Shown in pieces: positions 1 through 64,000 of a DNA stretch of 64,000 nt. A model generated the notes under the pieces. The model worked only from the letters and a program-made list of their open reading frames with translations, searched no databases and was not told where the DNA came from. Source of the DNA: Kitasatospora sp. NA04385. GTDB lineage: Bacteria; Actinomycetota; Actinomycetes; Streptomycetales; Streptomycetaceae. The stretch spans positions 6,765,728-6,829,727 of the forward strand of contig NZ_CP054919.1 in assembly GCF_013364235.1 (NCBI RefSeq), written 5' to 3'. Both the position numbers and the translations under genes were made by a program. Position 1 is the first letter of the stretch. The number at the start of each line of letters is the position of its first letter.

Positions 1-448
1 TCGCGCCGCCGCGCCGCCCGCCCACCGCCGCCGCGGCGTGCAGTACGCACGCGGGCAGGAGGCCGGGGCGGCCGGAGAGGCAGAGCAGGACGGCGAGCAC
101 GGGCGGCGCGGCCAGCGCGGCGGCGGCGGCCGGTGGCCGGGTGCGGAACAGCACCGCCAGCGGCAGCGCCGAGGCCAGCGACAGGTTCGTCACCGGATCG
201 CCCGCCGCCACCACCGCCACCGTCGCCCCGGCGCCCGCCCACAGCGCCGCCACCGGCACCGGCCGCCGCAGCAGCAGCGCCCCGAACCACACCGCCACCG
301 CCGCCCGCGACACCGCCGAACCCGCCAGCAGCGAGGCCGTGTAGCCCGAACCGCCCACCGCGATCCCGGCCGACGCCCACGCCACCACCCCGTCCAGCGC
401 GACCCACCAGCCCCGCGCCACCCGCCCGTCCGCCCGCCACCGGCTCAC
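1..448 (-). CDS. membrane protein, N-terminal part only (cut by window edge)
   Basis: Reading from a GTG at 448-446 on the minus strand gives about 149 residues with no stop before the window edge, so the C-terminus is missing. The visible part has a short basic start (SRWRADGR), then alternating hydrophobic stretches rich in Ala, Val, Leu and Gly that look like four or five membrane helices. The layout resembles the membrane-sensor half of an actinomycete histidine kinase, but no kinase motif lies within the window, and a small transporter is equally possible. It is divergent from the hydrolase gene at 581, leaving about 130 bp for two promoters. Confidence 0.55.
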   Translation of the reverse strand, partial: MSRWRADGRVARGWWVALDGVVAWASAGIAVGGSGYTASLLAGSAVSRAAVAVWFGALLLRRPVPVAALWAGAGATVAVVAAGDPVTNLSLASALPLAVLFRTRPPAAAAALAAPPVLAVLLCLSGRPGLLPACVLHAAAAVGGRRGGA

Positions 449-580
449 CCCGCCCACGCTAGGGCGCGGCGCCACGACGCCGCGTCAGCCCGGGAGTCGA
501 CACCCGGTCCCCTTCCAGGAGGAGCGGGACGACCGGGCGGAGGGACGACCGGCGGGGGTGCGGCGGGCCACCGTGACGGC

Positions 581-1844
581 ATGAAGAAGACACTGCTGGC
601 GGTGGGGTTGGTGCCGGTCGGACTGATCGGCGGGACGGTCGGGGCCGGAGCCGGCCTGGTGGCGGCCGGGGCGCTCGCGCCCGTGCCGTGGGTGATGCTC
701 GGCGGGGCGCTGCTGGGCCTCGCCGTCGGCGGCGGGCTGCCGCTGCGGGGCGCGGCCCGGCTCGGCGGCCGGCCCGGGTGGACCCCGGCCGTGCTGTGCG
801 CTGCTGGCCGCCGGGCTCGGCGCGGCCGTCCTGCCGCCCGGCGAGCGGGCCCGGCCCGGGACGGCCGCCGCGTACTGGGACCTGCCCACCGGCTCCCGCC
901 TCGCCCACCGATTCACCCCCGCGCGCGGCCCAGCCCGGGACACACCCGTCGTCCGGCTGCACGGCGGCCCCGGCACCCCCGGCGAAGCCGAGGACGGGCT
1001 CGACGCGGCACTCGCCGCCGCCGGCTACCCCGTCCACGAGTACGACCAGTTGGGCTCCGGCGACTCCCCGCGTCCGGCCGGCCTGGACGGCTACACCGTG
1101 CAGCGGCAGGTCGACGACCTGGAGGCGGTCCGGCAGCGGATCGGCGCCGAACGGATCGTCCTGATCGGCGCCTCCTGGGGCGCCACCCTCGCCGCCGAGT
1201 ACCTCGCCGCCCACCCCGAGCACGTCGCCAAGGTGGTCTTCACCTCGCCCGGCGCGCTCTGGGCCCCCGAGTACACCGACGAGCAGGCCGGACAGCTCTG
1301 GGACCGCCTCACCGGCGAACAGCGCCGCGCGGTCGCGGAGATCGGCACCACCCCCCGCGCCGTCCTCTGGTCGCTGCTCGACGCCCTCGACCCCGCCCAG
1401 GCCCGCGCACTGCTCCCCGACGCCGAAGCCGACGCGCTCTTCCGGCAGTTGCTCACCGCCTCCGGCACCGCCGCCACCTGCACCCCCGGCGCGGGCTCCG
1501 GCGCCCTGCCCCTCAAGACCCCCGGCTACTACGCGAACCAGCTGATCACCGCCGACCTGCGCCGCCGCCCCGACCCCCGGCCGGTGCTGCGCACCGTGCG
1601 CGTCCCGGCGCTGGTGCTGCGCGGCGAGTGCGACTACAAGCACTGGGAGGTCACCCGCGAGTACCGCGACACCCTGCCGGACGCCCGGCTGCTGTACGTC
1701 CCCGGCGCCGGCCACGCGATCGCCGTCGACCGCCCGCGCGAGTACCGGGCCGCCGTGCTGGCCTTCCTCACGGACGCGCCGCTGCCGCGGGCGCCGTACC
1801 CGGGGGCGGCGGATCCGGCCGGGGCGGCCCCGGGGCGGCCCTGA
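581..1844 (+). pseudogene. alpha/beta hydrolase (prolyl aminopeptidase-like), frameshifted
   Basis: An ATG at 581 opens a frame encoding an N-terminal membrane region (MKKTLLAVGL..., two hydrophobic segments). Near 796-800 the homology jumps to another frame, which carries an intact alpha/beta hydrolase: oxyanion motif HGGPG near 957-975, nucleophile elbow GASWGA near 1169, acid region ECDYKHWE and catalytic His in AGHAI. The second frame has no usable start upstream of HGGPG and contains stops above 660, so it cannot be a separate gene with a complete fold. One extra base, or two missing ones, around TGCGCTGCTG would restore a single membrane-anchored protein of about 420 residues. Either the gene is broken or the base call is wrong; other frameshifts in this window favour the latter. 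The substrate is unknown. Confidence 0.6.
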
Positions 1845-1947
1845 CTGTCCGGCCGGGGGCGGGCGGCGCATGCTGGAGGGGGAGGGCCGGGGTGAGCCCG
1901 GTCCGCGGAGTGCGCCGAGTGCGCCGAGTGTGCCATGGAGATGCGCC

Positions 1948-2811
1948 ATGGAGATCAGGGCAGCGAACGGGGTGGTGGCGGGGATCGACGGGTCGGTGCC
2001 CGCGGCGGAGGCCGCCGAGTGGGCCGCCCGGGAGGCCGAGTGGCGCGGGACGGGACTGCACCTGGTGCACGCCGTCAACACCGGGACGGTGACGCTCTCG
2101 CCGCGCACCGGCGCCACCGTCACCGACCTGATCCTGCGGGAGGCCGCCGAACTGCTGGAGGCGGTGCAGGCCACCCTGGAGGCCGCCCACCCCGGGCTGC
2201 GGATCACCGGGGACGTGGTGCCGCGCGACGCCGGGGAGGCCGTGCTGACGGCGGCCGAGCACGCCGCGCTCGCCGTGCTCGGGACGCGCGGCCACGGCGG
2301 GTTCGCCTCGCTGCTGCTCGGCTCGGTCAGCCTGCGGGTCGCCGCCCACGCCACCTGCCCGGTCGCGGTGGTCCGCGGCGCCGACCACCCGGACGGGCCG
2401 GTGCTGGTCGCCGTCCACGACGAACGCGACTCCGCCGCACTGCGGTTCGGCTGCGAGACCGCCGCCCGCCGGGGCCTGCCGGTGCGGGCCGTGCACACCT
2501 GGTCGCCGGTGGTCGCCGACGTGGGGCGGATGGCGCCGATGGTCGACGAACTCGGCGAGGAGTCCCGGCTGCACGAGCAACTGCTGCGCCGCACCTGCGA
2601 CCCGGTCCGCGAGGACTACCCCGGCGTCGAGGTGGAGAGCCACCAGCTGACCGGCGGCACCGCGGCGACCCTGGTCGAGTCCTCGCGCGAAGCCGCCCTG
2701 CTGGTGGTCTCCCGGCACGAGCCCGCGCCGCGCTTCGGCCTGCGGCTGGCGACGCCCGTGCACGCCGCCCTGCACCACGCGCACTGCCCGGTGGCGGTCG
2801 TCCCGGTGTGA
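1948..2811 (+). CDS. universal stress protein, two UspA domains
   Basis: The 287-residue product consists of two tandem UspA-like alpha/beta domains. The first starts GVVAGIDGS and holds the nucleotide-binding signature G-x2-G-x9-G-S at residues 112-126 (GTRGHGG...LLGS), ending TCPVAVV. The second, from about residue 150, ends HCPVAVVPV but lacks the glycine signature, so probably only the first domain binds ATP. Such proteins are cytoplasmic and linked to stress or hypoxia responses; the exact role is unknown. The ATG at 1948 was chosen because Usp domains begin within about ten residues; the frame is open further upstream but gives no domain sequence. An earlier ATG at 1941 is out of frame. 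Confidence 0.88.
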   Translation: MEIRAANGVVAGIDGSVPAAEAAEWAAREAEWRGTGLHLVHAVNTGTVTLSPRTGATVTDLILREAAELLEAVQATLEAAHPGLRITGDVVPRDAGEAVLTAAEHAALAVLGTRGHGGFASLLLGSVSLRVAAHATCPVAVVRGADHPDGPVLVAVHDERDSAALRFGCETAARRGLPVRAVHTWSPVVADVGRMAPMVDELGEESRLHEQLLRRTCDPVREDYPGVEVESHQLTGGTAATLVESSREAALLVVSRHEPAPRFGLRLATPVHAALHHAHCPVAVVPV

Positions 2812-2823
2812 CGGCGGGCGGCT

Positions 2824-2920
2824 GCGGGCCTCCCGCGACGGCGCGTTCGTCACCGGCACCACCGGCACCACCGGCACCACCGGCACCGAGATCCGGATCG
2901 ACGGCGGCACCCACGCCTGA
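2824..2920 (+). pseudogene. C-terminal remnant of a short-chain dehydrogenase, with expanded ACCGGC repeat
   Basis: Translation in the frame ending at the TGA 2918-2920 gives ...RDGAFVTG, then repeated Thr-Gly-Thr, then EIRIDGGTHA. The closing pattern F-V-T-G-x-x-I-x-V/I-D-G-G is that of classical SDR enzymes. No Rossmann motif or YxxxK lies upstream, because the stress-protein gene occupies that space. The TG linker is swollen by four ACCGGC-type units at about 2857-2887. This is a decayed tail, not a working gene. From 2921 to 3191 I see only GC-rich repeats of the GTGCGTCGCG type and the leader of the next gene. Confidence 0.5.
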
Positions 2921-3191
2921 GGCTTCCGTGGGCCCTGGGCTCTCGGGGCCGTGAGTTCTCTGCGCTGTGGGCGCGGAACCGCGGGCGGGTGGAACCGCGG
3001 GCCCGGGCCCGGGCGTCCCTCCGACGGCGGGCGCACAGCCCGCCGTGCGTCGCGGGCCGTGCGCCGTGCGTCGCGCGTTCACACGTCGGACGTCTCGCCA
3101 CGGCCGCGCCCGCGAACCCGCCCCGCCGGTTCGCGGGCTCGCGGGCGCGCCGCGAGCCGCCGCGCGCCGGAGAGCACGAGGACCACCGGGC

Positions 3192-4379
3192 ATGGGGCTC
3201 ACCAGCACGACACTGCTGCTGTTCACGATCGCGATCGCGGTGGCGGCGCTGGGAGCCACCGTCTGGTGGTGGCCCGCCCTCGCCCGGCGGCACTGGCGGG
3301 CGGTGCTGGGACGGATCGGCGCGCTGCTCGGCAGCCAGCTCGCGCTGCTCGCCGTGATCGCCCTGCTGGCGAACAACTACTTCTCGTTCTACAGCAGTTG
3401 GAACGACCTGCTGGGCACCGGACCGGACGCCCCGGTCTCCGTCCGGGCCGCCGCCGCCCCCGCCCCCGGCCCCGCCCCTGCGGCCACCCCGTCCGCCGCC
3501 CCGAGCGACGAGCCCGACCCGCCGAACCTCCCGCTGCTGCCCGCCCAGGAGACCGGCAGCGAACCGGTCAACACCGCCGGGCCACGCGACCCCGGGCGGG
3601 TGGGGGAGATCCGCGCCGTCCGCATCCCCGGCGCCCGCACCGGCCTGAGTACCGACGGGTACGTCTACCTGCCGCCGCAGTACTTCCAGCCCGGCAACGA
3701 GCAGCGCAAGTTCCCCGCGATCATCGCGATGACCGGCTTCCCCGGCGACGCCAAGGCGCTGATCACCCGCTTCAACTACCCGGGCGTCGCGCTCGACGAG
3801 ATCCGGGCCGGACGGATGCAGCCCACCGTCATCGTCCTGATGCGCCCCTCACCGGCGATGCCCGCCGACCCCGAGTGCGAGGACGTCCCCGGCGGGGCGC
3901 AGGCCGAGACGTACTTCGCCAAGGACGTCCCGCGCGCGATCGGCGCCGCCTACCGGATCGCCACCGGCCCCGGGGCCTGGGGAGTGATGGGCAACTCCAC
4001 CGGCGGGTACTGCGCCGCGAAGCTCGCCATGCGGCACCCCGGGGTGTTCGCGGGCGGCGTCTCCATCTCCGGCTACCTGAAGGCCGCGGAGGACGTCACC
4101 ACCGGCGACCTGTTCAAGGGCAGCCAGCAGCGCCGCGACCAGGCCGACCTGCTGTGGCGGCTGCGGAACCTGCCGATGCCCGCCACCGGGGTCATGCTCA
4201 GCGGCGCGGAGAAGGGCGACGGCGACTTCCGCGCCGAGGCCGACGCGTTCACCGCCGCCGCGAAGCCGCCGATGGCCGTCGCGGTGGCGTCCGTCCCGGA
4301 GGGCGGCCACAACTACACGACCTGGATCAAGCTGCTGCCGGCCGGGTTCCAGTTCCTGTCGCAGCGGCTGAAGGCCTGA
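3192..4379 (+). CDS. membrane-anchored esterase D/antigen 85-like hydrolase
   Basis: The product has 395 residues. Two hydrophobic helices (about residues 5-28 and 44-62) are followed by an Ala/Pro linker (about 85-120) and an alpha/beta hydrolase domain. The nucleophile sits in GNSTGG near residue 267 and the catalytic His in EGGHNYTTW near residue 372, the arrangement of the esterase D / mycolyltransferase superfamily common in actinomycete cell-surface enzymes. The active domain is therefore probably extracytoplasmic, with an acyl-ester substrate that cannot be named. The ATG at 3192 gives a clean membrane anchor; the upstream part of the open frame is Arg/Pro/Ala-rich and looks non-coding. 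Confidence 0.8.
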   Translation: MGLTSTTLLLFTIAIAVAALGATVWWWPALARRHWRAVLGRIGALLGSQLALLAVIALLANNYFSFYSSWNDLLGTGPDAPVSVRAAAAPAPGPAPAATPSAAPSDEPDPPNLPLLPAQETGSEPVNTAGPRDPGRVGEIRAVRIPGARTGLSTDGYVYLPPQYFQPGNEQRKFPAIIAMTGFPGDAKALITRFNYPGVALDEIRAGRMQPTVIVLMRPSPAMPADPECEDVPGGAQAETYFAKDVPRAIGAAYRIATGPGAWGVMGNSTGGYCAAKLAMRHPGVFAGGVSISGYLKAAEDVTTGDLFKGSQQRRDQADLLWRLRNLPMPATGVMLSGAEKGDGDFRAEADAFTAAAKPPMAVAVASVPEGGHNYTTWIKLLPAGFQFLSQRLKA

Positions 4380-4410
4380 GCGCGGCCCGTCGCGGGTGCT
4401 CCGCTTTTCC

Positions 4411-4507
4411 GCTGCCGGGCTGCGGTTCCCGGTTTCCGGTTCCTGGCCGCGGTTTCCGGTTCCTGGTTCCTGGCTGCGGTTTCCGGTTTCCGGTTCCCGC
4501 TGCCGGG
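4411..4507. repeat. degenerate CCGGTTTCCGGTTCCTGG-type tandem repeat
   Basis: About 97 bp between two convergent genes are built from interleaved units related to GGTTTCCGGTTCC and GGTTCCTGGCTGC. The block starts and ends with the same GCTGCCGGGCT segment. Its T-rich composition contrasts with the neighbouring genes. It could act as a poor transcription end for both genes, but no clean hairpin with a T-run is seen. Confidence 0.6.
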
Positions 4508-4837
4508 CTACGGGGCCGGGGTGAGGGTGCCGGTGTGCAGCTCGCCGACCCGGCCGGTCTCGCCCTCCCACGTCCAGAACACCTTCACCGTCAGGGCGTT
4601 GAGGTCCATCACGTGGCTGACGGTGATGCCGCTGCGCTCCGTCCAGGACACGAACCAGACGCCGGGGCCGACGGCCGCGACGTGCAGCGGGACGTCCTCG
4701 TACTGGCCGGCCGACTCGCCGAGGCCCTCCCAGCGCAGCCGGGTGCCGTCCGCGGAGTAGGAGTTGCGGAAGGAAGCGCCGTTGTCGACCTCGAAGAGGT
4801 AGGTGCGGCCGGCGAAGCCCGGCAGGGGGGCGTTCAT
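4508..4837 (-). CDS. MoaF-like small beta-barrel protein
   Basis: This 109-residue protein starts MNAPLPGFAGRTYLFEVD and keeps alternating beta-strand sequence throughout (SYSADGTRLRWEG, GVWFVSWTE, ALTVKVFWTWEGE). The pattern resembles the MoaF N-terminal / phenolic-acid-decarboxylase-like lipocalin fold found singly in many actinomycetes. No function is established for the stand-alone form. The ATG at 4837 has an upstream GAGGA; the open frame continues upstream only as Pro/Arg-rich noise. It is convergent with the esterase gene, with no sign of an operon. Confidence 0.6.
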   Translation of the reverse strand: MNAPLPGFAGRTYLFEVDNGASFRNSYSADGTRLRWEGLGESAGQYEDVPLHVAAVGPGVWFVSWTERSGITVSHVMDLNALTVKVFWTWEGETGRVGELHTGTLTPAP

Positions 4838-4971
4838 GGAGGTCCTCGGTCCTTCGGGCAGTCGGATCGGCGGGCCGGTCGGCACCGGACCGGCGGGCGG
4901 GCGCGACCGGACGGCCGCACCCGCCCAACCTATCGGACCGGGGCCCCGGCCGGGGCGCGGACCGGTGCAGG

Positions 4972-5367
4972 TCAACAGCCGAAGTTCACCTTGCGGAACG
5001 TCACGTAGTGGTCGGCCGTGTAGTAGTCCTCGTGGTAGACCTTCCCGGTGACGATCCGCCGGGTCCCACGGGTCGAACTGCCCGGGGTGATCACGGTGTA
5101 CTCGTGGTAGTAGCCGGACGTCTGCGCCGGCAGGACGCCCTCCCGGTTCTGGAACACCACCCCGTCCTGCGAGTACGGGAACGGCCCGCCCGCGTCGATC
5201 AGACGGATGGTGTCGCGCCCCTGGCTGGGCAGCGCCGAGTAGCAGACGCTCCCGCTGACGGCGGCCTGCGCCTGGCCGGTCGCCACGGCGGCGGGGACCA
5301 GGGTCAGCAGGCCGAGGGCGGCGACCGAGACGGCACGGATCTTCAACGCGCGTAGAGTCATTCGCAT
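4972..5367 (-). CDS. secreted guanyl-specific ribonuclease (RNase Sa/barnase family)
   Basis: The 131-residue precursor has a signal peptide (basic MRMTLRALKIR, hydrophobic core, cleavage near AQA-AV). The mature part follows Streptomyces RNase Sa closely: GRDTIRLIDAGGPF, YSQDGVVFQNREGVLP, YYHEYTVITPG. Offsetting RNase Sa numbering by 35 places the catalytic residues at Glu89, Arg104 and His120, and the disulfide cysteines at Cys42 and the last residue, Cys131. All are present, so the enzyme should cleave RNA after guanine outside the cell. No barstar-like inhibitor gene adjoins it; secretion may suffice for self-protection. A start two codons later is possible. Confidence 0.92.
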   Translation of the reverse strand: MRMTLRALKIRAVSVAALGLLTLVPAAVATGQAQAAVSGSVCYSALPSQGRDTIRLIDAGGPFPYSQDGVVFQNREGVLPAQTSGYYHEYTVITPGSSTRGTRRIVTGKVYHEDYYTADHYVTFRKVNFGC

Positions 5368-5480
5368 GGCAGCAGTCTGACGCCCCGTCGGCCCCGGCGG
5401 AACCCGTGACGCGAACACTTCACGAACGGGTAACCGCCCCACCGCCGCCCCGCCTCGTCAAAGTCACGGTCGAGTCGCCC

Positions 5481-5555
5481 GCACCGGGGCCGAAGCCCGT
5501 ACCGGGATCGAAGCCCGCGCCAGGGTCGAAGCCCGTGCCGGGGGCGAAGCCCGCG
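5481..5555. repeat. 18-bp tandem repeat
   Basis: Three full copies and two partial copies of CGAAGCCCGTRCCGGGRT occupy the gap of about 350 bp between the ribonuclease and the next gene. Translated, the repeat would give Pro-Gly-Ser-Lys-Pro-Val type hexads, but no convincing gene contains it. The rest of 5368-5714 holds the ribonuclease promoter and otherwise nothing I recognise. Confidence 0.65.
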
Positions 5556-5714
5556 AGGCCGAACGGGCACTGCCACCCGGACCGGAGCCGTGTGGGTGGG
5601 GCGGGGTAGGTTCGGCGCCGACCCGGAGGGGCGCGGTCGGCGGGGCGGACCGTGCGGGCCCGGGCGGGTCGGTCGAGGGCCCGGCCGAAGGCGCCGGGCC
5701 GGGAGCGGAGCGTG

Positions 5715-6137
5715 ATGGACGAGACGGGACGGGGTGCCGTCGTACTGGCGACGGCCCTGCGGGACGCGCATTTCCGGATCAAGCGGCTGGCCCGGGGCTG
5801 GGAGGAGCACGCACCGGTCGCCGCCAGGCGCGGACGCGACTCCCTGGGGCCGTGCTGGCAGTACTCGGACTCCCCGGACCAGGCCGTCTACCTGGACGGG
5901 CAGGCGATCGGCCTGGCGGGCGGCCGCACGGTGGTCCTCTCGCTGTCCGTCGACTTCCGCTCCGAGGGCACCGACCTCGTGGTCGGCGTCGCCGTCGAGG
6001 ACGAGGACGGGAACGTCGAGGAACTGCTCGGCACCGGGCCCGAGGACTTCGTCCGGAGCGCCGACGGCCTGGCCGCCGAGCTCGCCCGCTGCCTGGACCG
6101 GATGGAAGGGCTCGACCTCCCCGACGTGCTCCGCTGA
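5715..6137 (+). CDS. hypothetical protein, possible immunity-like fold
   Basis: The 140-residue product begins MDETGRGAVVLATALRD. It contains a compact predicted beta-sheet (AVYLDGQAIGLAGGRTVVLSLSVDFRSEGTDLVVGVAVEDEDG) and ends in an acidic helix (SADGLAAELARCLDRMEG). I see no signal peptide, membrane helix, catalytic motif or recognised domain. Codon use and strong third-position GC support it as a gene. The ATG at 5715 was chosen because the 20 residues upstream are Arg/Ala/Pro-rich noise. It stands alone between divergent or terminator-like spacers. Confidence 0.6.
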   Translation: MDETGRGAVVLATALRDAHFRIKRLARGWEEHAPVAARRGRDSLGPCWQYSDSPDQAVYLDGQAIGLAGGRTVVLSLSVDFRSEGTDLVVGVAVEDEDGNVEELLGTGPEDFVRSADGLAAELARCLDRMEGLDLPDVLR

Positions 6138-6267
6138 CTCCGCTCCCCGTTCCCGTTCCTTTTCCCGTTCCTGGTCCCGGCCCGGGCCCGTCCGTGTCGG
6201 GGGCGTACACGGAGGGTCCGCCCCCTGAAGGGGAAGCCGGGCCGGTCGGGGGTGACGGAACGTGATG

Positions 6268-6281
6268 TGAGAGTGCTCTCA
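6268..6281. promoter_or_regulatory. LacI-family-type operator TGAGAG-TG-CTCTCA
   Basis: Perfect 6-bp arms around a 2-bp centre lie 16 bp upstream of the -35 of the GH16 gene. LacI-family sugar regulators of actinomycetes, such as CebR, bind related 14-bp palindromes (TGGGAGCGCTCCCA). Control by the presence of a beta-glucan or oligosaccharide is therefore likely; no LacI gene is in the window. Confidence 0.5.
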
Positions 6282-6296
6282 GCCGGGCCGGGAGCC

Positions 6297-6326
6297 TTGG
6301 AGACAAAGCGACAATCTGCCTAGCCT
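6297..6326 (+). promoter_or_regulatory. putative promoter of the riboswitch-GH16 transcript
   Basis: TTGGAG at 6297-6302 and TAGCCT at 6321-6326 are separated by 18 bp, close to the housekeeping (HrdB) pattern. The predicted start near 6333 lies about 30 bp upstream of the riboswitch and leaves a leader of about 250 nt. Confidence 0.45.
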
Positions 6327-6359
6327 GCGAGGGCGCCCGGACCGGGTGCACCCGCTGTC

Positions 6360-6574
6360 GGGACGCTGAATCCTGCCCGGCCGACGGCGTTCCCACAGCA
6401 CACCACGGGCGGGAGCGGGGGACCCACGGCAGTACGCCGTGCCAGGCCACTGCCCCTGCCCGGTGGTGGGGACCGGGGCACGGCTCGGGGTGAAGCCGCG
6501 CGCACGCGCGCGGCCGGGCGTCCGCGGCGACCACGCGGCGGCCCGAACCCGACAGCTCACCTCGCAGGCGTCGC
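6360..6574 (+). promoter_or_regulatory. c-di-AMP riboswitch (ydaO/yuaA type)
   Basis: The leader of the GH16 gene carries the hallmark segments of the ydaO class in the right order: CGCTGAATCCTG near 6364, GGGGGACCC near 6417, GGGGTGAAGCCG near 6486, and CCCGAACCCGACAGCTCACC near 6542 followed by AGGCGTC. GACGC (6362-6366) pairs with GCGTC (6568-6572) to close P1. The Shine-Dalgarno GGAGGA follows P1 directly, so ligand binding could hide or expose it, or act through termination. In Streptomyces this class commonly precedes cell-wall-remodelling secreted enzymes. The match was made by eye; the exact ends are approximate. Confidence 0.75.
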
Positions 6575-6589
6575 GGAGGACTCCACCCC

Positions 6590-7771
6590 ATGCGACCCAC
6601 GTCCCTTGCCCTCGCCACCCCCGCCCGGCTCGGCGTCCTGGCCGGTGCCGCCGCACTGGTCGGCGTACCGCTCGCCGCCGGACCGGCCGACGCCGCCGGC
6701 TTCACCAGCACCGCCACCAGCACCGCCACCAGCGTCGTCCAGGACCGGCTCGCCCCGACCGGGATGACCGCCGGCACCGCGAGCACCGGCTCGCTCACCC
6801 TGCACGCGAACCGCTGCTTCACGGCCAAGACCGTCGGCGTCGGCGTCCGCGACGCGGCCGGGGCGAACCTGGACTTCCCCGGCAGCGCGAGCAACGTCCG
6901 GATCTGCCCCGGCGGGACCACCGTCACCACCGGCGCCCGGACCCTCCCCGCCGGCACCTACACCCAGTTCGGGTTCTGGCAGGACACCGCGGGCGGCTGG
7001 CACAACCTGCCCTCGCGGACGCTGACCGTCGCGGCCGCCGCCGTCACCGCCCCCGACCAGACGCCGGCCCCCGCCCCGGTGCCCGTCCCCGGCAAGGCGC
7101 TGACCTGGTCGGAGGAGTTCTCCGGACCGATCGCCTGGGGCAGCAAGTGGACCGGAGACCGCAGCAGCGCCTACCGCTACGGCAGCCACAACCCCGACGA
7201 CAACAAGCTCGACTGGCTGGCCCCGTCCGCCGTCACCGTCTCCGGCGGCGCCGCCACCTTCACGGCCACTCCCTCCGCACACACCCTGGAGAACGGCAAG
7301 CAGGCCTGGGACACCGGCCTGCTCACCACCGAGTACAGCAAGGACGCCTTCCAGGTCCGCACCGGCGACTACATCGAGGCCCGGGTCAAGCTGCCCGCCG
7401 GCAACGGGGCCTGGCCCGCGCTGTGGACCTGGAAGGACGGCAACAACGAGATCGACAGCTTCGAGTACCACCCCGACAACCCGAATCTGCTCGAACTCTC
7501 CAACCGGATCCGCTCCGGCCTGAAGTACCACACCGACGCCAACGCGATCGCCCCCGACCGCTGGGTCACCATCGGCACCTACTACGGCGCGGACTCGGTC
7601 GACTGGTACGTCAACGGCGCGAAGGTGTTCTCCGACGGGACGGGCGTCGGCGCCAACTGGTCGGCCTACCCCATCCTCAACCTGTCGCTCAGCGCCGGGC
7701 AGTACCACCCGGCGGCGAGCGGCAGCGCGCCGGTCTCGTTCAGCGCGGACTACCTGCGCGTTTATCGGTGA
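6590..7771 (+). CDS. secreted glycoside hydrolase family 16 enzyme
   Basis: The product has 393 residues. A signal peptide ends near ADAAG (about residue 36). An N-terminal Ig-like domain (about 40-145) and a Pro/Ala linker (APAPVPVPG) precede the GH16 jelly roll from LTWSEEFSG to the C-terminal YLRVYR. The catalytic motif E-x-D-x-x-E is visible as EIDSFE at residues 287-292, with Glu287 as nucleophile and Glu292 as acid/base. GH16 enzymes cleave beta-1,3 or mixed-linkage glucans, or galactans; the target here cannot be chosen. The ATG follows GGAGGA by 9 nt. It is unusual in sitting under both a LacI-type operator and a c-di-AMP riboswitch, which links polysaccharide degradation to osmotic or sporulation signalling. 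Confidence 0.88.
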   Translation: MRPTSLALATPARLGVLAGAAALVGVPLAAGPADAAGFTSTATSTATSVVQDRLAPTGMTAGTASTGSLTLHANRCFTAKTVGVGVRDAAGANLDFPGSASNVRICPGGTTVTTGARTLPAGTYTQFGFWQDTAGGWHNLPSRTLTVAAAAVTAPDQTPAPAPVPVPGKALTWSEEFSGPIAWGSKWTGDRSSAYRYGSHNPDDNKLDWLAPSAVTVSGGAATFTATPSAHTLENGKQAWDTGLLTTEYSKDAFQVRTGDYIEARVKLPAGNGAWPALWTWKDGNNEIDSFEYHPDNPNLLELSNRIRSGLKYHTDANAIAPDRWVTIGTYYGADSVDWYVNGAKVFSDGTGVGANWSAYPILNLSLSAGQYHPAASGSAPVSFSADYLRVYR

Positions 7772-7986
7772 CGAGTCATTGGTGACATGGCATCGATGAT
7801 GCGGCATTGGTGGCACGGCATTGGTGACACGGTATCGATGGCGCGGCATCGATACCGCGCCATCGATGTCGGATCGTCGATGCTGCGTCATTGATGTCGC
7901 GTCATGCATGACGGCTCATCGTTGACCGGACATCGGTGGCGCGTCACGCGTGCCGACTCACCGATGGCGCGACATTGATGACGTGT
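7763..7986. repeat. array of 16 phased 14-nt repeats, consensus CATCGATGNCGCGN
   Basis: Sixteen consecutive units, each exactly 14 nt and without indels, run from the last codons of the GH16 gene to the stop codon of the convergent gene. Examples are CATCGATGATGCGG, CATTGGTGGCACGG and CATTGATGTCGCGT. The core is the palindrome CATCGATG or a one- or two-base variant. GC content is visibly lower than in the flanking genes. There are no spacers, so it is not a CRISPR array. The strict phase with drifted sequence suggests old repeat expansion held in register, perhaps as a protein-binding array. Confidence 0.8.
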
Positions 7987-8435
7987 CAGGAAACGGTGAG
8001 CGTGAACGGCGTCCGGTTGTTCGCCGGATTGCGGTCGTCCGCGCTCACCACCCGCACTTGCCCCACGGTCCTCAGGCCGTGGGGCAGGTGCGCGTCCGCC
8101 CGCACCGGAACCAGCGCGGTCGCGGAGCGCAGCGGTGGCAGGCCGGCGGGGAAGGTGCAGCTGACGGTCCGCCCGGTCGCCGTGCACGAGGACGGGAAGT
8201 ACGGACCGGCGGGGGTGAAACCGGGCGGCAGGTCGACCAGCACCGTGAACGGTGAACCCGTCGTCTCGGGGCCGCCGTTGGCCACGAAGGCGTGCACGGT
8301 GGTGGTGCCGCCGGGGGGCGTGGGGTCGGGGTCGAGGCGCACCACCTGCAGATCCGAGTCCGACGGTGCGGTGGTTGCGCCCAGGGCGCCCAGAGCGAGG
8401 GCGGGTACGGCGAGCAGGGAGAAGAGGCGGTGCAC
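7986..8435 (-). CDS. secreted DUF11-like single-domain protein
   Basis: The 149-residue precursor has a signal peptide (MHRLFSLLAVPALALGALGA) and one Ig-like beta-sandwich: LQVVRLDPDPTPPGGTTTVHAFVANGG, LVDLPPGFTPAG, VSCTFPAGLPPLRSA, VRVVSADDRNPANNRTPFTLTVS. The strand order and the final D-x-N-P-x-N-N motif match DUF11/CARDB-type domains, which are extracellular structural modules. Two cysteines could form one disulfide. No enzymatic residues are seen. It is convergent with the GH16 gene across the repeat array and divergent from the gene at 8528. Confidence 0.7.
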   Translation of the reverse strand: MHRLFSLLAVPALALGALGATTAPSDSDLQVVRLDPDPTPPGGTTTVHAFVANGGPETTGSPFTVLVDLPPGFTPAGPYFPSSCTATGRTVSCTFPAGLPPLRSATALVPVRADAHLPHGLRTVGQVRVVSADDRNPANNRTPFTLTVS

Positions 8436-8527
8436 GGGGCCCTCCTGCGGAGTGTCAGAGAACGTTCACCCAGCGTAGGGTCGGGGCGCTTCCGGCCGTG
8501 TCGGACCACGCCGTTACAGTGCGCCGC

Positions 8528-9133
8528 ATGACCTCTCCGTCCGCGCCCTCCCCCTCTCCCGCGCCGTCCCCCTCATCCGCGCCGCCGCCCTCCCCGTCCT
8601 CGCCGCCCTCCCCGTCCTCGCTGATCGACGCCATCCGCGCGCACGAGGACGCGGCCGACTTCCTGTCCTGGCCCGCCGACTTCGAACTCGACCGCTCGGA
8701 CCACGTCGAACCCGTCCACCTCGCCTCCGGCGCCCGGCTGGAGGGCTTCGCGGGGGACGGCGCCGGTGGCACCTTCTTCTTCTGCGGGGAGGGCGGCGAG
8801 GAGCGGCCGGTCCTGTACGCCGACTCCGAGGGCGGCGCCGCGCTCCTCGCCGTCGGCCTGCCCGAACTGCTCCGCCTGCTGCTGGTCGTACCGTGGTGGC
8901 GGGACTGCCGGGAGTTCACCGCCGAGGAGAGCCGAGAACTCGCCGCCGACCACCTGGAGGACGAACCCGACCTGCTCGCCGGACGGGACGCGGCCGCCGC
9001 CGCCCTCGGGCTCGAACTCCCGGACGAGGGAGAGGTGCTGAGCCGCCTGCGCGAGACGGCCACCGTCACCGGCCGCGACTACCGGCTGATCTTCACCCCG
9101 GAGGGGAACGAGTACCGGGACCTGATCGGCTGA
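8528..9133 (+). CDS. hypothetical protein with Pro/Ser-rich N-terminus
   Basis: This is a 201-residue protein. Residues 3-33 are an unbroken Pro/Ser/Ala tract, probably disordered. The remainder is an acidic globular domain (LIDAIRAHEDAADFLSWPADFELD... LPELLRLLLVVPWWRDCREFTAEE... YRLIFTPEGNEYRDLIG). The W-W-R-D-C segment and acidic helices resemble actinomycete proteins often near SUKH-type immunity genes, but I cannot assign a family. The next gene (9237) carries a SUKH-like domain, so an immunity role is possible. The ATG at 8528 begins right at the Pro/Ser tract. Confidence 0.6.
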   Translation: MTSPSAPSPSPAPSPSSAPPPSPSSPPSPSSLIDAIRAHEDAADFLSWPADFELDRSDHVEPVHLASGARLEGFAGDGAGGTFFFCGEGGEERPVLYADSEGGAALLAVGLPELLRLLLVVPWWRDCREFTAEESRELAADHLEDEPDLLAGRDAAAAALGLELPDEGEVLSRLRETATVTGRDYRLIFTPEGNEYRDLIG

Positions 9134-9236
9134 TCCCCCGGCCGGTTGAGCCTCCGGCCTGGCCGCCCCCGGCCAGGCCGCGCACGGGTGGCCCCAGGCG
9201 GTCCCGGCGTCGGCGCGCGGCGGTAGCGTGGGCCGC

Positions 9237-10574
9237 ATGGGATCTTCGCGGGGGGCTGCGCGCCGGCAGTCGTGGACGGCCGAACTGCCGCAGCAGGCTC
9301 GGGAGTTCCTCGACTCCGTCGGGGTGGAGTGGGAGCCGGTGCACGAGGGCGGGCTGCGGACCTTCGCCCGGTACGTCCGGGAGTACGCGGACGGGCAGGA
9401 GGAGGTCCTGCACGCCGGGCTGCGGATCATGACCGACCTGAAGGAGCACTTCCAGGGGCCGGTGTACGAGGCGCTGCTCGCCGAGTACCGGGAGGGTGCG
9501 GAGGGCCGGCTCGCCGACATGGTGCGGGGGACCAGGGCGTGCGCGGACCGGCTGGACGTCGCGGCCGAGGTGATCGCGGTCATGCAGAGCGAGGTGGTCG
9601 AGGAGTTGACGGCGCTGGCCGCCGACCGCGCTCGCCCGCCGGAGCCGCGCGCCGCCGCCGCGCGCAAGCACGTCGACCACCTGGAGGAGCACCTGCTGCA
9701 CTACGTGGTCGACCAGGTGAACGAGGTCGCGGTGCCCCGGCTGCTGGCGCTCGTCGAGCGGGCGGCCGCCCCGGCCGGGGAGCGGGTTTCCGCGGGGCTG
9801 CTCGCCGCTCTCGACCGGGGCGAGCGGGTGGGCCCGGGCCACCGGGTGGTCTCGGCGGCGCGGGTGGCGCGGGCCGCCGAGGCGATGGAGCGCCTGAAGG
9901 ACCGGACGGACCTGCTGACCGAGGCGTTCCGGGCCCGGGCGGAGACCATCGACTACCAGGCCGGGCCCGGGCCCGACGACGAGCTGCTCCGCGGCTTCCT
10001 GATCGACCGGGGCACCGCGGTGGCGGTGTTCGGCGCCGAGCGGATGGTCGCCCTGACGGCGCCGGAGGCCCTGGCCGGGGTCGTGCACCACCCGAGCCGG
10101 GTGTTCCTGCGGGAGGTCGGGCTGCCCGACGACACGGTGTTCTTCGAGCTGACCCGGGAGTTCTGCGACGGGGAACCGGAGGTCGACGGTGAGTGCCGGG
10201 CGCGGCGCCCGCGGCCGTCCGGCGCCCCGAGCGGGATGCTGATCGGCGGTTTCGGCGAGGAGGGCTTCCGCCTCGACACCCGCACCGGCGAGGTGTACCA
10301 CCTCCCCGAGGAGGGCGCCCCGGCCCTGGTCGCGAGCAGCCTGGACCGCTTCGTGCTGGCCCTGGCCGCGCTGGAGACCGAGCGCCCGCTGTACGACCCC
10401 GCGCGGCAGCGGTTCGACCACCTCGACCCGGACGGCGTGGAGGAGCGCTTCCTCGCCCTGCTGCGCCGCACCGACCCGGACCTGCCGCCGGGCCCGGGCT
10501 CGTACTGGAACCGCGTCCTGGAGCACGTGCACAAGGGGATGAACGGCTACTGGCCGGTGCCCGGCGGAAGTTGA
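9237..10574 (+). CDS. WXG100/CpnT-type N-domain fused to a SUKH-4-like domain
   Basis: The 445-residue product has two halves. Residues 1 to about 215 are largely helical (AELPQQAREFLDSVGVEWEPV, ARKHVDHLEEHLLHYVVDQVNEV), recalling the WXG100-like helical modules at the front of actinomycete polymorphic toxins. The C-terminal half, from about residue 245, has the SUKH pattern: LIGGFGEEGFRLDTRTGEVYHLPEEGAPALVASSLDRFVLALAALE. SUKH proteins usually neutralise nuclease toxins and stand alone, so the fusion is unusual. No toxin domain, signal peptide or membrane helix is present. A GTG nine bases upstream is an alternative start. The neighbour at 8528 may act with it. Confidence 0.6.
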   Translation: MGSSRGAARRQSWTAELPQQAREFLDSVGVEWEPVHEGGLRTFARYVREYADGQEEVLHAGLRIMTDLKEHFQGPVYEALLAEYREGAEGRLADMVRGTRACADRLDVAAEVIAVMQSEVVEELTALAADRARPPEPRAAAARKHVDHLEEHLLHYVVDQVNEVAVPRLLALVERAAAPAGERVSAGLLAALDRGERVGPGHRVVSAARVARAAEAMERLKDRTDLLTEAFRARAETIDYQAGPGPDDELLRGFLIDRGTAVAVFGAERMVALTAPEALAGVVHHPSRVFLREVGLPDDTVFFELTREFCDGEPEVDGECRARRPRPSGAPSGMLIGGFGEEGFRLDTRTGEVYHLPEEGAPALVASSLDRFVLALAALETERPLYDPARQRFDHLDPDGVEERFLALLRRTDPDLPPGPGSYWNRVLEHVHKGMNGYWPVPGGS

Positions 10575-10581
10575 CGGTCCG

Positions 10582-11352
10582 TCAGAGTACTTCGCCGAGG
10601 CGGGCGGCGATGCCCTGCATGAGGGGGACCAGCCCGGCGGCGCCGGACTGGGCTTCGAGGGCCTGGATGCGGGCCTCGGGGCCGGAGACCGAGAGCGCGG
10701 TGGGGGTGGGCGCGCCGGGGACGGCGACGGCGATGCAGCGGACGCCGATCTCCTGCTCCTGGTCGTCGACGACGTAGCCGAGGTCGCGGGCGGTGGCGAG
10801 CTGGGCGAGCAGCGCGGCGGGCTCGGTGACGGTGTGCGGGGTGTGGGCCTGGAGCGGGCCGGGGCCGAGCAGGGCGCGGGCCTCGTCCTCCGGGAGCTGG
10901 GCGAGCAGGGCCTTGCCGACGCCGGTGCAGTGCGGCTGGACGCGGCGGCCGACCTCGGTGAACATCCGCATCGAGCGGCGGGACTGGACCTGCCCGACGT
11001 ACACCACCTCGCCGCCCTCCAGGACGGCCAGGTTGGCGGTCTCGCCGGTGGCCTCCATGAGTTCGGCGAGATAGGGGCGGGCCCAGGAGCCGAGCAGGCG
11101 GCCGGCGGTCTCGCCGAGGCGGATCAGACGCGGGCCGAGGGTGTAGCGGCGGGCGGTGTCCTGCCGGACGTAGCCCTGGGCGACCAGGGTGCGCACCAGG
11201 CGGTGGATGGTCGGCATCGGCAGGCCGGAGGTGGCGGACAGCTCGCTGAGGGTGGCGATGCCGCCGGAGTCGGCGAGCGCCTCCAGGAGCTGGAAGGCGC
11301 GCTCGACGGACTGCACCGAGCCGGTGGTGCGTTCGGTGGAGGTGCTGGCCAC
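10582..11352 (-). CDS. allR: IclR-family regulator of glyoxylate/allantoin genes (AllR-like)
   Basis: The product has 256 residues: an N-terminal winged helix (SVERAFQLLEALAD... TLSELSATSGLPMPTIHRLVRTLVAQGYV) and a C-terminal IclR effector domain (HCTGVGKALLAQLPEDEA, GVRCIAVAVPG, ALSVSGPEARI). Family members bind small organic acids; AllR responds to glyoxylate or allantoin-type signals and represses purine-ring catabolism. It is divergent from malate synthase. The shared promoter holds one of four matching 16-nt operators in the window, which supports it as the regulator of the allantoin/glyoxylate genes. The GTG at 11352 was chosen because the family begins shortly before the helix-turn-helix; upstream sequence is promoter. 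Confidence 0.82.
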   Translation of the reverse strand: MASTSTERTTGSVQSVERAFQLLEALADSGGIATLSELSATSGLPMPTIHRLVRTLVAQGYVRQDTARRYTLGPRLIRLGETAGRLLGSWARPYLAELMEATGETANLAVLEGGEVVYVGQVQSRRSMRMFTEVGRRVQPHCTGVGKALLAQLPEDEARALLGPGPLQAHTPHTVTEPAALLAQLATARDLGYVVDDQEQEIGVRCIAVAVPGAPTPTALSVSGPEARIQALEAQSGAAGLVPLMQGIAARLGEVL

Positions 11353-11408
11353 GAGCGTTCCCTTCGCTGTCCGGGGAGTCCGGGGAGGAGTAGAGTCCCA
11401 CGCGATCA

Positions 11409-11424
11409 TCAACAAACCGTTGAA
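11409..11424. promoter_or_regulatory. AllR-type operator 1 (allR-aceB intergenic)
   Basis: TCAACAAACCGTTGAA forms an inverted repeat TTCAAC-N5-GTTGAA, with the first base A instead of T. It lies about 57 bp upstream of the IclR gene and 65 bp upstream of malate synthase. Near-identical sites stand at 20505, 21355 and 24597. Confidence 0.65.
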
Positions 11425-11425
11425 A

Positions 11426-11461
11426 TTCTGTATCGCGGAAACTAGTCTCCACTGTACAGAA
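11426..11461. promoter_or_regulatory. second inverted repeat TTCTGTA-N22-TACAGAA
   Basis: Perfect 7-bp arms at 11426-11432 and 11455-11461 directly follow operator 1 and span the expected malate synthase promoter. The 29-bp centre-to-centre spacing (nearly three helical turns) would suit a second dimer or a different regulator. Confidence 0.4.
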
Positions 11462-11488
11462 CGGAACAGCCCAAGGAGAGTCCTGCCC

Positions 11489-13135
<1,647 letters not shown>

Positions 13136-13177
13136 GCGCCCCGGAACGCGGGAGCCTCCGGAGCGGGGAAAAGCAGG

Positions 13178-13206
13178 TGTCGGACGGGGTGCGCGCCGGT
13201 TAGGGT
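13178..13206 (+). promoter_or_regulatory. putative promoter of the Y RNA array
   Basis: TGTCGG (13178-13183) and TAGGGT (13201-13206) are separated by 17 bp. The expected start, 7-8 nt downstream of the -10, falls at 13213-13214, exactly the first base of the closing helix of the first Y-like RNA. No comparable promoter is evident before the second or third RNA, so all three may be cut from one transcript that continues into rsr. Confidence 0.55.
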
Positions 13207-13213
13207 GATCCTC

Positions 13214-13349
13214 GTCCAGGTGCGCAGGCGGGGGTTACTTCCTTTTGCGGAGTGTGTCGCGGGTTCGAGTCCCGTCACCGGCTTCGGGCCGGTGTAGCTC
13301 AGTTCGGTAGAGCAACTGTGTCACCCCCACCGCTTCTCGATCTCCGGAC
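13214..13349 (+). ncRNA. Y-like RNA A with permuted tRNA module
   Basis: The ends pair (13214-13219 with 13344-13349, one A-C mismatch). Inside are the 8-nt loop strand GUGCGCAG (13220-13227) and its partner ending GAUCU (13339-13343), then GC (13228-13229 with 13332-13333) and GGGGGU/ACCCCC (13230-13235 with 13323-13328) with an ACC bulge. The head is a tRNA read in permuted order: T-arm with loop UUCGAGU (13259-13275), 7-bp acceptor-like helix CACCGGC/GCCGGTG (13276-13294) closed by a UUCGG-type loop, U8-A9 (13295-13296), and a D-arm GCUC-AGUUCGGUA-GAGC (13297-13313) with the G18-G19 pair. This matches bacterial YrlA-type Y RNAs, which bind Rsr. No anticodon arm exists. Confidence 0.82.
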
Positions 13350-13371
13350 ACCCAACTTCACACGACTGCCA

Positions 13372-13440
13372 CCTCCCGGTGCGCAGGCGCCGGTTACTTC
13401 CTCTCAAGAAACCACCGGCACCGCTTTTGATCTCGGGAGG
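13372..13440 (+). ncRNA. minimal Y-like RNA B, no tRNA module
   Basis: It is only 69 nt long. A perfect 7-bp closing helix CCTCCCG/CGGGAGG (13372-13378 with 13434-13440) encloses the same GUGCGCAG strand (13379-13386) and the partner UUUUGAUCU (13425-13433). An inner helix GC plus GCCGGU/ACCGGC (13389-13394 with 13414-13419) follows, with the same ACC bulge. The head is just a 19-nt loop starting UACUUCC. Helix sequences differ from RNAs A and C while pairing is kept, which is compensatory support for the fold. It looks like the Rsr-binding half of a Y RNA alone. Confidence 0.75.
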
Positions 13441-13450
13441 CAGCCGCGCC

Positions 13451-13601
13451 GGGGCGTCCGGTGCGCAGGCGGGGGTTACTTCTTGGTGCGGGCATCGCCG
13501 GGTTCGAGTCCCGGACGGCCGCGCGTGCGCGCGCGGCCGGTGGCCCGGGTCCCCTCCGCCGAGGCGCGGGCCGCACCGGCCCGCGTGATCTCGGACGCCC
13601 C
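13451..13601 (+). ncRNA. Y-like RNA C with degenerate tRNA module and extra hairpin
   Basis: A perfect 10-bp closing helix GGGGCGTCCG/CGGACGCCCC (13451-13460 with 13592-13601) encloses GUGCGCAG (13461-13468), GC and GGGGGU. The head has a perfect T-arm (CCGGG-UUCGAGU-CCCGG, 13498-13514), then a 10-bp hairpin (13516-13525 with 13530-13539, loop UGCG) in the acceptor position, and a weak D-arm-like GGCCCGGGUCC. The 3' loop strand ends in the same GAUCU but is interrupted by an 8-bp hairpin (13565-13572 with 13578-13585). The RNA ends 36 nt before the rsr start codon, so it is either excised from, or folds in, the rsr leader. Confidence 0.75.
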
Positions 13602-13637
13602 GCGCCGCGGCGTGCCTCCCCGCAGGAGGACGTTCCC

Positions 13638-15263
13638 ATGGCCCGCTTCAACATCCGCCGCGCCGCCGCCCCGGCCGCCACCGGCCCGACCTCGCCCGTG
13701 ACCAGCACCGGGCGGACCGTCCGCAACCACAACGGCGGGACGGGCCACCTGCGCGACGAGAAGTCCGAACTCTTCCTGCTCACCGTCGCCAACCTGGTCG
13801 GCCAGGACGCCTTCTACGAGCGCGGCGGCGCCCGCGACGACCGCTACACCGCACTCGTCCGCGAACTCGCCGTCCGCGACCCCGAGTGGACGCTCGACCT
13901 GCTGCGCTGGCTGCGCTACGGCGCCGCGATGCGCACCGCCTCGCTGGTCGGCGCCGCCGAGTTCACCCGCGCCCGGCTCGACGCGAAGCTCCCCGGGCAC
14001 TCCCGCCAGGTGGTCGACGCGGTCCTCCAGCGTCCCGACGAGCCCGGCGAACTGCTCGCCTACTGGACGTCCCGGTACGGCCGCGCCCTGCCCAAGCCGC
14101 TCAAGCGCGGCGTCGCCGACGCCGCCGCCCGGCTGTACGACGCGCGCGCCCTGCTCAAGTACGACACCGCGAGCAAGGGCTACCGCTTCGGCGACGTCCT
14201 GGAGCTGACCCACCCGGCCCCGCACCGCGACAAGCCGTGGCAGGGCGAGCTGTTCCGCTACGCGCTGGCGCGCCGCCACCGCCCCGACGAGGCCGTCCCG
14301 CCCGCCGGGAACGCCGTGCTGACCGCCCACCGCGAGCTGGCGGACCTGCCCGTGGCCGAGCGCCGCGCGCTGGTCACCGGCCCGGGCGGCGCCGAACGCC
14401 TGGCCGCCGCCGGAATGACCTGGGAGGCGCTGGCCGGCTGGCTGCAGGGCCCGCTGGACGCCGCCGTCTGGGAGGCCGTCATCCCCTCGATGGGCCCGAT
14501 GGCGCTGGTGCGCAACCTGCGCAACTTCGACCGGGCCGGCGTCTCGGACGAGGCGGCCGAGGCCGTCGCCCGCCGGATCGCCGACCGCGGCGAGGTCAGG
14601 CGCTCGCGCCAGTTCCCGTTCCGCTACCTCGCCGCGCACCGGAACGTGCCCTCGCTGCGCTGGGGGCACGCGTTGGAGCAGGCGCTGCGGCACTCGCTGG
14701 AGAACGTGCCGGAACTGCCCGGGCGCACACTCGTCCTGGTCGACCGCTCCGGCTCGATGTTCGACCGGCCCAGCGCGCAGAGCGAGCTCAACCGGGCCGA
14801 CACCGCCGCGGTCTTCGGCACCGCGATCGCCCTGCGGTCCGCCGCCGCCGACCTGGTCGAATTCGGCACCGGCAGCCGGGAGATCGGCCTCCGGCCGGGT
14901 GACTCGCTGCTCAAGGCGGTCGACCGCTTCGGCAACCTCGGCGGCACCAACACCGCCGAGGCCGTCCGCGCCCACTACCGGGGCCACGACCGGGTGGTGA
15001 TCGTCACCGACGAACAGGCCTACGGCGACTTCCCGCACGATCCGCTGGAGTCCGTCCCCGCCCACGTCCCCTGCTACACCTGGAACCTGGCCGGCTACCG
15101 CACCGGCCACGCCCCCTCCGGCACCGGCAACCGCCACACCTTCGGCGGCCTGACCGACGCCGCGTTCCGCCTCGTCCCGCTGCTGGAGGCGGGGCAGGAC
15201 GCGGCCTGGCCGTGGGAGCGGGACCGGCGGAGTTCGAAGCGGCACCCGGAGGTCCGGCCCTGA
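13638..15263 (+). CDS. rsr: Ro60/TROVE-domain RNA-binding protein (Rsr)
   Basis: The product has 541 residues. The N-terminal TROVE/HEAT-like ring (about 30-360) shows GGTGHLRDEKSELFLLTVANLVGQD and RDPEWTLDLLRWLRYGAAMRTASL. The C-terminal von Willebrand A domain has a metal site: DRSGS near residue 368, then GGTNTAEAVRAH and VTDEQAYGD. In Deinococcus and Salmonella, Rsr binds Y RNA, which tethers it to exoribonuclease PNPase for structured-RNA decay. Direct linkage to three Y-like RNAs gives strong support. AGGAGGA lies 7 nt before the ATG. No RtcB ligase or RtcA cyclase gene is adjacent. The last 27 codons form copy 1 of a 129-bp tandem repeat, so the C-terminus is recent or unstable. Confidence 0.93.
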   Translation: MARFNIRRAAAPAATGPTSPVTSTGRTVRNHNGGTGHLRDEKSELFLLTVANLVGQDAFYERGGARDDRYTALVRELAVRDPEWTLDLLRWLRYGAAMRTASLVGAAEFTRARLDAKLPGHSRQVVDAVLQRPDEPGELLAYWTSRYGRALPKPLKRGVADAAARLYDARALLKYDTASKGYRFGDVLELTHPAPHRDKPWQGELFRYALARRHRPDEAVPPAGNAVLTAHRELADLPVAERRALVTGPGGAERLAAAGMTWEALAGWLQGPLDAAVWEAVIPSMGPMALVRNLRNFDRAGVSDEAAEAVARRIADRGEVRRSRQFPFRYLAAHRNVPSLRWGHALEQALRHSLENVPELPGRTLVLVDRSGSMFDRPSAQSELNRADTAAVFGTAIALRSAAADLVEFGTGSREIGLRPGDSLLKAVDRFGNLGGTNTAEAVRAHYRGHDRVVIVTDEQAYGDFPHDPLESVPAHVPCYTWNLAGYRTGHAPSGTGNRHTFGGLTDAAFRLVPLLEAGQDAAWPWERDRRSSKRHPEVRP

Positions 15264-15528
15264 CGGGTTCTCAGGTGGAGGAGAGCAGGAGCGGGAGGGG
15301 GAGGGGAGGGGCTGGAGGCGGGGCAGGACGCGGCCTGGCCGTGGGAGCGGGACCGGCGGAGTTCGAAGCGGCACCCGGAGGTCCGGCCCTGACGGGTTCT
15401 CAGGTGGAGGAGAGCAGGAGCGGGAGGGGGAGGGGAGGGGCTGGAGGCGGGGCAGGACGCGGCCTGGCCGTGGGAGCGGGACCGGCAGAGCTCGAAGCGG
15501 CACCCGAAGGTCCGGCCCTGACGGGTTC
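15182..15528. repeat. 129-bp tandem repeat, 2.7 copies, derived from the 3' end of rsr
   Basis: Copies start at 15182, 15311 and 15440. The first holds the last codons and stop of rsr; copies 1 and 2 are virtually identical; copy 3 is truncated and carries a few substitutions. The period is a multiple of three (43 codons), yet each copy has the stop, so the copies are untranslated tails. This explains most of the gap from 15264 to 15633. Confidence 0.9.
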
Positions 15529-15543
15529 CTCCTGACGGAGGTC

Positions 15544-15618
15544 GGCCCCGGACCCTTCGCCGTGGGTCCGGGGCCGTGGTCCGGGAGCCCGCCGTCGTCC
15601 CTGGCGGTGGGCTCCCGG
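15544..15618. terminator. double hairpin terminator between convergent genes
   Basis: A perfect 12-bp stem GGCCCCGGACCC (15544-15555 with 15564-15575, 8-nt loop) is followed by a 10-bp stem CCGGGAGCCC (15581-15590 with 15609-15618). They lie between the ends of rsr and the minus-strand deaminase gene. There is no long T-run, as is usual in this GC range. Confidence 0.6.
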
Positions 15619-15633
15619 GGCTGGGGGGAGGGG

Positions 15634-17016
<1,383 letters not shown>

Positions 17017-18609
17017 GGGGGTACTCCTTGGAGGGAACGGCCGGCGGAGCCGACGTGGTGGAACAGCAGGTTGAGCAGCACCGCGGCCAGGCAGCCGGCC
17101 GAGATGCCGGAGTGCATCAGGGTGCGGACGGCCTCCGGGAACCCGTCGTAGAAGGTCGGTGCGGCGATCGGAACGATCCCCACCCCGAGCGAGACCGACA
17201 CCAGGACGGTGTGCGAGGTGGACTCCATCCCGGCCTCCGCGAGGGTGCGGATGCCGGACGCCGCGACCGTGCCGAACAGCACGATCCCCGCGCCGCCGAG
17301 CACCGGTTGCGGCACCAGCGACACCAGCGCGCCGAGCACCGGGAACAGCCCCAGCAGCACCAGGATGCCGCCGCCCGCCGCGACCACGTACCGGCTGCGC
17401 ACCCTGGTGAGCGCCACCAGTCCGATGTTCTGGGCGAACGCGCTGCACGCGAAGCCGTTGAACACCGGGCTGACCGCGGTGGCCAGGCCGTCCGCGCGCA
17501 GGCCCGCCGCCAGGGTCGGTTCGTCCGCCTCGCGGCCGACGATCCGTCCCAGCGCCAGCATGTCGGCGGTGGACTCGGTCATCGAGACCACCATGACGAT
17601 GCACATCGACGCGATCGCCGCGGCGTCGAACCGCGGCCCGCCGAAGTGGAACGGCGAGGGCAGCGCGAACACCTGCGCGTCGCCGATCCCGGAGAAGTCG
17701 GCCAGGCCGAGCGGGAAGGCCGCGACGGTGCCGACCGCCAGGCCGATCAGCAGGGACATCTGCTGCCAGAAGCCCCGCAGCAGCCGGTTGCCCAGCACCA
17801 CCGCGGCCAGCGTGAGCGCGGCCAGGCCGACCGCCTTCGGGGAGCCGTAGCCGGGCGCGCCCGGCGAGCCGCCGCGCGCCCAGTTGACCGCCACCGGCAG
17901 CAGGGACACCCCGATGAGGGTGATCACGGTGCCCTGCACGACCGGCGGGAAGAACCTGACCAGCCGGCAGAAGTACGGCGCCGCGAGGAAGCACAGGACC
18001 CCCGCGACGATCACCGCCCCGAAGACCACCGGGAGGGCGTCCTTCGGTCCCCCCTTACTTTCAATCGAGCCCTTCGCGATCGCCAGCATCGGGGCGACGC
18101 CGGCGAACGAAACGCCGTTGACGAACGGGAGCCGGGCCCCGATCCGCCAGACGCCGAGGGTCTGCAGCAGGGTGGCCAGCCCGGCGGTGAACAGGCTGGC
18201 CGATATCAGCAGGGCGAGTTCGCCGGGGGTCAGCCCGACGCCCGCGCCCACGATCAGCGGTGGAGCGACCACGCCGGCGTACATCGCGGCGACGTGCTGC
18301 AGCCCGGTGCCGAACAGCTTCGGCGGGGAGAGCACCTCGTCGACCGGGTGGGTGGGGGTGGAACCGTCGTCAGTGGTGGGGGTGGTGCGGAGTGCCATGG
18401 AAGTAGCCCCTTTGCTGCCCCAGGCTCTCGGCGCAACCCGGGCGCGGGAGAGAGGGTGTGGATCGGCCGGAGGGCGGGACGACGGTACGAGGGTCCCCAC
18501 GGCCATCTCTCCGGCCCCCGGGACTGCCGCCGTGAGGGCGGGCACGGTCTCCGAACGGTGTGGGGGAGGAGAGTCGAGTGCGGTACTGCCGAAAGGAAGT
18601 GACGGAGCG

Positions 18610-19530
18610 TCAGGAGACCGGGATGACCGGGGTGACGCCCTCGCGGTGCACGGTGCCCTCGATCAGGCCGTACATCCGGTCGGCGGCGTAGTAGACCTCG
18701 TTGTCGTTCTTCAGTCCGAACGGCTCCAGGTCGACCAGGAAGTGGTGCTTGTTCGGCAGCTCCAGGCGGACCTCGTCCACCTCGGCGCGGCTGTTCAGCA
18801 CCCGGGTGCCCATCGCGTGCAGGGTCTGCTGCAGCGAGTAGGAGTAGGTCTCGGCGAACGCCTCCAGCAGGTGGCGGCGCACCTGCTGGTACGAGCGGTT
18901 CCAGTTCGGCTCCGGCTCGCCGTCGCGGCCGTGGAAGCCGAACGCCCAACGGGCCGTCACCTGGGTGGCCAGGATGCGGTCGTACGCCTCCTGGAGGGTG
19001 GTGTACCCGTCCTTGATGTAGCCCCAGAACTCGGAGTTGGTGGTGTTCATCACCACCAGGTCCTTGAGCCCGGAGACCACCCGGAACCGGTCGCCGTCGT
19101 ACACCACCTCGGTGGTGCGCACCTCCTGGCCCTTGCGGACGAAGGAGTGGCCGACCTCCTCCGAGCCGATGAACCGGGAGGACGAGTCGGGGGTCCTGAT
19201 CCGCTCCCAGCCGTACTCCTCGATCCGGATCCGGGCGCTGTGCACCACGCCGCGCTCGGTGTCCTCGACGAAGTGCCGGGCGAGCCGGATGCCGAAGCCC
19301 TCGGCGGACTCGATGCCGTGCTCCTTGGCGTAGGCGTACACGGTGTTCTTGGTGGTGTCGGTGGGCAGGCAGTTGGCGTTCGAGCCGGTGAGGTGGACGT
19401 CCTCGAACTCGCCGCGCAGCGAGACCGAGACGTTCAGGTCCTTGATCTCGTGGCGGGTGGAATCGCGGTAGACCCGGACGATGCGGTTCTCCGCCTTGCC
19501 GTACTGGTTCTGACCGAGCACGTGGGCCAT
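18610..19530 (-). CDS. uox: factor-independent urate oxidase (uricase)
   Basis: The 306-residue protein carries both T-fold repeats of uricase. It oxidises urate to 5-hydroxyisourate with O2, releasing H2O2, without metal or cofactor. Visible signatures are GQNQYGKAENR with the catalytic Lys12, CLPTDTTKNTVYA with the catalytic Thr, RIRIEEYGWERI, NTTNSEFWGYIKD, and the late LPNKHHFLVDLEPFG containing the catalytic His. No peroxisomal-type tail is expected in bacteria. It follows HIU hydrolase by 31 bp in the same operon. The catalase downstream of the allantoin genes would remove its peroxide. Confidence 0.97.
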   Translation of the reverse strand: MAHVLGQNQYGKAENRIVRVYRDSTRHEIKDLNVSVSLRGEFEDVHLTGSNANCLPTDTTKNTVYAYAKEHGIESAEGFGIRLARHFVEDTERGVVHSARIRIEEYGWERIRTPDSSSRFIGSEEVGHSFVRKGQEVRTTEVVYDGDRFRVVSGLKDLVVMNTTNSEFWGYIKDGYTTLQEAYDRILATQVTARWAFGFHGRDGEPEPNWNRSYQQVRRHLLEAFAETYSYSLQQTLHAMGTRVLNSRAEVDEVRLELPNKHHFLVDLEPFGLKNDNEVYYAADRMYGLIEGTVHREGVTPVIPVS

Positions 19531-19561
19531 GAGGTGGCTCCTAGGGGTCCAGACGGTCTAC

Positions 19562-19894
19562 CTAGCTTCCGCGGTAGACCGAGTAGCCGAACGGGTTGAG
19601 CAGCAACGGCACGTGGTAGTGGTGCTGCGCGGGCGCGACCGTGAAGACGATCGAGACCTCGGGGAAGAACGGCCGCTCGGCCGACCCCGCGTAGTACGCC
19701 GCGGTGTCGAAGAGCAGCCGGACGACCGAGCCCGCCTCCGCGGCCGGCAGGTCCCTGACCCGGCCGTCGGAGTCCGTGGCGGAGGTGCCGAGCACCTTCC
19801 AGCCACCCTCGGTGTGCAGTGCCAGCTCGACCGGGACGCCTTCGGCCGGGCGGCCGAGGCTGGTGTCGAGCACGTGCGTGGAGATGCCGGTCAC
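19562..19894 (-). CDS. uraH: 5-hydroxyisourate hydrolase
   Basis: This 110-residue transthyretin-like protein hydrolyses 5-hydroxyisourate to OHCU. It begins GISTHVLDTSLGRPA, which includes the active-site His, and ends in the diagnostic tetrapeptide YRGS. The central HHYHVPLLLNPFGYSVYRGS block is also typical. It sits between the decarboxylase and uricase genes, the usual order. Full length, no signal peptide, cytoplasmic. Confidence 0.97.
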   Translation of the reverse strand: MTGISTHVLDTSLGRPAEGVPVELALHTEGGWKVLGTSATDSDGRVRDLPAAEAGSVVRLLFDTAAYYAGSAERPFFPEVSIVFTVAPAQHHYHVPLLLNPFGYSVYRGS

Positions 19895-19938
19895 GGGCGG
19901 GGAACCTCACTGATGGCAGTAAGTGACTGTCCGTCAAT

Positions 19939-20445
19939 TCACTGACGAACGTCAAGCAGTTGATTGATGCGAATGTCGTTGATCTTCCGCAGCTCGCCCC
20001 GGACGACCTCCGCCTCGGTGGCGGCGTCGTGCGGGTACCGCTCGCGCAGCGCGGCGAGCATGCCGTCCGCGGTGCGGCCGGTGGCGCAGATCAGGAAGAC
20101 GTGGCCGAACTTCGCCTCGTAGGCGGCGTTGGCCGTGCGCAACTCGTCCAGCACGGACGGGTCGACGCCCCGGACGCCGGCCTGTTCGCGCTCGGAGACG
20201 GCGTCCCCCGGCTTGGGGGCGCCGATCCGGGCGTGGCCGGCCATCGCGTCGCGCAGGTCGGCCGCGGAGAGCCCCGCCGTCGCCTTCGCGTTGGCGGCCC
20301 GCAGGTCCTCGCGGTCGTGCCAGGGGCGGGACGCCGCGACGGCGGCGGCCCAGGCGGGGCTGGAGCAGACCTCCAGCAGGATCTCCCTCAGCTCGGACGC
20401 GCCGGTGGCGGCCAGGGCCGAGAGGGCAGGGGGTGGCTGGGTCAC
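19939..20445 (-). CDS. uraD: OHCU decarboxylase
   Basis: The 168-residue protein catalyses the last step to (S)-allantoin. Motifs are LLEVCSSPAWAAAVAASRPWHD, MAGHARIGAPK holding the catalytic His, SEREQAGV, YEAKFGHVFLICATGR with the catalytic Glu/Phe region, and the final helix LRKINDIRINQLL. The GTG at 20445 follows AGGAGG by 8 nt. It is the first gene of a minus-strand operon (uraD-uraH-uox-permease-deaminase), whose promoter region carries AllR-type operator 2 about 60 bp upstream. Confidence 0.95.
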   Translation of the reverse strand: MTQPPPALSALAATGASELREILLEVCSSPAWAAAVAASRPWHDREDLRAANAKATAGLSAADLRDAMAGHARIGAPKPGDAVSEREQAGVRGVDPSVLDELRTANAAYEAKFGHVFLICATGRTADGMLAALRERYPHDAATEAEVVRGELRKINDIRINQLLDVRQ

Positions 20446-20504
20446 GGGTGGACCTCCTGAGGGTTGGTGCCACCCGCACAAGCTAGATCGGCCGCAACAG
20501 GCCG

Positions 20505-20520
20505 TCAACACTTTGTTGAA
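20505..20520. promoter_or_regulatory. AllR-type operator 2 (urate operon)
   Basis: TCAACACTTTGTTGAA; on the minus strand it reads TTCAACAAAGTGTTGA, matching TTCAAC-N5-GTTGAA with AAANN spacer. It lies 60-75 bp upstream of the uraD start. Confidence 0.7.
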
Positions 20521-20598
20521 CTGTTTGTGGTGACGGCGCGCGGCGCCGGGTCCGCGGCCCGGCGCCGTGTGCGATCCGCCAAGGGCGGGGCCGGCCGG

Positions 20599-20970
20599 TC
20601 AGGCCTTCTCCTGCCGGTTCAGGTAGTTGTACACGGTGAACCGGCTGACCCCGAGCGCCGACGCGACGGTCTCCACCCCGTGGCGGACGGTGAACGCGCC
20701 GCGCTCCTCCAGCAGGGCGACCACCCGCTGCTTCTCCGCGCGGTCCAGCTCGGCCAGCGGCCGGCCGTCGAACTGCCGGGCCATCTCGGCCAGCAGCCGG
20801 TCCAGCGCGCTGCTCAGGTGTGGCAGCCGCACCGCGACGGCGGGCGTGCCGTCCCACTCCAGCACGACGTCCTCCGCGCGGGCCTCGGACGGTGCGACCG
20901 CGGTCGCGCCGACGGCGGCCAGCAGCGGCTCCAGGGCGGCGGCGAGCGGGTGGTCCAGGGCGTCGCTCAC
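20599..20970 (-). CDS. helix-turn-helix regulator (YheO/HTH_22-like C-terminus)
   Basis: The 123-residue protein ends in a helix-turn-helix: LDRAEKQRVVALLEERGAFTVRHGVETVASALGVSRFTVYNYLNR. The pattern (E-K-R, V-x-x-L, G-A-F-x-V-R, A-S-x-L-G-V-S-R-x-T-V-Y-N-Y-L) matches the YheO-type DNA-binding domain. The N-terminal 70 residues may bind a ligand or dimerise. It overlaps the gene upstream by 4 nt (ATGA), so the two are co-translated. The position beside the urate operon suggests, but does not prove, a role in purine or thiazole-like metabolite sensing. Confidence 0.75.
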   Translation of the reverse strand: MSDALDHPLAAALEPLLAAVGATAVAPSEARAEDVVLEWDGTPAVAVRLPHLSSALDRLLAEMARQFDGRPLAELDRAEKQRVVALLEERGAFTVRHGVETVASALGVSRFTVYNYLNRQEKA

Positions 20971-21278
20971 GGCTTATCCCCTCCTTCCGGTCCGGTCGGC
21001 GCGGCTCCTTCGGGCCCGCGGCCCCCCGGGGCGCCGGGCTCCTCGTCCAGCACGCTGACCTGGACCGAGATCCGGCTCGCCCCCGCCGCCAGGGTCTCCC
21101 GCAGCAGGCGGGTGACGGCGGCCAGGGCCTGCTCGGCGTCGCCCTCGGCGCTGGTGCCGAACGGCCCCACCGAGACGGCGAGCCCCGCCTCGTCCACCGC
21201 GCGGCGCGCGGCCTTGGCGTGCTCGGGGAACCCGTCCAGTTCGAACGGCTCTGTCGTGAACTCCACCATCAATCGCAC
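20967..21278 (-). CDS. thiamine-binding-like protein (DUF77/MTH1187 family)
   Basis: This is a 103-residue protein. The ferredoxin-like fold pattern is visible: VEFTTEPFELDGFPEHAKAARRAVDEAGLAVSVGPFGTSAEGDAEQALAAVTRLL, then ASRISVQVSV. The G-P-F-G-T-x-x-E-G and helix-strand order match DUF77 proteins, some of which bind thiamine or its precursors. The last 25 residues are Pro/Gly-rich. Translation is coupled to the regulator at 20599, so the pair may sense a metabolite together. Confidence 0.65.
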   Translation of the reverse strand: MRLMVEFTTEPFELDGFPEHAKAARRAVDEAGLAVSVGPFGTSAEGDAEQALAAVTRLLRETLAAGASRISVQVSVLDEEPGAPGGRGPEGAAPTGPEGGDKP

Positions 21279-21354
21279 CCGCTCAGCTTATCGACCCGGC
21301 CGCACTGGGGGATCGGACAGGACCGCCGGGCCGGACGGCCGGGCGTTCGGCTGC

Positions 21355-21370
21355 TTCAACAAATTGTTGC
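21355..21370. promoter_or_regulatory. AllR-type operator 3 (hyi-glxR-glycerate kinase)
   Basis: TTCAACAAATTGTTGC matches the first half-site perfectly and the second in four of six positions. It lies about 106 bp upstream of the isomerase start, where a promoter is expected. Confidence 0.65.
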
Positions 21371-21475
21371 GGCGTTCTTGACAGCCTGAGCGGCGGCAGA
21401 GAAGCTTCCATCAAGCAGAATTCGACTTCCGGATCGTGGAAGTTGCCCGGTGAGAGAGCGATTGAGGTGAACGAC

Positions 21476-22312
21476 GTGACCGCTGCCGCCCAGCACCGCT
21501 TCACGGTCAACCTGTCCATCCTGTTCGGCGAACTGCCCCTGCTGGAGCGGCCCGCCGCGGCCGCCGCGGCCGGCTTCACCGCCGCCGAACTCTGGTGGCC
21601 CTTCGGCGAGGAGCACACCCCCGGCCCGGACGAGACCGACGCCCTGGTGCGCGCCTTCGAGGCCGCCGGCGTCCGGCTCACCGGCCTCAACCTCCTCGAC
21701 GACCTGACCCGCGGCGCCCGCGGCACGCTCTCCGTCCCCGCCGAGAGCGAGCGCTTCCGGGAGAACCTCCCGGTCGCCACCGCCCTCGCCGAACGCCTCG
21801 GCACCGGCGCGCTCAACGCCCTCTACGGCAACCGCGTCCCCGGCGCCGACCCGGCCGAACAGGACGCCCTCGCGCTGGAGAACCTCACCCTGGCCGCCCG
21901 CGCCGCGCACTCGATCGGCGCCGTCCTGCTGGTGGAGACCCTCAACCGGGCCGAGTCCCCCGACTACCCGCTGGTCACCGCCGCCGCCGCGGTCGACGTC
22001 GTCGACAAGGTCAACGCCGCCACCGGCCTCGGCAACGCCAAGTTCCTCTGCGACCTCTACCACCTGGCCCGCAACGGCGAGGACCCGGCCGCCGTCATCG
22101 ACGCGCACGCCGACCGGATCGGCCACGTGCAGATCGCCGACACCCCCGGGCGCAACGAACCCGGCACCGGCGACCTCGACTTCGAGGCCCTGTTCGCCCG
22201 CCTCACCGCCGTCGGTTACCAGGGGCTCGTCGGCCTCGAGTACCGCCCGGCCGGCGGCGTCAGCGCCGAGAGCTTCGGCTGGCTGCCGCGCGAGCTGCGC
22301 GCCGCGCGCTGA
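21476..22312 (+). CDS. hyi: hydroxypyruvate isomerase (TIM barrel)
   Basis: The 278-residue protein has the xylose isomerase-like barrel of hydroxypyruvate isomerase: RFTVNLSILFGELPLLERPAAAAAAGF, LNLLDDLTRGARGTLSVP, LLVETLNRAESPDYPL with the metal-binding Glu, KFLCDLYHLARNGEDP, GHVQIADTPGRNEPGTGDLDF, and GLEYRP. It interconverts hydroxypyruvate and tartronate semialdehyde. GAGGTGA (21464-21470) lies 5 nt before the GTG at 21476 and decides the start; GTG 21467 is the alternative. It is followed by the reductase and glycerate kinase genes, forming a glyoxylate-salvage operon. Confidence 0.88.
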   Translation: MTAAAQHRFTVNLSILFGELPLLERPAAAAAAGFTAAELWWPFGEEHTPGPDETDALVRAFEAAGVRLTGLNLLDDLTRGARGTLSVPAESERFRENLPVATALAERLGTGALNALYGNRVPGADPAEQDALALENLTLAARAAHSIGAVLLVETLNRAESPDYPLVTAAAAVDVVDKVNAATGLGNAKFLCDLYHLARNGEDPAAVIDAHADRIGHVQIADTPGRNEPGTGDLDFEALFARLTAVGYQGLVGLEYRPAGGVSAESFGWLPRELRAAR

Positions 22313-22366
22313 GCGCCGAAGCCCTTCCCCCCGCACCGCACCCTCACAGCTAAGGACCCGCACGCG

Positions 22367-23257
22367 ATGAGCCGCAAGATCGCCTTCATCGGCCTCGGCA
22401 TCATGGGCAAGCCCATGGCCGTCAACCTGGTCAAGGCCGGCCACCACGTCACCGGCTACAACCTCACCCAGGAGCCCATCGACGCCCTGGTCGCCGCGGG
22501 CGGCCACGGCGCCGCCTCGATCGCCGAGGCCGTCGCCGACGCCGAGGTCGTCATCACCATGGTCCCCGCCGACCCGCAGGTCGAGCAGGCGGTCCTCGGC
22601 GAGGACGGCGTCCTGGCGCACGCCAGGCCCGGCGCCCTGGTCATCGACATGTCCAGCATCACCCCGCAGACCTCGATCAAGGTGGACGCCGCCGCGCGGG
22701 CCGCCGGCCTGCGCAGCCTGGACGCCCCCGTCTCCGGCGGCGAGGCCGGTGCGGTCGAGGCCGTGCTCTCCATCATGGTCGGCGGCGAGGCGGCCGACTT
22801 CGCCGAGGCAAAGCCGCTGTTCGACGCGCTCGGCACCACCGTCGTGCACGTCGGCCCGGCCGGTGCGGGCCAGACCGTCAAGGCCGCCAACCAGCTGATC
22901 GTCGCCGTCAACATCCAGGTGCTGGCCGAGGCCGTGGTCTTCCTGGAGAACGCGGGCGTCGACCTCGCCGCCGCGCTCGACGTGCTCGGCGGCGGGCTGG
23001 CCGGCTCCACCGTGCTGAACCGCAAGAAGGGCAACATGCTGGCCCGCGAGTTCGCCCCCGGCTTCCGGATCGACCTCCACCACAAGGACATGGGCATCGT
23101 CACCGACGCCGCCCGCGCCGTCGGCGCCGCGCTCCCGCTCGGCGCGGTCGCCGCCCAACTGGTCGCCTCCGCCCGCGCCAACGGCGACGGCTCCCTCGAC
23201 CACTCGGCCCTGCTGCGCGGCGTCGAACGGCTCTCCGGCCGCGAGGTCAAGCAGTAA
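22367..23257 (+). CDS. glxR: 2-hydroxy-3-oxopropionate (tartronate semialdehyde) reductase
   Basis: The 296-residue beta-hydroxyacid dehydrogenase has the NAD(P)-binding motif FIGLGIMGKPMAVNL at the N-terminus, the substrate loop DAPVSGGEAGA, and the catalytic Lys in GAGQTVKAANQLIV near residue 171. It reduces tartronate semialdehyde to glycerate. It lies 54 bp after hydroxypyruvate isomerase and before glycerate kinase, which fits the glycerate pathway from allantoin. The end of the gene is followed by a hairpin at 23264. Confidence 0.92.
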   Translation: MSRKIAFIGLGIMGKPMAVNLVKAGHHVTGYNLTQEPIDALVAAGGHGAASIAEAVADAEVVITMVPADPQVEQAVLGEDGVLAHARPGALVIDMSSITPQTSIKVDAAARAAGLRSLDAPVSGGEAGAVEAVLSIMVGGEAADFAEAKPLFDALGTTVVHVGPAGAGQTVKAANQLIVAVNIQVLAEAVVFLENAGVDLAAALDVLGGGLAGSTVLNRKKGNMLAREFAPGFRIDLHHKDMGIVTDAARAVGAALPLGAVAAQLVASARANGDGSLDHSALLRGVERLSGREVKQ

Positions 23258-23263
23258 CCACCA

Positions 23264-23378
23264 GGGGCTCGGGGAACGGCGAGCCCCGGTCTGCGGGCGG
23301 TTCACTGCCGTTGCGCGCATCTGCTTCTGGTTCTCTTGAAGACACGCAGCAGCATCGACCCGCCGTTCCCCGAGCCCC
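23264..23378. terminator. hairpin plus distant 18-nt inverted copy
   Basis: GGGGCTCG (23264-23271) pairs with CGAGCCCC (23280-23287), giving a terminator-like hairpin right after the reductase gene. The wider 18-nt segment at 23264-23281 is repeated exactly in inverted orientation at 23361-23378, so two alternative pairings exist across a 79-nt spacer. This could attenuate transcription into glycerate kinase. Confidence 0.5.
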
Positions 23379-23444
23379 CGGCGGCGCTCACCCGAGCTGC
23401 CCGACAGTTCCTCCGCTCCCTCCCCCCGTGAAAGGCCCGGTCCC

Positions 23445-24566
23445 GTGCGAGGTCATGTGGTTGTCGCCCCCGACAAGTTCAAGGGGTCGCTGGAGGGCGC
23501 CGAGGTCGCCGCGCGGATCGCCGCCGGGATCCGGCGGACGGCGCCCGGGGTGGAGGTGCGCGAGCTGCCGGTGGCCGACGGCGGGGAGGGGACGCTGGCG
23601 GCGGCGCTCGCGGCGGGCTTCTCCCGGGTGGAGGTGAAGGTCGCCGGGCCGACCGGGCTGCCGGTGGTCGCGGGGCTGGCGGTGAAGGGGGAGACCGCCG
23701 TGGTGGAGCTGGCGCAGGCGTCCGGGCTGGCCCGGCTGCCGGGGGGCCGGACCGCGCCGCTCGCGGCGGGCTCGTACGGGGTCGGCCAGCTGGTCGCGAA
23801 GGCGCTCTCGCTGGGGGTGTCCCGGGTGGTGCTGGGCCTGGGGGGCAGTGCCTGCACCGACGGCGGCGCGGGCATGGTGCAGGCGCTGGGCGTCGAGCTG
23901 TACGACGCGGACGGCGCGCCGCTGCCGCCCGGCGGGCCGCGCTGCGCCGACTGGCCCGGGTCGACCCGGGCCCGCTCGCGGAGCGGCTGCGCGGGGTGGA
24001 GGTGGTCGTCGCCTGCGACGTGGACAACCCGCTGCTCGGCCCGCGCGGCGCGGCCGCCGTGTACGGCCCGCAGAAGGGCGCGGACGCCGCGGACCTGCTG
24101 GTGCTGGAGCAGGGGCTGACCCGCTGGGCGGACGCGGTGGCCGGGCTGACGGGCCGTGAGGTCCGGGACGCGGCGGGCGCGGGTGCGGCCGGCGGGGTCG
24201 GCTTCGCCGCGCTGGCACTGCTGGGCGCGCGGATGCGTCCGGGCATCGACCTGCTGCTGGAGCTGCTGGGCTTCGAGCGGGCGGTGCGCGGCGCCCGCCT
24301 GGTGGTGACCGGCGAGGGCTGCCTGGACGCGCAGACCCTGCACGGCAAGGCCCCGGCGGGGTGGCCGCGGCGGCGGCCCGGGCCGGGTGCCGGTGGCGGC
24401 GGTCGCCGGGCGGCTGGAGCTGGCCGAGCGGGAGTGGCGGGCGGCGGGCTTCGTCGAGGCGCTGGCGCTGGCCGACCTGGCGGGCGATCCGGCGGAGTCG
24501 ATGGCCCGGGCGGGCGAGCTGGCCGAGCTGGCGGGGGAGCGGCTGGCGGCCCGGCTGCTGCGCTGA
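23445..24566 (+). pseudogene. glycerate kinase, three apparent single-G frameshifts
   Basis: The homology is complete across three frames: VVVAPDKFKGSLEGAEVAARIAAGI, VADGGEGTL, GSYGVGQLVAKAL and LGLGGSACTDGGAGM in the first; VVVACDVDNPLLGPRGAAAVYGPQKGA and VTGEGCLDAQTLHGKAP in the second; and VAAVAGRLELAE...AARLLR at the end. Frame changes occur near 23937, 24359 and 24387, each inside a run of three or four G. Adding one G at each would restore a glycerate kinase of about 374 residues. All three errors have the same type, which suggests homopolymer miscalls more than decay. The enzyme phosphorylates glycerate to enter glycolysis. The GTG at 23445 starts the protein. Confidence 0.75.
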
Positions 24567-24596
24567 CGGGCCGTCGCACTCTCGTACGTTCACACA

Positions 24597-24612
24597 TTGA
24601 CGTTTTGTTGAA
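24597..24612. promoter_or_regulatory. AllR-type operator 4 (allantoinase)
   Basis: TTGACGTTTTGTTGAA; the opposite strand reads TTCAACAAAACGTCAA, a perfect first half-site and spacer with a weaker second half. It is 67 bp upstream of the allantoinase ATG, in an AT-richer promoter segment. Confidence 0.65.
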
Positions 24613-24678
24613 GGCGAGCCTAGGCTCCCAGCACTCCTTCGACCCACCCTCGCCCACACGACGCTCGGAGGTTCCCCC

Positions 24679-26031
24679 ATGCCCATCGACGCCGAGGTGA
24701 TCCGCTCCCGGCGGGTGGTCCTGCCGGACGGCGAACGCCCCGCCGACGTGCTGGTCCGGGCCGGAAGGATCGAGCGGGTCGCCCCGCACGGCACCCTGTC
24801 CGCCGACGGCCACCGGCTCACCGACCTCGGCGAGGCCGCGCTGCTGCCCGGCCTGGTCGACACCCACGTGCACGTCAACGAGCCCGGCCGCACCGACTGG
24901 GAGGGCTTCGCCTCCGCGACGAAGGCCGCCGCGGCCGGCGGCGTCACCACCCTCGTGGACATGCCGCTCAACTCGGTCCCGCCGACCACCACGGTCGAGG
25001 GGCTCGACGCCAAGCGGAGGACCGCCGAGGGCCAGACCTGGGTCGATCTGGGCTTCTGGGGCGGCGCCGTCCCCGGCAACACCGACCAGCTCGAACCCCT
25101 GCACCGGGAGGGCGTGTTCGGCTTCAAGTCGTTCCTCGCCCCGTCCGGGGTGGACGAGTTCCCGCACCTGGCCACCCCCGCCGACCTGGAGGCCGCGCTC
25201 GCCGAGCAGGCCCGGATCGGCGCCCTGGCGATCATCCACGCCGAGGACCCGGCCGTGCTGGACGCCGCCCCGCACGTCCCCGGCGCCCACTACCGCGACT
25301 TCCTGGCCTCCCGCCCGGACGACGCCGAGGCCGCCGCGGTCGCCGCCCTGCTGGCCGCCGCCCGCCGCACCGGCGCCCGGGTGCACGTCCTGCACGTCTC
25401 CTCCGCCGCCGTGCTGCCGCTGCTGCGCCGCGCCCGGGCGGACGGCGTCGAGGTCACCGCCGAGACCTGCCCGCACTACCTGACCCTGGCCGCCGAGGAG
25501 GTCCCCGACGGGGACACCGCCTTCAAGTGCTGCCCGCCGATCCGCGACGAGTCCAACCGCGACCTGCTCTGGCAGGCCCTCGCGGACGGCGAGTTCGCCG
25601 CCGTGGTCTCCGACCACTCGCCCTCCACCCCCGACCTCAAACTCCTGCGCCGGCACGGCGGCAGCGGCGACTTCGCCGCCGCCTGGGGCGGCATCGCCTC
25701 CCTCCAGCTGGGCCTGCCCGCCGTCTGGACCGAGGCCCGCCGGCGCGGCCACACCCTGGCCGACGTGGTCCGCTGGATGTCCGCCGGACCGGCCGCCCTG
25801 GTCGGCCTGACCGGCACCAAGGGCGCCATCGCGCCCGGGTGCGACGCCGACCTGGTGGCCTTCGACCCGGACGGCGAGCTGACCGTCCGCGCCGAACGCC
25901 TCCACCACAAGAACCCGGTCACCCCGTACGCGGGCCGCACCCTCACCGGGCTGGTCCGGCGCACCTGGCTGCGCGGGCGGCCCGTCGACCCCGACGGCGC
26001 CCCGCACGGCCGGCAGATCGTCCGACCCTGA
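24679..26031 (+). CDS. allB: allantoinase
   Basis: The 450-residue cyclic amidohydrolase opens the allantoin ring to allantoate. The metal ligands [17 protein letters not shown] (His63, His65), the carbamylated Lys in [13 protein letters not shown] near residue 150, HAEDP, HVLHVSS and the Asp in VSDHSPST are all present, in the order of the dihydroorotase-allantoinase family. The N-E-P-G-R-T-x-W-E-G variant favours allantoinase over dihydroorotase or hydantoinase. It is first in an operon with allantoicase (38-bp gap), under AllR-type operator 4. Confidence 0.96.
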
Positions 26032-26069
26032 CACCGTAGACACCGCAACGCTCAAAGAAGGAGCACCAG

Positions 26070-27218
26070 TTGAGTACTGACCTGACCGCGGGCGCGCCGT
26101 TCACCGAACTGGTCGACCTGGCCTCCCGGCTGCTGGGCGCGGGCGTGGTCGCCACCAACGAGGACACCTTCGCCGACGCCGAGAACCTGCTGGTCGCCGC
26201 ACCCGCCGAGTTCCGCCCGCACACCTTCGGCCACAAGGGCCAGATCATGGACGGCTGGGAGTCCCGCCGCCGCCGCGGCGCCAGCGCCGAACAGCCGCAC
26301 CCCACCGAGGACGACCACGACTGGGCGGTGGTCCGGCTCGGCGCCGCGGGCCGGATCCGCGGCGTGGTCGTCGACACCGCGCACTTCACCGGCAACTACC
26401 CGGAGACCGCGTCCGTCCAGGCCGCGTCCGTCCCCGGCCACCCCTCGCCGGAGGAGCTCGCCGCCGCCGAGTGGACCGACCTCGTCCCGCGCACCGCCCT
26501 CAAGGGCGACACCGCGCACGCCTTCCCGGTCGACGACCCCACCCGCTGGACCCACGTCCGCCTCAACATCTGGCCGGACGGCGGCGTCGCCCGGCTGCGG
26601 GTGCACGGCGAGGTGCTGCCCGACCCGCGCGACCTGGCCGGCCTCACCTTCGACCTGGCCGCCCAGGAGCACGGCGGCGTCGCCGAGGCCGCCTCGGACC
26701 GCTACTTCTCCTCCCCGCACAACCTGAACGCTCCCGGCCGCGCCACCGTCATGGGCGACGGCTGGGAGACCCGGCGTCGGCGCGACAAGGCCAACGACTG
26801 GGTGCGAGTGGCCCTGGCCGGGGGCGGCGAGGTGCTGGCGGCGGAGGTGGACACCTCCTGCTTCGTCGCCAACGCCCCCGGCTGGGCCGAACTCGTCGGC
26901 ACCGACGGCGAGACGGAGACCGTCCTGCTGCCGCGCACCCGCCTGCAGCCCGACACCCGCCACCGCTACCGCCTCCCCGCGGGCACCCCCGTCACCCACG
27001 TCCGGATCAACGTCTACCCGGACGGCGGCCTCGCCCGCCTGCGCCTCACCGGCCGCCTCACCCCCGCCGGCCAGGACGCCCTCGCGCTGCGCTGGTTCAA
27101 CGCGCTCCCGCTGCCGGAGGCCCGCGAGGCGCTCGCCGCCGCCGGCCTGCCGACCGGCCTCGCCGAGGCCCGCCCGCTCACCGACGCGACGGCCGTCCGG
27201 CCGCTCTACGAGAGCTGA
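26070..27218 (+). CDS. alc: allantoicase
   Basis: The 382-residue protein consists of two homologous jelly-roll repeats. Each contains the signature D-G-W-E-(S/T)-[18 protein letters not shown] in the first and [18 protein letters not shown] in the second. It cleaves allantoate to ureidoglycolate and urea. A TTG start at 26070 follows AAGGAG and is fixed by it. No ureidoglycolate lyase or urease gene is in the window. A hairpin at 27283 ends the unit or separates it from catalase. Confidence 0.95.
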
Positions 27219-27282
27219 GCCGCGCGGCCCCGACCGAACCGGAAGCCGAGGCGCGCCACGGCAGTGCACCGCCAGCAGACCC

Positions 27283-27304
27283 GGGCTCGCCGTTGCCCGA
27301 GCCC
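27283..27304. terminator. hairpin between allantoicase and catalase
   Basis: GGGCTCG (27283-27289) pairs with CGAGCCC (27298-27304) across an 8-nt loop. The sequence CGCCGTTNCCCGAGCCCCC is shared with the element at 23361-23378, so the same hairpin family recurs in the purine cluster. Confidence 0.45.
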
Positions 27305-27343
27305 CCGGTCCGTCCCCCCGATCGCCGAACACAAGGACCACCT

Positions 27344-28804
27344 GTGCCCAGAACCCTCACCACCGAGTCCGGCGCGCCCGTCGCCGACAACCAGAACAGC
27401 GCCTCGGCCGGCGAGTACGGCCCGCTGCTGCTACAGGACCAGCACCTGCTGGAGAAGCTGGCCCGGTTCAACCGGGAGCGCATCCCGGAGCGGGTGGTGC
27501 ACGCCCGCGGGTCGGGTGCGTACGGGTACTTCGAGGTGACCGACGAGGTCTCGCAGTACACCCGGGCCGCGTTCCTCTCGCGGGTCGGCAAGCGCACCGA
27601 GCTGTTCCTGCGCTTCTCCACCGTCGCGGGCGCGCTGGGCTCGACCGACGCGGTGCGCGACCCGCGCGGCTTCGCCGTCAAGTTCTACACCGAGCAGGGC
27701 AACTACGACCTGGTCGGCAACAACACCCCGGTGTTCTTCATCAAGGACCCGCTGAAGTTCCCGGACTTCATCCACTCGCAGAAGCGCGACCCGTACACCG
27801 GCGTCCAGGAGGCCGACAACGTCTGGGACTTCTGGGCGCACTCGCCGGCCTCCACGCACCAGATCACCTGGCTGTTCGGCGACCGCGGCATCCCGGCCTC
27901 GTACCGGCACATGAACGGCTACGGCTCGCACACCTACCAGTGGGTCAACGCCGAGGGCCGGGCGCACTGGGTGAAGTACCACTTCAAGACCAACCAGGGC
28001 GTCCGCTCGCTGGACGCCGCCCAGGCCGCCGGGACCGCGGGCGGGGACGCCGACAGCCACCAGCGGGACCTGCACCAGGCGATCGAGCGCGGGGTGTTCC
28101 CGTCCTGGACGCTGTACGTGCAGCTGATGCCGGTGGAGGACGCCGCGGACTACCGGTTCAACCCGTTCGACCTGACCAAGGTGTGGCCGCACGCCGACCA
28201 CCCGCTGGTCAAGGTCGGCCGGCTGGTGCTCAACCGCAACCCGGAGAACGTGTTCGCCGAGGTCGAGCAGGCCGCGTTCTCGCCGAACAACTTCGTGCCC
28301 GGCATCGGCCCCTCGCCCGACCGGATGCTCCAGGGCCGCCTGTTCGCGTACGCCGACGCTCAGCGCTACCGGCTCGGCGTCAACCACACCCAGCTGCCGG
28401 TGAACGCCCCCCGGGCGACCGCGGCCGCCAACCACGGGCAGGACGGCCTCGGCGCGCTGAACCCCAACGGCCGGAACAAGAACTACGAGCCCAACTCGTA
28501 CGGCGGCCCGGTGCAGAGCGACGAGCCGCTGCACGCCCCGCTGCCGGTCTCCGGCCACACCGGCACGTACGCCGCGCCGGCGCACGGCAAGGACGACGAC
28601 TTCTTCCAGGCCGGCGAGCTGTACCGGCTGATGACGGACGCCGAGAAGTCCCGCCTGATCGCCAACCTGGCCGGCGCGCTGGCCCAGGTCGGCCGGGACG
28701 ACGTGGTGGAGCGCAACCTCGCGCACTTCCACGCCGCCGACCCGGAGTACGGCGCCCGCCTGGCCGCCGCGGTCACCCGCCTCCGCGAGGCGGACGAGCA
28801 CTGA
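27344..28804 (+). CDS. katA: monofunctional heme catalase
   Basis: The 486-residue clade-3 type small-subunit catalase decomposes H2O2. The distal His lies in [17 protein letters not shown], the distal Asn in [25 protein letters not shown], and the proximal heme-ligand Tyr in [34 protein letters not shown] is also intact. The GTG at 27344 follows AAGGACC. Its position after allantoicase fits removal of peroxide from urate oxidase, and an IclR-type gene follows. Confidence 0.96.
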
Positions 28805-28989
28805 CGGCCGCCCGGCGCCGGGTGGAGGGCGCCCGCGCCCGCCCGGCGCCGCGCCCCGCCCCTCGGCGGCATATGCCTGTCAAGGGGACCGTGGTCCGCG
28901 GGGGCGAATATCCGGCCGGGGGCGGTGCGGAGCCGGTGGCCCGTCTACGCTGGACCGAAGCGGGACCGGCGGGAGCGGGGGGCTGGGTC

Positions 28990-29772
28990 ATGTCCACGGT
29001 GCGCAGGGGACGGTGGGACGGTCTGCCCGGGGCGGGCGCGGGCGGCCCGTTCGGGGTGCTGCGGCGGGCGCTGCGGCTGCTGGAGGCGGTGGACCGCAGG
29101 CCGCAGGGGGCGACGGAGGCCGAGCTGGCCCGCGAGCTGACCCTGCCGGAGACCCAGGTCCGGCTGCTGGCCGAGGAGTTGGAGACCGAGGGCTACCTGG
29201 TCCGGCTGGAGGGCGGCTGGGCCCTCGGCGGCGCCTTCACCCTGCTGGGGACGCAGCAGCGGGAGCCGGTGGTGCGGGCCCGGCTGCACCACCGGCTGGA
29301 GGAGCTGCGCGACGAGCTGGGCGCGGCCGTGTACTTCAGCCGCTACCACGACGGCGAGCTCTCGGTGGAGGCGGTCTGCGCGGGCGAGGACGCCCCGGCC
29401 GTGCACGAGTGGGCGGACTTCCGGGCCACCGCGCACGCCTCCGCGATCGGCAAGTGCCTGCTCGCGCAACTCGACCACGACGCCCGGCTCGACCACCTCT
29501 CCCGGCACCCGGCCGCCCGGCTGACCGCCCGCACCATCACCGGGACCGACCGCCTGCTGCACCGGCTCGACCGGCAGCCCGCCACCGTCCCCGTGCTGGA
29601 CCTGCAGGAGTACTCGATGGACACGGTGTGCGCGGCCGTCCCGGTCGTCGCCGGGAGCACCGTCGGCTGCCTGGCCACCTCACTGCCCGTCGCCCAGGCC
29701 CACCGGCTGCGCGAGGCCGCCGAGCTGCTGGCCGTCCGGGCGGCGCCGCTGATGCTGGCGATGGCGGTCTGA
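28990..29772 (+). CDS. IclR-family transcriptional regulator
   Basis: The 260-residue protein has an N-terminal winged helix (GVLRRALRLLEAVDRRPQGATEAELARELTLPETQVRLLAEELETEGYLVRLEGGWALGG) and an IclR effector domain (HASAIGKCLLAQLDHDARLDHLS, QEYSMDTVCAAVPVVAGSTVGCLATSLPV). The recognition helix differs clearly from the AllR-like protein at 10582, so it should read different DNA. It follows catalase by 185 bp on the same strand and may control it or a separate target. The ATG at 28990 gives the standard short lead before the winged helix. Confidence 0.85.
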   Translation: MSTVRRGRWDGLPGAGAGGPFGVLRRALRLLEAVDRRPQGATEAELARELTLPETQVRLLAEELETEGYLVRLEGGWALGGAFTLLGTQQREPVVRARLHHRLEELRDELGAAVYFSRYHDGELSVEAVCAGEDAPAVHEWADFRATAHASAIGKCLLAQLDHDARLDHLSRHPAARLTARTITGTDRLLHRLDRQPATVPVLDLQEYSMDTVCAAVPVVAGSTVGCLATSLPVAQAHRLREAAELLAVRAAPLMLAMAV

Positions 29773-29824
29773 CCCCGGATCAATCCACTTGTCGAACGGG
29801 CGTTCCGGCAGCAGGATGCGCGGA

Positions 29825-30451
29825 ATGAGCCAGCTCCCGCACCGCCCCGCCGTCCGGCCCTACCGCCCCGCCGACCGGGCCGCCCTGTTCGACATCTGCG
29901 TGCGCACCGCCGAGAACGGCGGCGACTCCCGGCAGACCTACCCGGACCACGAACTGCTGCCCAACATCTTCGCCGCCCCGTACGCCGAGCTGGAACCCGA
30001 CCTGGCGTTCGTGCTGGACGACGGCGGGCAGGCGGTCGGCTACGTGCTGGCGACCGCGGACACCCCGGCGTTCGTGCGCCGCTTCCGGGACGAGTGGCTG
30101 CCGACCCTCACCGACCGCTACCCGCCGCCGACCGGCGAACCGACCACCCCCGGCGAGGTGATGGTCCACCTGATGCACACCCCCGAGCGGATGGTGCTGC
30201 CGGAACTCGCCGACTACCCCGCCCACCTGCACATCGACCTGCTGCCCAGCCACCAGCGGGCCGGGCACGGACGGGAGTTGATGACCACGCTGCTGGCCGC
30301 GCTGGCCGCCAAGGGCGTCCCGCGGGTGCACCTGGGCATGGTCACCGCCAACACCGCCGCCCGCGCCTTCTACGACCGGCTCGGCTTCCACGTCATCCCC
30401 GTCCCCGACCCCGGCCCGCTCACCTACCTGGGCCGCCGCACCACCGGCTGA
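29825..30451 (+). CDS. GNAT-family N-acetyltransferase
   Basis: The 208-residue GNAT protein has an N-terminal strand VRPYRPADRAALFDICVRTAE and the acetyl-CoA motif A segment LHIDLLPSHQRAGHGRELMTTLLAALAAKG (Q/R-x-x-G-x-G/A) near residues 138-165. The closing NTAARAFYDRLGFHVIPV is the usual final motif. The substrate (small amine, peptide or antibiotic) cannot be told. The ATG at 29825 was chosen; ATG 29816 is three codons upstream. Stand-alone gene. Confidence 0.85.
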   Translation: MSQLPHRPAVRPYRPADRAALFDICVRTAENGGDSRQTYPDHELLPNIFAAPYAELEPDLAFVLDDGGQAVGYVLATADTPAFVRRFRDEWLPTLTDRYPPPTGEPTTPGEVMVHLMHTPERMVLPELADYPAHLHIDLLPSHQRAGHGRELMTTLLAALAAKGVPRVHLGMVTANTAARAFYDRLGFHVIPVPDPGPLTYLGRRTTG

Positions 30452-30636
30452 ACACCCCCGCTGCGATCACGGCCCGCCGAGGCGGACCGAAGAGGCCCGG
30501 CGGCCGGATCGGGGGCGATCCGGCCGACGGGCCCGTTCCGTTCGACGTGTCCCCTCGGCCACCGGCGGGTCCCCCCGGGCGGCTTCGCACGTCGACCGCG
30601 AGGAGCCCCGAGCGGCCAGGGCCTCCGTCGCGGTGA

Positions 30637-31701
30637 TCACGTTAGCGAGCCGCCGCCCCCCGGAGTTGGCGGTGCGTCCACACCGGGTTGGCGCTGCGTC
30701 CGCCCGGCCCCGGTCCGCGCCTGGTGGCGGTGCTCGCGCGGGGACATCCCGTAGGCGGCGCGGAAGGCCCGGCTGAAGTCGTCCGGGCGCGGGATGCCGC
30801 AGCGGACGGCCAGCACGTGGATGGGGGTGCCGTGCAGCGCGGGATCGGCGAGGTCGCGGTGGGCCCGCTCCAGGCGCCGGCGGCGGATCCAGGCGGCGAG
30901 CGGCTCCCCGTCGTTCCCCTCGGTGAACACCCGGTGCAGGTGGCTGAGCGAGACGTGGTGCGCCTCGGCGATCACCGCGGGCGTCAGCTCGGGGTCGTGC
31001 AGGTTGCGCTGGACGAAGGCCCGGACGTTCTGGACCAGGGCGCGCCCCCGGGTCTCCGGCGACAGGTGGTCCGAGGCCTCCAGCTCCTCGGCCAGCCAGG
31101 CCGACACCAGGTCGACCAGGATCGGCCCGAGCCGGTCCGCGCTGGCCGGGCCGAGCGTGTCGGCCTGCCGGTCCAGGTGGTGCAGGAAGTCCGCCACCAG
31201 CCGGGAGGTGCCCGAGCCGCCCGGGCGGCGGCCGAGCAGCCCGCGCAGCCGGTCCGGCGGCACCGGCAGCAGCGCGGACGGGAAGTCCAGGCCGAGCGCC
31301 CTGACCCGCGGCCGGCCCGGCCCGGCGGACCCGAAGGCCCGCAGGTCGTAGGGGCGGGAGCTGTCGAGCAGGCTGAACTCCCCGGGCCCGGAGGTGAAGC
31401 CGCTCCCGTCCGGCAGGGTCACGCCGAGCCCGCCGTCGAGCAGCAGGGTGATGTGGAAGACGGAGAGGTCGGATCCCCGCACCTGGGCGGCGCTGCGCCG
31501 GAAGCGGGTGGACGGGAAGGAGGTGCCGAGGAAGGTCACCGGTCCGAGCTCCAGCCGGCGCAGGTCGGCCGTGAAGTCGTCGACGTGCGGGGTGCTGGCC
31601 CGGCACTCCCTGGTCAGCGATATGAGCTCCCGCCAGCTCTCGAAACGCTCCTCCGAGTCGTTCTTCCCGCTCCGGTCCCCGTGCTCCGTCGTCGTGGTCA
31701 T
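30637..31701 (-). CDS. AraC-family transcriptional regulator
   Basis: The 354-residue protein has an AraC-binding-type N-domain of about 200 residues (VHHITLLLDGGLGVTLPDGSGFTSGPGEFSLLDSSRPY-like, VRALGLDFPSALLPVPPDRL) and a C-terminal double helix-turn-helix: VSLSHLHRVFTEGNDGEPLAAWIRRRRLERAHRDLADP, then IHVLAVRCGIPRPDDFSRAFRAAYGMSPREHR. The tail is Pro/Gly-rich. It is divergent from the DUF3533 membrane protein across 222 bp, its most likely target. The ATG at 31701 starts MTTTTEHGDRSG. Confidence 0.88.
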   Translation of the reverse strand: MTTTTEHGDRSGKNDSEERFESWRELISLTRECRASTPHVDDFTADLRRLELGPVTFLGTSFPSTRFRRSAAQVRGSDLSVFHITLLLDGGLGVTLPDGSGFTSGPGEFSLLDSSRPYDLRAFGSAGPGRPRVRALGLDFPSALLPVPPDRLRGLLGRRPGGSGTSRLVADFLHHLDRQADTLGPASADRLGPILVDLVSAWLAEELEASDHLSPETRGRALVQNVRAFVQRNLHDPELTPAVIAEAHHVSLSHLHRVFTEGNDGEPLAAWIRRRRLERAHRDLADPALHGTPIHVLAVRCGIPRPDDFSRAFRAAYGMSPREHRHQARTGAGRTQRQPGVDAPPTPGGGGSLT

Positions 31702-31923
31702 GCTCCGTCCACCTTCTCCTTCGTGCCGTACGGCCCCCCGACGGCGCGTCCAGCATTTCAGGCGGTCAGAGCGGGTGGACACCGGCCGTCCTGACGGGGC
31801 GTGGCACTCGGTCGCCGGGTTTCCGTTTTGCGCATATCGTCGCTTTCGTACCCCGGCCGGGGTGCGCGGACCGGCCCCCCGGGCGGGGGCGGCGGGCCGC
31901 GGAGCACGAGTGCGTGGAGCGGC

Positions 31924-33237
31924 ATGGCGAGCACCGGGAGCCCCCCTGACCATCCGGACCGGCCGGGTGGCCCCGGCCGCTCCGACACCCCCGACCGGTC
32001 GGCCGACGCGGGCCGGGTGCTGGGCGTCTGGAAGAACTGGCTCACCCCGGTGGTGCTCAGCGCCCTGGTCGCCCTGGGCCTGTCCCTGCTCTACATGGGC
32101 AACATCCTGACCCCGCAGAAGCACCTCCACCACATGCCGATCGCCCTGGTCGACTCCGACACCGGCCCGGCGCTGCCCGGCCAGTCCCGCCCGCTCGGCG
32201 CGGAGATCACCGACCGGGTGGTGGCCGACAGCCCGCCCGGGGAGATCGACTGGCGGCGGGTCAGCCGGGAGGAGGCCCAGCGCCAGCTGTCCTCCGGCAA
32301 GGTCTACGGGGCCCTGGTGGTGCCGGAGGACTTCTCCCGCGCGGTGGCCGCGCTGACCACCGCCGACGCGCCCGCCCGGCCGAAGATCCAGGTGCTCACC
32401 AACCCCGGCATGGGCGGCCTCGGCTCCGGCATCGCAAGCCAGATCAACCAGAGCGCCGCGCAGAAGGCCTCGCAGGCGATCGGCGGGCAGCTGTCGGCCG
32501 CCGCCACCACGGAGACCGCCAAGGTGTTCCTCGCCGACCCGGTCGAGGTGTCCGTCGAGGTGGGCCACCCGATCGGCGAGCGCACCGGCGCCGGCCTCGG
32601 CGCGTTCTACTTCACCCTGCTGCTGCTCCTGGCCGGCTTCATGACCGCCAACATCGTGCACGCCGGACTCGACGTCTCGATGGGCTTCGCGGACGCCGAG
32701 ATCGGCCCGTTCCACCTGCGCGAACCCACCCTGCGGATCAGCCGCACCCAGGTCCTGCTGGCCAAGATGGGCATGACCGCGGGCGTCTCGGTGGTCTCCG
32801 CCAGCCTGGTGATGCTCGCCTCGATCACCATCCTCGGCATGGAGGCCCCGCACGCCTGGCAGCTGTGGCTGTACGCCTACTGCGCCGTCACCACGGTCGG
32901 CCTCGGCGTGCTGGCGATCATCGCCGCGTTCGGCAACGTCGGACAGCTGATCGCGATGTTCGTGTTCATCGCCTTCGACCTGCCCGCCTCCGGCGCCACC
33001 GTGCCGCTGAGCGCCTCGCCCGGCTTCTACCGCTTCCTCGGCGTGTTCGAGCCGATGCGGCAGATGGTCGAAGCCGTCCGCTCGATCCTCTACTTCGACG
33101 CCCAGGCCGGCGCCGGACTCGTCCGCGGCTGGCTGATGCTCCCGCTGGGCGTCGTGGTCGCCCTGCTCTTCGGTTTCGGCATGACCCGCTACTACGACCG
33201 CCGGGGCCTGCGCTTCGAACCCGGCCACCGCTCCTGA
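31924..33237 (+). CDS. DUF3533 / SNG1-YhgE-like membrane protein
   Basis: The 437-residue protein has a Pro/Gly-rich cytoplasmic start, a first membrane helix (LTPVVLSALVALGLSLLYMGN), a long outside domain with PIALVDSDTGPALPGQ and GALVVPEDFSRAVAAL, then five C-terminal helices (YFTLLLLLAGFMTANIVHA, VVSASLVMLASITIL, TVGLGVLAIIAAFG, MFVFIAFDLPASGATVPL, MLPLGVVVALLFGFGM). This matches ABC-2-permease-related DUF3533 proteins, some tied to drug or phage-infection phenotypes. The AraC gene divergent to it suggests induction by a small molecule. There is no ATPase partner. Confidence 0.75.
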   Translation: MASTGSPPDHPDRPGGPGRSDTPDRSADAGRVLGVWKNWLTPVVLSALVALGLSLLYMGNILTPQKHLHHMPIALVDSDTGPALPGQSRPLGAEITDRVVADSPPGEIDWRRVSREEAQRQLSSGKVYGALVVPEDFSRAVAALTTADAPARPKIQVLTNPGMGGLGSGIASQINQSAAQKASQAIGGQLSAAATTETAKVFLADPVEVSVEVGHPIGERTGAGLGAFYFTLLLLLAGFMTANIVHAGLDVSMGFADAEIGPFHLREPTLRISRTQVLLAKMGMTAGVSVVSASLVMLASITILGMEAPHAWQLWLYAYCAVTTVGLGVLAIIAAFGNVGQLIAMFVFIAFDLPASGATVPLSASPGFYRFLGVFEPMRQMVEAVRSILYFDAQAGAGLVRGWLMLPLGVVVALLFGFGMTRYYDRRGLRFEPGHRS

Positions 33238-33449
33238 CCCACCCCGGGGCGCACGGACGGCCGGCCCGAACAGCGCGGCGCAGCGGGTCGGCAGGGCGGC
33301 AGGACAGCGCGAGGAGGGAACGGGAAGGCGGTACGGCCGGGTCGTCACCGGGGATCGTCGCGGGGAAGGGGCGCCTGCGGTGCGCGGCCCGGAGAACACG
33401 AACGGCAGGGAGCGCGCGCTCTCCTGCCGTTATCAAACTTATACCGCAA

Positions 33450-33475
33450 GGGGGGCCTTGCCGCAAGGGCCCCCC
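33450..33475. promoter_or_regulatory. rifamycin-associated element (RAE)-like inverted repeat
   Basis: Arms GGGGGGCCTTG and CAAGGGCCCCCC flank CCG. This is very close to the actinomycete RAE (GGGGCTTGCGGCAAGGCCCC), which lies upstream of rifamycin-inactivating and HelR genes. It sits 120 bp before the HelR ATG, next to an AT-rich TTATCAAACTTATAC promoter-like segment at 33430-33444. Confidence 0.8.
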
Positions 33476-33595
33476 GATGCCGCACAATCGCTGATCTGAA
33501 CCGGGGAACCCGCGCGAACAGCACAGACGGGGCAGACCGCGAGCAGCACGCGGACGGAGCGCGGCCCACCCGGCAGCGGATCGGAGCCACCACCC

Positions 33596-35755
33596 ATGAA
33601 CCAGCCGACGACCAGCGCCTTCGACCTGCCCGAGCGGCTCGCCGCCAAGGCGGACCCGGCCCTGATCGCCGCCGACGACCGGCACTTCGCCGAGGTCGCC
33701 GAGACCCTGCGGCGGGACACCGCGGAGCTGACCGCGCGCCTGGAGCAGGTGCGCCGCAGCCCCGGCGGGGCCGGACAGGCCGCGATGGACCGCGACAACG
33801 AGGTGCACCGGCTCTCCGCCCGGCTGCGCACCCTGAACCGCTTCGGCCACGACCTGTGCCTGGGCCGGATCGTCCACGCCGACGACCCCGAGCCGATCTA
33901 CGTCGGCCGCCTCGGCCTGGCCGACGCCGACGGCCGCCGCCTGCTGGTCGACTGGCGCTCGCCCGCCGCCGAGCCGTTCTTCGCCGCCACCCACGCCAAC
34001 CCGATGGGCCTGGCCAGCCGCCGCCGCTACCGCTGGCAGCGCGGCCGGGTCGGCGACTACTGGGACGAGGTGTTCACCGCCGACGGCCTGGAGGGCCACG
34101 CCGCGCTGGACGACCAGTCCGCGTTCATCGCCAGCCTGGGCAGCTCCCGCTCCGCGCGGATGCGCGACGTGCTGGCCACCATCCAGGCCGACCAGGACGC
34201 CATCATCCGGGCCGGCTCGCGCGGCGCCCTGGTCGTCGACGGCGGCCCCGGCACCGGCAAGACCGTCGTCGCCCTGCACCGCACCGCCCACCTGCTGTAC
34301 TCCGACCCGCGCCTGGGCCACCGCAAGGGCCGCGTCCTGTTCGTCGGCCCGCACCAGCCCTACCTGGCGTACGTCTCCGACGTGCTGCCCAGCCTCGGTG
34401 AGGAGGGCGTGCAGACCTGCACCCTGCGCGACCTGCTGCCCGAGGGCGCCGCCGTCGCCCCCGAGCCCGACCCCGAGGTCGCCCGGCTCAAGGCCGCCGC
34501 CGGGATGGTGCACGCGATCGAGAAGGCCGTCGCCGTCTACGAGGAACCGCCCGCCGAGGGCCGCAAGCTCTCCACCGAGTGGTACGAGCTGTGGATCGAC
34601 CCCCAGGACTGGGTCGAGGCCTTCGCCGCCCCCGGCCCCGGCGTCCCGCACAACGAGGCCCGGCAGCAGATCCTCGACGAGCTGATCACCATCCTGCTCG
34701 ACAAGAACGCCGACTCCTTCGACGACGAGGACGGCATCTCGCCCGAGGTGCTGCGCCGCGAACTGCGCCGCGACCCCGAACTGCTCGGCGCGCTGCGCCG
34801 GGCCTGGCCGATCCTGGAACCCACCGACCTGGTCGGCGACCTGTGGACCGTCCCCGCCTACCTGCGGCTGTGCGCGCCCTGGCTCGACCGCGAGGAGGTC
34901 CGCGCCCTCCAGCGCACCGACCCGGCCGCCTGGACGCTCGCCGACCTGCCGCTGCTGGACGCCGCCCGCCGCCGCCTCGGCGACACCGACGCCGACCGCC
35001 GCCAGCGCGCCCACCGGGCCCGGCTGGCCACCGAGCGCGAGCTGATGGACGGCGTCGTCGACCACCTGCTGAACTCCGACGACGACGGTGAGGGCGCGGT
35101 CGCCATGCTGCGCGGCGCCGACCTGCGCGACGCGCTGATCGACCACACCGAGGCCGAGCCCGTCGACCCCGACCTGCTGGCCGGGCCGTTCGCCCACATC
35201 GTGGTCGACGAGGCGCAGGAACTCACCGACGCCGAGTGGCAGATGCTGATCGCCCGCTGCCCGTCCCGCTCCTTCACCATCGTCGGCGACCGCGCCCAGG
35301 CCCGGCACGGCTTCACCGAGTCGTGGACCGAACGCCTGGAGCGGGCCGGCCTGGACCGGGTCACCCTCACCTCGCTGACCGTCAACTACCGCACGCCGGA
35401 AGAGGTGATGGCCGAGGCCGAGCCGGTGATCCGGGCCGCGCTGCCCGACGCCAACGTCCCCACCTCGATCCGGCGCAGCGGCCTGCCCGTGCACCACGGC
35501 GTCCGCGCCGAACGCGACGCGCTGCTGGACGCCTGGCTGGCCGAGCACCCCGAGGGCACCGCCTGCGTGATCGGCGACCCGTCCCACCTCGGCCGGGGCC
35601 GGGTCCGCTCGCTCAGCCCCGAACTGGTCAAGGGCCTGGAGTTCGACCTGGTGGTGATCGTCGACCCGGACTCCTTCGGCGAGGGCATCGAGGGCGCCGT
35701 CGACCGGTACGTGGCGATGACCCGGGCCACCGGACAGCTGGCGGTCCTGCGGTAG
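33596..35755 (+). CDS. helR: RNA polymerase recycling ATPase HelR/HelD (UvrD-like)
   Basis: The 719-residue superfamily 1 motor has an N-terminal coiled coil (RHFAEVAETLRRDTAELTARLEQVRR), Walker A VVDGGPGTGKTVVALHRTAHLLY near residue 216, a DEAQ-type Walker B in HIVVDEAQELTDAEWQML, the QxR-like GDRAQARHGF, and a C-terminal VKGLEFDLVVIVDPDSFGEG and YVAMTRATGQLAVL. These proteins displace stalled or rifamycin-bound RNA polymerase from DNA. The RAE upstream identifies it with rifamycin-inducible HelR, which confers tolerance in Streptomyces and Mycobacteroides. The ATG at 33596 is supported by the coiled-coil start. No rifamycin-modifying enzyme gene is adjacent. Confidence 0.9.
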   Translation: MNQPTTSAFDLPERLAAKADPALIAADDRHFAEVAETLRRDTAELTARLEQVRRSPGGAGQAAMDRDNEVHRLSARLRTLNRFGHDLCLGRIVHADDPEPIYVGRLGLADADGRRLLVDWRSPAAEPFFAATHANPMGLASRRRYRWQRGRVGDYWDEVFTADGLEGHAALDDQSAFIASLGSSRSARMRDVLATIQADQDAIIRAGSRGALVVDGGPGTGKTVVALHRTAHLLYSDPRLGHRKGRVLFVGPHQPYLAYVSDVLPSLGEEGVQTCTLRDLLPEGAAVAPEPDPEVARLKAAAGMVHAIEKAVAVYEEPPAEGRKLSTEWYELWIDPQDWVEAFAAPGPGVPHNEARQQILDELITILLDKNADSFDDEDGISPEVLRRELRRDPELLGALRRAWPILEPTDLVGDLWTVPAYLRLCAPWLDREEVRALQRTDPAAWTLADLPLLDAARRRLGDTDADRRQRAHRARLATERELMDGVVDHLLNSDDDGEGAVAMLRGADLRDALIDHTEAEPVDPDLLAGPFAHIVVDEAQELTDAEWQMLIARCPSRSFTIVGDRAQARHGFTESWTERLERAGLDRVTLTSLTVNYRTPEEVMAEAEPVIRAALPDANVPTSIRRSGLPVHHGVRAERDALLDAWLAEHPEGTACVIGDPSHLGRGRVRSLSPELVKGLEFDLVVIVDPDSFGEGIEGAVDRYVAMTRATGQLAVLR

Positions 35756-35776
35756 CCCTCCGCGCGGGGGTGCGGC

Positions 35777-37441
35777 TCAGTCCACCGCCTCGGGGTGGGT
35801 GAGCCGCAGCTCCTCGATGTCCAGCCGGGTCTCCAGCGCGACCTGCACGGTGTCGTCGATCCGGTGCTCGGCCCGCAGCCGGACCAGCGCGGCCCGCTTG
35901 CGGGCGATCAGCGCCAGGTGCAGCGCGGTGTCCCGGGGGTCGCGCCCGAAGGCGTCCGGGGCGTCGGAGGCGGTCAGGTCGGCCAGCGCGCCCTCCAGTT
36001 CCCGCCGGTAGCGGTCGACCAGCTCCCCGTCCGCGCCGGCCTCGGCCGCCGCCTCCGGCAGCGCCGCCAGCGCGGTGCGCAGCAGCGTCTCGTGCGCGAG
36101 CCGCTCCTCCGCGCCGTCCGCCGAGGGGTCCGGCAGCCGGGCCCAGCGGACCACGCCCGGCAGCACCAGGCCGTGCAGCAGCGTCACCACGATCACGCCG
36201 AAGGTGACGAAGACGATCAGGTCCCGGTCCGGGAACGGCGCGCCGGAGTCCAGCACGGCCGGGACGGCCAGCGCCGCCGCCAGCGACACCGCGCCGCGGA
36301 ACCCGGCCAGCCCGCTGACGATCCGGGCCCGCCCGCTGACCCGCCGCGCGCGCTGCTGCGGGCGCCGGTCCACCGCCCGGATCAGGTACGCGGAGGCGAA
36401 CAGGAAGACGATCCGGGTGCCGCTCAGCACCACCGCCACCACGACCACCATGGCCAGCCCGCGCGCCAGCGTGGTGCCGGTCAGCCCGCGCACCGCGCGC
36501 TGCGCCTCGATGCCGACCAGCACGAACAGCGCGCCGTTGAGCAGGAACGTCCCCAGCGACCAGGAGGCGACGATCTGCCGCCGGGCCTCCGCGCTGCCGG
36601 TGGTCGGCGAGGTCTGACTGATGATCAGCCCGGCGGCGACCGCGGCCAGCACCCCCGAGGACCCGATCGACTCCGCCAGCAGGTAGCTCCCGAACGGGAT
36701 CAGCAGGAAGACCAGGTTCGCGCTCAGCGGGTCCGCGACCCGGCGCCGCACCAGCACCCCCAGCCAGGCCACCAGCGCGCCCGCCGCCACCCCGCCCACG
36801 TACGAGAGCGCGAACAGCCAGGAGACGTGCAGCACCCCGAGGTGCTCCTCGCCGACCGTGACGCCCACCGCCAGGCCGTAGACCACCAGCGCCGTGCCGT
36901 CGTTCACCAGGCTCTCGGCCTTCAGCACCATCAGGTTCCGGCGCGGCAGCAGCCGCGCCACCACCCCCACCGCCGTCGCGTCGGTCGGCGCCACCGCTCC
37001 GCCCAGCACCCACGCCGGACCCCACGGCACCCCCGTCGCGTGCACCGCCGCCGCCACCGCGCCCGCCGTCAGCACCACCAGCGCGGTGCTCGCCAGCACG
37101 ATGCCGCGCAGGTTGCGCCGGATCTCCTGCAACGAGGAGGTCATCGCCTCCCAGTACAGCAGCGCGGGCAGGAACAGCAGCAGCACCGCCTCCGGCGGCA
37201 GCTCCACCTCCCGCAGCGCGGGCAGGAACCCCAGCAGCACGCCCGCGCCCAGTTGCAGCACCGGCGCGGCGACCTCGAACCGCAGCGCCGCCGCCCGGCA
37301 GGCCAGCAGGGCGACCCCCAGCAGCACGACCAGTTCCAGCCCGACCACGCGCGCCCGCCACCTCCGGTACCGCCCGCCGCGGCCCTCCCGGACGGTCCTC
37401 GCCCTCGGACGGTACTGCGGCCCGGCCACGGGCCCCCGCAT
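35777..37441 (-). CDS. CPA1-family Na+/H+ antiporter
   Basis: The 554-residue protein has about 12 membrane helices. CPA1 signatures are LLFLPALLYWEAMTSS, VAPTDATAVGVVARLLP and ESLVNDGTALVVYGLAV with the ion-binding ND pair, and GFRGAVSLAAALAVP. The cytoplasmic tail (about 420-554) is helical and charged (VDRYRRELEGALADL, LALIARKRAALVRLRAEHRIDDTVQVALETRLDIEELRL), as in NhaP-like exchangers. The ATG at 37441 adds a 30-residue Arg-rich lead; a GTG at 37348 directly before the first helix is an equally good start. It is convergent with helR. Confidence 0.9.
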   Translation of the reverse strand: MRGPVAGPQYRPRARTVREGRGGRYRRWRARVVGLELVVLLGVALLACRAAALRFEVAAPVLQLGAGVLLGFLPALREVELPPEAVLLLFLPALLYWEAMTSSLQEIRRNLRGIVLASTALVVLTAGAVAAAVHATGVPWGPAWVLGGAVAPTDATAVGVVARLLPRRNLMVLKAESLVNDGTALVVYGLAVGVTVGEEHLGVLHVSWLFALSYVGGVAAGALVAWLGVLVRRRVADPLSANLVFLLIPFGSYLLAESIGSSGVLAAVAAGLIISQTSPTTGSAEARRQIVASWSLGTFLLNGALFVLVGIEAQRAVRGLTGTTLARGLAMVVVVAVVLSGTRIVFLFASAYLIRAVDRRPQQRARRVSGRARIVSGLAGFRGAVSLAAALAVPAVLDSGAPFPDRDLIVFVTFGVIVVTLLHGLVLPGVVRWARLPDPSADGAEERLAHETLLRTALAALPEAAAEAGADGELVDRYRRELEGALADLTASDAPDAFGRDPRDTALHLALIARKRAALVRLRAEHRIDDTVQVALETRLDIEELRLTHPEAVD

Positions 37442-37496
37442 TGACCGAACCGCCGACCGGGTGTTCTCCGGGCCCGGCGCCGCTCTCCGTGCCGGC

Positions 37497-38322
37497 CTAC
37501 TCGCGGGCCGGTTCCCCGGTCAGCAGGCGCCGCTTGGCGAGGGCGAACTCCTCGGCGGTGAGCGCACCGTCCAGGTGCAGCCGGTGCAGGCGCCCGATCC
37601 GGTCGGGCAGGTCGGCGTCCTCCCGCGGGGCGTCCGGGTCGTCGAGCTCCAGGCGGACGTCGGTCGGGGCCCCGGGCAGGAACCGGACGGTGCCCGTGGC
37701 GCCGGGCCGGGGACGGGAGTGGGCCGGGAAGGAGACCGGGCGCTCCGCCTCGTGCTCGACGCCCCCGGCCTCGTAACGCACCGTCAGGGTGGCCCAGTAG
37801 CGGCCCTCGTGGTTCGGCTCGTCGGAGATCCGGTCGACCCGGACCACGGTGCCCCGCGCGGTCTCTCCCTCGGCGCGGATCCGCCGCTCCAGCAGCGCCG
37901 CCTCCCGCTGCTCGGTCCGGTCCGCCAGCCACCACCGGCGCGAGTTGCGGGCCGCGGGCACCGACCCCGCCGCCGCCAGCAGCGCGCCCCGCGAGCGGCC
38001 AGCCGCCCCAGCCGCCCGCCGCCGCGCCACCCGCCCCCAGCGCCGTCCCCGCCAGCACGGCCGTGCCCGCGCCGAACACCGGGACACCGCCGTCCGGTCC
38101 GCCGCCGCGGGCGATCAACTGCCCGCACACGAACGCCAGGAACGTGCCGAACAGCGCCAGCCCCGCCAGCACCCACCCCTCGGCGGCGGGCTGGGACAGC
38201 TGCGCCCGGGCCGCCCCGAAACCGCCCGCCGCCACCAGGGCCGCGAAGAACCCGGCACCGAACCAGCGCCCGCCCGAAAGGCCCGGCCAGCGCGGCTCGT
38301 CCGGGACCACCGTGTCGTCCAT
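37497..38322 (-). pseudogene. SHOCT-domain membrane protein, frameshifted
   Basis: From ATG 38322 one frame gives MDDTVVPDEPRW and three hydrophobic helices (FGAGFFAALVAAGGFG, GWVLAGLALFGTFLAFVCGQL, GAGTAVLAGTALGAGG). Near 37985-38010 the coding signal moves to another frame, giving LLAAAGSVPAARNSRRWWLADRTEQREAALLERRI, a beta-domain (GTVVRVDRISDEPNHEGRYWATLTVRYEAGG) and a C-terminal SHOCT helix pair (DRIGRLHRLHLDGALTAEEFALAKRRLL). A single missing or extra base in GC-rich sequence accounts for it. The intact protein would have about 274 residues and resemble DUF3592/SHOCT surface proteins of unknown function. Confidence 0.6.
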
Positions 38323-38440
38323 GGGCGTGATGCTAGCGGCCGCAGGTGAATGGTCCAGTCCAATGTCGATGGCTCGATTCCCGGCGGGCGGGCCGGGCCC
38401 GGCGGATACTCGACGCCATGACCGAGCAGCCGCCCTCGCC

Positions 38441-38950
38441 GCCCTTGCCGCTTTCGTCGTCCCGTTGTTCGTGGATGCCTGGTCCGGGCTCGGGTCTGGT
38501 TCCCCGGTGAGCCGAGCCGCCGGGCACCAACCGTACCTGGACGTCGAGTTGGCCGCTGCCCTGGCCGCGCGCGGCGGCGTGCCCGCCCCGCTGGCCTCCG
38601 ACGCCCTGGCCGAGCAACTGCCCTTGCCGTCCCGTTGTTCGTGGATGCCTGGCTCGGGCTCGGGTCAGGTTCCCCGGTGAGCCGAGCCGCCGGGCAGCAG
38701 CCCCACCTGGACGTCGAGTTGGCCGCTGCCCTGGCCGCGCGCGGCGGCGTGCCCGCCCCGCTGGCCTCCGACGCCCTGGCCGAGCAACTGCCCTTGCCGT
38801 CCCGTTGTTCGTGGATGCCTGGCTCGGGCTCGGGTCAGGTTCCCCGGTGAGCCGAGCCGCCGGGCAGCAGCCCCACCTGGACGTCGAGTTGGCCGCTGCC
38901 CTGGCCGCACGCGGCGGCGTGCCCGCCCCGCTGACGCCCGACGCCCTGGC
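38441..38950. repeat. 170-bp tandem triplication over a hydrolase 5' end
   Basis: Three copies (from about 38441, 38611 and 38781) share nearly identical sequence, e.g. CCCGTTGTTCGTGGATGCCT at 38461, 38631 and 38801. The third runs into the hydrolase gene and diverges after about 38930. The period is not a multiple of three. Each copy repeats the GTG start and first codons (VSRAAG...LDVELAAALAARGG), but the first two soon hit stops. This fills the gap of about 520 bp before the gene. Confidence 0.9.
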
Positions 38951-39818
38951 GCAGTGGCAGCGTCGGGACGCCGCCCGGCGGCCCAGGCCGACCCTGCGGC
39001 AACTCGCCGACGGCGGGCGCTTCGAGGCCACCGAGCACGACGCCGACGGCACCCCGCTGGTCGCCGCCCGCCCGGCCGGGGCGCACGGGCCGTTGCCCGC
39101 GCTGCTCTACCTGCACGGCGGCGGCCTGATCGGCGGCAACGCGTACGCCGTCCTGCCACGCGTGCTGCGGGAGTCGGCCGAGCCGCTCGGGCTGGCCGTG
39201 CTCTCCGTCGACTACCCGCTGGCCCCCGCCGCCCGCTACCCCGCCCCGCTGCACGCCTGCCGCACCGCCCTGCACTGGGCCGTCCGGCACGCCGAGCGGT
39301 TGCGGATCGACCCCGGGCGGATCGTCCTCGCGGGCAAGAGCGCCGGTGGCGGGCTGGCCGCCGCGCTCGCCCTGCTGCTGCGCGACGAGGGCGGTCCGGC
39401 GCCGCTCGGCCAACTGCTGCTCAGCCCGATGCTGGACGACCGCGGCACCACCGCCTCCACCCGGCAGGCCGCCGGGCACGACACCTGGGACGCCGTCTCC
39501 AACGCCACCGCCTGGCAGGCCGCCCTCGGCCCGCTGTACCGCGCCCCCGACCTCCCCCCGTACGCCGCCCCCGCCCGGGCCCGCGACCTCTCCCGACTGC
39601 CCCCCGCCTACCTGGAGGTCGGCTCCGCCGAGACCTTCCGCGACGAGGTCACCGCCTACGCGCACGCCCTCTGGCGCGACGGAGCCCCCGCCGAACTCCA
39701 CGTCTGGCCCGGCGCCTGCCACGGCTTCGACACCCTCGCCCCGGCCGCCGCGATCAGCCGCACGGCGGTGGCAGCCCGCCGCGACTGGCTGCGGCGACTG
39801 CTCGGCCCGGCCGACTGA
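38847..39818 (+). CDS. alpha/beta hydrolase (hormone-sensitive lipase type)
   Basis: The 323-residue HSL-family esterase shows the oxyanion motif LYLHGGGLIGGNAY, then VDYPLAPAARYPAPLHACRTAL, nucleophile GKSAGGGLAA, the acid region LEVGSAETFRDEV, and the catalytic His in CHGFDTL. It acts on short acyl esters; the natural substrate is unknown. The start is ambiguous because the first 30 codons lie in the third copy of the 170-bp repeat: GTG 38847 keeps the repeat's own start, while TTG 38805 gives 14 more residues of doubtful sequence. Upstream copies could produce short abortive peptides. Confidence 0.82.
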   Translation: MSRAAGQQPHLDVELAAALAARGGVPAPLTPDALAQWQRRDAARRPRPTLRQLADGGRFEATEHDADGTPLVAARPAGAHGPLPALLYLHGGGLIGGNAYAVLPRVLRESAEPLGLAVLSVDYPLAPAARYPAPLHACRTALHWAVRHAERLRIDPGRIVLAGKSAGGGLAAALALLLRDEGGPAPLGQLLLSPMLDDRGTTASTRQAAGHDTWDAVSNATAWQAALGPLYRAPDLPPYAAPARARDLSRLPPAYLEVGSAETFRDEVTAYAHALWRDGAPAELHVWPGACHGFDTLAPAAAISRTAVAARRDWLRRLLGPAD

Positions 39819-39927
39819 GCCCGCCCAGGGCGCGTATGCCCGGCCTCGTCCTCGAGGGCCGGTCGTGTGTTGCGCCCCGCCGCGATGCTCCTACCCGCGG
39901 TCAGGTCTCCTGCCGCCACACCTCGAC

Positions 39928-40393
39928 AGCAGTCGTCGCGCTCGATCGCGCGACGGGCGGGCTGCTGCCACGACCGGACGAGGCGCTTGAGCAGATGCCA
40001 CGTGCCCCCGACGGGGTACGAGACGTGGAACAGCCGGCCGATCAGCGTCTTGATCCGCGCGAGCGTCCACCGCCGGTCCGCCCACCCGTGTGCGAGCGGG
40101 CCACGCTCCAGCTCCCTTTCCAGCCTGGTGGGCCGGCCAGGTCCGAGCCCCGGGCGCCTTGGGGATCCCTTCGACCGGACGGCGACCTTTCCATGCTCGC
40201 GCCAGGCCCGCCGCCACCGCTCGACCGACTGCTTGTTCACCCGCAATGCGGCAGCGATCTCCCTGTTCTTCCGCCCCGGCTCGAAGCGTTCCACGGCCTG
40301 CAACCGGATCCGCTCCCGCGCAGCCCTCTCGGCGCCGGTCGGCCCGCCGCCCTGCGCGTACCTCACGCCGACAGAGCTACTGGAGGAGACCAC
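39928..40393 (-). mobile_element. IS630-type transposase, 5' fragment
   Basis: The minus strand encodes the DNA-binding front of an IS630-like transposase: ERFEPGRKNREIAAALRVNKQSVERWRRAWREHGKVAVRSKGSPRRPG, then RELERGPLAHGWADRRWTLARIKTLIGRLFHVSYPVGGTWHLLKRLVRSWQQPARRAIERDD. Similarity stops near 39928, the DDE catalytic domain is absent, and the open frame continues only as noise. No intact terminal inverted repeats are seen. It is a truncated insertion remnant in a region with lower GC than its surroundings. Confidence 0.75.
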
Positions 40394-40549
40394 TCACCAT
40401 CAGGCAAACAGCCCCGACATCACCCTTTCAGGTCCCGCAGTACTCCAGCCGTAGATCGTGATCTTCGTCGCTGAGTCGTGGCCTCCGACGCGGCGCGATG
40501 TCCGGGGTCGGTGCAGTGCGTGGTCGGTCGACCGGCTATCTTGCCGGGC

Positions 40550-41257
40550 ATGCAGGCAGTGGACTGGAACGAGGTGCGGGATCGGACTGTTGCGCTCTAC
40601 GCACGGCAGGGAATGGGCGTCGACAGACGTGGTGGTCTCCCAGGAGCCCTGAGTGAGACGCAAGTACGCCAAGCAGAGGACCAGTTCGGCGTGACGTTCC
40701 CCGACGACTATCGCCAGTATCTGCTCAATGTCAGCGCCGGCGGCTGGGTGCGGACACTGCGGTTCGACGGGGCGCGCTGGGACTGGGTCGGCGCCCGATA
40801 CGAGGACCATGCGAAGCTGCACGTTCCCTTCCCCGACCACGACAGCGCGCTCGCGGCAAGCGATGACGTCTGGGAGAGCGAGCCGAAGCGGGAGGACCAT
40901 GTCTCCGATGCGGCTTACCGAGCTGATCACGACGCTTGGGAGGAGGCCGCGGATGCGGCTGAAGCCGCTCGGACCACCGGAGCCGTCTTCCTCGTCGACC
41001 ACGGCTGCGCCTTCTCCGCGCTCCTGGTGGTCAGCGGGCCCATGCGAGGAACCATGTGGTTCGACGGGCGCGCTACGTGCGATCGCCTGAACCCGCTGTT
41101 GAACGATGACCGCCAGGCCGCAACCTTTGCGGAGTGGTACCTCGACTGGCTCGCTCACGAGGAGTCACTGACGACGCCCGAACAGCACCATGCCGCTTAC
41201 CGGAGATGGAACGCAGGCGTAGGTACGCCCATCTGGCTCCGCTGGTTCGACGAGTAG
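40550..41257 (+). CDS. SMI1/KNR4 (SUKH) family protein
   Basis: The 235-residue protein has the SUKH core: LSETQVRQAEDQFGVTFPDDYRQYLLNVSAGGWV near the N-terminus, then a long acidic middle (WESEPKREDHVSDAAYRADHDAWEEAADAAEAA) and GAVFLVDHGCAFSALLVVSGPMRGTMWFD. SUKH proteins serve as immunity factors against contact-dependent or polymorphic toxins. The ATG at 40550 is fixed by the short lead. GC content is lower than in neighbours, and it is flanked by IS630 and IS5 fragments, so it was probably acquired. No toxin gene remains beside it. Confidence 0.85.
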   Translation: MQAVDWNEVRDRTVALYARQGMGVDRRGGLPGALSETQVRQAEDQFGVTFPDDYRQYLLNVSAGGWVRTLRFDGARWDWVGARYEDHAKLHVPFPDHDSALAASDDVWESEPKREDHVSDAAYRADHDAWEEAADAAEAARTTGAVFLVDHGCAFSALLVVSGPMRGTMWFDGRATCDRLNPLLNDDRQAATFAEWYLDWLAHEESLTTPEQHHAAYRRWNAGVGTPIWLRWFDE

Positions 41258-41519
41258 AGTCCGAGACGCCGGCTGGAGCGATCAACGCCTTCCCATTCTG
41301 CCGTGCCGATGCCCTGGCCTTCTTCTTCCCACCAGTTCACACGCCGCGTGATGTGCGCGTCGTGGCCCATGGCTGGCAAGGTTGAACCGGGAGACCGACA
41401 TGATCGCGAAGTCCCACCGGAGTACTGGGAACCGTCCGGCCGATCACGCGACTGTCGGCTGGTCGGATCGTTGGTGCGATCTGCCGGAGTGGTTCGGGCT
41501 GGGCAGGCTCCGCAAGAGG

Positions 41520-41730
41520 CCCGGCGGTGTCGCGGCCGACAAGGCGTACAGCAACGGCCCTTGCCGTCAGTGCCTGCGGCGCCCCGGCATCCGGCACGCG
41601 ATCCAGGAGAAGGCCGACAGCCGGACCGCCCGCCTGTGCAAGGGATCGCACAGTGGACGGCCACCGGGCTTCGACGAGGAGCGGTACAAGGAGCGCAACA
41701 CCGTTGAGCGGGCCATCCAGCTCACGCCGG
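41520..41730 (+). mobile_element. IS5-type transposase, internal/C-terminal fragment
   Basis: The plus strand carries PGGVAADKAYSNGPCRQCLRRPGIRHAIQEKADSRTARLCKGSHSGRPPGFDEERYKERNTVERAI, the DDE-domain segment (D-K-A-Y) and the E-R-Y-x-x-R-N-T-V-E-R block of IS5-family transposases. The reading frame is lost after VERAIQ, and the N-terminal half is missing. The rest of 41258-41780 has no gene; 41300-41500 may contain more scrambled IS sequence. Confidence 0.75.
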
Positions 41731-41780
41731 TCTTCGACACACCTGAAGCCCAACGAGCAGCATGATCGGCCGGACGGCTC

Positions 41781-42323
41781 CTAGCCGGGCAGGCGGGTGT
41801 CGGTCCAGCCGGTGTCGGTCCAGCCGGTGGGGGTGCGGGTGTGGCGGCGGCGCAGGTGGTGGCGGTCGGGGGCCGCCTGCCAGAACTCGGCCTGGTCGGG
41901 GTGCAGGGCGTAGCAGTGCAGATCGGGGGCGGGGGTGGGGCAGGCGGGGGAGGGGCGGACCGGGCCGCGCAGGCGGACCTGGCGGCCGTGGGCGGGCCAG
42001 TAGGCGGTGAGGGCGGTGGCCGGGTGGGCGGCGAGCTGGCGGGCCTTGGGGGAGCCGGGGTCGGTCCAGAAGTGCCAGGCGGCGGTGGGGAGTTCGACGT
42101 CCCGCAGGACGAGCACCCGGGCGTCCGGGCGGCCCTCGGCGTCGACCGTGGCGAGCGTCAGCACCTGCGCGTCCGGGAGGCCGGCGGCCAGCGCGTCCAG
42201 CAGCCAGGCGGTGAACAGTTCGGCCGGGCCGGTGGGCGCGTGGTCCGGCGGCGGGTAGCCGGGGGCGGCCAGCACCGGGTGGGCGATCAGGGCGCGGACG
42301 AGGGGGGAGGGGGCGTCGGTCAC
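41781..42323 (-). CDS. pyridoxamine 5'-phosphate oxidase-family flavoprotein
   Basis: The 180-residue protein has the split-barrel FMN-binding fold: AQVLTLATVDAEGRPDARVLVLRDVELPTAAWHFWTDPGSPKARQLAAHPATALTAYWPAHGRQVRLRGPVRP, as in PNPOx-like oxidases. The C-terminus holds a short repeated GWTDT (15-bp DNA repeat at 41796-41826). It might be true PdxH or a related F420/FMN reductase, as the R-R and K residues for PLP binding are only partly recognisable. It overlaps the upstream gene by 4 nt, so the pair is co-translated. Confidence 0.75.
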   Translation of the reverse strand: MTDAPSPLVRALIAHPVLAAPGYPPPDHAPTGPAELFTAWLLDALAAGLPDAQVLTLATVDAEGRPDARVLVLRDVELPTAAWHFWTDPGSPKARQLAAHPATALTAYWPAHGRQVRLRGPVRPSPACPTPAPDLHCYALHPDQAEFWQAAPDRHHLRRRHTRTPTGWTDTGWTDTRLPG

Positions 42324-42619
42324 GGGTGCTCCGGGGGGAAGGGCGGTTGCGGCGGCGGGGAGCCGGGCGGCATCAGCACGCTGACCCGGTAGCTCGTCGG
42401 GTGGACCAGCCGCCCGCAGTGGACGTCCAGCCGCAGCCGGGACTCGTCGTACGGGGAGGAGGACGCGGTGCGCAGCCGGCGGACGTAGTCCCGGAACTCG
42501 TCGGCGTCCTGCGTCGAGTGGAGCAGGTGCCACTGCCAGCCCGCGTACGCCTCGGCCCGGCGGCGGTGGGTCTCCGCCTGCCGGCGCTTGCGCTTCCGTT
42601 GCCCTGGCACGGGAGACAC
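42320..42619 (-). CDS. hypothetical small basic-acidic protein
   Basis: About 99 residues: a very basic lead (GQRKRKRRQAETHRRRAEAYAG), then WQWHLLHSTQDADEFRDYVRRLRTASSSPYDESRLRLDVHCGRLVHPTSYRVSVLMPPG and a Pro-rich tail. I do not recognise a family. The stop overlaps the start of the PNPOx-like gene by 4 nt, which supports it as a real gene. The start is uncertain: GTG 42619 or 42610, or GTG 42670, which would lie 12 nt after a TAATAA -10-like box and be leaderless. Confidence 0.5.
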   Translation of the reverse strand: MSPVPGQRKRKRRQAETHRRRAEAYAGWQWHLLHSTQDADEFRDYVRRLRTASSSPYDESRLRLDVHCGRLVHPTSYRVSVLMPPGSPPPQPPFPPEHP

Positions 42620-42733
42620 ACTGGCGGTTGGCGCGGGCGGTGGCAAACGGGTTTGCGGGGCCGGAGTCACCCGATCGGGCGGCTTATTAGACTCGATGTT
42701 GATAAGAGTGGTCGAAACCCTTGTCGGGCCCGC

Positions 42734-42745
42734 TACCCGCGAGTA
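42734..42745. promoter_or_regulatory. TetR-type palindrome TACCCGCGAGTA
   Basis: The half-sites TAC(C/T)-C-G-CG-A-G-TA form a near-palindrome 70 bp upstream of the metal-dependent hydrolase gene, within an AT-richer spacer. TACTNGCGAGTA-like sites bind TetR-family regulators of lipid genes in actinomycetes. No TetR gene is near. Confidence 0.4.
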
Positions 42746-42815
42746 GTTTGCCGGTGTGCCCGCCGGACGGTCCCCGGGCCGCCCCCTCGTCCACCGCGCG
42801 TCAGGAGGCATCCCC

Positions 42816-43709
42816 ATGCCCCGCCCCACCCCGCCCGTCACCGTGCACGACAGCCTGGTGCTCGAACCGCGCGACGTGCACTTCGACTGGTCCGAACTGC
42901 CCCTGCACTGGATCCCCGACGAGCCGATGGCCACCCACACCATCAACGTCCTGCACCTGCTGCTGCCCGAGGGCGAGCGGTGGTTCGTCAAGGTGTTCAA
43001 GGACGCCCTGCCGCTGATCCGGGACGAGCAGCTGCGCGAGGAGGTGCTCGGCTTCATCGGGCAGGAGGCGATCCACGCCGAGGCCCACCAGGAGGTGCTC
43101 GACCACCTGCTCGGCCAGGGCCTCGACCCCCGCCCGTACGTCCGGCAGATCAGCTGGCTGTTCCACCGCGTCCTCGGCGACAAGCCCGGGCTGACCGCCC
43201 GCCAGCGCCGCGAGAACACCATCGAACGCGTCGCCTTCGTCGCCGCGATCGAGCACTTCACCGCCTTCCTCGGCAACTGGGCCCTCAACTCGCCCGGCCT
43301 CGACCGGGCCAAGGCCGACCCCACCATGCTCGACCTGCTGCGCTGGCACGGCGCCGAGGAGGTCGAGCACCGCAGCGTCGCCTACGACCTGATGCGCCAC
43401 CTCGACCCCGGCTACCTGCGCCGGGTCCGCGGCATGTTCGTCTCCGGACCGCTCCTGGTCCACCTGTGGATCCGCGGCGCCCGCTTCATGCTCGCCGCCG
43501 ACCCCACCCTGGAGGGCCGGATCGTCCCCACCTGGCGCGAGGCCCAGCGCGCCGCGCGGCGCGGCCTGCTCCCCGAACCGGGACGCTTCCTGCGCTCCGC
43601 CGCCCGGTACTTCGGCCCCCGCTACCACCCCACCCGCGAGGGCAGCTCCTCCCAGGCGCTCGCGTACCTGGCGAAGTCGCCCGCGGCGAAAGCCGCCGCG
43701 ACGCACTGA
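42816..43709 (+). CDS. metal-dependent hydrolase (PF10118-type, diiron-like)
   Basis: The 297-residue helical protein has repeated E-x-x-H pairs typical of ferritin-like metal sites: FIGQEAIHAEAHQEVLDHLL, VAAIEHFTAFLGNWAL and WHGAEEVEHRSVAYDLMRHL. This is the pattern of the predicted metal-dependent hydrolase family PF10118, whose chemistry may be oxygenase rather than hydrolase. AGGAGG lies 8 nt before the ATG at 42816. It heads a plus-strand cluster with a ferredoxin reductase, consistent with an electron supply to a diiron site. Confidence 0.8.
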   Translation: MPRPTPPVTVHDSLVLEPRDVHFDWSELPLHWIPDEPMATHTINVLHLLLPEGERWFVKVFKDALPLIRDEQLREEVLGFIGQEAIHAEAHQEVLDHLLGQGLDPRPYVRQISWLFHRVLGDKPGLTARQRRENTIERVAFVAAIEHFTAFLGNWALNSPGLDRAKADPTMLDLLRWHGAEEVEHRSVAYDLMRHLDPGYLRRVRGMFVSGPLLVHLWIRGARFMLAADPTLEGRIVPTWREAQRAARRGLLPEPGRFLRSAARYFGPRYHPTREGSSSQALAYLAKSPAAKAAATH

Positions 43710-43747
43710 AGCCGGCCCCGCCCACCCGCGACCGGCGGCTGCCCGCA

Positions 43748-43830
43748 TGCGGACGGCCGTCCGCGCCCGGACGGCCGTCCGCGCCCGGACGGCTGTCCAC
43801 GTACGGGCGGCTGTCCGTGCCCGGACCCTA
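43748..43830. repeat. 18-bp GC-rich tandem repeat around GGACGGCCGTCC
   Basis: Four to five drifting copies of CCCGGACGGCCGTCCGCG lie between the hydrolase and reductase genes; GGACGGCCGTCC is itself a palindrome, so several alternate hairpins can form. Confidence 0.6.
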
Positions 43831-43907
43831 ACCGCGTCCCGTCCCCCCTCGCGCAGTTCCCCGCGCCCCTGGCTTCGCAGCCCCTCTCCCGATGGAGCCG
43901 TGCCCCC

Positions 43908-44987
43908 ATGGATCTCGAAACGCCGCCCCCCGACCTCTACGGACGGCCGCGGGCCGACCGCTTCTTCGCCCGGCTGACCGCCTTCGGCGACTGGTACAGC
44001 CCCGCGCTGGGCCGGCCCGGGCTGCGGCGCAGCCCGCGCCGGGGGGAGGCGCGGGGGGTGCCGCCGCTGTACCTGGTGGTGGTCTCGCACCGGGTGGTGG
44101 CCGAGGACGTGGTGGAACTGCGGCTGGCCGACCCGTCCGGGGGGACGCTGCCGGCGTGGCAGCCGGGGGCGCGGATCGTGCTGACCCTGCCGTCCGGACG
44201 GGAGCGCCACTACTCGCTGTGCGGCGACCCGGCCGACCGGCACGCCTACCGGATCGCGGTGCGCCGGATCGCGGACGGCGGCGGGGGCTCCGTCGAGGTG
44301 CACGACGCGCTGCACGTGGGCGTGCGGCTGCGGGTGCGCCGGCCGCGCAACGGCTTCGCGTTCTGCGGGGAGGAGAAGGTGCTGTTCCTGGCCGGCGGCA
44401 TCGGCGTCACCCCGTTGCTCCCGATGGCCCGGGCCGCCCAGCGGGCGGGCGTCGACTGGCGGTTGGTGCACACCGGGCGCACCGCCGCCGCGCTCCCGTT
44501 CACCGCCGAGCTGACCGCGCTCGACCCGGCCCGGGTGACCGTCCGCACCGACGACGCGCACGGCGTCCCCGACGCGGCCGAACTGCTCGCGCATGCGCCC
44601 CGGGGCGCCGCCGTCTACGTGTGCGGGCCCGCGCCGATGCTGCTCGCCGTCCAGCGCGCGCTGCCCGCCTCGCCCGCCGCCGCGCTGCACTTCGAACGCT
44701 TCGGGGCCGCGCCGGTCCAGGGCGGCCGCCCGTTCTCCCTCCGGATCGGTGACACGACACTGACCGTCCCGGCGGACCGCTCCGCCCTCGACGTCGCCCG
44801 CGAGGCGCGCCCCGACCTGCCGTACTCGTGCCGGCAGGGCTTCTGCGGCACCTGCGTGCTCAAGGTGTCCGCCGGGACGCCCGAGCACCGCGACCGCCGC
44901 CTGACCGCGGAGCAGCGGGCGGCCGGCCTGCTGCTGCCCTGCGTGTCCCGGGCCGCCGAGGGCGAGACCCTCGTCCTGGAGGTGTGA
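43908..44987 (+). CDS. ferredoxin reductase, phthalate dioxygenase reductase (VanB) type
   Basis: The 359-residue protein has three domains: FMN/FAD barrel with the flavin motif RHYSLCGDP near residue 100, NAD-binding domain with VLFLAGGIGVTPLLPMA near residue 160 and VYVCGPAPMLLAV, and a C-terminal plant-type [2Fe-2S] domain with CRQGFCGTC near residues 308-316 plus the fourth Cys in LLLPCVS. This order (reductase first, ferredoxin last) is that of one-component PDR/VanB electron suppliers. It probably feeds the ferritin-like protein encoded just upstream. Confidence 0.9.
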   Translation: MDLETPPPDLYGRPRADRFFARLTAFGDWYSPALGRPGLRRSPRRGEARGVPPLYLVVVSHRVVAEDVVELRLADPSGGTLPAWQPGARIVLTLPSGRERHYSLCGDPADRHAYRIAVRRIADGGGGSVEVHDALHVGVRLRVRRPRNGFAFCGEEKVLFLAGGIGVTPLLPMARAAQRAGVDWRLVHTGRTAAALPFTAELTALDPARVTVRTDDAHGVPDAAELLAHAPRGAAVYVCGPAPMLLAVQRALPASPAAALHFERFGAAPVQGGRPFSLRIGDTTLTVPADRSALDVAREARPDLPYSCRQGFCGTCVLKVSAGTPEHRDRRLTAEQRAAGLLLPCVSRAAEGETLVLEV

Positions 44988-44988
44988 G

Positions 44989-45831
44989 GTGCCGCAGCCG
45001 CCGCGATTCCGCTACGACGAGCGCGACCTGGCGAAGTTCCGCGAGGTCCAGCAGCTCGCCTACCACTGCGCCGAGCAGGTCGCCGCCTGGATCGAGCCCG
45101 GCGTCACCGAACGCCAGGCCACCGCCGAGCTGCGCCGCTGCCTGGTGCGCGCCGGGGTGCAGGACTTCTTCCACGTGCCGTTCGCCTGGTTCGGCGACCG
45201 CACCGCCTTCCGGCACTTCCACACCCCGCTGCAGTTCTTCGCCGGCTCCCGGGTGCTCGCCGAGGGCATGCCGTACGTGCTGGACTGCGCCCCCGTGGTG
45301 GACGGCTACACCGCCGACATCGGCTACGGCGGCAAGGTCGGCGAGAACCCCGTCTGGGACCTGCTCGCCAAGGACCTCAAGGTCTACCGCGAGCTGATCC
45401 TGCGCGAGGTCCGGGCCCGCAAGCCGCTCGCCGAGGTGTACGCCGCCGTCGACGCCCAACTCGCCGCGCACGGCTACGACAACCGGCACCAGGTCTACCC
45501 GGGCCGGGTGATCGGCCACCAGGTGACCCGGAACACCGCCCGCGGCCCGGCCGGGGTCAACCTGTTCGGCTTCGGGGTGCGTACGCTGCAGACCCTGGGA
45601 CGCGAACTGGTGAAGGAGCGCCTGGAGGGCAGGTCCCCGCTGTGGGCGGGCGGCCGGGCCTCCCGGCACGCCCCGACCCCGGGCCTGTGGGCGGTCGAGC
45701 CGCACATCGGCTTCCGCGACGTGGGCATCAAGTTCGAGGAACTCCTCGTCGTCACCGACGAGGACGCGTACTGGCTCGACGACGACCTGCCGCACGTGCG
45801 GCGCTGGGCACTCCAGGAGGACGCAGCATGA
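44989..45831 (+). CDS. M24-family (creatinase/prolidase-like) protein
   Basis: The 280-residue pita-bread-fold protein starts at a GTG one base after the reductase stop, with GGAGGT inside the end of that gene. Metal ligands are partly recognisable: DCAPVVDGYTADIGYGG (two Asp), GHQVTRN (His), WAVEPHIGF (Glu) and KFEELLVVTDED (Glu). It may be a dipeptidase or a non-peptidase relative; the operon context (redox and epoxide-hydrolase-like enzymes) suggests a small-molecule substrate. It overlaps the next gene by 4 nt. Confidence 0.82.
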   Translation: MPQPPRFRYDERDLAKFREVQQLAYHCAEQVAAWIEPGVTERQATAELRRCLVRAGVQDFFHVPFAWFGDRTAFRHFHTPLQFFAGSRVLAEGMPYVLDCAPVVDGYTADIGYGGKVGENPVWDLLAKDLKVYRELILREVRARKPLAEVYAAVDAQLAAHGYDNRHQVYPGRVIGHQVTRNTARGPAGVNLFGFGVRTLQTLGRELVKERLEGRSPLWAGGRASRHAPTPGLWAVEPHIGFRDVGIKFEELLVVTDEDAYWLDDDLPHVRRWALQEDAA

Positions 45832-47561
45832 CCGGCCGCAGCAACGGGACCAGCCGCCGCACCGTCGACTCCGGCGGCCTCGCCCTCGCCGTGTACGAGC
45901 AGGGCGACCCGGCCGACCCGACGGTGATCCTGGTGCACGGCTACCCCGACGACCACTCGGTCTGGGACGAGGTCGCCGCCGACCTGGCCGCCGACCACCA
46001 CGTGGTGCGCTACGACACCCGCGGCTCCGGCGCCTCCGGGGTGCCCGCCGCCCGCGAGGACTACCGGCTGGAACTGCTCGGCCAGGACCTGTACGCCGTC
46101 GCCGACGCCGTCAGCCCCGACCGGCCGGTGCACGTGGTCGCGCACGACTGGGGCAGCGTGCAGGCCTGGGAGGCCGTCACCGCGCCCGGCGCGTACCGGC
46201 GGATCGCCTCCTACACCACGATGTCCGGCCCCTGCCTGGACCACATGGGGTACTGGATCAGGCACCGGCTGCGCCGCCCCACCCCCCGGCACCTGGCCCA
46301 ACTGCTGCGCCAGGGCGCACACTCCTGGTACATCGTGCTGTTCCAGCTCCCCGTGCTCGCCCCCGCCGCCTGGCGGCTCGGCCTGGCCCGGCTGTGGCCC
46401 CGCGTCCTGCGCGACCTGGAGGCCGTCCGCCCCCGGCCCGGCCACCCGCAGGCCACCCTCACCAAGGACGCGGTGCACGGCATCGAGCTGTACCGGGCCA
46501 ACATGCGCCCCCGGGTGCGGGCCCCGCGCGAGCGGCACACCGAGGTGCCGGTGCAGCTGGTCACCCTGCAACGGGACCGCTACGTCTGCGACTTCCTCTC
46601 CGAGGGCCTGGAGCGCTGGGTGCCCCGGCTCACCCGGCGCACCCTGAACGCCACCCACTGGTCCGCGCTGCTGGAGAAGGGCCCGACGGTGGCCGCGATG
46701 GTGCGCGAGTTCACCGCCCGCGACCACGGCGCCGTCCGCCAGGAGCCCTCCGCGGCGGGCGAACTGGTCGTGGTCACCGGCGGCGGCAGCGGCATCGGCC
46801 GGGCCACCGCGCTCGCCTTCGCCGAGCAGGGCGCCCGGGTCGTGGTCTGCGACCGCGACCTGCCCGCCGCCCAGCGCACCGCCGAACTGTGCGAGCTCTC
46901 CGGCGTGAAGGCCGCCGCGTACCGGGTCGACGTCAGCGACGGCGCCGCCGTCGACGCCTTCGCGCAGCAGGTCGCGGCCGAGCACGGCGTGCCCGACGTG
47001 GTCGTCAACAACGCGGGCATCGGCCACTCCGGCACCTTCCTGGAGACCACCGAGGCCGAGTGGCGCCGCGTCCTGGACGTCAACCTGTGGGGCGTCATCC
47101 ATGGCTGCCGGGCCTTCGGGCGGCTGATGGTCGACCGCGGCACCGGCGGCCACCTGGTCAACCTCGCCTCGGCCGCCGCCTACCTGCCCGCCAAGCAGCT
47201 CGCGGCGTACGCCACCTCCAAGTCCGCGGTCTTCATGCTCTCCGACTGCCTGCGCGCCGAACTCGCCCCGCACCGGATCGGCGTCTCCACCATCTGCCCC
47301 GGCATCGTCAACACCAACATCACCCGCACCACCACCTTCTCCGGCCTCGACGACGACGCGCTCGCCGCCAAGCAGGCCAAGGTCTCCAAGCTGTACGCCC
47401 GCCGGGGCTTCCCGCCGGAGAAGGTCGCCGCCGAGATCGTCCGCGCCGTCCGCACCCGCAAGCCCGTCGTCCCCGTCACCGTCGAGGCCAAGGCCGCCCG
47501 GCTGCTCGGCCGGATCAGCCCCGCGCTGCTGCGCAAGGCGGCCCGGATCAACGCGGGCTGA
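45828..47561 (+). CDS. EphD-like fusion: alpha/beta hydrolase plus SDR oxidoreductase
   Basis: The 577-residue protein has an epoxide-hydrolase-type N-domain: ILVHGYPDDHSVWDEV, nucleophile Asp107 in VVAHDWGSVQAWEA, and the His in LNATHWSALLEKGP. From about residue 310 follows a complete classical SDR: VVTGGGSGIGRATALAFAEQGA, NNAGIG, NLASAAAYLPAK and the YATSK catalytic pair near 461. The same fusion occurs in mycobacterial EphD, which acts on mycolic-type lipids. This organism group lacks mycolates, so the substrate must differ. It is the last gene of a translationally coupled cluster. Confidence 0.88.
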   Translation: MTGRSNGTSRRTVDSGGLALAVYEQGDPADPTVILVHGYPDDHSVWDEVAADLAADHHVVRYDTRGSGASGVPAAREDYRLELLGQDLYAVADAVSPDRPVHVVAHDWGSVQAWEAVTAPGAYRRIASYTTMSGPCLDHMGYWIRHRLRRPTPRHLAQLLRQGAHSWYIVLFQLPVLAPAAWRLGLARLWPRVLRDLEAVRPRPGHPQATLTKDAVHGIELYRANMRPRVRAPRERHTEVPVQLVTLQRDRYVCDFLSEGLERWVPRLTRRTLNATHWSALLEKGPTVAAMVREFTARDHGAVRQEPSAAGELVVVTGGGSGIGRATALAFAEQGARVVVCDRDLPAAQRTAELCELSGVKAAAYRVDVSDGAAVDAFAQQVAAEHGVPDVVVNNAGIGHSGTFLETTEAEWRRVLDVNLWGVIHGCRAFGRLMVDRGTGGHLVNLASAAAYLPAKQLAAYATSKSAVFMLSDCLRAELAPHRIGVSTICPGIVNTNITRTTTFSGLDDDALAAKQAKVSKLYARRGFPPEKVAAEIVRAVRTRKPVVPVTVEAKAARLLGRISPALLRKAARINAG

Positions 47562-47649
47562 CCCGGCGGCGGAAGCGGACCGACCAGTTGTCAGTTCCCT
47601 TGCCGTGCTGGGGGTTTGGCGATCCCCGGAACAAGGTCGCATACTGTCA

Positions 47650-47665
47650 ACTGGTCTAAACCACT
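47650..47665. promoter_or_regulatory. DasR-responsive element (dre)-like box
   Basis: ACTGGTCTAAACCACT differs in one base from the DasR consensus ACTGGTCTAGACCACT. It lies 37 bp upstream of the ATG at 47702. A longer inverted repeat (GACCAGTTGTCAG at 47582-47594 against CTGTCAACTGGTC at 47644-47656) overlaps it. DasR is the GlcNAc-responsive GntR regulator of Streptomyces. Confidence 0.75.
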
Positions 47666-47701
47666 GGCCCGGCCAGTGGGGCCACAACGGGAGGGGAACC
47701 C

Positions 47702-48082
47702 ATGCGCCGCTCATCCTGGCGGACGGCCGCCGTCGTCACCGCCGCACCACTGCTCGTCCTCACCGGGGCCGCCACGGCCTCGGCCGCCGATGCCACCACC
47801 AAGGCCCCCTACTCCTTCTGGGACGTCACCCACACCTGCGAGAGCCGGGTCGACTTCTACCAGGACACCGACGGCACCCACGTCCGGTACCAGCTCGTCG
47901 ACCACGGCACCGACGCCCAGGGCTGCGAGGCCTGGGCGGTCACCTCCGACGGCGGCCGGGGCATCGGCCACATCTACGGCGGCTCGTTCTCCACCTACGA
48001 CGGCGGGACGGTCTACATCACCCCCTACGTCCACCGGGTCAGCGACTACACCCACCCCGGCCTCCCGGGCCGGACCCTCTGA
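47702..48082 (+). CDS. small secreted protein of unknown function, DasR-linked
   Basis: The 126-residue precursor has a signal peptide (MRRSSWRTAAVVTAAPLLVLTGAATASA, cleavage near ASA-AD). The mature part has beta-rich sequence with two Cys (THTCESRVDFYQ, DAQGCEAWAV) and aromatic residues (YSFWDVTH, HIYGGSFSTYDGGTVYITPYVHRV). I know no domain for it. GGGAGG precedes the ATG. The DasR-type box suggests co-regulation with chitin/GlcNAc use or development, so a cell-surface or chitin-related role is possible. It is convergent with the gene at 48142. Confidence 0.75.
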   Translation: MRRSSWRTAAVVTAAPLLVLTGAATASAADATTKAPYSFWDVTHTCESRVDFYQDTDGTHVRYQLVDHGTDAQGCEAWAVTSDGGRGIGHIYGGSFSTYDGGTVYITPYVHRVSDYTHPGLPGRTL

Positions 48083-48141
48083 CGGCACCCCCGCCCGGCC
48101 GCCGCGCCCCCGGGGCGCGGCGGCCCCGCCGTCCCGCCCGC

Positions 48142-48435
48142 TCAGCTCCGCAACTTCTCGATCCCGGACCGCAGTTCGTCCGCCGACATGCACGGCGTCA
48201 CCGTGACCTTGGCCCCCAGCTGCATCCACAGCGGCTCCATGGTGCCCACCAGTGCGGACTCCTGGTCCACGTCCACCACCAGGGTGAACCCGCGGTGGCC
48301 GTTCAGCGGGTAGAAGTACGCCGCTTCGGGCCGCAACTGCTCCATCATCCGACCCATCATCTCGGTCATCCGCCCGCTGGTGATCAAGTCGTTGGACTTG
48401 TCGGTGTCGATCTCCGCGACGATCAAGGTTCGCAT
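48142..48435 (-). CDS. hypothetical 97-residue protein, possible dimeric alpha-beta barrel
   Basis: The sequence begins MRTLIVAEIDTDKSND, continues with a Met-rich helix (GRMTEMMGRMMEQLRPEAAYFYPLNGHRGFTLVVDV), and ends TVTPCMSADELRSGIEKLRS. Strand-helix-strand-strand-helix order recalls DUF3303/ABM-type small dimeric proteins. No catalytic motif. Complete, cytoplasmic, and not clearly in an operon. Confidence 0.65.
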   Translation of the reverse strand: MRTLIVAEIDTDKSNDLITSGRMTEMMGRMMEQLRPEAAYFYPLNGHRGFTLVVDVDQESALVGTMEPLWMQLGAKVTVTPCMSADELRSGIEKLRS

Positions 48436-48537
48436 CGCACGCCTCCCGGCTCCGTCGGGGCTCCTGCGAACCGTTCCATTCTCCTGCGCCCGCCCGCCCC
48501 GGTCGCGGTGGGACGTCCACCGCGGGACGGGCGGGCG

Positions 48538-48987
48538 TCAGCAGTACGGGGCGTTGATCTGCTGGTAGCCGACGTAGAAGGAGCCGCTGGCGGCCACGCT
48601 CACGGTGCTGCCCTGCACGCCGACGGTGTTCGAGGCCCAGAGCGCCTTGTTGTCGCTGTTGCGGTACACCACGAAGTTGCCGTCGTTCTGGAAGGTCGCG
48701 TGGGAGTTGCCGTTCCCGCTGCTGTTCGACGACCAGCAGACCTTGTCCACGCTGCCGTTGTTCCAGCGGTACTCGACCAGGTTGCCGTCGGTCTGCATGC
48801 GCAGCTCGTAGCTGGGCTGGCCGCCGGCGCCGAACTTGACGATCGAGTCGCCGCCGTTGAGGGTGCTGCCGCGGCCGAGGGCGGAGACGTTGTTGGCCGA
48901 GGCGCTCCCGGTCAGGCCGACGACGGACACCGCCGCCACGAAGCCGGCGATCAGGGTCTTGGCGATGCGGCCGGTGGTCTTGTTCAT
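48538..48987 (-). CDS. secreted bulb-type (MMBL) lectin, paralogue 1
   Basis: The 149-residue precursor has a signal peptide (MNKTTGRIAKTLIAGFVAAVSVVGLTGSASA). The mature B-lectin domain begins NNVSALGRGSTLNGGDSIVK and contains two Q-x-D-x-N-x-V-x-Y-type sites: MQTDGNLVEYRWNN and FQNDGNFVVYRNSD. These are mannose-binding motifs in plant and bacterial homologues. ALWASNTVGVQGSTVSVAASGSFYVG completes the prism. Two Cys may pair. It is one of three tandem paralogues; identity to paralogue 2 is high over the first 90 residues. Confidence 0.85.
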   Translation of the reverse strand: MNKTTGRIAKTLIAGFVAAVSVVGLTGSASANNVSALGRGSTLNGGDSIVKFGAGGQPSYELRMQTDGNLVEYRWNNGSVDKVCWSSNSSGNGNSHATFQNDGNFVVYRNSDNKALWASNTVGVQGSTVSVAASGSFYVGYQQINAPYC

Positions 48988-49207
48988 GCTTCTTCCTCTG
49001 CTGCCTGTCGCCCGCGCGGGAGCTCCGCGGCGGGCGGGGACCGGATGGATCGGAGGGGCGGGCGGACCGGCGTGGGAGCCGGGACGCGGCAGCGGCCGCG
49101 TCGGCACCGGGGAGCCCGGGGACGCGGGGCCCCGTCCGGAGCGGCCGGAGCGGCTCGGACGGGCCCCGCGGAAGGCGCAGGGAGTTCCGGAGACGCCGGT
49201 GCGCGCG

Positions 49208-49250
49208 GGAATCACCGCACGGAAAGCGTTTCCGGGTGTTTTTCGGGAGC
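49208..49250. repeat. duplicated intergenic block (copy 1; copy 2 at 50108-50150)
   Basis: A 43-nt segment containing the palindrome GGAAAGCGTTTCC aligns without gaps to 50108-50150 (roughly 70% match by eye). Both lie between lectin genes, showing that the tandem duplication included flanking DNA. Confidence 0.5.
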
Positions 49251-49262
49251 TGTTCTTCTCAT

Positions 49263-49292
49263 GATTCGGCCGGGGAATTCACCGGCCGAATC
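49263..49292. terminator. hairpin downstream of lectin 2
   Basis: GATTCGGCCGG pairs with CCGGCCGAATC (11 bp, 8-nt loop) immediately after the stop of the lectin at 49303 on the minus strand. No T-run follows. Confidence 0.5.
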
Positions 49293-49302
49293 GGGGCGGG
49301 CG

Positions 49303-49752
49303 TCAGCAGATGCCGGCGCCGACGATCTGCTGGTTGCCCACGTACATGACACCGCGGTCGTTGATGCTGACGCTGTTGCCGGACTTGCCCTGGGTGCCGG
49401 TCGACCAGAGCGCCGAGCCGCCGCTGCTGTAGAGCACGAAGTTGCCGTCGTTCTGGTACGTCGCGTGGGCGCCGTAGTAGCCGTTGGTGCCCGTCGCCCA
49501 GCAGACCTTGTCCACGCTGCCGTTGTTCCAGCGGTACTCGACCAGGTTGCCGTCGGTCTGCATGCGCAGCTCGTAGCCCGGCAGGCCGTTCGCGACGTAC
49601 TTGATGATCGAGTCGCCGCCGTTGAGGGTGCTGCCGCGGTTGAGCTGGGAGACGTTGCTGGCCGAGGCGCTCCCGGTGAGGCCGATCACGGACACCGCGG
49701 CCGCGGAGCCGGCGATCAGGGCCTTGGTGATCCTGCGAGCGGTCTTGTTCAT
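49303..49752 (-). CDS. secreted bulb-type lectin, paralogue 2
   Basis: The 149-residue precursor begins MNKTARRITKALIAGSAAAVSVIGLTGSASA, close to paralogue 1. The domain has MQTDGNLVEYRWNNGSVDKVCWATG and YQNDGNFVLYSSGGSALWSTG as its two sugar-site motifs, and a third degenerate strand VSINDRGVMYVGNQQ. It is complete with C-terminal Cys. Its promoter region shares two blocks with that of paralogue 3, so the two may be co-regulated. Adhesion, spore-surface or lectin-type antagonism are all possible roles. Confidence 0.85.
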   Translation of the reverse strand: MNKTARRITKALIAGSAAAVSVIGLTGSASASNVSQLNRGSTLNGGDSIIKYVANGLPGYELRMQTDGNLVEYRWNNGSVDKVCWATGTNGYYGAHATYQNDGNFVLYSSGGSALWSTGTQGKSGNSVSINDRGVMYVGNQQIVGAGIC

Positions 49753-49802
49753 GTTTTCCCCTGTTGCCTTCGGTCGCCGTGGAATTTCCCCGGCGAACTG
49801 GC

Positions 49803-49860
49803 ATCAGATTAACCAGATGGCATACGGATCGGCGCTGAATTCACGTGTGATGGGCGTCAC
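49803..49860 (-). promoter_or_regulatory. promoter region of lectin 2, shared blocks
   Basis: ATCAGATTAACCAGATGGCAT (49803-49823) and GATGGGCGTCAC (49849-49860) recur with small changes at 50768-50788 and 50812-50823. On the coding strand the first block gives GGTTAATCTGAT, with a plausible TAATCT -10. The spacing between blocks is similar in both copies. The remainder of 49861-50180 is lower in GC, with no gene. Confidence 0.45.
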
Positions 49861-50180
49861 ATTGGTCAAGGAATTGTCGGGTCCGGATTTAAGGTTGAGT
49901 GTATTCGCACGTCAATGGCGCGTGTCGGGTCCGTGAACACCGGTCAAGTGGATTTATTCGGCCACGGTGTGGCGCGTACCGTCCCGTGGTGTGCGGGGAA
50001 AGGGGCGGATCATTTTTCCGGATACGGCGGGCATGTTCGCCGGATAGTCCGTTTGTGTCGGAAACATCCGTGGCGGGACCCGTCGGGCGGAATGGCCGCC
50101 ACCCGTGGGAATTTTCGCACGAAAGGATGCTTCGGGCGTTTTGCCGGAGCGGCGGACCCCGGCCGGGCGGGGCGAAAAAG

Positions 50181-50215
50181 CGGCCGCCGAAGCGAGGGAG
50201 TCGCTTCGGCGGCCG
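50181..50215 (-). terminator. strong intrinsic terminator of lectin 3
   Basis: A perfect 15-bp stem (50181-50195 with 50201-50215) and 5-nt loop lies 42 bp past the lectin 3 stop. On the minus strand it is followed by CTTTTTCG, a short U-run, giving a classical Rho-independent terminator. Confidence 0.8.
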
Positions 50216-50257
50216 GGTGTGGCGCGCGGGTGCGGGGTGCGTCCCGCGGGCGCGGGG

Positions 50258-50716
50258 TCAGCAGGGGCCGGTGATCGGCTTGAGGCCGACGTACAGGACG
50301 CCCTGGCTGTTGATGCTGACGTTGGACCCCGCTCCGCCCACGGTGTTCGAGGCCCAGATCGCGGGCCACTTCGGGGCGCCGTTGCGGAGGTAGACGACGA
50401 AGTTGCCGTCGTCCTGGTAGGTGGCGAAGACCTTGTCGCCGGCCCAGTAGGTGCCGCTCGCCCAGCACGCGTGGCTGCGGGACCCGTTCTCCCAGCGGTA
50501 CAGGACGAGGTTGCCGTCCGGCTGCATCTGCAGGGAGTAGGCCATGTGGCCGCTGCTGTCGCGCTTGATGACCTCGCTCGGGGGCGACAGGTATTCGCCG
50601 CGGCTGAGTTCGGTCGTGCTGCCCGCCGCCGCGCTTCCCGCCAGGGTGAGGAGGGACACCGCGGCCATCGAGCCGGCGATGACTGCCTGGGTGATCCTGC
50701 GGGTGGTCCTGTTCAT
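50258..50716 (-). CDS. secreted bulb-type lectin, paralogue 3
   Basis: The 152-residue precursor has a signal peptide (MNRTTRRITQAVIAGSMAAVSLLTLAGSAAA). The domain is more diverged: LSRGEYLSPPSEVIKRD, then MQPDGNLVLYRWENGSRSHACWASG and YQDDGNFVVYLRNGAPKWPAIWASNTVGG, both with the D-x-N-x-V-x-Y sugar-binding core. It ends KPITGPC, keeping the paired Cys pattern. The divergent sequence suggests a different glycan preference from paralogues 1 and 2. Confidence 0.85.
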   Translation of the reverse strand: MNRTTRRITQAVIAGSMAAVSLLTLAGSAAAGSTTELSRGEYLSPPSEVIKRDSSGHMAYSLQMQPDGNLVLYRWENGSRSHACWASGTYWAGDKVFATYQDDGNFVVYLRNGAPKWPAIWASNTVGGAGSNVSINSQGVLYVGLKPITGPC

Positions 50717-50767
50717 GCTTTCCCCTGCCGTCGCTCGGTTGCCTCGGGATTTCCGGGATGGGCGGGG

Positions 50768-50823
50768 ATCAGGTTAGCCAGGTGAAATGTACACCGCAGG
50801 AAATTCGAACGTGACGGGGGTCA
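50768..50823 (-). promoter_or_regulatory. promoter region of lectin 3, shared blocks
   Basis: ATCAGGTTAGCCAGGTGAAAT and GTGACGGGGGTCAC match the two blocks upstream of lectin 2. GTGACGGGGGTCAC is itself a GTGAC/GTCAC inverted repeat, a possible regulator site. Confidence 0.45.
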
Positions 50824-50957
50824 CGACACGATCGGAGCGGCGAATTCCGATTTTCCGGGTCGGACGGGTGCGCACGTCAACGGCGGGTCGCGCGGAGGCC
50901 GCCGCGGCCCCCCGCAAACGGTCCGGCCGCGGGTGTGACGTGGATCACCGAGGGGCC

Positions 50958-52106
50958 CTAGGCGGCCCGGGAGGGCGACGGGGCGGCGGGGTCGTGGTGG
51001 ATCGGGCCGCCGGTGGCGGAGAGCGGCAGGCAGGAGCCGCCGCGGGCCAGCGCGACCAGCTGGGCGGCGATCGAGACGGCGGTCTCCTCGGGGGTGCGGG
51101 CGCCGAGGTCGAGGCCGATGGGGGAGTGCAGGCGGGCGAGTTCGGCGTCGGTGAGGCCGACTTCGCGCAGGCGGGCGTTGCGGTCCAGGTGGGTGCGCCG
51201 GGAGCCCATCGCGCCGACGTAGCCGACCGGCAGGCGCAGGGCGCGCTCCAGCAGCGGGATGTCGAACTTGGCGTCGTGGGTGAGGACGCACAGCACGCTG
51301 CGGCCGTCGAGCCGGTCCAGCTGGGTGTCGAGGTAGCGGTGCGGCCAGTCGACGACGAGCTCGTCCGCCTCGGGGAAGCGGCGCTCGGTGGCGAAGACCG
51401 GCCGGGCGTCGCAGACGGTGACGTGGTAGCCGAGGAACTTGCCGATCCGGACCACCGCCGAGGCGAAGTCGATCGCCCCGAAGACGAGCATCCGCGGCGG
51501 CGGCACGTACGCCTCGACGAAGACGGTGACGGTGTGTTCGGCGGACGGGTCGCAGGGGCGCCCGTCCAGCCCGAGCACGAGCCGGCCGGTGCGCCCGGCG
51601 GAGAGCATCGCGCGGGCCTCGGCGACTGCGGCGCGCTCCAGCCGGAAGGAGGCGAAGGAGCCGTGGTGGGCGTCGGCGGTGACGGCGAGGGTGCCGCCGA
51701 GCAGGGCGGGCGGGCCGTCGACGATCCGGGCCACCGCGACGGGCGTGCCGGAGGCGGTGTAGGCGACCGCCGCGTCCAGGCCCGGGTCCGCGCCGGGCAC
51801 GACCGGCTGGACGAAGACGTCGAGCAGCCCGCCGCAGGTCAGGCCAACGGCGAAGGCGTCCTCGTCGCTGTAGCCGAAGCGCTCCAGGACGGGCGTGCCG
51901 GTGCGCAGCGCCTCCCGGCACAGCTCGTACACCGCGCCCTCCACGCAGCCGCCGGAGACCGAGCCGACCGCCTCGCCGTCCGCGTCGACGGCCATCGCCG
52001 CCCCCGGGTCGCGCGGGGCGGAGCCGGAGACGCCGACCACGCTGGCCACGGCGAACGGGCGGTCGGCGGCGTGCCAGGCGTGCAGCCGGGCGGCGATGTC
52101 GTGCAC
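50958..52106 (-). CDS. xdhC: XdhC/CoxI-family molybdenum cofactor insertion protein
   Basis: The protein has 382 residues. The N-terminal XdhC domain shows FAVASVVGVSGSAPRDPGAAMAVD, GSVSGGCVEGAVYELCREAL and LTCGGLLDVFVQPV with its conserved Cys. The C-terminal Rossmann domain has MLVFGAIDFASAVVRIGKFLGY and VLTHDAKFDIPLLERAL, then VGYVGAMGSRRTH. XdhC binds and sulfurates Moco for xanthine dehydrogenase. GAGGAG lies 7 nt before the GTG at 52106 and favours it over GTG 52121. It is downstream of the permease and dehydrogenase genes on the same strand. Confidence 0.92.
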   Translation of the reverse strand: MHDIAARLHAWHAADRPFAVASVVGVSGSAPRDPGAAMAVDADGEAVGSVSGGCVEGAVYELCREALRTGTPVLERFGYSDEDAFAVGLTCGGLLDVFVQPVVPGADPGLDAAVAYTASGTPVAVARIVDGPPALLGGTLAVTADAHHGSFASFRLERAAVAEARAMLSAGRTGRLVLGLDGRPCDPSAEHTVTVFVEAYVPPPRMLVFGAIDFASAVVRIGKFLGYHVTVCDARPVFATERRFPEADELVVDWPHRYLDTQLDRLDGRSVLCVLTHDAKFDIPLLERALRLPVGYVGAMGSRRTHLDRNARLREVGLTDAELARLHSPIGLDLGARTPEETAVSIAAQLVALARGGSCLPLSATGGPIHHDPAAPSPSRAA

Positions 52107-52191
52107 AGGGTCGCTCCTCACGGACTCACGGACTCACGGACGGCGGGTGCCGCCCCGCCGGCGGGGCGGCGGGGCGGCGGGGAGGCCGGGC

Positions 52192-53652
52192 TCAGTGCAC
52201 GCCCAGCCAGGACTTGATCGGCACGATCGCGAAGTACACGGCGAACACGCCGGTCAGGATCCACATCAGCGGGCCGGGCTCGCGCCACTTGCCGGTGCCC
52301 GCCTTGATGACGGTGTACGAGATGACGCCGGCCGCGACACCGGCCGTGATGCTGTAGGTGAACGGCATGACCACGCAGGTCAGGAACGCGGGGATGGCGA
52401 TCTCGCGGTCCGACCAGTCGATGTGCCGGGCCTGGCTCATCATCATCGAGCCGATCACCACCAGCGCGGCGGAGGCGACCTGCACCGGCACCACCGCGGC
52501 GACCGGCGAGAAGAACAGCATCAGCGCGAACACGCCGCCGGTGACGGTGGAGGCCAGGCCGGTGCGGGCGCCGTCGCCGACGCCGGTCGCCGACTCGACG
52601 AACACGGTCTGCCCGGACGCCCCGGACAGGCCGCCGATCGCGCCGCCCGCGCCGTCGATGAACAGCGCCTTCGACAGGCCGGGCATCCGGCCCTTGGAGT
52701 CGGCCAGCCCGGCCTCGGTGCCGACGCCGATGATGGTGGCCATCGCGTCGAAGAACCCGGCCAGCACCAGGGTGAACACCGCGACCGAGGCGCTGATCGC
52801 GCCCAGCCCGTGCGAGCCGAACGCACCGAACAGGTCGACGTGCCCGAACAGCCCGAAGTCGGGCGCCGCGACCGGCGAGCCGGGCCAGGTCGGCGCCGAG
52901 CCGCCCCAGTCCTTCGCGCTCAGCCCGGCCGCCCTGTTCACGACCAGCGCGACCACGGTGCCCGCCGCGATGCCGATCAGGATGGCGCCCCGGACCCCCC
53001 GGGCCAGCAGCACGAAGACGGTCAGCAGGGTGAGCGCGAAGAGCAGGACGGGCCAGCCCTGCAACTCGCCGAACGGGCCGAGCGAGAGCGGGGTGGGGCC
53101 GCCGGTGTGCACGAACCCGGCCTTGTAGAAGCCGATGATCGCGACGAACAGGCCGATGCCGATGGTGATGGCGTGCTTGAGCGGCAGCGGGATGCCGTTC
53201 ATGATCCTCTCGCGCAGCCCGGAGACCACCAGCAGCACGATCAGCAGGCCGTAGAGCACGCACAGGCCCATCGCCTGCGCCCAGGTGGTGTGCGGCACCA
53301 CCAGCGCGGATATCGCACCGGAGACGGACAGGCCGGCCGCGACCGCCAGCGGCACGTTGCCGACCACGCCCATCAGGATCGTGGTGACGGCGGCGGCCAG
53401 CGCGGTGGCGGTGGTCAGCTGGGCGTGGCTCAGCTTGGCGCCGGTGACGTCCGCGCCGCTCAGGATGATCGGGTTGAGCAGGACGATGTAGGCCATCGCC
53501 ATGAAGGTGGTGAGACCGCCGCGGATCTCGTTGCCCAGGGTGGAGCCGCGCGCCGAGATCTTGAAGTAGGCGTCGAGCGCGCCGCGCGGCGGTGTTTCGG
53601 GCGCGGTGGGGGCCGCGTCGGTGGGGCCGGGCTCCGTGGAGGTCCGGGACAT
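52192..53652 (-). CDS. AzgA-type hypoxanthine/guanine/adenine permease
   Basis: The 486-residue protein of the AzgA branch of NCS2 starts at RGSTLGNEIRGGLTTFMAMAYIVLLNPIIL, which is the branch signature. Later blocks are GLCVLYGLLIVLLVVSGLRERIMNGIP, FTLVLAGFFDAMATIIGVGTEAGL and SGASGQTVFVESATGVGDGARTGLAS. About 12-14 helices are evident. It imports purine bases with protons. The ATG at 53652 follows GGGAG by 5 nt. It lies between xdhC and the dehydrogenase genes, completing a uptake-oxidation unit. Confidence 0.93.
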   Translation of the reverse strand: MSRTSTEPGPTDAAPTAPETPPRGALDAYFKISARGSTLGNEIRGGLTTFMAMAYIVLLNPIILSGADVTGAKLSHAQLTTATALAAAVTTILMGVVGNVPLAVAAGLSVSGAISALVVPHTTWAQAMGLCVLYGLLIVLLVVSGLRERIMNGIPLPLKHAITIGIGLFVAIIGFYKAGFVHTGGPTPLSLGPFGELQGWPVLLFALTLLTVFVLLARGVRGAILIGIAAGTVVALVVNRAAGLSAKDWGGSAPTWPGSPVAAPDFGLFGHVDLFGAFGSHGLGAISASVAVFTLVLAGFFDAMATIIGVGTEAGLADSKGRMPGLSKALFIDGAGGAIGGLSGASGQTVFVESATGVGDGARTGLASTVTGGVFALMLFFSPVAAVVPVQVASAALVVIGSMMMSQARHIDWSDREIAIPAFLTCVVMPFTYSITAGVAAGVISYTVIKAGTGKWREPGPLMWILTGVFAVYFAIVPIKSWLGVH

Positions 53653-53838
53653 GTCCACTCCCAAGGTTCATAGGGGGTTGGGGTGGGCGAGCCGACCTGA
53701 ATGCCCGTCAGGGGGGTACGCAGGGGGACTGGTTCGACTCACGGGTGGGGGTGCTGCGGGGCCCGGCGAGACTCCGGCAGCGCCCCGGGGCGGGGGGAAG
53801 ACTCGGAACCCGCCCCGGGGACGTTCTCGAACGGGCCG

Positions 53839-56199
53839 TCAGAGCGTGTCGGTCAGGTGCTCCGGCCGCACCGGGATGCGGGTGAGCGCCTTGCCGGTGG
53901 CCTGGCGGATGGCCGCGACGATCGACGGGGTGGCGGAGACGGTGGGGGCCTCGCCGACGCCGCGCAGCCCGTACGGGGCGTGCGGGTCGGGCAGTTCGAG
54001 GATCTGCACCGGGATCGGCGGGGTGTCCAGGATGGTCGGGATCAGGTAGTCGGTGAAGGAGGCGTTGCGCACCTTGCCGTCCTTGACCACGATCTCCTCC
54101 ATCACCGCGAGGCCCAGCGCCTGGGTGCAGCCGCCCTGGATCTGGCCGACCACCGAGAGCGGGTTGAGCGCCTTGCCGACGTCCTGCACGGCCGTCAGCT
54201 CGACCACCTTGACCAGGCCCAGCTCCACGTCCACGTCCACCACGGCGCGGTTGGCGCAGAAGGTGTACTGGACGTGCCCGAAGCCCTGCCCGGTCTCCTT
54301 GTCGAACGGGACGGTGGGCCGGTGGTGGTGCTCGCGGGTCTGCTCGATGGCGTCGTCGCCGAGCAGGTCGACCATGGAGATCAGCACGCCCGCCGAGGCG
54401 GACACCACCTTGCCGCCGAGCAGCGACAGGTCGGTCTGCGTCCAGCCGTAGCGGTGGCGGCCCTTCTCCAGCAGCTCGTGCCGCACCGCCTCGGCGGCGA
54501 GCTTCACCGCGCCGCCGGTCATGTACGTCTGCCGGGAGGCGGAGGTGGAGCCGGCCGAGCCGACCTCGGTGTTGGCCGGGTGGATGGTGACCTGCTCGAC
54601 GCCCAGCTCGGTGCGGGCGATCTGGGCGTGCACGGTGACGCCGCCCTGGCCGACCTCGGCCATCGCGGTGTGCACCATGGCCACCGGCTCGCCGCCGATC
54701 ACCTCCAGCCGGACCCGGGCGGTCGAGTAGTCGTCGAATCCCTCGGAGAAGCCGACGTTCTTGATGCCCACCGAGTAGCCGACGCCACGCACGATGCCCT
54801 CGCCGTGCGAGGTGTTGGACAGCGCGCCCGGCAGGGTGCGCACGTCCAGGTGCTCCAGGTCGAGCGGCGGCGGCAGCGGCATGTCCTTGACCCGCTGGAG
54901 CAGTTCGGCGACCGGCGCGGGCGCGTCGATCGGCTGCCCGGTCGGCATGAAGTCGCCCTGGGTGACGGCGTTCAGCTGCCGCAGCTCGACCGGGTCCATG
55001 CCGAGCGCCTCGGCCAGCTTGTCCATCTGCGACTCGTAGCCGAACGCGGCCTGCACCGCGCCGAAGCCGCGCATCGCCCCGCAGGACGGGTTGTTGGAGT
55101 ACAGCGCGATCGCGTGCATCCGCACGTTCGGGATGACGTACGGGCCGTGGCCCAGCGAGGCGGCGTTGCCGACCACCGCGGGGGAGGCGGAGGCGTAGGC
55201 GCCGCCGTCCAGCACGATCCGGCAGTCGGCGAAGACCAGCCTGCCGTCCCGGGTCGCGCCGTGCTCGTAGCGCATCCGCGCCGGGTGGCGGTGCACGTGC
55301 CCGAAGAAGGACTCGTCGCGGGCGTACACGATCTTGACCGGTTTGCCGGTGTGCAGCGCCAGCAGGCAGGCGTGGATCTGCATCGACAGGTCCTCGCGGC
55401 CGCCGAACGCGCCGCCCACCCCGGCCAGGGTGAGGCGGACCTTCTCCTGCGGCAGGTCCAGGACGGGCGCCATCTGCTGGCGGTCCACGTGCAGCCACTG
55501 GGTGGCGACGTACAGGTCGACGCCGCCGTCCTCGGCGGGCACCGCGAGGCCGGACTCCGGGCCCAGGAACGCCTGGTCCTGCATGCCGACCTCGTACTCG
55601 CCGGACACGATCACGTCCGCCAGCGCCCGCACCTCGTCGGTGACGCCCAGGCCGGAGACCAGCTTCTGCTCGTGGCAGACGTTGCCGTACGCGTGCGACT
55701 TGTACTCGTGCGGCTCGTGCACGTAGCCGTGCACCTCCGGGGCCAGGCACTGCTCCTCGGTGGTGATCGGGGTGAGCACCTCGTACTCGACCACGATCTT
55801 CTTCACCGCGCGCCGGGCCGTCTCCGGGTGGTCGGCGGCCACCAGGGCGATCGCCTCGCCGTGGTAGCGGACCTTGTCGATCGCCAGGGCCGGCTGGTCG
55901 GCGATCTCCAGGCCGTAGTACTTCTCGCCCGGGATGTCCTCGTGGGTGAGCACCGCGTACACGCCGGGCACCTTCAGCGCCTCGGAGACGTCCACGGACA
56001 GGATGTTCGCCCGCGGGTGCGGGGAGCGCAGCGCGGTGCCCCACAGCATGTCCTCGTGCCACATGTCGGAGGAGTAGGCGAACTCGCCCTTCACCTTCAG
56101 CGTGCCGTCCGGGCGCAGCGGGGAGCCGCCGATGCCGTCCTTGGACGCCTGGTTGATCTTCTGCAGGTTCTTCTGGCCCTGGATCGTGCGGGTCGTCAC
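53839..56199 (-). CDS. xdhB: xanthine dehydrogenase, molybdopterin-binding subunit
   Basis: The 786-residue large subunit oxidises hypoxanthine and xanthine at the Mo centre. Family features are GEFAYSSDMWHEDMLWGTALRSPHP at the start, GVGGAFGGREDLSMQIHACLLAL, CGAMRGFGAVQAAFGYESQMDKLAEALGMDP with the substrate-binding Arg, EVGQGGVTVHAQIA, and the terminal GEAPTVSATPSIVAAI carrying the catalytic Glu. Its GTG start overlaps the Fe-S subunit gene by 4 nt. It is full length and translationally coupled with the other two subunits. Confidence 0.95.
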   Translation of the reverse strand: MTTRTIQGQKNLQKINQASKDGIGGSPLRPDGTLKVKGEFAYSSDMWHEDMLWGTALRSPHPRANILSVDVSEALKVPGVYAVLTHEDIPGEKYYGLEIADQPALAIDKVRYHGEAIALVAADHPETARRAVKKIVVEYEVLTPITTEEQCLAPEVHGYVHEPHEYKSHAYGNVCHEQKLVSGLGVTDEVRALADVIVSGEYEVGMQDQAFLGPESGLAVPAEDGGVDLYVATQWLHVDRQQMAPVLDLPQEKVRLTLAGVGGAFGGREDLSMQIHACLLALHTGKPVKIVYARDESFFGHVHRHPARMRYEHGATRDGRLVFADCRIVLDGGAYASASPAVVGNAASLGHGPYVIPNVRMHAIALYSNNPSCGAMRGFGAVQAAFGYESQMDKLAEALGMDPVELRQLNAVTQGDFMPTGQPIDAPAPVAELLQRVKDMPLPPPLDLEHLDVRTLPGALSNTSHGEGIVRGVGYSVGIKNVGFSEGFDDYSTARVRLEVIGGEPVAMVHTAMAEVGQGGVTVHAQIARTELGVEQVTIHPANTEVGSAGSTSASRQTYMTGGAVKLAAEAVRHELLEKGRHRYGWTQTDLSLLGGKVVSASAGVLISMVDLLGDDAIEQTREHHHRPTVPFDKETGQGFGHVQYTFCANRAVVDVDVELGLVKVVELTAVQDVGKALNPLSVVGQIQGGCTQALGLAVMEEIVVKDGKVRNASFTDYLIPTILDTPPIPVQILELPDPHAPYGLRGVGEAPTVSATPSIVAAIRQATGKALTRIPVRPEHLTDTL

Positions 56200-56681
56200 T
56201 TCTCCACCCCCCGGGCGCACGTCCGGGCCGAGGCCAGCCGCACCGCGTCCATGATCTTCTCGTAGCCGGTGCAGCGGCACAGGTTGCCCGACAGCGCCTC
56301 CCGGATGTCCGTGTCGGAGGGCTGCGGGTCCGCCGCCAGCAGGGCGTCGGTCTGCACCAGCAGGCCCGGGGTGCAGAAGCCGCACTGCACGGCGCCCGCG
56401 TCCACGAACGCCTGCTGCACCACGCCCAGTTCGCCGTCCGGGCCGGCCAGGCCCTCCACGGTGCGCACCTCGCGGCCCTGCACCTGGCCCGCCGCCACCA
56501 GGCAGGAGCACACCGGCACCCCGTCCAGGTAGACCGTGCACGAGCCGCACTCGCCCTGCTCGCAGGCGTTCTTCGAACCCGGCAGGCCGACCCGCTCGCG
56601 CAGGACGTACAGCAGGGACTCGCCCTCCCACACGTCGTCGGCCTCCACCGGCTTGCCGTTCGCGCTGAACGTGACCCTCAT
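56196..56681 (-). CDS. xdhC-like small subunit (pucE): xanthine dehydrogenase, [2Fe-2S] subunit
   Basis: The 161-residue subunit has the plant-type cluster C-x4-C-x2-C in SKNACEQGECGSCTVYLDG, with the fourth Cys in VPVCSCL, and the second cluster in QCGFCTPGLLVQ plus GNLCRCTGYEKI. Both sites are intact. It passes electrons from the Mo subunit to the FAD subunit. The start overlaps the FAD-subunit gene by 4 nt. Confidence 0.95.
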   Translation of the reverse strand: MRVTFSANGKPVEADDVWEGESLLYVLRERVGLPGSKNACEQGECGSCTVYLDGVPVCSCLVAAGQVQGREVRTVEGLAGPDGELGVVQQAFVDAGAVQCGFCTPGLLVQTDALLAADPQPSDTDIREALSGNLCRCTGYEKIMDAVRLASARTCARGVEK

Positions 56682-57565
56682 GCCGCGCTCCTGATCTGCT
56701 TGCGATAGTCGTTCCAACACCACGTCAGGGTGCGCCGGGCCATCACGGCCAGCGCGTGCCGCCGGTAGTCGGCGGTGCCCCGGACGTCGTCGATCGGGGA
56801 GGCCGCGCCCTTCACCAGCTCGCCGAAGCGCTGCACCACCTCCGGGCCGAGCAGCTCGCCCGACTCCCACAGGCCGCGCTCGGCGAGCACCCCCCGCAGG
56901 TACTCCTCGGCCTCCACCGCCCGGCGCGGCGTCGGCGCGGCCGAACCGATGCCGGTGCCGACCGTGCCGTCCTTCGGGTGCAGCGCGAAGCCGAACGCGC
57001 AGACCGCGATCACCATCGCGTTGCGGGTGCCGATCTTCGAGAACTGCTGCGGGCCGTCCGCGACCGGGATGCGCACCGCGCGGATCAGCTCGTCCGGCTC
57101 CAGGCTGTTGCGCTTCACCCCGAGGTAGAACTCGTCGATCGGGATCAGCCGCGACCCGCGCACCGACTCCGCCTCCACGCACACCTCCCGGCCCGCGGCC
57201 AGCAGCGCCGGGTGCGAGTCGCCGGCCGGCGAGGCCGCGCCCAGGTTGCCGCCGACGCTGCCGCGGTTGCGGATCTGCGGCGAACCCACCGTGTGCGCGG
57301 CCAGCGCCAGGCCCGGCAGCGGCCCCGACAGCTCCTCGATGATCCGGGCGTACGGCACCGCCGCACCCAGCCGGACGCTCGCGCCGTCGCTGCTCCACTC
57401 GGTCAGCTCGGTGATGCGGTTCAGATCGAGGATCGCGGATGGCCGGTGCACGTCGAAGTTCATCTCGACCATGACGTCCGTGCCGCCGGAGATGGGCAGC
57501 GCGGTGGGGTGCTCGGCCTTCGCCGCGAGTGCCTCGTCCCAGCTCGCGGGCCGAAGGAACTCCAT
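56678..57565 (-). CDS. xanthine dehydrogenase, FAD-binding subunit
   Basis: The 295-residue subunit begins MEFLRPASWDEALAAKAEHPTALPISGGTDVMVEMN, the FAD pyrophosphate loop, and has the second FAD motif GSPQIRNRGSVGGNLGAASPAGDSHPALLAAG. The C-terminal CO-dehydrogenase flavoprotein domain follows (YRRHALAVMARRTLTWCWND). It receives electrons for NAD+. It is the first gene of the minus-strand unit that runs through the Fe-S and Mo subunits, the AzgA permease and xdhC. Confidence 0.95.
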   Translation of the reverse strand: MEFLRPASWDEALAAKAEHPTALPISGGTDVMVEMNFDVHRPSAILDLNRITELTEWSSDGASVRLGAAVPYARIIEELSGPLPGLALAAHTVGSPQIRNRGSVGGNLGAASPAGDSHPALLAAGREVCVEAESVRGSRLIPIDEFYLGVKRNSLEPDELIRAVRIPVADGPQQFSKIGTRNAMVIAVCAFGFALHPKDGTVGTGIGSAAPTPRRAVEAEEYLRGVLAERGLWESGELLGPEVVQRFGELVKGAASPIDDVRGTADYRRHALAVMARRTLTWCWNDYRKQIRSAA

Positions 57566-57849
57566 GCGGGTAACTCCTCAAGTCGTCGCCGACGGACGCG
57601 GGCACCTGCGCCCTTGCCGGTGCCCGGGGCCCGGGGGCCCTCGGTCACCGCGGTGCAGCCCGGCGGCGTGTTGGCAAGTGAACCGCCGTGACGGGGGCCA
57701 CTGGCAGTCACTGATGGCATGAGGCCCGGCGGTGACCCGCACCACCGTCCTGTACGTTCCTCTAAGGTGGACGATCCTCCAGCTCAGCTCGGGCACACTG
57801 GGCCGTTCCACCCCGCGGTCCCACCCTCACAGACCAAGAAGGGCTGCCC
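57566..57849. promoter_or_regulatory. divergent promoter region, xanthine dehydrogenase / pucR
   Basis: The 284-bp spacer separates the dehydrogenase operon from pucR. TAAGGT at 57763-57768 is a plausible -10 for pucR. Short inverted elements (CACTGGCAGTCACTG around 57697-57713) may be regulator sites. It is the obvious place for PucR binding. Confidence 0.45.
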
Positions 57850-59460
57850 ATGCGCGTCCGCGACCTGCTCGCCCCCGGAGCCCCCCGACTGCGCCTGCTC
57901 GCCGGCGAGGACGAGCTCGACCGGCAGGTCACCGGCGTGATGACCACCGACCTCCAGGAGCCCGGCCGCTACCTGCACGGCGGCGAACTCGTCCTCACCG
58001 GCATGCTCTGGCGCACCGCGCCCGCCGACTCCGAACGCTTCGTGCGCACCATCGTCACCGCCGGGGCCGCCGCCCTCGGGGCCGGCGAGGTCGAGGTCGG
58101 CCCCGTCCCCGCCGACCTCGCCGAAGCCTGCCGCCGCCACCGCCTGCCGCTGCTCGCCGTCCCCGACGACGTCGCCTTCGGCGCCGTCACCGAGTACGTC
58201 GGCCGCCAGGTCTCCGCCGACCGGGCCGCCGACCTCGCCGCCCTGGTCGACCGGCACCGCCTGCTGGTCTCCGCCGCCGGCGCGGGCGGCCTCGACGCCG
58301 TCCTCGACCTGCTCGGCGGCGACCTCGACCTCGACTGCTGGGTCCTCACCCCCACCGGGCGCGTCGTGGCCGGCCCCGCCGACCACCTGCCGCCCGCCGA
58401 CCGCGACCAGCTCGTCCGCGCCCACCTCGCCGCCCAGCGCCAGCGCCGCCGCCCCCCGCACCGCGTCCGCCTCGCCGCCGGCCCCTACTCGCTGCTGCCC
58501 GCCGCCACCGAGCCGGCCGGCGCGGCCGGTGCGGACGCCGACACCCCCCTCGCCGACTGGATCCTCGCCGTCGCCGGCGACGTCACCGAATGGACGCCGG
58601 GGCGCCAGCAGCTCGCCGAGAACCTGGCCCGCCTGGTCGCCGCCGAACGCACCCGCCGCGACGAGGGCCGCCGACTGCGCCGCCGGATCGCCGACGAGGT
58701 CCTCACCCTGCTCCGGCGCGACGCCGACCCCGCCGAGATCGGCCGCGCCCTCCAGGCCTCCACCACCATGGCCGCCCGCTACGAGGGCTCCACCGAGACC
58801 ACCGGCGACAACCCGCAGTGGCTGGTGCTCTCCGCCGACGCCACCGGACTGCCCGACGGCGCCCTGCGGCCGATCCTGGAGGAGGCGCTGGCCGCCGCCA
58901 CCGACCGCGCCCTGGTCGCCGCCACCGGCCCCACCGGCGCCGTCGTCGTGCTGCCCGCCCTCGACACCCCCGTGCCCGCCGACGCGGTCCGCGCCCTGCT
59001 CGCCCCGCTGGAAGCCGGCCTCGGCTCCGAGGGCCGGATCACGGTGGGCGTCTGCGCCCCCGCCGCCGAGTCCGGCGGCCTGCGCGGCGCCCTCGAAGAG
59101 GCCCGGCACGCCCGCCGGATCGCCGCCGCCCGGATCGGCCGGGTCTGCGTGGCCGGCCCCGAGGAGCTGGCCTCCCACGTCCTGCTGCTGGCCGCCGTCC
59201 CCGACGAGGTCCGCCGGGCCTTCCGCAGCCGCCTCCTCGACAAGGTCATCGCCTACGACCTCGAGCACCAGGCCGACCTGGTCCGCACCCTGGAGGCGTT
59301 CCTCCGTTCCGACGGCTCCTGGACGCGCTGCGCCGCCCAGCTGCACGTCCACGTCAACACCCTGCGCTACCGGATCGGCCGGATCGAGGAGCTCACCGGC
59401 CGCGACCTCTCCCGGCTGGAGGACCGGGTCGACTTCTACCTGGCCCTGGAGCTCGCCTGA
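57850..59460 (+). CDS. pucR: PucR-family purine catabolism regulator
   Basis: The 536-residue protein has an N-terminal PucR domain (MRVRDLLAPGAPRLRLLAGEDELDRQVTGVMTTDLQEPGRYLHGGELVLTGMLW), a long central region with a GGDEF-like fold (VVVLPALDTPVP, GSEGRITVGVCAP, ALEEARHARRIA), and a C-terminal HTH_30 domain (LVRTLEAFLRSDGSWTRCAAQLHVHVNTLRYRIGRIEELTGRDLSRLEDR). PucR activates purine catabolic genes in response to nitrogen status or allantoin. Divergence from the dehydrogenase operon identifies its main target. A bidirectional terminator follows. Confidence 0.94.
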   Translation: MRVRDLLAPGAPRLRLLAGEDELDRQVTGVMTTDLQEPGRYLHGGELVLTGMLWRTAPADSERFVRTIVTAGAAALGAGEVEVGPVPADLAEACRRHRLPLLAVPDDVAFGAVTEYVGRQVSADRAADLAALVDRHRLLVSAAGAGGLDAVLDLLGGDLDLDCWVLTPTGRVVAGPADHLPPADRDQLVRAHLAAQRQRRRPPHRVRLAAGPYSLLPAATEPAGAAGADADTPLADWILAVAGDVTEWTPGRQQLAENLARLVAAERTRRDEGRRLRRRIADEVLTLLRRDADPAEIGRALQASTTMAARYEGSTETTGDNPQWLVLSADATGLPDGALRPILEEALAAATDRALVAATGPTGAVVVLPALDTPVPADAVRALLAPLEAGLGSEGRITVGVCAPAAESGGLRGALEEARHARRIAAARIGRVCVAGPEELASHVLLLAAVPDEVRRAFRSRLLDKVIAYDLEHQADLVRTLEAFLRSDGSWTRCAAQLHVHVNTLRYRIGRIEELTGRDLSRLEDRVDFYLALELA

Positions 59461-59502
59461 CGGCCGGAGGGCGGCCCCCCGCGGGGAACCGCCCTCCGGC
59501 CG
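59461..59502. terminator. bidirectional hairpin terminator after pucR
   Basis: A perfect 14-bp stem CGGCCGGAGGGCGG (59461-59474 with 59489-59502), 14-nt loop, begins on the base after the pucR stop and lies before the convergent acyltransferase stop. Confidence 0.7.
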
Positions 59503-59520
59503 CCGTGTCGCGCCGCGCCG

Positions 59521-60855
59521 TCAGTCGGCGACCCGGCGCTTGCCGCGCGGGCGGCGGGGGTACGGGAACAGCCGCGGCGAGCGCTTGGCCGCCACGTCCT
59601 CCACCCAGCCGAACAGCAGCACCAGCAGGGCCAGCAGCGGGATGCCGACCATCAGGGTGAACCACTGGCTGGTCAGCAGCCACTTCATGTGCTGGTAGAA
59701 GAAGTCGACGTCCCACAGGTGGTCGATCACCGGGACGGCGCACACCAGCGCGGTCACGTGCCACAGGTAGACGCTGACGGCCCGCGAGTTGAGCAGGCTG
59801 ACCAGGCCGTTCCAGCGTTCCAGCGGGGCGGGCCAGCGCTCCCAGGACGGGCTGAGGTGCAGCAGCATCGCCACGAAGCCCAGGGACCAGACCGCCTGGG
59901 CGATCGGCCACGCCTCGATGTCGGTCGGCTGGCTCGGGTCGACCGGCCTGCTCTGCAGGTACCAGAAGCCGGCCACCATGACCAGCGGCGCGATGGACGG
60001 CACGACGTACTGCGGGAGGCGCTTGAGCAGCCCCTCCTGGTGGGCCATGCCGAGGATCCAGCAGGAGCCGAAGGTCGCGAAGTCGTTGACGGTCTCCCAG
60101 ACCCGCTGGTAGACGAAGTCGTGGTCGGTGGTGAACCCGTTCATCGCGATCACCAGCACCAGCGGGGCGCACAGCGTCGCCACCGGGAAGCGCCGCAGGG
60201 CCCGCAGCATCAGCGGCGAGAGCAGCACGTACCAGAGGTAGGCCCGCAGGTACCACAGCGGCACCACGAGCTGGGTGGCCCAGCCGGACTCCAGGTGCAG
60301 GCCGCCGAGGCCGTGCAGGCCGTCCTCCGCGTACGGCGGGGTGCTCAGCGGCAGCAGCCAGAACGCCAGCTTGCCCCACCACCAGGTGGGGTGGCCGTCC
60401 GCGCCGGGGCCGCCGCCGTCGACGACCTGCAGGGCGACCACGATCCCGCCGAACAGCCACATCGGCGGCAGCAGCCGGCGCAGGCGGCCGCGGATCACGC
60501 CGAGGGCGGGACGGCTCAGCGAACGGGCCATCAGCGAGCCCGCCAGCGCGAACATCACGCCCATCGACGGAAACAGCAGCGGCAGCCAGAACCAGCCGAA
60601 GTTGTGGTAGAGCACCACGCGGACCAGCGCCAGCGCGCGCAGCAGGTCCAGGTAGCGGTCCCGGCCCCCCTTGCGCGGCGCGGGGGCCTGCTCCTGCTGC
60701 GCCTCCGGCTCCGGGGCCGGGTCGTGGTCGTGGTCCCGGCGCCACTGCTCGGGGATCCGCAGCGCCATGGTGTCCTCGTGGCGCCCGAAGCCCTCGGGTA
60801 TCCGCAGCGGGATGGTCTCCTCGTGCCGCCCGCGCTGCCCGGTGGGTGAAGTCAT
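59521..60855 (-). CDS. membrane acyltransferase (AT3/OafA-like)
   Basis: The 444-residue protein has a charged N-terminal tail with a duplicated segment (HEETIPLRIPE / HEDTMALRIPE), then RDRYLDLLRALALVRVVLYHNFGWFWLP, the R-x10-H signature of acyltransferase-3 proteins. About ten helices follow (FALAGSLMARSL, MWLFGGIVVALQVV, VVPLWYLRAYLWYVLLSPLML, SVYLWHVTALVCAVPVI). It likely O-acylates a surface polysaccharide. It starts 1 nt after the deacetylase-glycosyltransferase stop, so the modification probably targets that product. Confidence 0.85.
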   Translation of the reverse strand: MTSPTGQRGRHEETIPLRIPEGFGRHEDTMALRIPEQWRRDHDHDPAPEPEAQQEQAPAPRKGGRDRYLDLLRALALVRVVLYHNFGWFWLPLLFPSMGVMFALAGSLMARSLSRPALGVIRGRLRRLLPPMWLFGGIVVALQVVDGGGPGADGHPTWWWGKLAFWLLPLSTPPYAEDGLHGLGGLHLESGWATQLVVPLWYLRAYLWYVLLSPLMLRALRRFPVATLCAPLVLVIAMNGFTTDHDFVYQRVWETVNDFATFGSCWILGMAHQEGLLKRLPQYVVPSIAPLVMVAGFWYLQSRPVDPSQPTDIEAWPIAQAVWSLGFVAMLLHLSPSWERWPAPLERWNGLVSLLNSRAVSVYLWHVTALVCAVPVIDHLWDVDFFYQHMKWLLTSQWFTLMVGIPLLALLVLLFGWVEDVAAKRSPRLFPYPRRPRGKRRVAD

Positions 60856-60856
60856 G

Positions 60857-63010
60857 TCACACCTCCACCGGCGCGGCGGAGACCTCGCCGGTGCGCCGGA
60901 GCTTCTGCCAGCGCAGCCGGCCACCGGTGAACGCGGTGATCGTGGACTGCAAGAGGACGATGTACATCAGCTGCCGGTAGACCACCTGCTGCAACGGCAG
61001 GCTGATCAGGTGCCAGGGCTTCTCCCGGTCGAGCCGGAAGGCGTACCAGGACAGCAGGGACTGGAGCAGGATGAAGCCGCCCCAGCTGGCGAGGGTGAGC
61101 ACGGTGTCCCCGAACAGGACGCCGTACAGCAGGAACAGGTCGACCAGCGGGGCCAGCAGCGGGGCGACCACGCCGAACAGCACCACCAGCGGCAGCCCGA
61201 TCCGGCCGAACCGGCCGGCCGGTCCGCGGGAGACCACCGCGCGGCGGTGCTTCCACATCGCCTGCATCGAGCCGTAGCTCCAGCGGTAGCGCTGGGACCA
61301 CAGCTGCTGGAGACTGGCGGGGGCCTCGGTCCAGGCCCGGGCGCGCTCGGCGTAGACGATCCGCCAGCCGTCGCAGAGCACCGCCATGGTGATGTCGGTG
61401 TCCTCGGCGAGGGTGTCGTCGCTCATCCCGCCGACGGCCTGCAGGGCCTCCCGGCGGAAGGCGCCGACCGCGCCGGGGATGGTCGGGATGACGTTGAGCA
61501 CGTCGTACATCCGGCGGTCCAGGTTGTGGCCCAGGACGTACTCGATGTGCTGCCAGGCGCCGATCAGGCTGTCGCGGTTGCCGACCTTCGCGTTGCCCGC
61601 CACCGCGCCGATCCCCGGGTCGGCGAAGGGCTGGACCAGCTCGCGCACGGTGGACGGCTCGAAGACGGTGTCGCCGTCCATCATCACGACGATGTCGTGC
61701 GAGGCGGCCGCCACCCCGGCGTTCAGCGCGCTGGGCTTGCCGCCGTTGACCTTGCGGATCAGCCGGACGAACGGCAGGTCCATCTCCTCGACGATGTCCG
61801 CGGTGCCGTCCGTGGAGCCGTCGTCGATCACGATCACTTCGATCGGGTAGTCGCTGGCGGCGAGCGAGTTGAGCGTGTTGGCGATGCACTCGCGCTCGTT
61901 GTAGGCCGGGACGAGGACGGTGACCGGCTCGGTGACCGGGTCCCCCCAGGCGCCCTGCTTCTTGGAGCGGCGGGCGTGCACCGGGGCGAGCACGACCATC
62001 AGGGCGAACCGGCCGAAGTTCAGGAAACCGACCAGGGCGAGCAGCCCGACCAGCAGCGGCAGGGTCACCACCGAGACGTGGGTGGCCCAGATGAAGCCCT
62101 TGCCCGCCCACAGCTGGAAGCCGTGCACCGGCACCATGGCACTGGGGGCGCCGAGCGCGTCGGAGATGGTGGTGAAGCGGTAGCCCTCGCCCTGCAGCTT
62201 GACGATGATCTGCTCCAGCGCCTCGACGGTCTCGGCGCGGTCGCCGCCCGCGTCGTGCAGCAGGACCAGCTCGCCCGCGCCGGGCGTGGACGGCATCGCC
62301 GCCTTGACGATCTCCTCCACGCCGGGACGCTTCCAGTCGTCCGTGTCGCGGTCGATGAACGCCGTGAGGTAGCCGTGCGCGCCCACGTACTTGATGACCG
62401 GGTAGTTCCAGTCGTCCATCGCGGAGGCGTCGGAGGAGTACGGCGGCCGGAACAGCGAGCTGTGGACGCCCGCGACGCCGGCCAGCGCCAGCTGGGTCTG
62501 CGCCAGCTCCCAGCTGATCCGGGTGTGCGACTGGTAGGACAGGTCGGGGTGGGTGAAGGTGTGCAGGCCGATCTCGTGGCCGCCCGCGACGATCTGCCGG
62601 ATCAGCTCCGGGTTGCGGGTGGTCATCGAGCCGGTCACGAAGAAGTCGGCCCGGATGTCGTGGTCGGCGAGCACCTTCAGGATCTTCGGGGTCCACTCCG
62701 GGGAGGGGCCGTCGTCGAAGCTCAGCACCACGGTCTTGTCGGGTATCCGGTAGCTCACCGGGTGCGCCTTCTTGTCACCGCGCGCGTCGATGACCGGGCC
62801 GCCGTGGAGCAGCTCCTCGGGGACGGTCGTCTTGTCCACCGACTGGGCGATCCGGGTGTCGTGGAACACCTCGTTGTTGGCCAGGCCGCGCAGCACGAGC
62901 AGCACCAGCAGGCACGCCAGCAGGGACAGCGGCATGAAGAACCGCAGCGGCGGCGCGGCCAGTCGGCGCGGCCTGAGCAGGGACTGCCGGCGGCGCTGGT
63001 GGCGGGACAA
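60857..63010 (-). CDS. fusion of polysaccharide deacetylase and family 2 glycosyltransferase
   Basis: The 717-residue membrane protein has an N-terminal helix (residues 24-44) and an outside NodB domain: VLSFDDGPSPEWTPKILKVLADH (97-103 core), GHEIGLHTFTHPDLSY with the zinc His pair, FRPPYS, and LVLLHDAGGDR. After a membrane helix comes a processive GT2 domain: VLVPAYNEREC, EVIVIDDGSTDGTADIV, VMMDGDTVF, EDTDITMAVLC and the QRYRW acceptor motif. The C-terminal helices form the export channel. Such fusions make and deacetylate a beta-linked GlcNAc-type polymer. The TTG at 63010 is fixed by CAGGAGC 6 nt upstream. Confidence 0.92.
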   Translation of the reverse strand: MSRHQRRRQSLLRPRRLAAPPLRFFMPLSLLACLLVLLVLRGLANNEVFHDTRIAQSVDKTTVPEELLHGGPVIDARGDKKAHPVSYRIPDKTVVLSFDDGPSPEWTPKILKVLADHDIRADFFVTGSMTTRNPELIRQIVAGGHEIGLHTFTHPDLSYQSHTRISWELAQTQLALAGVAGVHSSLFRPPYSSDASAMDDWNYPVIKYVGAHGYLTAFIDRDTDDWKRPGVEEIVKAAMPSTPGAGELVLLHDAGGDRAETVEALEQIIVKLQGEGYRFTTISDALGAPSAMVPVHGFQLWAGKGFIWATHVSVVTLPLLVGLLALVGFLNFGRFALMVVLAPVHARRSKKQGAWGDPVTEPVTVLVPAYNERECIANTLNSLAASDYPIEVIVIDDGSTDGTADIVEEMDLPFVRLIRKVNGGKPSALNAGVAAASHDIVVMMDGDTVFEPSTVRELVQPFADPGIGAVAGNAKVGNRDSLIGAWQHIEYVLGHNLDRRMYDVLNVIPTIPGAVGAFRREALQAVGGMSDDTLAEDTDITMAVLCDGWRIVYAERARAWTEAPASLQQLWSQRYRWSYGSMQAMWKHRRAVVSRGPAGRFGRIGLPLVVLFGVVAPLLAPLVDLFLLYGVLFGDTVLTLASWGGFILLQSLLSWYAFRLDREKPWHLISLPLQQVVYRQLMYIVLLQSTITAFTGGRLRWQKLRRTGEVSAAPVEV

Positions 63011-63059
63011 TGGCGCTCCTGGGAATGGGTGGTGCGGAGGGTACGGGGGTGGCCGGCCG

Positions 63060-63560
63060 TCAGGAGTGCTTGACCGACTGGCCCGAAGCCGTCGACCCGG
63101 CCGATCCGGCGGTGGGCTTGGAGGCGGACTTCGACGTGCCCGGCTTCGCACTGCCGGACGGGCTCTTGGAACTGCCGGTCGAACTCTTCGCGCCGGGCGT
63201 CGCGGAACGGCCGGCCGTCCCGGTCGCCGAGGGCGAGGAGGAGGCCGAGGCCGACGCCGAGGGGGAGGCGGACGGTGCGGGGGAGGCGGCCGGCGCGGCG
63301 GCCGGTGCCTGCGTGGGCTGCGGGGGGATCACCAGCGGGGGAGCGTCCGCCTGGACGCCGATCAGGCTGCCGCCCATCGCCACCGCCAGGACCGCGCCCA
63401 CCAGCGAGATCGGCCAGCCCAGGCCGCGGAGCAGGCGTCCGCGCAGACCCGACTGGTCGACGAACACCGGTTCGGGGGCCGGCTCCTCGAAGCCGTCGAA
63501 ATCGTCGGGTTCCCCCGGATGGACCGGGCCGCCCTCGGGGGGCGTGATGACAGAGCGCAC
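63060..63560 (-). CDS. single-pass membrane protein with Ser/Ala/Pro-rich tail
   Basis: The 166-residue protein has an acidic cytoplasmic segment (PGEPDDFDGFEEPAPEPVFVDQ), one helix (WPISLVGAVLAVAMGGSLIGVQA, about 49-71) and a 95-residue low-complexity extracellular tail of Ser, Ala, Pro, Thr and Lys. No domain is recognised. It ends 49 bp before the deacetylase-glycosyltransferase gene and heads the operon, so it may be an accessory or cell-wall-spanning component. Confidence 0.75.
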   Translation of the reverse strand: MRSVITPPEGGPVHPGEPDDFDGFEEPAPEPVFVDQSGLRGRLLRGLGWPISLVGAVLAVAMGGSLIGVQADAPPLVIPPQPTQAPAAAPAASPAPSASPSASASASSSPSATGTAGRSATPGAKSSTGSSKSPSGSAKPGTSKSASKPTAGSAGSTASGQSVKHS

Positions 63561-63883
63561 CTTGCAGCGCCTCTCAGTGCAGGGTACGTGGACCGCGGGA
63601 GCGTAGGCCGAACGCTAGTCCACCCCGCTGTGGGCAATGGGGCCCTGTGTCCGCATTTGGCGCGATATTCGGCAGTGTTGTAATCGGATTGAGATGAGGG
63701 TGGAGGCATAACCGTAGGCGGACGGCTGCGGACCGTTGACCTTGGCACATGTCCGTCAGGAGCGGGCGGGCAGAACGGCGGTGGCCCTTGCGGCCCCCGT
63801 TAGGATGACGGCCTCGTCCCATCGGCCGCCGCCCGTCACCGCGGGCGGGCCCAGGCCCCGCCGCTACGCCGCAAGGAGCCCGT
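63561..63883. other. divergent intergenic region
   Basis: About 320 bp between the polysaccharide operon and the lipoprotein gene. The middle (63660-63720) is visibly AT-richer (GATATTCGGCAGTGTTGTAA), probably the operon promoter. TAGGAT at 63801-63806 is a fair -10 for the lipoprotein gene. No gene or RNA is seen. Confidence 0.5.
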
Positions 63884-64000
63884 GTGAGCAAGCCCCGCCG
63901 CATACCCCGTCACCGTGCGTGGAGCGTGCTCACCCTGCCCGCCCTGCTGAGCCTGCTCGCCGCGTGCTCCAGCGGCCCGGCCGCGGGCGGGGGCGACGCG
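63884..64000 (+). CDS. lipoprotein, N-terminal part only (cut by window edge)
   Basis: A GTG at 63884, preceded by AAGGAG with 5 nt spacing, opens a frame of 39 codons to the window end: basic VSKPRRIPRHRAW, hydrophobic SVLTLPALLSLLA, then the lipobox LLAAC with Cys near residue 27, followed by SSGPAAGGGD. This is a lipoprotein signal, so the mature protein is anchored outside the membrane. Solute-binding protein is the commonest fate of such starts, but the function cannot be read here. Confidence 0.75.
   Translation, partial: MSKPRRIPRHRAWSVLTLPALLSLLAACSSGPAAGGGDA

Follow-up and report, generated by a model that had tools for sequence, protein, structure and literature searches.

The question raised by this locus is what occupies the short interval in front of rsr, the gene for the Ro60 orthologue, in a Kitasatospora genome, and how a single Ro60 protein might use three RNAs. 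The DNA analysed, hereafter the window, is a stretch of 64,000 nucleotides corresponding to positions 6765728-6829727 of a single-contig genome of 8.4 Mb. Within it, rsr (13638-15263, forward strand, as are all features described here) encodes a protein with a TROVE domain (Pfam, E 1.4e-17) and a MIDAS-like DRSGS motif, and it is the sole TROVE match found in its own genome. A profile built from 21 Rsr proteins retrieved the structures of D. radiodurans Rsr (PDB 2nvo, 9.4e-11), Xenopus Ro60 (1yvp, 8.8e-10) and human RO60 (9nen, 4.3e-9). The closest named relatives of the protein are those of Kitasatospora phosalacinea (91%), and the gene is flanked by a malate synthase gene upstream and an amidohydrolase gene downstream. 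At its 3' end, a tandem repeat with a 129-bp unit (2.7 copies, 98% matches) spans 15182-15528, and beyond the stop codon the coding sequence for the final 26 Rsr residues occurs twice more.

Three adjacent units precede rsr in the order A (13214-13349), B (13372-13440) and C (13451-13601), the last of them separated from the gene by 36 nt. An earlier note on this DNA had described three adjacent Y-like RNAs just before a Ro60 orthologue, sharing an identical 8-nt strand, with closing helices that differ while their pairing is kept and a partner strand ending in GAUCU, and the units lie where that note had put them. GGTGCGCAGGCGNNGGTTACTTC is present three times in the window (13219, 13378 and 13460), always as an exact copy although up to three mismatches were allowed, and it was never seen in 100 dinucleotide shuffles of the window (expected count 0.00). 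The closing stems differ by unit with pairing kept (GUCC/GGAC, CCUCCCG/CGGGAGG and GGGGCGUCCG/CGGACGCCCC), and GAUCUC is found in the 3' strand of all three. The helices drawn in the earlier note were roughly right for the Ro-binding stem, but they lacked all three tRNA arms of A (T, acceptor and D), the T arm and acceptor-like hairpin of C and, also in C, a further hairpin inserted into the 3' strand. Its idea of different head modules on one common stem is borne out by the sequence and structure of the units, whereas it missed that these heads are pieces of a permuted tRNA. Judged by sequence comparison, the tandem trio is a real, conserved bacterial Y RNA array.

Unit A, as delineated from the Rfam YrlA model, model R2 and covariation, carries a permuted tRNA body with acceptor, T and D arms. 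The T arm (GCGGG-TTCGAGT-CCCGT, 13259-13275) was placed by sequence and alignment A1, the acceptor-stem hairpin (13276-13294) by compensatory changes in A1 columns 68-91, and the D arm (GCTC...GAGC, 13297-13313) by invariant pairs in A1 columns 94-110. A candidate anticodon-arm-like hairpin, CUUC-[CUUUUGC]-GGAG (13238-13252), assigned from its position and the pattern in relatives, is weak in the window genome, with four pairs, one of them G-U, and a 7-nt loop in which U33 is kept and A38 is lost. Unit B, recognised by model R3 and alignment A2, has a short head without T, D or acceptor arm; its putative anticodon-arm-like hairpin, UUC-[CUCUCAA]-GAA (13398-13410), follows the pattern of the short B heads of relatives, has three pairs only, and in the window is not predicted to be stable when folded alone. 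Unit C, delineated from weak model matches and alignment A3, bears a reduced tRNA head without D arm (13489-13547), in which, according to the MFE fold and to relatives, a stem CGGGC (13489-13493)/GCCCG (13543-13547) encloses a T arm (13498-13514) and an acceptor-like hairpin (13516-13539). An extra GC hairpin lies within the 3' strand of the Ro-binding stem of C (13564-13586, A3 columns 138-163); it is present in the 22 aligned Kitasatospora-type C units of A3, with both-side changes in two pairs, and absent from alignments A4 and A5. Folding of single sequences was discarded as evidence, since z-scores of -0.91, -1.37 and -1.81 are unconvincing in GC-rich DNA, and comparison was used instead.

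The Rfam YrlA model (RF02553), whose use the earlier note had proposed, aligns with the whole of unit A (45.4 bits, E 5.8e-9), although this lies below the gathering score of 69; at gathering there was no match anywhere in the window, and 0 of 10 related loci reached the threshold. Unit A, which has the permuted T, acceptor and D arms expected of YrlA, is on the strength of this match homologous to RF02553, though not filed as a member at gathering; the C unit of the window has only the T arm and an acceptor-like hairpin, and B has none of these arms. Model R2 was trained exclusively on C units from other genomes, with the window and all A units excluded, and finds unit A of the window at E 1e-19. 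Model R1, whose training set includes that unit, finds it at 1.5e-22 in the whole genome, the next matches being 5.2e-7 (confined to the tRNA-like portion of the model) and 6.2e-6 and below. Model R3, trained on a set that includes the window, gives unit B 75.5 bits (E 1e-14), and the Y strand of unit C is matched weakly by R2 (E 9.7e-4) and R3 (E 0.0048), both matches stopping short of its true 3' end.

YrlB is a Y RNA that lacks the tRNA-like domain, and unit B, in which the parser finds neither T nor D arm, resembles it in this respect; the comparison sets YrlB against B by description, not by sequence, and B differs in keeping an anticodon-arm-like hairpin in many relatives. In Salmonella, YrlB is the second Y RNA of the operon of YrlA (rsr-yrlBA-rtcBA), according to the section of PMC7790460 cited here. 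With YrlA, as represented in the Rfam alignment and in the relevant sections of PMC8394870 and PMC11472068, the array shares the position beside rsr, a long basal stem and circularly permuted acceptor, T and D arms, the order T arm, acceptor, D arm being the one described there. It differs in that the anticodon-arm-like hairpin of the Kitasatospora array is an insertion relative to the Rfam consensus, and in that the units stand in tandem with differently headed ones. The description in PMC8394870 cited here likens YrlA to D, T and acceptor arms, naming no anticodon arm, and reports tRNA-type modifications (DusA, TruB). The Deinococcus RYPER complex consists, in the account given in PMC4726728, of Rsr, a Y RNA made of stem and head, and PNPase; the locus studied here likewise combines a Ro60 orthologue with Y RNAs having a stem and a head, and differs in that at least three alternative RNAs would be available to one Rsr.

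The comparison was extended to 80 Streptomycetaceae rsr loci (one record is titled Saccharothrix sp.), 81 with the window, in which units were parsed by sequence pattern; the C units of L034, L061 and L081 were missed by the parser and added by eye. Unit content was A-B-C in 54 loci, B-C in 14, A-B in 7, B only in 2, A only in 1, A-C in 1 and none in 2, the loci left empty by the parser (L044 and L065) still showing a B-like 5' motif. The parser itself counted A in 63, B in 77 and C in 66 of the 81 loci, with consistent differences by position, and the order of the units and the outer stems characteristic of each are maintained throughout the family. In 72 of the 81 loci the parser recognised one or more units having a T arm as well as a D arm, the exceptions being L006, L012, L028, L034, L043, L044, L065, L066 and L081 (L034 and L081 hold a parser-missed C). 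Streptacidiphilus melanogenes has two rsr loci, L036 with A-B-C and L044 with only the B-like 5' motif. An array of three units in a streptomycete, which the earlier note had singled out as deserving study, is not exceptional: it is the content of 54 of the 81 family loci, and 2 to 5 units are found in two other families and in viral contigs.

Alignment A1 comprises 57 A units (55 distinct) and omits six of the 63 parsed ones (L004, L005, L006, L012, L021 and L061, with missing or different heads), so that its covariation describes intact A units. Standard pairs fill 99.0% of its 1977 pair cells, and 11 pairs covary, with 89 cells changed on both sides versus a shuffled mean of 30.1; when the structure is slid by 1 to 3 columns, only 0 to 6 such cells are left. 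Helices 1 and 2 vary with pairing kept, and in the Ro stem U8-A139 (49/55 rows) and C10-G138 (54/55) flank a bulged G9. The basal stem thus shows the end pairing, the single bulge and the opposite-strand bulge of a bacterial Y RNA. The stem of the A units, in which one bulged base is flanked by a U-A and a C-G pair, resembles the Ro60 site of vertebrate Y RNAs, outlined in PMC4726728 as a seven-pair helix with a single bulge and a three-base bulge opposite. In automatic consensus folds, double changes affect 13 of 38 pairs in class-I C units (Streptomyces, Streptacidiphilus), 9 of 37 in Kitasatospora-type C units and 4 of 16 in B, and only 3 of 31 in the 17 Leu-like C units, whose Ro stem the automatic fold missed. 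For these comparisons the 66 parsed C units were assigned manually to A3 (22), A4 (17) and A5 (24), leaving L014, L027 and L028 unused, and A2 contains 58 of the 77 B units, long-headed or truncated ones being omitted. Absence of covariation, the result set beforehand as refuting the fold, is excluded by these alignments, and the claim of compensatory variation is now supported by the A1 counts, the class-I and Kitasatospora-type C units covarying as well.

At the level of the genus, a B-type match was obtained in 54 of the 59 genomes with an Rsr match versus 2 of the 11 without (70 genomes, Fisher p 1.5e-6). Three of the five Rsr-positive, B-negative genomes (G028, G042 and G059) hold only fragments of rsr, which suggests joint decay of gene and RNA. 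In L050 and L079 unit B is a 31-32-nt stub of the lower stem, possibly a natural minimal Ro60-binding RNA.

In sequence and predicted fold, the heads imitate tRNA: A displays the acceptor, T and D arms in permuted order, B only a weak anticodon-arm-like hairpin and C an acceptor-T minihelix. Most A units present a further hairpin between the Y stem and the T arm, in which, within A1, a C-G pair becomes G-C in five sequences and an A-U pair becomes G-C in one; the first loop base is C in 53/55, the second U in 56/56, the following three are variable, and A occupies the final position in 53/57. This pattern was evaluated by an unbiased scan of T-arm heads from the 81 family loci, 17 of 20 far stretches and 38 of 40 viral loci, which yielded 222 heads, 164 of them eligible. 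Hairpins with a 7-nt loop were found in 124 (shuffled mean 39.6), and U33 and A38 occurred together in 93 (shuffled mean 1.8, maximum 7), position 36 being U in 67 of these 93. As related sequences enter these head counts independently, the comparison with shuffles exaggerates the significance, and the stronger argument is the variety of the closing stems, which include CCA/UGG, CGA/UCG, CUC/GAG, CCG/CGG, CCU/AGG, CGC/GCG and GCU/AGC. The unbiased figures are preferred to those of an earlier scan, biased towards the first stem found, in which 62 of 105 loops had the exact sequence of an anticodon loop found in one Streptomyces genome. Among 96 short B heads (22 of 118 were omitted as too long or unparsed), a 7-nt loop closed by three or more strict pairs occurs in 69 (shuffled mean 13.2, maximum 22), and in 40 of these 69 the loop contains both U33 and A38 (shuffled mean 0.8, maximum 4). 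All but two of the 51 distinct B hairpins have U33 (49 of 51); no such hairpin was found in 16 of 30 viral B heads.

The heads also vary in the tRNA that they resemble. C units with a tRNA-Leu-type D arm occur in 17 Streptomyces loci, 12 of them with an extended variable region, and the C unit of L039 has tRNA-Arg(ACG) as its clear best match (92 vs 64). Across the 222 heads, the common TAGCTC-type D arm accounts for 139, a Glu-type arm for 10 and a G(G/A)TGT-type arm for 7; the last, in the form seen in a unit of phage LuckySocke, recurs in the tRNA-Gln(ctg) genes of the window's own genome, and phage tRNA-Glu genes can look similar. Anticodon and body often disagree, a Glu-type body being combined with a GCU, GUC, UCC or GCA loop. 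The notion that each head was copied from one identifiable tRNA was rejected, since the best matches of A scatter and the LuckySocke head with a Gln-type D arm is unlike that phage's own tRNA-Gln. Two features are apparently new: many heads seem to carry an anticodon-arm-like hairpin (7-nt loop, U33, A38), so that nearly a whole tRNA would be copied, and different units seem to resemble different isotypes (Arg, Leu, Glu, Gln). In the literature searched, which did not extend to the primary papers on bacterial Y RNAs, the titles and the beginnings of abstracts report no streptomycete Y RNA arrays. The general-purpose tRNA finder ARAGORN called no tRNA in the window, eight in the 81 family upstream stretches (five on unit A) and, in viral loci, 18 that overlap Y units in 15 of 40 loci; these calls are independent support for tRNA-like heads.

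The reduced head of C is shared by the window, L003, L006 and L012, with CGGGC/GCCCG or UGGGC/GCCCA as closing stem. The closing pair is C-G in the window and L003 and U-A in L006 and L012, and because of this compensatory change the reduced head is best regarded as a kept minihelix. From its sequence, C in the window is an acceptor-T minihelix, a fuller tRNA body being the rule in most relatives. No D arm was parsed in the C units of the window, L003, L006, L012, L014, L027 and L028, neither T nor D arm in the A units of L004, L005, L006 and L012, and no A at all in 18 of the 81 loci. Since heads decay across loci, no single head seems indispensable. A strict alternation in the loss of A and C heads was discarded, since L006 and L012 lack the D arm in both units.

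A promoter-like element precedes unit A, with GGTGTC at the -35 position (13176-13181), a 19-nt spacer and a -10 box, TAGGGT (13201-13206), that ends 7 nt before the first G of the unit. Counted from the start of A, TANNNT occupies exactly positions -13 to -8 in 60 of 63 loci, whereas no fixed TANNNT precedes B or C (best position 7/77 and 2/66, respectively); the -35 part is weakly conserved, and most of the A-less loci printed keep a similar promoter-like box before B. The spacers are short (medians 17 and 14 nt, and 53 nt from the parsed end of C to the ATG). Because the conserved -10 box occurs before A only and the spacers are short, A, B, C and rsr are probably made as one transcript. 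Just upstream of the start codon, a hairpin, CCUCC-[CCGCA]-GGAGG (13615-13629), identified from the unpaired probability of the Shine-Dalgarno sequence (SD), covers the ribosome site of rsr. In 76 of 80 loci the SD has an unpaired probability under 0.3 (median 0.002; L044, without ATG, was omitted), against a median of 0.54 at 33 other ORF starts of the window, 27% of which fall under the same limit. For shuffled leaders the mean is 0.125, and in 31 of the 80 loci the natural leader ranks within the lowest tenth, so that the hairpin exceeds only in part what is expected of a shuffled C-rich leader. Since the covering stem varies in sequence between clades (CCUCC/GGAGG, CUCCUGC/GCAGGGG and CUCCGAA/UUCGGGG-type), selection on the hairpin is favoured, and it is likely a brake on rsr translation.

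Outside the family, 20 far stretches were chosen as strong array-like matches in a class-wide search, and their unit numbers therefore describe a non-random sample: merged matches gave one unit in 5, two in 6, three in 3, four in 4 and five in 2. An rsr match was present in 16 of the 20, and four (L213-L216) belong to the window's own family. All stretches with four or five units come from one other family (f17), the other multi-unit stretches from outside the window's own family come from f17 and f18, and f4, f14, f19 and f26 provide single units. A figure of 133 carriers among 296 class-wide genomes was not counted, as matches confined to model positions 27-106 or 27-64 have the appearance of tRNA genes or of adjacent tRNA genes. 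Matches were also found in 37 of 40 viral rsr loci, with one unit in 3, two in 20, three in 8, four in 5 and five in 1, weak and tRNA-only matches being left out of these counts. In L242, L247 and Arthrobacter phage Atuin, Y units lie downstream of rsr. Several viral rsr loci are within tRNA clusters, and most are outside large ones; in viral contig L244 (1528-2781), Y units and genuine tRNA genes (His, Asn, Ile, Arg) alternate in the region preceding rsr. All four phage records opened (LuckySocke, VanLee, Atuin and Kela) resemble the bacterial loci in having Y RNA model matches near the gene for a "Ro-like RNA binding protein". They differ in that rsr of Streptomyces phage LuckySocke and of Atuin sits in a tRNA cluster, and in that a Y RNA head is annotated as tRNA-Ser(gct) in LuckySocke (L259, 3684-3831) and as tRNA-Arg(tct) in Gordonia phage VanLee (L260, 3624-3763); in Kela an RNA ligase adjoins rsr. 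As curated Rfam thresholds miss the units tested and some phage annotations label them tRNAs, such RNAs are probably under-counted.

The sequence of the units, their covarying structure, the conserved order, the single conserved promoter box and the SD-covering hairpin, all of them directly observed, could be integrated in a model to which we give slightly better than an even chance: that one operon supplies alternative Ro60 RNPs, with heads made of different tRNA parts serving as adaptors or gates. In this model, a single promoter would drive the Y RNAs A, B and C and then rsr, and the co-transcribed array would be processed. Each RNA would be bound by Rsr through the same kind of Ro60-binding stem, so that one Rsr could be loaded with any of the three. 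The head, a near-complete permuted tRNA in A, the anticodon-arm-like hairpin only in B and the acceptor-T minihelix in C, would act as an adaptor or gate for proteins, presumably ones that bind tRNA or structured RNA. The analogy is with Deinococcus, where a single Y RNA tethers Rsr to PNPase, and precedents for tether, gate and tRNA mimicry are described in the cited portions of PMC8394870, PMC4726728 and PMC11472068; the "several guide or gate RNAs" of the earlier note would be plausible. Also in favour of the model are the joint occurrence of Rsr and B-type RNA in the genus, the arrays beside rsr in two other families and in viral contigs, and the consistent differences among parsed units according to their position. 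The model has to accommodate the decay of heads, with none of them indispensable, the scarcity of double changes in the 17 Leu-like C units, the weakness of the anticodon-arm-like hairpin in the window genome and the modest excess of the SD hairpin over shuffled C-rich leaders.

The same heads could instead be lures for enzymes that attack or modify tRNA, such as anticodon nucleases, tRNA-cleaving toxins or phage defences directed at host tRNA, with anticodon arms and a spread of isotypes covering several targets while stabilised on Ro60. The U33 and A38 hairpins in 93 of 164 eligible heads, the likeness to Arg(ACG) and Leu tRNAs and the Glu- and Gln-type D arms all fit such decoys, as does the position of rsr in tRNA clusters of LuckySocke, Atuin and several viral contigs and beside an RNA ligase in Kela. 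We nevertheless consider this unlikely, given that anticodon and tRNA body are often mismatched, that 139 of 222 heads have the common D arm and that most viral loci are outside large tRNA clusters; moreover, fragments of Salmonella YrlA were not detected in the results cited from PMC7790460, and this analysis identified no target nuclease. Still less probable is that tandem duplication merely left spare, decaying copies of which one matters. The head losses in several loci, the variation from 1 to 5 units, the B unit that could not be parsed in L040 and the stubs of L050 and L079 would agree with redundancy, but redundant copies would hardly keep their order and unit-specific outer stems across the family, the compensated closing stem of reduced C heads or the above-chance hairpin pattern of B heads.

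The location of the array between the sole conserved promoter box and rsr, together with an SD covered in nearly all loci, far more than at other ORF starts of the window, by stems that differ in sequence between clades, raises the option of a mainly cis-acting leader. Here Y elements and SD hairpin would control rsr through the binding of Rsr to its own 5' UTR, the free Y RNAs being by-products. We hold this to be improbable: a leader has no need for heads that copy tRNA arms, Y units lie downstream of rsr in L242, L247 and Atuin, and the SD hairpin fares only moderately against shuffled leaders. Finally, open frames do cross the region (e.g., 13252-13701, 149 aa), as expected in GC-rich DNA, and chance repeats or a coding region could be imagined in place of RNA genes; covariation contradicts this reading, and with the conserved promoter spacing and the co-occurrence with Rsr it leaves it a negligible probability.

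The preferred reading remains that of alternative Ro60 RNPs produced from one operon, and the array would represent a known kind of element, a Y RNA array, whose novelty appears to lie in several units carrying dissected tRNA parts. The array is a natural set of deletion mutants in which the function of the head can be compared unit by unit; the anticodon arms point to partners that would recognise the anticodon loop in addition to the elbow. A broader proposal, which we put forward only tentatively and regard as doubtful, is that actinobacterial and phage rsr operons make Ro60-bound arrays displaying dissected tRNA parts, among them anticodon arms and the bodies of several isotypes, as Ro60-stabilised tRNA decoys or substrates. 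If this were true, Ro60 would be a platform in the conflicts over tRNA among bacteria, toxins and phages.
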